Source: a virus
Direction: 5' to 3' (one strand)
Length of the DNA stretch: 20,661 nucleotides
Virus record (IMG/VR): IMGVR_UViG_3300017917_003348
Span: 1-20,661 of that record
The position numbers were made by a program, and so were the translations under genes. Positions 1 through 20,661 of this stretch are shown here, piece by piece; the first letter of the stretch is position 1; each line of letters opens with the position of its first letter. The notes beneath the pieces are model-generated. The model did no database searches. It saw only the letters and a program-made list of their open reading frames with translations, and was not told where the DNA came from.

Positions 1-30
1 CGAATTCTTATCAATTGCAAGGATGGGTAA
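1..30 (+). CDS. 3' end of an upstream gene (partial)
   Basis: The first frame is open from the window edge to a TAA at 28-30 and encodes only nine residues (RILINCKDG). The next gene starts directly at base 31, with no spacer, which is the packing seen between genes elsewhere here. Nothing can be said about the product. The reading as a gene end rests only on frame and spacing. Confidence 0.4.
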   Translation, partial: RILINCKDG

Positions 31-156
31 ATGAGTTTACTTATTACACTAATTATAGTTTTTATCTTCCTATTAGTAATTTATAGATTACCTCAAGGTT
101 GCAATGGCAATTGTCAACAAGGGCGCAAAGAATGTGATTGTAAAGGAAAATTATGA
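31..156 (+). CDS. Small Cys-rich single-pass membrane protein (41 aa)
   Basis: The 41-residue product has an uninterrupted hydrophobic helix at about residues 3-18, followed by a short polar tail with the pattern C-x3-C-x6-C-x-C (CNGNCQQGRKECDC). Micro-proteins with a hydrophobic helix and a tail of the form CxxxCxxGRxxCxC recur in phage genomes and have no assigned function, as far as I know. Four cysteines in 14 residues suggest metal binding or disulfides, which is inference. The stop overlaps the next start as ATGA at 153-156, so the two genes are probably translationally coupled. A possible RBS (AAGGATG) lies at 19-25. Confidence 0.7.
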   Translation: MSLLITLIIVFIFLLVIYRLPQGCNGNCQQGRKECDCKGKL

Positions 157-635
157 TATTTAATAAAATTAAAGAATTAAAAGACAAAGGTCTTAGAATA
201 GGATTTACTGCTAGTACATTTGACTTGTTACATGCAGGTCATATCGCTATGTTAGCAGAAGCAAAAAATCATTGTGATTATTTAATTGCACTACTGCAAA
301 CTGATCCTACCATTGACAGACCTGATACAAAAAACAGACCAGTACAAAGTATTGTTGAAAGACAAATTCAACTAAGTGCTTGTCGTTTTGTTGATGAAAT
401 AGTTGTCTACGAAACTGAGCGTGATTTGGTTGACATTATCTTAACATTACCATTAGATGTACGTATACTTGGTGTAGAATACGAAGATACTAATTTTACT
501 GGACGCAATGAAGGTGCAGCACGAGGCATTGAAAACGTGTTCAATCGTCGCGACCATAGTTTTAGTTCTAGTAGTTTACGTAAGCGTGTTTTTGAATCGG
601 AGAATGCAAAAAATATTGCAACACAAAAATGGTAA
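153..635 (+). CDS. Cytidylyltransferase-like nucleotidyltransferase (160 aa)
   Basis: This is a small alpha/beta-phosphodiesterase nucleotidyltransferase of the GCT/TagD/RfaE type. The HxGH signature is HAGH at residues 27-30, after the strand GFTASTFDLL. A C-terminal SSSSLRKRV (138-146) matches the S/T-rich loop plus Arg that binds the nucleotide phosphates. The family couples CTP or ATP to a phosphorylated substrate and releases pyrophosphate. The substrate cannot be read from the sequence; glycerol-phosphate or sugar-phosphate activation would suit the glycosyltransferase and epimerase downstream. The length is normal for a single domain. The RBS AAAGGAAAA lies at 142-150. The 3' end overlaps the next gene by 7 nt. 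Confidence 0.85.
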   Translation: MIFNKIKELKDKGLRIGFTASTFDLLHAGHIAMLAEAKNHCDYLIALLQTDPTIDRPDTKNRPVQSIVERQIQLSACRFVDEIVVYETERDLVDIILTLPLDVRILGVEYEDTNFTGRNEGAARGIENVFNRRDHSFSSSSLRKRVFESENAKNIATQKW

Positions 636-1429
636 AAGTAGAACGTATTTTAATTATGGGTTTGCCAGGTGCTGGCAAAACTTATTTCGCTGAAAAACTT
701 AAAAAAGTTTTATCTGATGCTAGTAAAACTGTAGGTTGGCTCAATGCTGACGAAGTTCGCAGACATTACAACGATTGGGACTTTAGTGTAGAAGGTCGAA
801 TACGCCAAAGTCAGCGTATGCGTGAATTAGCAGATACATCTAATACAGATTATTGTATTGTTGATTTTGTTGCTCCTTTAGTAGAAATGCGTAATAACTT
901 TAAAGCAGACTGGACTATTTGGATAGATACAATAGATAAAGGTCGATACGAAGATACAAACAAAATGTTTGTCCCTCCAGAAGTTTATGATTTTAGAATT
1001 ACAGAACAGAACGCGGAAAAATGGAGTGAATTTGTCGCTGAACATATTATTGATAATCGTCGTAGACCAACATTTGATTGGCAAAAAGAAACTGTACAAA
1101 TGCTAGGACGTTGGCAACCATGGCACAAAGGTCATCGTGCTTTATTTGAACGTGCTATTGCTAAAACTGGTCAAGTGTGTATTATGATACGTGATTGTCA
1201 GGGTTGGCAGGGTTCCAATCCATTTGCAATTGAACAAGTTAAAAGTTATATTAAACGTGATTTAGATCCATTATATCAAGGACAATATGAGATTGTTATT
1301 GTACCAAATATTGTTAATATAACATATGGTCGTGATGTAGGATATAAAATTGAACAAGAGTCATTTGATGAAAGTATTACTAGTATAAGTGCTACTAAAA
1401 TACGAAAACAAATGGGTTTTGGTAAATAA
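629..1429 (+). CDS. P-loop kinase (APS-kinase-like) fused to a nucleotidyltransferase (266 aa)
   Basis: There are two domains. The N-terminal half has a Walker A motif, GLPGAGKT (11-18), and resembles adenylylsulfate kinases, including LNADEVRRHYNDWDFS around residues 38-53. The C-terminal half starts a nucleotidyltransferase with GRWQPWHKGH (160-169, HxGH-type) and ends with ISATKIR (253-259), the phosphate-binding loop. Fusions of this order are known from cyanophages and related phages, usually annotated as adenylylsulfate kinase/cytidylyltransferase. NMN adenylyltransferase-like chemistry is an alternative for the C-terminal half, since GRFQPxHxGH is also typical of those enzymes. The physiological substrate is unknown. 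The gene overlaps the preceding one by 7 nt and ends 81 bp before queD. Confidence 0.85.
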   Translation: MVKVERILIMGLPGAGKTYFAEKLKKVLSDASKTVGWLNADEVRRHYNDWDFSVEGRIRQSQRMRELADTSNTDYCIVDFVAPLVEMRNNFKADWTIWIDTIDKGRYEDTNKMFVPPEVYDFRITEQNAEKWSEFVAEHIIDNRRRPTFDWQKETVQMLGRWQPWHKGHRALFERAIAKTGQVCIMIRDCQGWQGSNPFAIEQVKSYIKRDLDPLYQGQYEIVIVPNIVNITYGRDVGYKIEQESFDESITSISATKIRKQMGFGK

Positions 1430-1433
1430 GTAT

Positions 1434-1477
1434 AGTGGACTACAGGCATTCATCCCACTTAAAATACTCTGCATGCC
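1434..1477 (+). promoter_or_regulatory. Possible H-type pseudoknot leader upstream of queD
   Basis: The 81-nt gap before queD contains AGTGG (1434-1438) complementary to CCACT (1455-1459). The loop between them contains GGCAT (1445-1449), complementary to ATGCC (1473-1477). The interleaved 5-bp stems make an H-type pseudoknot, the topology used by preQ1 riboswitches, just before a queuosine-precursor gene pair. The bases do not match the preQ1-I or preQ1-II consensus as I remember them, and 5-bp complementarities arise easily by chance. The queD RBS AAGGAG (1498-1503) lies downstream and could be controlled by folding. Confidence 0.25.
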
Positions 1478-1510
1478 ATCAAACTTGCTACTTAATTAAG
1501 GAGACTAGAG

Positions 1511-2017
1511 ATGGCAAACTTACAACCAATAACTTACAAATATGTAAGTACTAAAGAATATCACGATGCATTTCCATGTGCGTATCGGCAATGGCGTGCT
1601 GACAGCCATTGTAATCTAATACACGGATATAGTTTTAGTATGAAATTCTATTTCGGTACAAACGATTTAGACGTTCGTAACTGGGCTATGGATTATGGTG
1701 GATTAAAAGAATTGAAAAAAATTCTTGAGGATCAATTTGACCATACACTACTTGTCGCACAAGATGACCCAGAATTGGAAACATTCAAGTTGCTAGAAAG
1801 TAAAAAACTTGCTAAACTAACAGTATTACCACGATTAGGCTGTGAAGGTCTTAGTGATATGCTTTACAAGTATGTAAATGGAGTATATATCCCTGACTTA
1901 TTGGGCAAAGGTGAGAGCGAGAGACTTTGGTGCTATCGTGTTGAGGTGCGTGAAACACAAAGTAACATGGCTTTTCGTGAAGGTCATCGTGAATGGAATG
2001 AGGACTTATTCAATTGA
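1511..2017 (+). CDS. queD: QueD-like 6-carboxytetrahydropterin synthase, phage type (168 aa)
   Basis: QueD converts dihydroneopterin triphosphate to 6-carboxytetrahydropterin, an early step towards preQ0, queuosine and 7-deazaguanine DNA bases. The product has the T-fold landmarks: C34 and H38-G-Y40 (SHCNLIHGYSF), MDYGGLKELKK, the catalytic-type FDHTLLV, and GCE followed by a final REG/E region. Canonical enzymes have AAH...C...HGH. Here the first and third His positions read Tyr (CAYRQW, HGY), so two of three usual zinc ligands are replaced. HGY is, as far as I recall, common in phage homologues. A strong RBS, AAGGAG, lies 7 nt before the ATG. The stop overlaps the queE start. Confidence 0.9.
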   Translation: MANLQPITYKYVSTKEYHDAFPCAYRQWRADSHCNLIHGYSFSMKFYFGTNDLDVRNWAMDYGGLKELKKILEDQFDHTLLVAQDDPELETFKLLESKKLAKLTVLPRLGCEGLSDMLYKYVNGVYIPDLLGKGESERLWCYRVEVRETQSNMAFREGHREWNEDLFN

Positions 2018-2862
2018 ATCATATCAAAATTAGCGAATTGTTTTACAGCATACAAGGAGAAGGTCGTTACATGGGCGTGCCAAGTGTTTTCCTAAGAACA
2101 TTTGGTTGTAACTTTGAATGTAATGGCTTTGGTATGCCTAAAGGAGAAAAGAGTTTAGAGAGGATTGCAATTGCAATTGATAAAGAAAATTATAAAGATT
2201 ATAAATCCTTACCACTTGTCACCACAGGTTGCGATAGCTACGCTAGTTGGGACCCTAATTTTAAACATCTTAGTCCTGTTCTTAATACCGATACTATTGT
2301 TGACAGCATTGTTAATGTATTGCCTAGAGGGCGTTGGTATGATGAACACCTTGTTATCACAGGTGGCGAACCATTGCTTGGATGGCAAAGAGCGTATCCA
2401 GAATTACTTTCGCATGAAAAAATGAGAGGCTTACAAGAGTTGACATTTGAAACAAATGGTACTCAAAGTATTACTGATGAGTTTGGTAAATACTTGCATG
2501 AATGGACACGAAATAGAGCGAAAGATTCTGTAACATTTAGTGTCAGCCCAAAACTTAGTATTAGCGGCGAGAAGTGGGAAGATGCTATTTGTCCCGACAT
2601 TGTAGGTGATTACAAATACTATGGACTTGTTTATCTTAAGTTCGTAGTTGCGAGTAAAGAAGATGTTATAGAAGCCGAACAAGCAGTTAATGAATATAAG
2701 AAAAAAGGATTTACAGGTCACATTTACCTAATGCCTTGTGGCGGGGTAGAAAGTGTGTATAATCTAAACGCACGTAATGTTGCAATTGAAGCAATGAAAC
2801 GTGGCTGGCGCTATAGTGATAGACTTCAGGTACCATTGTTCAAAAACGCTTGGGGCACATGA
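2014..2862 (+). CDS. queE: QueE-like 7-carboxy-7-deazaguanine synthase, radical SAM (282 aa)
   Basis: QueE is the radical-SAM enzyme that ring-contracts 6-carboxytetrahydropterin, the QueD product, to 7-carboxy-7-deazaguanine. The N-terminus has the QueE pattern ISELFYSIQGEG (6-17) and RTFGCNFECNGF, giving Cys32 and Cys36. The third cluster ligand is probably Cys73 in TTGCDSYASWDP, after an insertion. ITGGEPLL is the SAM-binding GGE motif. The long loop before the third Cys is typical of phage QueE. The start is TTG at 2014, overlapping the queD stop as TTGA, with AGGA at 2001-2004 as RBS. No ATG lies before residue 20, and the motif at residues 6-17 requires the upstream start. Confidence 0.92.
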   Translation: MNHIKISELFYSIQGEGRYMGVPSVFLRTFGCNFECNGFGMPKGEKSLERIAIAIDKENYKDYKSLPLVTTGCDSYASWDPNFKHLSPVLNTDTIVDSIVNVLPRGRWYDEHLVITGGEPLLGWQRAYPELLSHEKMRGLQELTFETNGTQSITDEFGKYLHEWTRNRAKDSVTFSVSPKLSISGEKWEDAICPDIVGDYKYYGLVYLKFVVASKEDVIEAEQAVNEYKKKGFTGHIYLMPCGGVESVYNLNARNVAIEAMKRGWRYSDRLQVPLFKNAWGT

Positions 2863-3086
2863 TAGGAACTAGCTACGGCACAGTTGGTGTAAGGCGTATG
2901 CATATTGGTACTGAAATTAAATTTGTAATATTTCCTAAAATATGCGCTATTTCAGGTAAATACATATGGTTGAGACATGCATACAAGAAAACAAATATGT
3001 ATACAGGCCCAGGTGATCCTGTTTTTGAATATATATGGTATGATAAAAACGAATATTTAATTGCTAAACTTAAAGGAGAAGTGTGA
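2859..3086 (+). CDS. Conserved phage protein of unknown function (75 aa)
   Basis: The ATG at 2859 overlaps the queE stop as ATGA, which is why I prefer it to the TTG at 2850 or the internal ATG at 2901. The second half contains SGKYIWLRHAYKK, TGPGDPVFEYIWYDKNEYL and a final LKGEV. I recall this pattern from small phage hypothetical proteins whose function is unknown. It has no signal peptide and no membrane segment. It lies in a same-strand overlapping run with queE and the next gene, so it is probably co-transcribed; that does not prove a role in deazaguanine synthesis. Confidence 0.75.
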   Translation: MIGTSYGTVGVRRMHIGTEIKFVIFPKICAISGKYIWLRHAYKKTNMYTGPGDPVFEYIWYDKNEYLIAKLKGEV

Positions 3087-3721
3087 TGGCAACATGGAAA
3101 GTGGAACCTACTTGGAAGAAGTCAGTCATTGAGCGTAACTATCTTACTAAAGATGGTAACACTGTCATGGTTGAAACAGGCTGGCGTAGTGGATCATTTT
3201 ATGTTTATACTGATGATGATAATCCTCCAAATATTGAATCTGGTGTTGATATTTACAATTGCGGTTATGAATCTGAACTTATTGAGACATGGGATGGATG
3301 TTGGGAAGAAGTTGACTACGATGATTGTGACGATGAAACACGTGAATGGCTAGAAGAATTCTTTGATGAAGGTAATAGTTGGCTTGACCTTGAAGAACAA
3401 GGTTGGACTCAAGATGAATGCGAAATGATTATTGATTGTGATTTAGAAATTACAAGAATCAACGATGATGATAGTGAGGGTGAATCATTTATTACTGGTG
3501 ACAACGATGTTACACCAGACCAGTCTATAGAATTAAAACCTGGTGCCCCTTGGCCTTTTAGCACTCCAGAAAACACAGAAGAAACAAAATATGCAGAATT
3601 TAAATGTGTAGATTGTGGATACACTACAGAAGATATAATGGACTTAGTTGAAAATATGGATGAAGATGACAAAGGTGCATATCTATGTCCTGAGTGTGGT
3701 GGTAAGGTAGATTTGGGATAA
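3086..3721 (+). CDS. Acidic protein with a C-terminal zinc ribbon (211 aa)
   Basis: The product is very rich in Asp and Glu. It ends in a likely zinc ribbon of two CxxC knuckles: CVDC at 174-177 and CPEC at 201-204. The middle part (EEVDYDDCDDETREWLEE, then SWLDLEEQGW and ITRINDDD) resembles part of the protein at 17601-18122, so the two look like distant paralogues. I do not know its function. Nucleic-acid mimicry or protein binding would fit the charge but is speculation. The ATG at 3086 is 7 nt after AAGGAG (3073-3078) and overlaps the preceding stop as TGATG. A GTG at 3083 is the alternative start. Confidence 0.75.
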   Translation: MATWKVEPTWKKSVIERNYLTKDGNTVMVETGWRSGSFYVYTDDDNPPNIESGVDIYNCGYESELIETWDGCWEEVDYDDCDDETREWLEEFFDEGNSWLDLEEQGWTQDECEMIIDCDLEITRINDDDSEGESFITGDNDVTPDQSIELKPGAPWPFSTPENTEETKYAEFKCVDCGYTTEDIMDLVENMDEDDKGAYLCPECGGKVDLG

Positions 3722-3722
3722 A

Positions 3723-5075
3723 ATGAAATTATATAATAGGCGTATTGCATTTTTAATTAGTGATCAACATTTTATACCACATGGTGGCATTGGTAGTTTC
3801 TGTAAGAGTTTTACAGAAATGTGTGGTCGCCTGAATTGGAAAATTGATATTATCTTGGATAAAGAGCCTAATAATGACTCATTTAAAAAAATAATTGAAA
3901 ATGCAGGTGCAAATACTATTTGGCCTGTAGAACCATTGCGATATAGCGACCATACTGCTACGTTTGCATTTAGTGATACTATTAACTTTGAAAAGATTAT
4001 AAACTTTCGCAAAGCACTGGTCAAAGCATTTGAAGAAAATATCTATGATATGATTATGTGCAATACGCAAGAAGCGATGACTGCGGCTTATGCACTAACT
4101 GTTAACAAATATATTCCTGTTGTATTTTATACACACTTACATAGTATGATTTTCCGTGAAAGTCAAGGAAGTGATGTGTTTTTAGATAGTTATCACAACT
4201 TCTATAACAAACATATGGAGTTTACTGATATAATCATTGGCACCCAAACTCAAAAGAATATTGATGAACTGACTAAGTTTGGCGCAACTAACTGCGCTTT
4301 ACTGCGTATGCCAATGAGTGAGCGTGGATTGCTTGAACGCTACACAGGGCCTCGTAACGGTGTATTGTTCATTGGTCGATGGGAAGAAGGTAAGAATCCA
4401 GAAGCATATATTCGTGTGATGAAGGAATCTGGTCTACCTTGTAAAGTAATGACCAATAGTAATGGGGCTAAGAAGTTTGAGAAAGCATTTAGTGAAGCCG
4501 GTATTACTGACTATGAAATTAAAGAAGGCATAATCGGACAAGAAAAAGTAAATTTTATTAATAGTTCAAGCGTTTTCTTCATGCCAAGTTTACGTGAGAA
4601 TTATCCCTTTGCATTTTTAGAATGTTTAGGACATGTGCCTTGCGTTGTATTAGACACACAAGACTGGAGTGATAATTTTGATAGTCAATATTATCACAAG
4701 GTAAATATAAAAGATGCGGCTAACCTTATTAAGACTATATATGGTGGTAATCAATTAATATCAGCACTTGAATATGTAAAAAAACTTGATGATGAAGTCG
4801 CACAAGGTTGGATTAAATTTTTAGATAATTTTGTAGCTAAACGTAGCAATACAAATGTTGCAAAGATAAACTCATACACAACCGTATGTTATAAAGACTA
4901 TATCAAAGACCTTGATAGGCAGCATTTGGCACGTGAAGATTTTGAAAGTGTGTTGGCAAACAGATACAAATTTATAACTATTTGCTATACGGATAAAAAT
5001 ACATATCTGTCAAAAGAACCAGATTTTAAACCAATAGAGGAAGAAACAGGCATGAGTCTGTTTGATGGCTTATGA
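3723..5075 (+). CDS. GT4-type glycosyltransferase (450 aa)
   Basis: The fold looks like a GT-B retaining glycosyltransferase. It has a glycine-rich N-terminal loop, HGGIGSF (20-26). A second Rossmann-like half opens with GVLFIGRWEEGKNPE. The EX7E motif is at Glu292 and Glu300 (ENYPFAFLE). These enzymes move a sugar from a nucleotide-sugar to an acceptor. In phages the acceptors include modified DNA bases and host or virion glycans; the acceptor here is unknown. About 80 residues after the catalytic core (from about 365) are unassigned. The gene starts one base after the previous stop and overlaps the epimerase gene by 4 nt, so the two proteins probably use the same sugar pathway. Confidence 0.85.
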   Translation: MKLYNRRIAFLISDQHFIPHGGIGSFCKSFTEMCGRLNWKIDIILDKEPNNDSFKKIIENAGANTIWPVEPLRYSDHTATFAFSDTINFEKIINFRKALVKAFEENIYDMIMCNTQEAMTAAYALTVNKYIPVVFYTHLHSMIFRESQGSDVFLDSYHNFYNKHMEFTDIIIGTQTQKNIDELTKFGATNCALLRMPMSERGLLERYTGPRNGVLFIGRWEEGKNPEAYIRVMKESGLPCKVMTNSNGAKKFEKAFSEAGITDYEIKEGIIGQEKVNFINSSSVFFMPSLRENYPFAFLECLGHVPCVVLDTQDWSDNFDSQYYHKVNIKDAANLIKTIYGGNQLISALEYVKKLDDEVAQGWIKFLDNFVAKRSNTNVAKINSYTTVCYKDYIKDLDRQHLAREDFESVLANRYKFITICYTDKNTYLSKEPDFKPIEEETGMSLFDGL

Positions 5076-5902
5076 AAAAAATTTTAATTACAGGTAGTTC
5101 GGGCTACATTGGTTCGCATCTATGTAAATTATTGGAAAACGATTATGAAATTCATGGTTTAGATATTAAACCTCCGCAAGTTTTTGTAAAAGATTTTCAT
5201 AAAATAAACATTAATACAATGTTTAAATTAGACATAGAGTATGATGCCTGTATACATTTGGCAGCATTGGTTAATGTGGGTGAAAGTGAAATTAAACCTA
5301 TATCATATTATATTACAAATATAAATGGTACAATGAATGTATTAAATAAAATTAAATCTAAAAATTTTATTTTTGCTAGTACAGGAGCAGCAGAATTTTG
5401 TGAAAGCGCATATGGTATAAGCAAACGGGCCGCCGAAGATGTTATACGTGAATATTGTACTGTTCATAACTCTATGCCATATACTATTTTTAGATTTTAC
5501 AATGTAATTGGTAGCACTGTTGTGAAACCTACAAATCCTGATGGATTAATGTATAATTTAATGAAAGCGGTTGATAGTAAAGAATTTACTGTATTTGGTA
5601 ATGATTACAATGAGAGTAAAGATGGTACATGTGTGAGAGACTATGTACACGTGAATGAAATATGTGAAGCATTAAAAATAGCAATAGAACAACCTAGCAA
5701 CAGTGTTGAATGTTTAGGACATGGTGTTGGTCATACTGTTAGCGAAATTGTTGAATTGTTTAAGTCTGTAAACAATGTAGATTTTAATGTTAAATATGGA
5801 CCACGAAGAAAAGGTGATTTACCTGTTAGTGTTTTAAATAATGTATCAAGTTATATGAAAACTTTATACACTATGGAAGACTTGTTAAAGGTTAGTGTTT
5901 AA
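5072..5902 (+). CDS. NAD-dependent nucleotide-sugar epimerase/dehydratase (276 aa)
   Basis: This is an extended short-chain dehydrogenase/reductase similar to GalE. It has an N-terminal GxxGxxG dinucleotide loop (GSSGYIGS, 8-15), HLAALVNVGES and the catalytic YxxxK at Tyr114-Lys118 (YGISK). It also has FRFYNVIGS and the substrate-binding region GTCVRDYVHVNEICEAL. The family interconverts UDP- or dTDP-sugars. At 276 residues it is shorter than GalE (about 330), so the sugar-binding part is reduced. It overlaps the glycosyltransferase gene by 4 nt and probably supplies its donor sugar, by inference from context. Its 3' end overlaps the convergent minus-strand gene by 11 nt. Confidence 0.88.
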   Translation: MKKILITGSSGYIGSHLCKLLENDYEIHGLDIKPPQVFVKDFHKININTMFKLDIEYDACIHLAALVNVGESEIKPISYYITNINGTMNVLNKIKSKNFIFASTGAAEFCESAYGISKRAAEDVIREYCTVHNSMPYTIFRFYNVIGSTVVKPTNPDGLMYNLMKAVDSKEFTVFGNDYNESKDGTCVRDYVHVNEICEALKIAIEQPSNSVECLGHGVGHTVSEIVELFKSVNNVDFNVKYGPRRKGDLPVSVLNNVSSYMKTLYTMEDLLKVSV

Positions 5903-7301
5903 GTAATAATGTACTTAATACACCTGCACTTTTAGCAGTTAAGTCAGGTTCGCCAGGTGTGATTATAACATTGTATTTTAACGGTGTTTCTTTTTCACCG
6001 TCTCTAGTACGATTAGCCCATTCATCATAACTCAATATACTACTAGGGCTTAAGTCATACTCTTTAGCTAATCTTTGTTTTAGTTCAGGTAACTTGTCAG
6101 GTATCACTTGCCATTGACCTTGCGGACCCTTAACTAGATTTTTCTTTTCATCCTTAACTAATAAATCATAAAATAGATTGCTAGGAACAATACGACTGTT
6201 CTTTGTTTTTTCTAGCCCAGGGTCTGCTGCTTTAACTTTCTTTTTTTGTGAAGTGTGTGCCCCCTCACTCCAATTAATCATAAAGTTATCTGGCTTATCA
6301 CCTAATGCAACGTCTGCTACCTTTGTATAGGCATAGAAGTCTACATCTGGTAAACTCTTTGCTAATGCGAATGCCATATCTACATATTCAGGGCTAAAGA
6401 AGTCACCGGCATCATGCCAACGTATACTTACTTTATAGTCGCCCTTTTTACCTTTTGCTACTTCTTTGCTTATTTCTGAATTTAATTGTTTAAAGAAACC
6501 GTCTGGATCATTTAATAGGTATGTAAGAATGCGTCCATCACTTAACCATGGTCCTTGGAACTGTACCTTACCGCCCTTCATAGCAAAACAATCTACTTTA
6601 CAACTGCCTGCACCTGGACATGTATTTACAACAATCAATTCATTTGTATTCTCATCTAACGCTATACCAACAAGTGCAGCGAATCCAACATTAAAGAATT
6701 GTTCATCTGTACCATCACTATGTTTCATCTTCTCATTCTTTTTAAGAAGTGATTTTGGTCTTTCTTTTAATGCCTCTTTGATAGCATCAGTATCATATCT
6801 TTTACCGGCTTCGTTATAGTATTTTATTACACTACTACGATGTATGTACGGTAAATTGTATTTGTCTGTTTTTTTCTTTTCTTGATTACGAATACGGTCT
6901 AGATAATCATCTAGTTCCTTACCTTTTAACTCACGTGTATCAGCAGGTAGTTTGGTTGCTTCACTTATATCTTTTAGTTTTAAACCAACAAATCTTTCTA
7001 TATATTCTTTACCATCTCTAGAAAGTGGCTTAAATTTTCCATCTTTATGGAGTATTAAAGAAGGATTGTCCTTGAAACGTACAAAATGATATTTTCCTGT
7101 ATTTTTATCTTTTCTTAGATCAGGTTGCTGACTATAAATGTCATCATAACTAAATTTAGCTTCATCTACCTCTTCATCTGATCCTGGTTCCTCACCCATT
7201 TCACTTTTAGCGATAAATTGTTGAGGTGTCATAACCTGTATGCCCTTTGGGGCTCCGGGTAACCAGGGCTCAGTGCCTTCCATTAACTCTTTAAAATTCA
7301 T
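5892..7301 (-). CDS. Gene product 88 (GP88)-like protein (469 aa)
   Basis: The region from about residue 204 onward matches the phage and plasmid GP88 family. It contains FNVGFAAL, a cysteine cluster CPGAGSCKVDC (Cys228, Cys234, Cys238), RWHDAGDFFS (294-303), DFYAYTK and a C-terminal ITPGEPDLTAKSAGVLSTLL. The family's biochemical role is not established to my knowledge. The C-x5-C-x3-C cluster suggests a metal or Fe-S site, as inference. About 200 residues before this domain, charged and partly repetitive in Lys, are unassigned. It is one of only two minus-strand genes here and converges on the epimerase with an 11-nt overlap. A weak GGA lies before its ATG. A possible minus-strand late box lies at 7355-7362. 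Confidence 0.8.
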   Translation of the reverse strand: MNFKELMEGTEPWLPGAPKGIQVMTPQQFIAKSEMGEEPGSDEEVDEAKFSYDDIYSQQPDLRKDKNTGKYHFVRFKDNPSLILHKDGKFKPLSRDGKEYIERFVGLKLKDISEATKLPADTRELKGKELDDYLDRIRNQEKKKTDKYNLPYIHRSSVIKYYNEAGKRYDTDAIKEALKERPKSLLKKNEKMKHSDGTDEQFFNVGFAALVGIALDENTNELIVVNTCPGAGSCKVDCFAMKGGKVQFQGPWLSDGRILTYLLNDPDGFFKQLNSEISKEVAKGKKGDYKVSIRWHDAGDFFSPEYVDMAFALAKSLPDVDFYAYTKVADVALGDKPDNFMINWSEGAHTSQKKKVKAADPGLEKTKNSRIVPSNLFYDLLVKDEKKNLVKGPQGQWQVIPDKLPELKQRLAKEYDLSPSSILSYDEWANRTRDGEKETPLKYNVIITPGEPDLTAKSAGVLSTLLLKH

Positions 7302-7316
7302 AATTTTTCCGTATAA

Positions 7317-7346
7317 TTGACAATATTTTGCAAAATATGTTAGACT
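7317..7346 (+). promoter_or_regulatory. Sigma70-type promoter for uvsE
   Basis: TTGACA (7317-7322) is followed after 18 nt by TAGACT (7341-7346), four of six matches to the -10 consensus. The predicted transcript starts about 25 nt before the uvsE ATG. A perfect palindrome fills most of the spacer, so a bound repressor would block this promoter. Confidence 0.55.
7323..7338. repeat. Perfect 16-bp palindrome, candidate operator
   Basis: ATATTTTGCAAAATAT is an exact 16-bp inverted repeat with no central gap. It lies between the -35 and -10 boxes of the uvsE promoter, in the 75-bp gap between two divergent genes. Position and symmetry suit a dimeric regulator controlling uvsE and perhaps the GP88-like gene. 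It could instead be a chance AT-rich dyad. Confidence 0.5.
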
Positions 7347-7354
7347 ACATACTA

Positions 7355-7362
7355 TATTTATC
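7355..7362 (-). promoter_or_regulatory. Possible late promoter box for the GP88-like gene
   Basis: On the minus strand these bases read GATAAATA, a 7/8 match to the T4 late consensus TATAAATA. They lie 53 bp upstream of the minus-strand ATG. One short near-match in AT-rich DNA is weak evidence. Confidence 0.25.
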
Positions 7363-7376
7363 TACTTTTGTATATT

Positions 7377-8408
7377 ATGCATTCATTCAACAACGACACT
7401 AAACGCATTGGTTTTGCTTGCAAATGGGCCCATATCAATAAAAAGGGTGAAATTTCTAGCACTGAGGGTCTTAACACAGGCGGCACAACCTATGCTTGGG
7501 CTAAACGCAATAATCCAAAACTAGTTGAAGAAAAGATTATTGATGTAGCAAAAAGTAACATTGTCAATACACATAATCTAGTTAAAAAGGTAGCTGAATT
7601 GCCCGAACCATTGCGTATGGTTCGTCTTACTAGTGATATGTTTTCATTCTATACTATGGATGAATACAAATACTTTTGGAAAAGTAAGGATGTGCAAGAT
7701 AGTCTAGAGCGTTGGATGGCACCTATAGGTGAAACTGCACGTGCTAATAATGTGCGCTTGAGTTTTCATCCAGACCAATTCGTTGTATTGGCTAGTGATC
7801 GTGAAGAAGTAGTAAATAAGAGTATCGAGGAGTTTGAATATCATGTCGATATGGCACGCTGGATGGGATACGGCAAGTCGTTCCAGGACATTAAGATTAA
7901 TGTACATATTAGTGGACGACTTGGGCCAGACGGCATTAGGAAGGCATATAAACGTCTTAGTGTAGAGGCAAGGAATTCATTGACTATCGAGAACGAAGAA
8001 ATTAGTTATGGATTGGATGATTGCCTTACTCTATCTGATTTGGTTCCAATTGTATTGGATGTTCATCATCACTGGGTCCGTGAAGGTGAGTACTTGGATG
8101 TCCATGACGAGCGCGTTAGTAGGGTTATTGATAGTTGGCGCGGTATTCGCCCTGCTATGCATTATAGTGTCAGTAGGGAAGATATTTTGGTTAATCATGA
8201 TACCAATACTCTACCTTGTCGTAACACTTTGATTGAAAGTGGACATAACAAACAAAAACTACGGGCACATAGCGACTATTATTGGAACAGTGCAACAAAT
8301 AAATGGGCATTGACATTCTATGATAAATTCGATATTATGTGCGAAAGCAAGGCTAAAAATCTAGCCAGCTTTAAACTATACGAGGATTATGTTAATGGGA
8401 CTATTTGA
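7377..8408 (+). CDS. uvsE: UV damage endonuclease, UvsE/UVDE family (343 aa)
   Basis: UVDE enzymes are TIM-barrel metal nucleases that nick DNA 5' of UV photoproducts and start alternative excision repair. Metal-binding regions are visible in order: LSFHPDQFVVL (His131), NVHISG (His177), ENEE (205-208), DVHHHW (His230-232), MHYSVS (His262) and DIMCESKAKN (Glu323). The N-terminus KRIGFACKW is typical. The length is normal for the family. I chose the ATG at 7377; an in-frame TTG at 7368 would add three residues. No Shine-Dalgarno sequence is visible before either. A TTGACA promoter with a palindrome precedes it. The 3' end overlaps the next gene by 14 nt and contains that gene's likely promoter. 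Confidence 0.93.
   Translation: MHSFNNDTKRIGFACKWAHINKKGEISSTEGLNTGGTTYAWAKRNNPKLVEEKIIDVAKSNIVNTHNLVKKVAELPEPLRMVRLTSDMFSFYTMDEYKYFWKSKDVQDSLERWMAPIGETARANNVRLSFHPDQFVVLASDREEVVNKSIEEFEYHVDMARWMGYGKSFQDIKINVHISGRLGPDGIRKAYKRLSVEARNSLTIENEEISYGLDDCLTLSDLVPIVLDVHHHWVREGEYLDVHDERVSRVIDSWRGIRPAMHYSVSREDILVNHDTNTLPCRNTLIESGHNKQKLRAHSDYYWNSATNKWALTFYDKFDIMCESKAKNLASFKLYEDYVNGTI
8310..8338 (+). promoter_or_regulatory. Internal sigma70-type promoter at the end of uvsE
   Basis: TTGACA (8310-8315), a 17-nt spacer and TATTAT (8333-8338, five of six) lie inside the 3' end of uvsE. Transcription would start near 8345, about 50 nt before the next ATG. Promoters buried in the preceding gene also occur before the exonuclease and ligase genes. 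Confidence 0.5.
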
Positions 8409-8802
8409 TAAGTTTTTTAAGAAGAAACCAGAACCTCCTAAGGTAGAAGAAAAACCTAAGAAACCTAAAGAAAAAAAAGTTGAACTTTCTGACAAAGAAA
8501 AGGCAACAATGGCAGGAGAGCCGTATATCAACATTACTAAAGTTGAAATAGACCCAAATAACATCAATAACGGCGCATTTGAATTAGATTTTAATGATAA
8601 GTTTGTAATGAATCTGATTCGTGCAGGTTATAAAATAAGACCTGATGACACTGATAATGACATTGTAGACCGTTGGTTTCAAACAGTTTGTAGAAACATT
8701 GCACTTGAACTGTATGAACAACAACAAGCAGATCCAATCAATCGTGATTTGCGAATTGTAAGTAAACGTGACATAGGAAATGGGCGAACTGAAGTCAGTT
8801 AA
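8395..8802 (+). CDS. Conserved phage protein of unknown function (135 aa)
   Basis: The N-terminus MGLFDKFFKKK is followed by a Lys/Pro/Glu-rich linker to about residue 40. A compact conserved part contains ATMAGEPYINI, FELDFNDKFVMNLIRAGY, DIVDRWFQTVCRNIALELYEQQ and a final GRTEV. I recall close relatives in T4-like phages, including cyanophages, always as hypothetical proteins. The ATG at 8395 is preferred over 8389 because CGAGGA (8381-8386) then lies at a normal distance. The gene overlaps uvsE by 14 nt. A hairpin with a T-run lies 36 nt beyond the stop. Confidence 0.82.
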   Translation: MGLFDKFFKKKPEPPKVEEKPKKPKEKKVELSDKEKATMAGEPYINITKVEIDPNNINNGAFELDFNDKFVMNLIRAGYKIRPDDTDNDIVDRWFQTVCRNIALELYEQQQADPINRDLRIVSKRDIGNGRTEVS

Positions 8803-8805
8803 TTC

Positions 8806-8833
8806 TTGCTAATTAATCTGTTTTATCTATAAT
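8806..8833 (+). promoter_or_regulatory. Promoter for the 8894-11017 cassette
   Basis: A perfect -10 box TATAAT (8828-8833) is preceded after 16 nt by TTGCTA (8806-8811), four of six matches to TTGACA. Transcription would start at about 8840, within the first bases of the strong hairpin that follows. Confidence 0.5.
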
Positions 8834-8837
8834 AGAG

Positions 8838-8878
8838 GTTGTATTGTGAATGGTTCATAATACAACTTTTTTATTTTT
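8838..8878 (+). terminator. 13-bp hairpin with T-run: terminator or attenuator
   Basis: Bases 8838-8850 pair with 8854-8866 over 13 bp, with one G-T pair and a TGG loop. T runs follow at 8867-8872 and 8874-8878. It is a good intrinsic terminator for the uvsE operon. It also lies just after a TATAAT box, so a transcript from that promoter would begin with this hairpin before reaching the ATG at 8894. It could therefore act as an attenuator or as a 5' mRNA-protecting stem. Confidence 0.75.
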
Positions 8879-8893
8879 ACAAAGGAAACTAAA

Positions 8894-10093
8894 ATGGCAA
8901 AATTATCGCCTACCCAAAGTTCCTTTCCTTGGACCGATGTGCCCAAAGGAGAGGCTATTGATATCTCTAAAATCAAGAATCGTCTTGACAGCAAACGCCT
9001 AAAGACTTCTAAACCCAAAACTCTTGCACAGAGTCTTGCGGATCTTGAAAAAAACCCTATCATTGTCAATGCAATTGAAGCATTGAAAAAGAAAAAGAAA
9101 AAATTTGACCCAAAGAAAATTGGTGTCGCAAAAAAACTTAAAATTGGTCGTGTCACTTTTTCGGAAGAAACTCAACGACTGGTAATTGTCAAGCACGTTG
9201 CTGACATTATGGAAAATTGTCAGGAAGAATTACTTAGTCCAGCCTTTTCCACTGTTAGTGCTGATAACAAAACTAATCCTCTTTTTGATACACAACATGG
9301 CATGCACGTAGTTGCATTATTTGCAAAGCATGGTTTGTGGGAGGGTGTTGATCCTAAGAAATGGGAAGATTTTGAGTATCCCTTCTTTGTAGTTAACAAT
9401 AGTGATATTGCATTTGCAAACGAAGCCGCTTATCACAGAAACGGTAAAGGTCAGAAAAAGTGGACTGCATTTGATTTCCATAGAATCAAAGTTGCAGGAG
9501 TTCGCCAACATGGTTCTAAAGATAAAGACTATGTTGATGCCGAAAAACGTCAGTCTATTTGTGAAAAACATGAGGCTATCCCTGTTCCTGCAAGTGATCC
9601 TCAAAAAGGTAAGGCAGGCACATTGGATCGTATTGACGCAGTTTACAATTGGAGTCTTAAGACACTAGATTTTATTCTTGCTACTCATAAGAAATACTGG
9701 CATGGAACTAAGATTGATAGTGCTGCTTTTGGTTTGTACGGACATTTGTTTGATAACATGAGAGCAAAAAATATTCCTACAACAGGTCCTGATTGGGACG
9801 AGTTTTTGGATAACTTTCATGCTATCATTAAAAAGTGTTTTACTGATTTGGCTACATTGCGTAAAGCAACTGAAAATGCACACGTACCATGGCACGAGAC
9901 CGCATATCCAAATATCAAAAATCATAAACTAAATTCAACCAATTGTGCATTGTCAATTGTATTGAAAATTTATAAGCGTCTAGGGGGAACTCATCCTCTT
10001 ACTAATGACGAGAATGATTTTATCTATGCTGGTCATGATCTTTATGACTTTCTAGATCCTATTGATGTACATGAGGCTGTGAATAATGCCTAA
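8894..10093 (+). CDS. ParB/DGQHR-like protein (399 aa)
   Basis: After a basic N-terminal region (many Lys, about 25-95), residues 100-205 look like a ParB/Srx-type domain. They contain RLVIVKHVADIM, LSPAFSTVSADNK, the signature DTQHGMHVVAL (starting at Asp132, compare DGQHR) and then FFVVNNSDIAFANEA. ParB-like domains bind nucleotides, and some cut or bind DNA. The Gly to Thr and Arg to Gly changes in DTQHG make activity uncertain. The C-terminal half is mostly helical and unassigned. The RBS AAAGGAAA is at 8881-8888. The gene overlaps the next by 8 nt and heads a three-gene cassette. Confidence 0.6.
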   Translation: MAKLSPTQSSFPWTDVPKGEAIDISKIKNRLDSKRLKTSKPKTLAQSLADLEKNPIIVNAIEALKKKKKKFDPKKIGVAKKLKIGRVTFSEETQRLVIVKHVADIMENCQEELLSPAFSTVSADNKTNPLFDTQHGMHVVALFAKHGLWEGVDPKKWEDFEYPFFVVNNSDIAFANEAAYHRNGKGQKKWTAFDFHRIKVAGVRQHGSKDKDYVDAEKRQSICEKHEAIPVPASDPQKGKAGTLDRIDAVYNWSLKTLDFILATHKKYWHGTKIDSAAFGLYGHLFDNMRAKNIPTTGPDWDEFLDNFHAIIKKCFTDLATLRKATENAHVPWHETAYPNIKNHKLNSTNCALSIVLKIYKRLGGTHPLTNDENDFIYAGHDLYDFLDPIDVHEAVNNA

Positions 10094-10526
10094 AATAAAA
10101 CTACCCGAAAAATGCGGGTGGTTTTATATACTCCAACTCCGTCACAACGGAGTTTGGGGTTTTGGAATCACCTCTAGCAAAAACATTAAAAATTATTTGC
10201 AAAAGCGTTATATCAATCCTGGTGCTAATAAAGATCAGGTATTTGATAATCTTTATTATGGTAAATTGTCTCAAATTAGAGCATTGGAAAACCATATTAA
10301 AAATGAATGGAATGATAAACTTTTAGTTTTGTTTACAGATAAATTAGAATGGTTCGATCCTGTACACAAAATAGATGGTAAGCAAATTATTAACTTTACA
10401 GAAGCAAGGTGTAAAAATTCTTACCCAGATATCTACAGAGTAAAACAAGAATATTTACCATTTAGTCCTGCAAATACCTTTAAAAATATAAAGGATGATC
10501 CTGATAAGTTTTTGGAGGTTCTATGA
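10086..10526 (+). CDS. GIY-YIG-like protein (146 aa)
   Basis: The N-terminus GWFYILQLRHNGVWGFGIT (11-29) resembles the two strands of a GIY-YIG nuclease, with WFY for GIY and FGIT for YIG-T. A helix ends in LQKRY (38-42), where the family has an Arg. A later helix, IRALENHIKNEW, offers Glu68 as the catalytic acid. The match is by pattern only; the first motif is degenerate, so the domain could be inactive or misassigned. It lacks the DNA-binding zinc fingers seen in the homing endonuclease at 19416. It overlaps the upstream gene by 8 nt and the downstream gene by 4 nt. Confidence 0.5.
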   Translation: MPKIKLPEKCGWFYILQLRHNGVWGFGITSSKNIKNYLQKRYINPGANKDQVFDNLYYGKLSQIRALENHIKNEWNDKLLVLFTDKLEWFDPVHKIDGKQIINFTEARCKNSYPDIYRVKQEYLPFSPANTFKNIKDDPDKFLEVL

Positions 10527-11017
10527 AATTTCTACATGAATTGGTTGATTATCTTCATGGCGATAAAATTTATGAGGTAAGAAGTTACATCATGTCAGAA
10601 ATTGCCAAAACTACTGACAACAATAAAGGTCATTTTTGGGAGAAATGTTTGTCAAAAAAAATGAGTGACCATACCAAACTACTTGGCAGAAATGCTTTTG
10701 GAAGAGATTTTTCCGATAATACCGATGCCAAATTTGCCACATATTACAGGAGGACAGATGGGGTTTTTGAGGCCTCAGTTGGTAATATCCGTAATAAAGT
10801 GGGTGACCTAAGAGTATGCCTTTGCTTACCCGGTGAGCATTATCATAGATTGTTTTTTCTATATATACCTTACGAGGCATACCAAAGATTTACTATGGGA
10901 AGTGACGCACTTAAATTTGGGTTAAGTCCTAGGGGATCTCCTACCGGAAAGTTAACCAAATATTTAACTTCTTTTGAAGGTGTATGTAGACCAAAGGTTG
11001 ACATTAATTCAAAATAG
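10523..11017 (+). CDS. Unidentified conserved-looking protein of the ParB-like/GIY-YIG-like cassette (164 aa)
   Basis: I do not recognise a named family with certainty. The core SDNTDAKFATYYRRTDG, then FEASVGNIRNKVGDLRVCLCLPG and RLFFLYIPYEAY, has an alternating strand pattern. Asp, Glu and Lys residues are placed as they could be in a PD-(D/E)XK-like fold. This is a guess. Near the C-terminus ALKFGLSPRGSPTGKL is Gly/Pro-rich and looks conserved. The start ATGA overlaps the preceding stop, and GGAGG (10514-10518) is a clear RBS. The promoter for the exonuclease lies in its last 20 bp. Confidence 0.6.
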   Translation: MKFLHELVDYLHGDKIYEVRSYIMSEIAKTTDNNKGHFWEKCLSKKMSDHTKLLGRNAFGRDFSDNTDAKFATYYRRTDGVFEASVGNIRNKVGDLRVCLCLPGEHYHRLFFLYIPYEAYQRFTMGSDALKFGLSPRGSPTGKLTKYLTSFEGVCRPKVDINSK

Positions 11018-11026
11018 TAGTATACT
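10998..11026 (+). promoter_or_regulatory. Strong sigma70-type promoter for the exonuclease gene
   Basis: TTGACA (10998-11003), a 17-nt spacer and TATACT (11021-11026) overlap the end of the preceding gene. The predicted start is near 11033. Its spacer resembles those of the promoters at 15758 and 16074. Confidence 0.75.
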
Positions 11027-11061
11027 TAGTGTATTATGTCTAACTATATACTATCCCATAC

Positions 11062-12072
11062 ATGAATTACGCACTCATAGACACTGCCAATACCTTCTTT
11101 CGTGCCCGACACGTTGCAAGTCGCAATACCGAGCTTAGTGAAAAAATCGGTATGGCACTACATCTTACACTAGCATCCATTAATCAAGTGGTTCGTAACC
11201 ATAAAATTGACCACGTGGTATTCTTATTGGAGGGGAAATCGTGGAGGAAGTCCTTCTATAAACCATACAAGGCTAATCGCAAACTTGATGAAAGTGCGAT
11301 GACCGACGCAGAGATTGAAGAAAATAAAATGTTTTGGGGAACATACGAAATGTTTACCCAATTCTTGCGTGAAAAGACCAATGTATCTGTACTGCGTGAA
11401 CCTAACGCAGAGGCAGATGATTTGATTGCCCGTTTTATTCATCTACACCCAAATGACAAACATTACATCATTTCTTCTGATAGTGATTACGTTCAGCTTA
11501 TTAATGAAAACGTGTTCCAATACAACGGAATTTCTAATGAACTCATCACAATCAATGGATACTTCAAAGATAATGGCAAACCAGTAATTGATAAGAAAAC
11601 AAATGAACAAAAACTTTTGGAAGATCCGCAATATCTACTTTTCAAAAAATGTATGCGTGGCGATGCTACTGACAACGTGTTTAGTGCGTTTCCAGGCGTT
11701 CGTGAGAAAGGTAGCAAAAATAAAGTCGGACTTGTCGAGGCATATGCGGACCGTAATCGTCAGGGTTTTGTTTGGAACAATCTAATGTTGCAACGCTGGG
11801 TAGATCATGAAGGTGTTGAACATCGTGTGCGTGATTGTTACGAGCGTAACCGAACACTTATTGACTTGACTGCACAACCCGATGATGTTAAAATGAACGT
11901 TGACAATGCTATTCGCACTGGCGTACGTGTCAATACTACACCTCAAGTTGGCGTTCATTTTATGAAATTCTGTGGAAAATATGAACTTAATAAAATTAGT
12001 GAGCAGGCTGAAACGTATAGTAAATGGCTTAATAGTCCGTATACAGGTAAAGTACATGAACAATCTACATAA
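11062..12072 (+). CDS. T4 RNase H/FEN-type 5'-3' exonuclease (336 aa)
   Basis: Enzymes of this family remove RNA primers and 5' flaps during lagging-strand synthesis, so that ligase can seal the nicks; a ligase gene is present at 18123. Metal-binding acids are visible: ALIDTANTFFRAR (Asp7), AEADDLIA (Glu117, Asp119, Asp120), SSDSDY (Asp140, Asp142) and GDATDN (Asp201, Asp204). The helix-hairpin-helix-like segment FPGVREKGSKNK follows. The length fits T4 RNase H (about 305) and cyanophage homologues. The N-terminus matches the family at the ATG chosen, although no Shine-Dalgarno is visible. It has its own promoter and overlaps the next gene by 17 nt. Confidence 0.92.
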   Translation: MNYALIDTANTFFRARHVASRNTELSEKIGMALHLTLASINQVVRNHKIDHVVFLLEGKSWRKSFYKPYKANRKLDESAMTDAEIEENKMFWGTYEMFTQFLREKTNVSVLREPNAEADDLIARFIHLHPNDKHYIISSDSDYVQLINENVFQYNGISNELITINGYFKDNGKPVIDKKTNEQKLLEDPQYLLFKKCMRGDATDNVFSAFPGVREKGSKNKVGLVEAYADRNRQGFVWNNLMLQRWVDHEGVEHRVRDCYERNRTLIDLTAQPDDVKMNVDNAIRTGVRVNTTPQVGVHFMKFCGKYELNKISEQAETYSKWLNSPYTGKVHEQST

Positions 12073-12286
12073 ACGACAAATCTATGCGGGCTTGTTAGAA
12101 ATTATCAAGGATAACAAATATTATTACAACAGTGCGATAGGAAAAGAGTATTCTAAATTTTCTGAGCCTGGTAAGGAAGCATTAATTGAATATATGACAA
12201 TGATGGCCCCTTATATGCTACAAAAAGAAAAACAAGAGTTAGAACAACTTGCTAAAGACATGGTTTGGAATGGATTAACAAAATGA
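12056..12286 (+). CDS. Small hypothetical protein (76 aa)
   Basis: The start is placed at ATG 12056, inside the end of the exonuclease gene. An open frame continues upstream, but its extra codons overlap that gene heavily. AGGT (12045-12048) is a modest RBS. The product is helical and charged, with a Tyr-rich stretch (DNKYYYNSAIGKEYSKF) and a Met-rich centre (YMTMMAPYMLQ). There is no signal peptide or clear motif. The stop overlaps the next start as ATGA. Confidence 0.65.
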   Translation: MNNLHKRQIYAGLLEIIKDNKYYYNSAIGKEYSKFSEPGKEALIEYMTMMAPYMLQKEKQELEQLAKDMVWNGLTK

Positions 12287-12741
12287 AAGAAACATTCTAC
12301 CGTAAGGTTGGTCGTCGTTACAAGCCCGTGTATGAGTATGACCAAACACTTATGGATGCATTACCCAAAGGTGCTCACTTGGTATGTGTGTATCCAGGTG
12401 GGCAAAGCACCCGTTATCAAGTTGACATTGAATATGCTCCATTGATTGCAGCAGGTCGTGTTGCTGAAGATGCTATATGTGAGGCAATTACTAAGGCACA
12501 AGAACTAAAGCCACAGAAGCAACCTATTACTGAACGTCAGCGAGAACTATGGCGTGAATTGGCTGCAAGTTTTAATCGTGATGATTATCCACTGATTCGT
12601 CCTGCTGCGCGTGATGGTGCCGAGGCAGCAGTAAAGGCATTGATTAGTGAAGCAGAAAAACTTATGACTAATCCTGCTGTTAAGAAAGCCTACGAGCATT
12701 TCTTACTTGTATGTGAATTAACTAAGGAAGAACAAAAATGA
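12283..12741 (+). CDS. Conserved phage protein of unknown function (152 aa)
   Basis: I place the start at ATG 12283 (MKETFYRKVGRRY), since it forms an ATGA overlap; an ATG at 12265 would add six residues. The N-terminal half has YEYDQTLMDALPKGAHLV, VYPGGQSTRYQVD and AAGRVAEDAICEAITKA. The C-terminal half is helical and ends AYEHFLLVCELTKEE. I recall this family from many tailed phages, always without function. It is more Ala/Arg-rich than the gene after it. The following gene also overlaps by 4 nt, so this is a translationally coupled run. Confidence 0.8.
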   Translation: MKETFYRKVGRRYKPVYEYDQTLMDALPKGAHLVCVYPGGQSTRYQVDIEYAPLIAAGRVAEDAICEAITKAQELKPQKQPITERQRELWRELAASFNRDDYPLIRPAARDGAEAAVKALISEAEKLMTNPAVKKAYEHFLLVCELTKEEQK

Positions 12742-13196
12742 CAAAAAATTTAATTGCTAAACCTGTTATTAAAGATCAATTTTGGATTGTTACCAATGGC
12801 AAAGAAAAAGTCGGTAATGTAATTGCTGATGGTAGCGGTTATGAAGTTAAAATTAATGGTAACAAAACGCATTATAAAAATACTGATTTAATTAAACGCC
12901 AAACTAATATTGAATTTGAGCGAGTTAAAAAATCTGTAAAGAAAGATATTCCGTTTAATGAATATCCTACACCCAATAAAATCTATAACTCAGTATATGA
13001 TTTGAAGCGAAAAATTCATTTGTTCACAAAAACAAAAAAGAGCAAATGTTATTACGCAGCCGGATATTATATAATTGAACAGGGAACTGAAAAAGTTGTT
13101 ACCTTTTGTCCTAAATATATTTTCATCCAGCGTTATAAGTATGCAGGACCATTTAAAACCTCAGTTGAGGCAGAAAATGTGATAAATATACAATGA
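12738..13196 (+). CDS. Hypothetical basic protein (152 aa)
   Basis: The product is rich in Lys, Asn and Tyr. The N-terminal part looks like a small beta domain (KDQFWIVTNGKEKVGNVI, then YEVKINGNKTHYKN). The C-terminal part is aromatic, with KCYYAAGYYII and KYIFIQRYKYAGPF. There are no clear catalytic motifs and no membrane segment. Proteins of this general layout occur in phage genomes, but I cannot name a family. An RBS, AAGGAAG, precedes the ATG. It has 4-nt overlaps with both neighbours. Confidence 0.75.
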   Translation: MTKNLIAKPVIKDQFWIVTNGKEKVGNVIADGSGYEVKINGNKTHYKNTDLIKRQTNIEFERVKKSVKKDIPFNEYPTPNKIYNSVYDLKRKIHLFTKTKKSKCYYAAGYYIIEQGTEKVVTFCPKYIFIQRYKYAGPFKTSVEAENVINIQ

Positions 13197-13393
13197 TTTT
13201 CATTAAAAAGTTTTTAGACAAAATATCTGCGATAGAAGGTAGAAATACTAGAGATTTAATAATATCGTTAGATGATGCACGAGGTCTGCGCGACGATATA
13301 AATAAACTAATTATTGAAAATTATGATTTATTAAAACAAGACAAAAAAACAGAACCTGTTATTCAGGTTGAATTGTCGGGGGGAAAGTGGTAA
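13193..13393 (+). CDS. Small conserved-looking hypothetical protein (66 aa)
   Basis: The product is a short charged protein, mostly helical (SLDDARGLRDDINKLIIENYDLL), ending in EPVIQVELSGGKW. Similar small proteins occur in T4-like phages by memory, with no known role. The start overlaps the preceding stop as ATGA. No separate promoter is seen, though GATAAATA occurs just before it. Confidence 0.7.
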   Translation: MIFIKKFLDKISAIEGRNTRDLIISLDDARGLRDDINKLIIENYDLLKQDKKTEPVIQVELSGGKW

Positions 13394-13396
13394 TTA

Positions 13397-13690
13397 ATGT
13401 CCAGAACACAACCAAAAGTCTTACTTGAATTAGTTGATAAGAATACATATAAATGTGACCAAATTGTAGAGGCTGCTGGTATATGGGCTGTGTTCTATGA
13501 TGGACAACCTATTAACCTAAAAAGTCAACACTATTTAGATAGTGAAGCAACTCCAAAGTACAAAAAAACTAGTTTTAGCAATCCAGGACACGCACGAAAC
13601 CTTTGTCGTAAATTAAACACACAATTTAAAACAGATAAATTTTCAGTTGTGTTTATGAACAATGGTACAGTCGTGTACCCAGATGCCTAA
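13397..13690 (+). CDS. Hypothetical protein (97 aa)
   Basis: The product has a beta-rich N-terminal part (ELVDKNTYKCDQIVEAAGIWAVFYDGQPINL). A central KYKKTSFSNPGHARNLCRKL follows, then a strand SVVFMNNGTVVY. The segment SFSNPGHARNL is reminiscent of other small phage hypotheticals. No function is assigned. A G-rich RBS (GGGGGGAAAG, 13379-13388) lies upstream. The stop region overlaps the next gene by 8 nt (ATGCCTAA). Confidence 0.72.
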   Translation: MSRTQPKVLLELVDKNTYKCDQIVEAAGIWAVFYDGQPINLKSQHYLDSEATPKYKKTSFSNPGHARNLCRKLNTQFKTDKFSVVFMNNGTVVYPDA

Positions 13691-14090
13691 ATATAAAAAT
13701 AGAAAAGAAAGAATCACAGAAGCCATAATGGCCCAATTTACCTATATTAATCATAATTTAGATGAGATTATTAATAGTTGGTGGATGACTAGAAAGGGCG
13801 AGGGTCTAAGATTAACTGTTGAGGGTGATAAAAAATTCCAAGAAGCACAAATAGAATTTTTTAATATGCCATTAAATGTAAAACATTTGAGTTGGAATAA
13901 ATTTATTTCTGACTGTGGTAAAAAATTAGATTGTCCTTATTTTATTGGAGTAGATAGTTCAACTGAACTAGGAAAAAAAGAACCATTTATTAGATTATAC
14001 GATAGTAAAATTGCTATGCTTGTGCATCTATATGGTGGAATTATAGATTATTTGGAGAGCGTAAAAAATGACCGAAGAAAAGAAAAGTAA
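13683..14090 (+). CDS. Conserved phage hypothetical protein (135 aa)
   Basis: I chose ATG 13683 (MPKYKNRKERI), which overlaps the preceding stop as ATGCCTAA; an open frame with an ATG at 13662 is less likely. Motifs include WWMTRKGEGLRLTVEGDKKF, LSWNKFISDCGKKLDCPYF and PFIRLYDSKIAMLVHLYG. The pattern is one I associate with T4-like phages, of unknown role. Trp and Arg content could suit nucleic-acid or protein contacts, which is only inference. It overlaps the small basic protein gene at 14068. Confidence 0.78.
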   Translation: MPKYKNRKERITEAIMAQFTYINHNLDEIINSWWMTRKGEGLRLTVEGDKKFQEAQIEFFNMPLNVKHLSWNKFISDCGKKLDCPYFIGVDSSTELGKKEPFIRLYDSKIAMLVHLYGGIIDYLESVKNDRRKEK

Positions 14091-14235
14091 AAACCCATTT
14101 ATCAATATGGCTAACGAAGCTAAAAAGAAAAACTCAGCATTTGTTGCTGGTAAAAAGAACGAAGCTAAAGTACCCAAACCTAGTAAGGGTTTCGGTGGTT
14201 CTAGTGTCGTAAGACGTTCTGGGCGTGGAGGATAA
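14068..14235 (+). CDS. Small basic protein (55 aa)
   Basis: This gene starts within the end of the previous gene and is in another frame. The product is Lys-rich and disordered, with KNPFINMANEAKKK near the start and a C-terminus KGFGGSSVVRRSGRGG. Small phage proteins with KNPFxNMA and GFGGxSVVRRxGRG are familiar to me, without function. GGAG (14054-14057) is a suitable RBS 10 nt before the ATG. The basic Gly/Arg tail could bind nucleic acid (speculative). Confidence 0.75.
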   Translation: MTEEKKSKNPFINMANEAKKKNSAFVAGKKNEAKVPKPSKGFGGSSVVRRSGRGG

Positions 14236-14267
14236 GTATTTGTCAACTTAAACACACGCTCATGCGT

Positions 14268-14294
14268 TATATATATAGACAGGATTTTCTGTCT
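14268..14294 (+). promoter_or_regulatory. Late-like box and 5' hairpin before the secreted-protein gene
   Basis: TATATATA (14268-14275) is one base off the T4 late box TATAAATA. It is followed directly by AGACAG (14277-14282) pairing with CTGTCT (14289-14294) around a 6-nt loop. No convincing -35 box lies at the right distance. The promoter call is weak; the hairpin is real as sequence. Confidence 0.3.
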
Positions 14295-14323
14295 GCATTT
14301 CATAAACTTTAAAGGAAATCAAA

Positions 14324-14560
14324 ATGAAATATATCGTTACTTTAATCGCCGCAGCTTTTGCTGCAACCGCTTTCGCTGCTGACGCTCCTAAGAAGGACGA
14401 GAAGAAGGCTGAAGCTAAGCCTGCTGCCGCAGCACCTGCAGCTACTACTGCTACCCCCGCTGCAGCTCCTGCTGCTAAAAAGGAGGAAGTTAAGCTTCCA
14501 GCAAAAAAGGACGAAAAAAGCGCAGCCGGTGATAAAAAAGCCGAAGCTGCTAAGAAGTAA
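14324..14560 (+). CDS. Secreted or periplasmic Ala/Lys/Pro-rich protein (78 aa)
   Basis: The first 18-19 residues (MKYIVTLIAAAFAATAFA-A) form a clear Sec signal peptide with an Ala-x-Ala type cleavage site. The mature part is low complexity: Ala, Lys, Pro and Glu only, with KKDEKKAEAKP and AAAAPAATTATPAAAP runs. It looks disordered. Similar small exported proteins are frequent in Burkholderiales genomes, so host origin is likely but inferred. Codons are richer in GC than in adjacent genes. RBS AAAGGA is at 14311-14316. It runs out of frame over the start of the next gene. A role at the host envelope is possible but unproven. Confidence 0.8.
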   Translation: MKYIVTLIAAAFAATAFAADAPKKDEKKAEAKPAAAAPAATTATPAAAPAAKKEEVKLPAKKDEKSAAGDKKAEAAKK

Positions 14561-14762
14561 TCCATTTAGATTCTTCTCAATTAGATTAGCTAAACAAAAA
14601 CCATACAATCTAATTGACGATGAGGATCTAATTGTTGAAAGTCGTAATAGACCTCGCAATAAAAACGAAGTTAAAGATGACGACCTTTCAGATTACATCA
14701 AAACTAGACTGTTTCTTGCTAGATTACAAGCATTAAACAAGTTTAACGAAAAATGGGGCTAA
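14529..14762 (+). CDS. Conserved-looking protein with unclear start (about 77 aa)
   Basis: The frame is clearly protein-like after 14556: SNPFRFFSIRLAKQKPYNL, then DEDLIVESRNRPRNKNEV and DYIKTRLFLARLQAL. No ATG lies in frame near there. The GTG at 14529 is the best ordinary start, but it lies inside the preceding gene and its nearest RBS (AAGGA near 14508) is far. The long upstream open frame is only the shadow of the Ala/Lys-rich gene. Rare initiation near 14556, a lost ATG or a +1 frameshift are alternatives. The stop codon sits in the loop of a terminator hairpin. Confidence 0.5.
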   Translation: MIKKPKLLRSNPFRFFSIRLAKQKPYNLIDDEDLIVESRNRPRNKNEVKDDDLSDYIKTRLFLARLQALNKFNEKWG

Positions 14763-14775
14763 TGCTCCATTTTTC
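14748..14775 (+). terminator. Intrinsic terminator overlapping the stop codon
   Basis: Bases 14748-14759 pair with 14764-14775 over 12 bp with one G-T pair, and the 4-nt loop TAAT includes the stop codon. The 3' arm ends in TTTTTC. The T-rich part is mostly inside the stem, so termination efficiency is uncertain. Confidence 0.6.
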
Positions 14776-14780
14776 TATTA

Positions 14781-14835
14781 TGTAATATTATATTACATTA
14801 TAATATTGTATAAATACATTTGTAGATATTCTACA
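14781..14835 (+). promoter_or_regulatory. Late promoter (TATAAATA) with flanking palindromes
   Basis: An exact T4-type late box TATAAATA lies at 14809-14816, 48 bp before the next ATG. A second -10-like TATAAT is at 14799-14804 without a good -35. Upstream, TGTAATAT-T-ATATTACA (14781-14797) is a near-perfect dyad. AATATTATA (14784-14792) also pairs with TATAATATT (14799-14807). Just after the predicted start, TGTAGA/TCTACA (14821-14835) forms a 6-bp hairpin at the 5' end of the transcript. Confidence 0.65.
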
Positions 14836-14863
14836 TTAAACACATACACACAAGGAGAAAAAT

Positions 14864-15130
14864 ATGTTTAATACATTCGCACACGCAGCCGTTGACACGG
14901 TTCAAACAAGCAAAAAAGCATTTGTAGACACTTTCGTTAAGCACGAAGGAATCGCTACAGCACTCAATAGTTTCGTAGACGCACAAACAGCATATACTAA
15001 AGCCGCACTTGATGCAGGTATCACTACTGCTACAAGCCTTGGTACAATCTTTAGTAGTAAAAATTTCTATGATGAAATGCTTGCTACTGCTAAAGCATTC
15101 ATGCCAAACACAAGTAAAAAAGGCAAGTAA
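14864..15130 (+). CDS. Small helical protein, phasin-like pattern (88 aa)
   Basis: The product is an Ala/Thr-rich amphipathic helical protein. NSFVDAQTAYTKAALDAG and the general layout resemble phasin-type helices, but this is a weak resemblance. It has no signal peptide; two Lys-rich spots (SKKAF, SKKGK) suggest a soluble protein. The strong RBS AAGGAGAAAAAT and the upstream late promoter suggest abundant late expression. Similar small proteins occur in T4-like phages by memory. It could be a minor virion or host-takeover protein; neither is shown. Confidence 0.78.
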   Translation: MFNTFAHAAVDTVQTSKKAFVDTFVKHEGIATALNSFVDAQTAYTKAALDAGITTATSLGTIFSSKNFYDEMLATAKAFMPNTSKKGK

Positions 15131-15132
15131 TC

Positions 15133-15309
15133 ATGTTTAGCATATTAGTAGGATTAATAATTGTTGCCTTTTTGGCTATTACAAGTAAATCAACTACCTA
15201 TGGAAGCAAATTAGAGGAATACATTAATAGTAAAAATCCTACTAATATTGCTGACATAGAAAAGTATGAGCGCGAGTTTCAAGAAAAAAATTCCAGGAGC
15301 GTATTATGA
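15133..15309 (+). CDS. Small single-pass membrane protein (58 aa)
   Basis: A hydrophobic helix (ILVGLIIVAFLAI, residues 4-16) is followed by a polar tail: TTYGSKLEEYINSKNPTN, then DIEKYEREFQEK. The pattern YGSxLExYIxxxNPxxxxDIE recurs in small phage membrane proteins of unknown function. It starts 2 nt after the preceding stop and its stop overlaps the next start (ATGA). It probably shares the late transcript that begins near 14821. Confidence 0.72.
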   Translation: MFSILVGLIIVAFLAITSKSTTYGSKLEEYINSKNPTNIADIEKYEREFQEKNSRSVL

Positions 15310-15392
15310 AATTTATTAAAAAATGGTATATGGCTTTTATTGAAGCATTGATTGAAAGCAGAAAATATCGCGCTAGTCGTTTTAAATATTAA
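15306..15392 (+). CDS. Tiny basic protein (28 aa)
   Basis: The 28-residue product (MKFIKKWYMAFIEALIESRK followed by YRASRFKY) is an amphipathic basic helix. Very short proteins with a W/F-rich start and an E/A-R-K-x-R-A tail ending in Tyr are found in many phages and some enterobacteria. AGGAGC lies at 15295-15300 as RBS. It overlaps the previous gene as ATGA. Given its size, the call depends on RBS and context. Confidence 0.6.
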   Translation: MKFIKKWYMAFIEALIESRKYRASRFKY

Positions 15393-15401
15393 CCAATAAT
15401 A

Positions 15402-15429
15402 TTGACAACTATATAAATATTTGTACAAT
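15402..15429 (+). promoter_or_regulatory. Overlapping sigma70-type and late promoters
   Basis: TTGACA (15402-15407), 16 nt and TACAAT (15424-15429) make a strong sigma70 promoter. Inside its spacer is an exact late box TATAAATA (15412-15419). The gene at 15456 could therefore be transcribed both early and late. Confidence 0.75.
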
Positions 15430-15455
15430 ACAACTTTACACACAAAGGAAGTAAA

Positions 15456-15725
15456 ATGAGTGATAATAAATTACCAGGCGTACCCGAAGTAAAATTTAAC
15501 AAAAACGGTTACGAGATCCGCACTGATATCTTAGCAATGGCTAAAGATTTAGCGATGCAAGATTTTCATGTTAAGTTCAATGGTTGGGAAATGACTGCTG
15601 AACGTGATTCTAAAACTGGTCAAATAGTAAGCAAGGTAAACATGCCTGAGTTTCCGGGTCTCGATAAGATTCTTGAAACAGCGGAAAAAATGTATTCGTT
15701 TGTAAATCAAGCAAACAAAAAGTAA
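15456..15725 (+). CDS. Conserved T4-like phage protein (89 aa)
   Basis: The core NGYEIRTDILAMAKDLAMQ, then FHVKFNGWEMTAERDSKTG and MPEFPGLDKILETAEKMYSF, matches by memory a small conserved protein of T4-like cyanophages and pelagiphages. Its role is not known. It has no signal peptide or membrane helix. The RBS AAAGGAAG is well placed. It forms a single-gene unit between a double promoter and an intrinsic terminator, so its expression is probably set separately from the neighbours. Confidence 0.85.
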   Translation: MSDNKLPGVPEVKFNKNGYEIRTDILAMAKDLAMQDFHVKFNGWEMTAERDSKTGQIVSKVNMPEFPGLDKILETAEKMYSFVNQANKK

Positions 15726-15726
15726 C

Positions 15727-15754
15727 AAATTGGCTCTTAGGAGCCAATTTTTTT
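15727..15754 (+). terminator. Strong intrinsic terminator
   Basis: AAATTGGCTC (15727-15736) pairs perfectly with GAGCCAATTT (15741-15750) around a TTAG loop. Seven T residues (15748-15754) follow the G+C-rich part. The hairpin starts 2 nt after the preceding stop, and the next promoter begins 4 nt later. Confidence 0.9.
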
Positions 15755-15757
15755 CGG

Positions 15758-15786
15758 TTGACAATAAATCCAAAATAGCATACAAT
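15758..15786 (+). promoter_or_regulatory. Strong sigma70-type promoter
   Basis: TTGACA (15758-15763), a 17-nt spacer and TACAAT (15781-15786). Transcription would start near 15793, 18 nt before the ATG at 15811. The spacer begins ATAAATCCAAAATA, closely like the promoters at 16074 and 10998. Confidence 0.85.
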
Positions 15787-15810
15787 ATGGACATACTCTG
15801 AAAGGAATCT

Positions 15811-16077
15811 ATGTCTACTGTGAAAATCAAATTCTACAGCGATCCGGGTCATGGTTGGGGCGCAGTTAAGCGAAAACTGATTCTTGAACTTGGTATTGCC
15901 GACAAGATTACATATTACAGTTATCAAAAAGGTCAAACAGTTTACCTCGAGGAAGATTGTGACCTGCCCACATTGACTACAGCACTAGCAATAAAAGGTG
16001 TAACAGTAAGTTACATTGAGAAAAACAGTCCACATAAATACAGCCCGATTCGTAGTTATGAATCCTACAAGGCTTGA
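15811..16077 (+). CDS. Conserved phage hypothetical protein (88 aa)
   Basis: The product has FYSDPGHGWGAVKRKLILEL near the start, then YYSYQKGQTVYLEEDCDL and YSPIRSYESY at the end. The set DPGHGW, VYLEEDCD and SPIRxY marks a small family seen in many phages and some bacteria, without known function. It is probably a soluble alpha/beta protein. RBS AAAGGA is upstream. The TGA stop lies inside the -35 box of the next promoter. Confidence 0.82.
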   Translation: MSTVKIKFYSDPGHGWGAVKRKLILELGIADKITYYSYQKGQTVYLEEDCDLPTLTTALAIKGVTVSYIEKNSPHKYSPIRSYESYKA

Positions 16078-16102
16078 CAATAATTCCAAACTGCTATATA
16101 AT
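16074..16102 (+). promoter_or_regulatory. Perfect consensus sigma70 promoter
   Basis: TTGACA (16074-16079), a 17-nt spacer and TATAAT (16097-16102) match the consensus at all 12 positions. The -35 box contains the stop codon of the preceding gene. The predicted start is near 16109. Confidence 0.9.
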
Positions 16103-16133
16103 ATACGTATAGTCTGAAACAACGGAGATATCA

Positions 16134-16769
16134 ATGGCTCGCTATGTACGTCCTGTAATTAGCCTTCAAGCCGACGATGTGTGGAGTGCAGCATCCGCGG
16201 CACAACGTATCAACGGTTCGTATCTTAAGTATATTGAGGAAGGTAAGACCGGCGAGACCAATCGGCAAATCATTGACCGCTTTCTTGCTGACACTACCCA
16301 GATCACACAGGCTGACCGTGAACAAGGCAAACTTGTTCGCAAGTATTACCAAGGTCTTACCTTCAAGATCCTGCAAGGTAAGAAGTTGAACGACTTTGAC
16401 AACACCGCAATGGTGATTGCCAATCGTGATGTTATTGAGAATGCCTACGACATTGCGGTTATCGCAAGTCTCCCAAGTTGCTATGAGCGGGCCATTCAGC
16501 GTGATAACATTAATCGTAAACTTGAAAATGCTCGGGGCGGACTCATTGGTCGTGTCGGGGACAAGGTTAAGGTTAACATTCAGGTTGTTCGTTGCACTTT
16601 CAGCCAGCAATGGATGACGTATTTTGTTAGTGGTGTGACTACTGATGACCAGGCTGTGTTTTTTGCTCACAAGGCACCTATCGATATTGGCAAGTTGATT
16701 ATTGCTCAAGGTACTGTTAAGCGTCATGGTGAGAACATGACCCAACTCAATCGTGTAAAGGTAATTTAA
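16134..16769 (+). CDS. Hypothetical protein with OB-fold-like C-terminus (211 aa)
   Basis: I do not recognise the N-terminal two thirds (about 1-135), which is helical and contains RYVRPVISLQADDVWSAA. The last 70 residues look like a beta-barrel of the OB type: GRVGDKVKVNIQVVRC, then YFVSGVTTDDQAVFF and KLIIAQGTVKRHGENMTQLN. The ending GTVKRH...TQLNRVKV is a pattern I associate with nucleic-acid-binding phage proteins. DNA binding is inferred. The gene is visibly richer in GC and Arg/Gly codons than its neighbours. It has a perfect promoter and a GGAG RBS. Confidence 0.75.
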   Translation: MARYVRPVISLQADDVWSAASAAQRINGSYLKYIEEGKTGETNRQIIDRFLADTTQITQADREQGKLVRKYYQGLTFKILQGKKLNDFDNTAMVIANRDVIENAYDIAVIASLPSCYERAIQRDNINRKLENARGGLIGRVGDKVKVNIQVVRCTFSQQWMTYFVSGVTTDDQAVFFAHKAPIDIGKLIIAQGTVKRHGENMTQLNRVKVI

Positions 16770-16770
16770 T

Positions 16771-17013
16771 ATGTTTAACTTTTTTAAAAAATTGTTTTCT
16801 AATGACGATTACGATAATCGTTTTAAAGCGGCACTAGAAAAGTTTGCCGACAGTGATAACATTTATGATGTAAAACTTGCACTTATTATGGCTAAGTCAA
16901 GGAATAACAACGTTGATTGGGGTGAAGTGGAAGAATGGTGGAACGCAACAGGATTTGAGAAAGAACAAATGAAAGATAGTCTTAGCCGTTTTACTACTGA
17001 ACTTTATTCTTAA
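16771..17013 (+). CDS. Small acidic hypothetical protein (80 aa)
   Basis: The N-terminus MFNFFKKLFSNDDYDNRF is an amphipathic start. A helical, charged body ends VDWGEVEEWWNATGFEKEQ. It starts one base after the previous stop and so probably shares the promoter at 16074. No motif or family is recognised. Confidence 0.7.
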   Translation: MFNFFKKLFSNDDYDNRFKAALEKFADSDNIYDVKLALIMAKSRNNNVDWGEVEEWWNATGFEKEQMKDSLSRFTTELYS

Positions 17014-17022
17014 GGTTAAATA

Positions 17023-17427
17023 ATGGGACTTGACCAATACGCATATATCGCTAGTAAACCTGATACTGATTATGATGACCCTACCCGTCAGGATCTAGCC
17101 TACTGGCGCAAGCATCCTAACCTGCAAGGTTGGATGGAGAACCTTTGGCTTAGAAAACTAGATATTCCAGTTCACGCAACTGACCAGTTTATTGCAAATA
17201 AAATTCCCGGTTCATTCAACGGCATCGAACTTGAACTAACCTGGGAAGATGTTGATAAACTTGAGAAAGATATTAAGTCAGGTAAGGTTGCTAAACTTGA
17301 CACAACAGGGTTCTTTTTCGGTAATGCAAGTGATGATTTTTACTATGAAAAGGACCTACAATTCTGTGTTGATGCTAAGGCAGAATTGTTTCTTAAACGT
17401 AGAGTATTTTATAACTCTAGTTGGTAA
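17023..17427 (+). CDS. MGLD-type protein of unknown function (134 aa)
   Basis: The product begins MGLDQYAYIASK and has AYWRKHPNLQGWMENLW. Small bacterial and phage proteins starting MGLDMYL, with a YWRKxxxIHxW segment, form a family sometimes wrongly labelled phosphoglycerate kinase; their role is unknown. Here the His/Trp motif reads NLQGW. Later parts include FNGIELELTWEDVDKLEKDI and TTGFFFGNASDDFYY. AAGG precedes the ATG by about 9 nt. Confidence 0.75.
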   Translation: MGLDQYAYIASKPDTDYDDPTRQDLAYWRKHPNLQGWMENLWLRKLDIPVHATDQFIANKIPGSFNGIELELTWEDVDKLEKDIKSGKVAKLDTTGFFFGNASDDFYYEKDLQFCVDAKAELFLKRRVFYNSSW

Positions 17428-17449
17428 ATTTTTTAAAGGGGAGATAATT

Positions 17450-17599
17450 ATGTATAGCTATATTATGACAGCACTAGCCTATAGTATTGCAGTTTTTTCT
17501 GCAATTATGATGGCCCTAACATGGGATACACAACAAGCCATTATATGGCTAATTGCCTTTGTTGGCTGGTGTCAAGTTGCTACTGCTGAAAAGTTGTAA
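17450..17599 (+). CDS. Small two-helix membrane protein (49 aa)
   Basis: Two hydrophobic helices (about 4-23 and 30-45) are separated by TWDTQQ. Conserved-looking Trp and a short C-terminus AEKL follow. The frame is open upstream to 17249, but that part overlaps the previous gene. The strong RBS AGGGGAG (17436-17442) marks ATG 17450 as the start. Small two-helix proteins are common in phage operons, for example holin- or antiholin-like ones. Nothing here supports that role specifically. Confidence 0.72.
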   Translation: MYSYIMTALAYSIAVFSAIMMALTWDTQQAIIWLIAFVGWCQVATAEKL

Positions 17600-17600
17600 A

Positions 17601-18122
17601 ATGAATAAACTTTATCGTATCAAACCCGTAGATAAAAAATCTATCTACATGGTATATGAATGCTACAAAGAAGTCGGCGATAAAATTCGTTGGTTTAATG
17701 TTAGGGAACTTTATCGTTGGGGTCAGGGTTTCCGTGAACTAGATGATCCCGTTTATGCCGAAGATACAATATTGTATATCCGACCTGAACTTGGTTGGGG
17801 TTGTGAACTTGATGATACAATTAGTATTGATTTTGAATTTGACGAAGAATGGACAGAATCAGAAAAAACTGCCATTCAAAATCTATGGGAAGACGGTGAT
17901 CCAGAAGATCCGGACGGTCGTTCAGGGGCAGCATGGTTGTATGATTACAGCGACTGGGATGTTGAAGATAATTATGTAGAAATTCTTGGTCCTTTCCAGG
18001 TTGACATTATTGACGATGACAAGTATAATACTGTTATCGAGGAAAATATCAAGCTCGAAAGTCGTCCAAAACCTGACCCCACTAGTGCCTGGCCTTGGGG
18101 TTCTTTTAAGAAAGAGGAATAA
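17601..18122 (+). CDS. Acidic protein, likely paralogue of the 3086 product (173 aa)
   Basis: The product is rich in Asp, Glu and Trp. The segment EEWTESEKTAIQNLWEDGD, then AAWLYDYSDWDVEDNY and VDIIDDDK, can be aligned with DDETREWLEEFF, SWLDLEEQGW and ITRINDDD of the 3086 gene. Both have a late WP-aromatic motif (SAWPWGSF here, APWPF there). It lacks the zinc ribbon of that protein. Function is unknown. The ATG at 17601 is one base after the previous stop; the open frame runs further upstream to 17553 in overlap. A consensus promoter for the ligase lies inside the gene. Confidence 0.75.
   Translation: MNKLYRIKPVDKKSIYMVYECYKEVGDKIRWFNVRELYRWGQGFRELDDPVYAEDTILYIRPELGWGCELDDTISIDFEFDEEWTESEKTAIQNLWEDGDPEDPDGRSGAAWLYDYSDWDVEDNYVEILGPFQVDIIDDDKYNTVIEENIKLESRPKPDPTSAWPWGSFKKEE
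18001..18029 (+). promoter_or_regulatory. Consensus sigma70 promoter for the DNA ligase, inside a gene
   Basis: TTGACA (18001-18006), a 17-nt spacer and TATAAT (18024-18029) match all 12 consensus bases, within the 3' end of the preceding gene. The predicted start is near 18036, about 87 nt before the ligase ATG. Confidence 0.7.
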
Positions 18123-19457
18123 ATGTCTGCAAGTTGGATTACTAAACTGCAAGAGAGTGACAGTCGCCTACACAAGGAAGATGTAATTAAACAAGCATTA
18201 GAGGCAAGTGTCCTTGGTAGTATCAATGCTCAAATCTTTTTGGGTTTGCTTAAAGCCTGCTATAATCCATTTGTAACTTTTAATGTGCGTCAAGTGCCCG
18301 ATACAGTGGGTATTGTTGATGCTGAAAATCCTTGGCATGATTTTAATGACTTGCTACAAAGTCTAAGTGAGCGTAGACTAACGGGTAATGCTGCCCGTGA
18401 TGCTATTGAAGAAATGTCATGTCGTTTTGATAGTGTTGAATGGAATAACTTTTGTGCTCCTGTGATTCGCCGTGATATGCGGGCAGGCATTAGCGACAAG
18501 ACTATCAACAAAATTTGTAAAGGTACTGAATACGAGATTCCTGTATTCGGTTGTCAACTTGCTACCAATAGTGAGAATCGCCCCGAAATGAAGGGCACTA
18601 AACGCCTTGAGCCTAAACTTGACGGTGTGCGTGTATTGATGTTTGTGATTCCTGGCGCAAGTGAAAATGTAACCACAATCTGCTATAGTCGTAATGGTAA
18701 AGTGTTTGACAACTTTACACATATTGAAGAACAAGTTAAAGAAAACTTTACCAAACTTGTGCGCGGTCATATGAACGCATTGATTGATGGTTTTGTGCTT
18801 GATGGCGAAGTGATTGGTAATACATTCCAAGAACTTATGCGACAGGCACGGCGTAAAGAAAATGTTCAGGCTACTGATAGTGTATTCAACATCTTTGATA
18901 TCATTCCTCTTGTTGACTTTAGACGAGGTTATTGGAATGCTCAACTAGAAAAGCGTATTAAGATACTAGAAAATCTAAGGCATGTCATTGATGATATGCC
19001 TAATGTAGAATTGTTGCCTCATATCATGGTTGACCTTGATACAGCAGCAGGTCGCGACCAACTTGATCGGTATGCTAAGGACATGGTTAATCAAGGCTTT
19101 GAAGGCATTATGGTGAAAGCCGTAGACGCCCCATATGAATGTGCTAGGAATACCCATTGGCTAAAAATCAAACCTGTTTATGATTACGACCTGACAGTAA
19201 TTGGTGTTGAAGAGGGGACTGGCAAAAACGCAGGTCGTATGGGTGCTCTTGTATGCGAGGGAGTTGATGATGGCAAATACATCACAGTCAATGTCGGGTC
19301 TGGGTATACAGATGAGGAACGCCAATCTTACTGGGATGATAAGAGTCTAGTTATTGGACAAACCGCGGTAGTGATGGCGGATGCTACAACTCAAAACCAG
19401 GATGGTAGTTATAGTTTAAGGTTCCCGAGATTCAAGTATTTCAGAACGGATAAGTAA
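18123..19457 (+). CDS. ATP-dependent DNA ligase, T4 gp30-like (444 aa)
   Basis: The ligase seals nicks using ATP, through an enzyme-AMP intermediate on the motif I lysine. Motif I is PKLDGVR with Lys165. Further nucleotidyltransferase motifs are VLDGEV, EGIMVK (327-332) and WLKIKP (346-351, Lys348 and Lys350). Residues 1-150 form a helical DNA-binding domain with RRDMRAGISDKTIN. About 90 residues after motif V form the C-terminal OB domain (YDYDLTVIGVEEGTGKNAGR). The length is near that of T4 ligase (487). It works with the exonuclease at 11062 in lagging-strand completion. Its 3' end overlaps the convergent homing endonuclease by 42 nt. Confidence 0.94.
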   Translation: MSASWITKLQESDSRLHKEDVIKQALEASVLGSINAQIFLGLLKACYNPFVTFNVRQVPDTVGIVDAENPWHDFNDLLQSLSERRLTGNAARDAIEEMSCRFDSVEWNNFCAPVIRRDMRAGISDKTINKICKGTEYEIPVFGCQLATNSENRPEMKGTKRLEPKLDGVRVLMFVIPGASENVTTICYSRNGKVFDNFTHIEEQVKENFTKLVRGHMNALIDGFVLDGEVIGNTFQELMRQARRKENVQATDSVFNIFDIIPLVDFRRGYWNAQLEKRIKILENLRHVIDDMPNVELLPHIMVDLDTAAGRDQLDRYAKDMVNQGFEGIMVKAVDAPYECARNTHWLKIKPVYDYDLTVIGVEEGTGKNAGRMGALVCEGVDDGKYITVNVGSGYTDEERQSYWDDKSLVIGQTAVVMADATTQNQDGSYSLRFPRFKYFRTDK

Positions 19458-20309
19458 CCCAGTGAAGCGGCAGTTATTAAAATGATGCCGTTTCATTACC
19501 GGTCCTTTACCTACCCTACTACACATAGGACAAGTCAATACATGCTCATTGTTTCTTGGTTTCTTAATTTTGGGTAATTTAACTTTCTGTTTTTTTGGGA
19601 AGAAACTTGTGACAATACCAATAATTTGAAGATAAAGTTTTTCCAAATCATCTTCTGGTAGTTGATACCATCCTCTACCCATTTTTGTAGTTTTTCTCAG
19701 TTGTCTTAAACTTTTATCAGGTATACCCTTACAAACTTCTCTGATTTTTTTCACTATATTTCGTGTGGACTTAGATGAATTTGTATTTGCTATTTTCTTT
19801 ATTGTATTCCTTGAAACACCTTTCCCGCAATTATTAAAGTGAAAACGCATCATTGCCGAAATACCACCGGTCTTATTACAGTGTGGACAGGTTACTATTT
19901 CTTTTGGTTTTCTCTTTTTTGCTTTAATGTGTTCTGGTTGAGATTTACCTTTACACGCAGGCGTGACACCTTTTCTTGCCGCCGAACTTATTCTCGGATC
20001 AATGCCCTTTCCGTTACCGCGATTTAAGTAATCTTCTCTTGATACAGCATCAAGTTTAGTTAATACTCTGTGTTCCCATTCCCTTGCCTCATTTACCCTA
20101 TTTTTATTTGTAAATGTTTGTCTTATTTCTATAATGTCCGGTAAACCATTATCTTTGATGTATTCAGTTACATACTTACTTGAAGTAAAATATGTTACAA
20201 ATAAATCAGACGGATGACACCGTTTTGAGTAACGGACACCGTAATAATTCATATTTGTTTTAGACCAACGGATCCTATATGTATAGGGAATGTTTGTATA
20301 AATAGTCAT
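19416..20309 (-). CDS. Seg-like GIY-YIG homing endonuclease with two zinc fingers (297 aa)
   Basis: These mobile enzymes cut DNA lacking their gene, which is then copied in by repair. The N-terminal domain has YRIRWSKTNMNYYGVRYSK (11-29), the degenerate GIY/YIG pair, then LFVTYFTSSKYV (36-47) as in phage Seg-like enzymes. EAREWEH (74-80) supplies the catalytic Glu. Two matching zinc fingers follow, C-x2-C-x12-H-x3-C, at 141-161 and 260-280. They would give DNA recognition. Lys/Arg-rich linkers separate them. The RBS AAAGGAG (complement 20317-20323) is strong. The gene overlaps the ligase end by 42 nt and seems inserted between the ligase gene and its terminator. Confidence 0.88.
   Translation of the reverse strand: MTIYTNIPYTYRIRWSKTNMNYYGVRYSKRCHPSDLFVTYFTSSKYVTEYIKDNGLPDIIEIRQTFTNKNRVNEAREWEHRVLTKLDAVSREDYLNRGNGKGIDPRISSAARKGVTPACKGKSQPEHIKAKKRKPKEIVTCPHCNKTGGISAMMRFHFNNCGKGVSRNTIKKIANTNSSKSTRNIVKKIREVCKGIPDKSLRQLRKTTKMGRGWYQLPEDDLEKLYLQIIGIVTSFFPKKQKVKLPKIKKPRNNEHVLTCPMCSRVGKGPVMKRHHFNNCRFTGLLIRSEILESREP
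19463..19495 (+). terminator. Hairpin after the ligase gene
   Basis: TGAAGCGGCA (19463-19472) pairs with TGCCGTTTCA (19486-19495) with one G-T pair, 6 nt after the ligase stop. Only three T residues lie in the 3' arm and no T-run follows, so it is a weak terminator or a 3' stabilising stem. It lies inside the antisense homing endonuclease gene. Confidence 0.35.
20297..20304 (+). promoter_or_regulatory. Late box match on the plus strand
   Basis: An exact TATAAATA reads rightward in the first codons of the minus-strand endonuclease gene. It could drive the gene at 20440, but a terminator at 20343-20380 lies between them. It may be a chance match (codons for Ile-Tyr-Thr on the other strand). 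Confidence 0.25.
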
Positions 20310-20342
20310 GCTGATGCTCCTTTATAAACGATTAGCATTAGA

Positions 20343-20380
20343 GTCCTTGGGTATTACCAGTACCGCGAAGGACATTTTTT
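20343..20380 (+). terminator. Intrinsic terminator, rightward
   Basis: GTCCTT (20343-20348) pairs with AAGGAC (20368-20373), with an inner GGTA/TACC pairing, and six T residues (20375-20380) follow. The T-run orientation means it ends plus-strand transcription, yet the gene just upstream is on the minus strand. It most likely belongs to the ligase unit. Confidence 0.65.
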
Positions 20381-20381
20381 G

Positions 20382-20410
20382 TTGACACAAATTCTTTATT
20401 GTGCTATACT
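20382..20410 (+). promoter_or_regulatory. Strong sigma70-type promoter
   Basis: TTGACA (20382-20387), a 17-nt spacer and TATACT (20405-20410) start one base after the terminator T-run. The predicted start is near 20417, about 23 nt before the ATG at 20440. Confidence 0.82.
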
Positions 20411-20439
20411 TATTTATCTAAATCATTTAGGAATGTGAA

Positions 20440-20661
20440 ATGAACAAACGATTTTTAGAACTAGCAAAACAAGCAGGATTGAAATTTTCAAGTGAAGATT
20501 CACTTAGCCCTATGGAGCAAAAATTCGCTGAGTTGATTATTCAGGAATGTAATCGGGCTGTGCTGGAAGTGCCGTGTTACTACAAAGATTACCGGAGTCA
20601 AATTGAAGAGGTAACTATTAATGACTGTGCTCGGGCGGTGCTTGAACATTTCGGAGTTGAA
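20440..20661 (+). CDS. Conserved small phage protein, cut by the window end
   Basis: The frame is open from ATG 20440 to the window edge (74 codons). It reads MNKRFLELAKQAGLKFSSE, then MEQKFAELIIQECNRAVLE and later DCARAVLEHFGV. The pattern FAELIIQECxxAV followed by a C-terminal helix ending in HFG is common in small tailed-phage hypotheticals, with no known function. It has its own promoter. The RBS is weak (AGGAATG, 20429-20435). Confidence 0.78.
   Translation, partial: MNKRFLELAKQAGLKFSSEDSLSPMEQKFAELIIQECNRAVLEVPCYYKDYRSQIEEVTINDCARAVLEHFGVE

Follow-up and report, generated by a model that had tools for sequence, protein, structure and literature searches.

A co-inherited pair of ParB-like and GIY-YIG-like genes, a candidate two-component nuclease, in a cargo slot of jumbo phages related to PA5oct

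To our knowledge, the known restriction factors with a ParB fold, GmrSD and SspE, rely on HNH nucleases and occur in bacteria, and the ParB-like domain of SspE is presumably a DUF262 domain. GmrSD is a type IV restriction system composed of GmrS, with a DUF262 (ParB/Srx) fold, and the HNH protein GmrD (PMC4619093), and SspE combines a phosphorothioate-sensing GTPase with an HNH nuclease that is licensed by GTP hydrolysis (PMC13251355). In the open-access literature, we found no described system in which a ParB-like protein and a GIY-YIG nuclease are encoded by adjacent genes. The catalytic set of GIY-YIG nucleases consists of the Tyr of GIY, the Tyr of YIG, an Arg, and a Glu, and one member of the fold, Slx1, needs Slx4 as its partner.

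In the present work, we examine three overlapping genes, A, B, and C, in a 20,661-nucleotide stretch of viral DNA (IMG/VR record IMGVR_UViG_3300017917_003348; hereafter, “the window”). A first-pass annotation had read the trio as one system with a ParB-like first member, a GIY-YIG-like second member, and a third of unassigned fold. Our analysis shows that the pairing of A and B is real, the two genes forming a co-inherited, obligate-looking unit, and that C is modular. The pair lies between a small virion structural protein gene (vsp) and a 5′-3′ exonuclease gene (exo), in a slot that holds other cargo in related phages.

Genomic setting and control elements

The window is probably part of the genome of a jumbo phage, a distant relative of PA5oct. 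Its exo has its closest annotated-phage relatives in the PA5oct group of Pseudomonas jumbo phages (51%, ~287 kb), in which vsp adjoins exo and a QueE gene lies upstream, as in the window; homologous contigs extend to 258 kb and more. The window carries QueD- and QueE-like genes, which are consistent with a modified genome but are not proof of one. Positions 1511-2862 and 5892-7301 hold these QueD (PTPS) and QueE-like genes together with a GP88-family protein (PF17338), possibly genes for 7-deazaguanine DNA modification. Just upstream of the slot is a gene for a UvdE-type UV endonuclease (7368-8408; PF03851, E 2.1e-38), and at 629-1429 an APS-kinase-like P-loop domain is fused to a cytidylyltransferase-like domain, possibly serving nucleotide or NAD metabolism. 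On the minus strand, positions 19416-20309 encode a protein of 297 aa that, judged by eye, is similar to a free-standing GIY-YIG homing endonuclease carrying a zinc ribbon; its sole match in Pfam was a weak one to a zinc ribbon.

Table 1. Genes and control elements of the slot and its flanks, in window coordinates.
Feature	Position	Strand	Remarks
vsp, small virion structural protein gene	8389..8802	+	bounds the slot on the left; phrog_13349 E 2.7e-10; flank kept in nearly all loci
A-B promoter, sigma-70-type, TTGCTA-16 nt-TATAAT	8806..8833	+	10/12 consensus matches
Leader hairpin, 17 pairs, then T run	8834..8870	+	abuts -10 box; MFE -17.6, z -4.9
Gene A, 399 aa, ParB/Srx (DGQHR)-like	8894..10093	+	QR 94-95, DTQHG 132-136, NG 183-184
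Gene B, 146 aa, GIY-YIG-fold putative endonuclease	10086..10526	+	8-nt overlap with A
Gene C, 164 aa, probable PD-(D/E)XK (restriction-enzyme-like) nuclease	10523..11017	+	4-nt overlap with B
exo promoter-like site, TTGACA-17-TATACT	10998..11026	+	11/12 matches
exo, 5′-3′ exonuclease, T4 RNase H-like	11062..12072	+	right boundary of the slot; PF02739 E 2.3e-19, phrog_107 E 6.2e-36; flank conserved

The open reading frames of the trio have exactly the coordinates and overlaps that the first-pass annotation had given them, and the promoter-hairpin and exo promoter between which it had placed them were also recovered (Table 1). Upstream of A, a promoter matching the consensus at 10-12 of 12 positions is present in 44 of 54 distinct loci, mostly with a spacer of 17 nt, against a mean best match of 8.6 in shuffles; this suggests that the A-B cassette is probably expressed from its own sigma-70-type, host-type promoter. 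A covarying leader hairpin is present in some A-B cassettes. Across eight homologous leaders, 9 of the 17 pairs have both partners changed, with a covariation score of 0.555 versus 0.28 when shuffled and at most 0.16 when slid, so we regard the hairpin as real. Its position within the presumed transcript would allow it to act as an attenuator, a terminator, or a stabiliser of the 5′ end. The dN/dS values of about 0.09 (A), 0.075 (B), and 0.11 (C) indicate purifying selection on all three genes, and they are rough because synonymous sites are near saturation.

A coupled pair and a modular third gene

Although a search of 50,697 annotated phages matched none of the window's A, B, and C, many relatives were found in IMG/VR. 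The A proteins form two very divergent types, type 1 (window-like) and type 2 (about 22-25% identical), and both lie directly 5′ of a B homologue. In a collection with 61 distinct A-B pairs from uncultured phages, B never occurred without A, and A occurred without B once, at a locus (L111) with another possible nuclease gene in front. A broad alignment of B proved too variable for scanning; scanning with a narrower one gave only copies linked to A. In most of the 61 pairs the start of B overlaps the stop of A by 4, 8, or 11 nt, and no broken A or B was seen among 53 and 56 distinct full-length copies, respectively, away from contig ends.

The two proteins have also diverged together: the correlation of A and B distances (rho) is 0.83 overall and 0.90 and 0.96 within the two types, with a permutation maximum of 0.15. 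The corresponding values are -0.04 for A and exo and 0.38 for vsp and exo. Since the distances of A correlate with those of B and not with those of exo, the pair is exchanged as a cassette relative to its flanks. A pattern search for relatives of A in bacterial genomes returned none and so gives, at that sensitivity, no evidence for a bacterial origin, and the sole matches of type-2 A proteins among annotated phages were ParB-like genes in phages of the Lachnospiraceae type, whose annotation shows no GIY-YIG partner.

Protein A is assigned to the ParB/Srx (DGQHR)-like proteins by way of its divergent homologues and synteny, a placement supported by prediction. The window protein itself matched no ParB profile in Pfam/PHROG-type searches; it is tied to the type-2 homologues by 22-27% identity (E down to 4e-17) and by synteny. 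The resemblance proposed by the first-pass annotation is borne out by the type-2 homologues, which match the ParB-like family phrog_1033 (E 1.7e-6 and 1.6e-5) over a span that includes the QR and the DGQH region, and which match DUF6551 weakly. Among 19 divergent A proteins, Q94, R95, H135, N183, G184, and R204 are invariant. The DTQHG motif noted earlier at 132-136 is present in the window and appears as DGQHT in type 2 and as DGQHN, NAQHT, or DGFHH elsewhere; the His is found in all and the Asp in nearly all. The Arg of DGQHR/DGQQR is absent from all A proteins aligned, with G or T at that place, and its loss makes NTPase activity of A doubtful.

Protein B probably has a GIY-YIG-like fold and is a putative nuclease. 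The AF2 model has a pLDDT of 91, and its nine best matches in the PDB are GIY-YIG Slx1 structures (individual E 0.07-0.6), the tenth being UPF0213, with HIGLE also listed. Profile comparison places B near the endonuclease family phrog_681 (E 2.2e-4 for window B, 4.9e-8 for the best family member); the Pfam GIY-YIG profile PF01541, searched with an E cut-off of 10, did not hit the window record. The degenerate signature with Glu68 described by the first-pass annotation is confirmed in that Y14 and E68 are invariant, and Y14/G27/E68/K72 invariant or nearly so, among 23 divergent B proteins. The conservation of these residues, together with D132/H135 of A, across divergent homologues indicates that the motifs are not chance matches. 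In B, however, the second Tyr of the signature is replaced by K or G and the usual Arg varies, being Asn in some proteins, so that catalysis, plausible from the residues kept, may be altered or lost.

Further searches with A and B were negative. Neither protein matched DUF262 or HNH/DUF1524 in Pfam, NCBIfam, or PADLOC; PADLOC and NCBIfam gave nothing credible, with no PADLOC defence model matched. Sequence profiles of A and B against the PDB gave nothing useful, the matches to p300 and an FGFR substrate being due to chance.

Gene C stands apart from this pair. In 18 of 107 distinct loci it is present where A-B is absent; elsewhere it lies before A or after B (after B in the window), and in one lineage (L017) it carries an in-frame stop beside an intact A-B. 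Its distance correlation with A is poor (0.19, n=7). A C homologue is also found away from the slot, where an rIIA-like ATPase gene of 720 aa lies downstream of it (L108:4001-4462, and likewise in L109 and L110). We therefore reject the trio as a single functional unit on the grounds that C occurs alone, changes position, and is broken next to an intact A-B. The strict coupling claimed by the first-pass annotation holds for A-B, where the junction is conserved, and fails for C, since only a few genomes have the B-C junction; homologues living apart, which that annotation had named as evidence against a single system, are found for C but not for A-B.

The fold of C, left unassigned earlier, most resembles PD-(D/E)XK restriction enzymes, though weakly. 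The model (pLDDT 74) gave restriction enzymes as the best and many of the leading Foldseek matches (Eco15I, NhoI, PvuII), at a best E of 0.055 and a TM of about 0.4, with unrelated flavoenzymes among the weak matches; among predicted viral structures its matches were two phage proteins, both uncharacterised (E 2.5e-7 and 2.6e-5). Residues E40, D62, D65, D68-x-K70, and K92 are invariant in 18 divergent C proteins, which thus keep a D...(D/E)xK pattern with a helix Glu, in a D62-D68 spacing that is short for the PD-(D/E)XK fold. These residues are also where the C profile shows a weak alignment with the CdiA-CT EC869 nuclease. From model and residues combined, C is probably a PD-(D/E)XK nuclease and separate cargo.

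Slot cargo and candidate functions of A-B

To describe the slot, we used a sample of loci anchored on the exonuclease, independent of A, B, and C, in which contigs were counted without deduplication. Among 65 loci with both flanks, A-B is present in 26 and C in 9, and 9 are empty. With two named phages added, 10 of 67 flanked loci are empty, Pseudomonas phage Cassandra among them; the slot is empty in PA5oct-like phages. The A-B cassette is thus present or absent among relatives at a fixed vsp-exo site, where loci that do not carry it are empty or hold other cargo. Over all samples, this cargo includes an HNH-NUMOD3 homing-type gene, HNH-like proteins, a PD-(D/E)XK-Dam fusion, a DEAD/ResIII-like helicase, and N6/N4 methyltransferases, which stand alone or often have a REase-like ORF (judged by eye) in front. 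The vsp-exo slot is a restriction-modification hot spot in related jumbo-phage contigs.

Several occupants may be recorded individually. Slot methyltransferases (PF01555 or Dam), often after a REase-like ORF, are found in L010, L078, L086, L153, L174, L177, L187, L191-L193, and L196. A common 195-aa slot protein (L046:3329-3916, with relatives in L007, L131, and L168) has no Pfam match and by eye shows a GIY-YIG-like KVGMS...R pattern. In L018 (5958-9604; also L020, L021, L028, L030, and L032), about 3.5 kb on the minus strand is inserted between B and exo and encodes a 627-aa protein that by eye looks like a subtilase whose C-terminal end is of phage tail type. An apparent mutual exclusion of A-B and methyltransferases (0/26 versus 9/39, Fisher p 0.009, exonuclease-anchored) is not relied on, because the loci are non-independent and L010 and L078 carry both.

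Our preferred reading, to which we give an even chance, is that A-B is a two-component DNA nuclease directed against host or competitor DNA and carried as interchangeable slot cargo. The ParB/Srx-like A would probably be a nucleotide- and/or DNA-binding specificity or licensing subunit that licenses or targets B, and B would form a complex with it and do the cutting through its GIY-YIG domain. The two would be made from their own host-type promoter, presumably early. The target may be DNA that lacks the phage’s own marks, either the host chromosome or a competing phage, and the phage genome would be spared through modification, QueD- and QueE-like genes being present in the same window. The pair would then be one of several interchangeable cargoes, nucleases or restriction-modification genes, that jumbo phages related to PA5oct carry in a fixed slot, with C as a separate PD-(D/E)XK nuclease cargo of the same slot. 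Control of a nuclease by a ParB-fold subunit has precedents in GmrS and, through GTP hydrolysis, in SspE. A survey of jumbo phages put forward the idea that phages with modified DNA attack the DNA of the host or of superinfecting phages, and reported deazaguanine and Mom systems in PA5oct (PMC7824862).

The leading alternative, which we judge unlikely though well within reach, is a selfish cassette of the homing type, in which B, with A as its DNA-binding partner, would cut cassette-less relatives at or near the vsp-exo junction, be copied by repair, and exclude the alleles of rivals. A-B always sits in the same slot, with empty alleles in the 10 loci above, Cassandra included, and is exchanged horizontally relative to its flanks; fixed-site presence and absence fits homing as well, a homing-type HNH-NUMOD3 gene shares the slot, and phage homing genes cluster near essential genes (PMC10448857). 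Against homing stand the two coupled genes, with a ParB-like partner in place of a fused DNA-binding domain, and the methyltransferases and REase-methyltransferase pairs of the same slot. Frameshifts and stops have been described in ICP1 as a homing-gene signature, yet more than 50 distinct copies of A or B include no decayed one.

An improbable alternative is a recombination or repair factor, in which B would be a structure-selective, partner-dependent nuclease like Slx1 working with the adjacent 5′-3′ exonuclease. Slx1 provides the closest solved folds to B, the neighbours include the exonuclease, UvdE, and a ligase, and Uri/GIY-YIG proteins have been proposed as jumbo-phage resolvases (PMC7824862). 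However, A-B has its own promoter, evolves independently of exo, and is found in fewer than half of the exonuclease-anchored loci; other genomes have other cargo in its place, including restriction-modification genes. Least probable of all is a regulatory or partition pair, in which the ParB-like A would bind DNA to regulate or to segregate it and B would be a catalytically dead GIY-YIG module: the degenerate signature of B and the annotation of phrog_1033 as a ParB-like partition protein would suit it, but Glu68 and Tyr14 are invariant in the 23 divergent B proteins, no ParA-like partner was noticed nearby, and the slot is nuclease-rich.

The intactness of A and B and their restriction-modification company favour the two-component nuclease over homing, though only moderately. 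More tentatively still, and as a possibility short of that reading, A and B may be a ParB-like sensor and a GIY-YIG nuclease, split over two genes, that destroy DNA lacking or bearing particular marks, which would make them a new phage-borne restriction architecture and an exchangeable weapon cassette in a jumbo-phage restriction-modification slot. If true, a ParB-like protein and a GIY-YIG nuclease, obligate-looking partners swapped together between jumbo phages, would form a new pairing. A slot common to homing nucleases and restriction-modification pairs would also be a place to seek phage-versus-phage weapons, and phages with and without the A-B cassette could be compared in co-infection.

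Comparison with known systems

Protein C shares with PD-(D/E)XK enzymes of the PvuII/NhoI/Eco15I type its predicted core, its D...DxK pattern, and its size, but the similarity is weak (best E 0.055) and no cognate methyltransferase lies beside C in the window. The B protein shares its predicted GIY-YIG fold with the Slx1 of Slx1-Slx4 and would share its dependence on a partner protein; no relation was found at the sequence level, however, the partners are unrelated, and the role of Slx1-Slx4 is in eukaryotic repair. Free-standing homing endonucleases of phages (T5orf172/GIY-YIG and HNH classes; PMC10448857) resemble A-B in having a GIY-YIG-type nuclease, a fixed intergenic site near conserved genes, and presence/absence variation, whereas A-B consists of two genes with a separate ParB-like partner, and its copies stay intact.

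Like A-B, GmrSD couples a ParB-fold protein to a nuclease, can be encoded by two adjacent genes, and is found among restriction-modification genes. In contrast to GmrSD, the putative nuclease of A-B is GIY-YIG-like rather than HNH/DUF1524, Pfam detects no DUF262 in A, the motif Arg is lacking, and the pair is phage-borne. SspE may be a mechanistic analogue, in which a nucleotide-switch domain licenses cutting; it is a single fused protein with an HNH nuclease and phosphorothioate recognition, whereas A-B is two genes with a putative GIY-YIG-like nuclease. With no match to DUF262 or HNH, A-B falls outside the GmrSD/SspE class while possibly working alike.
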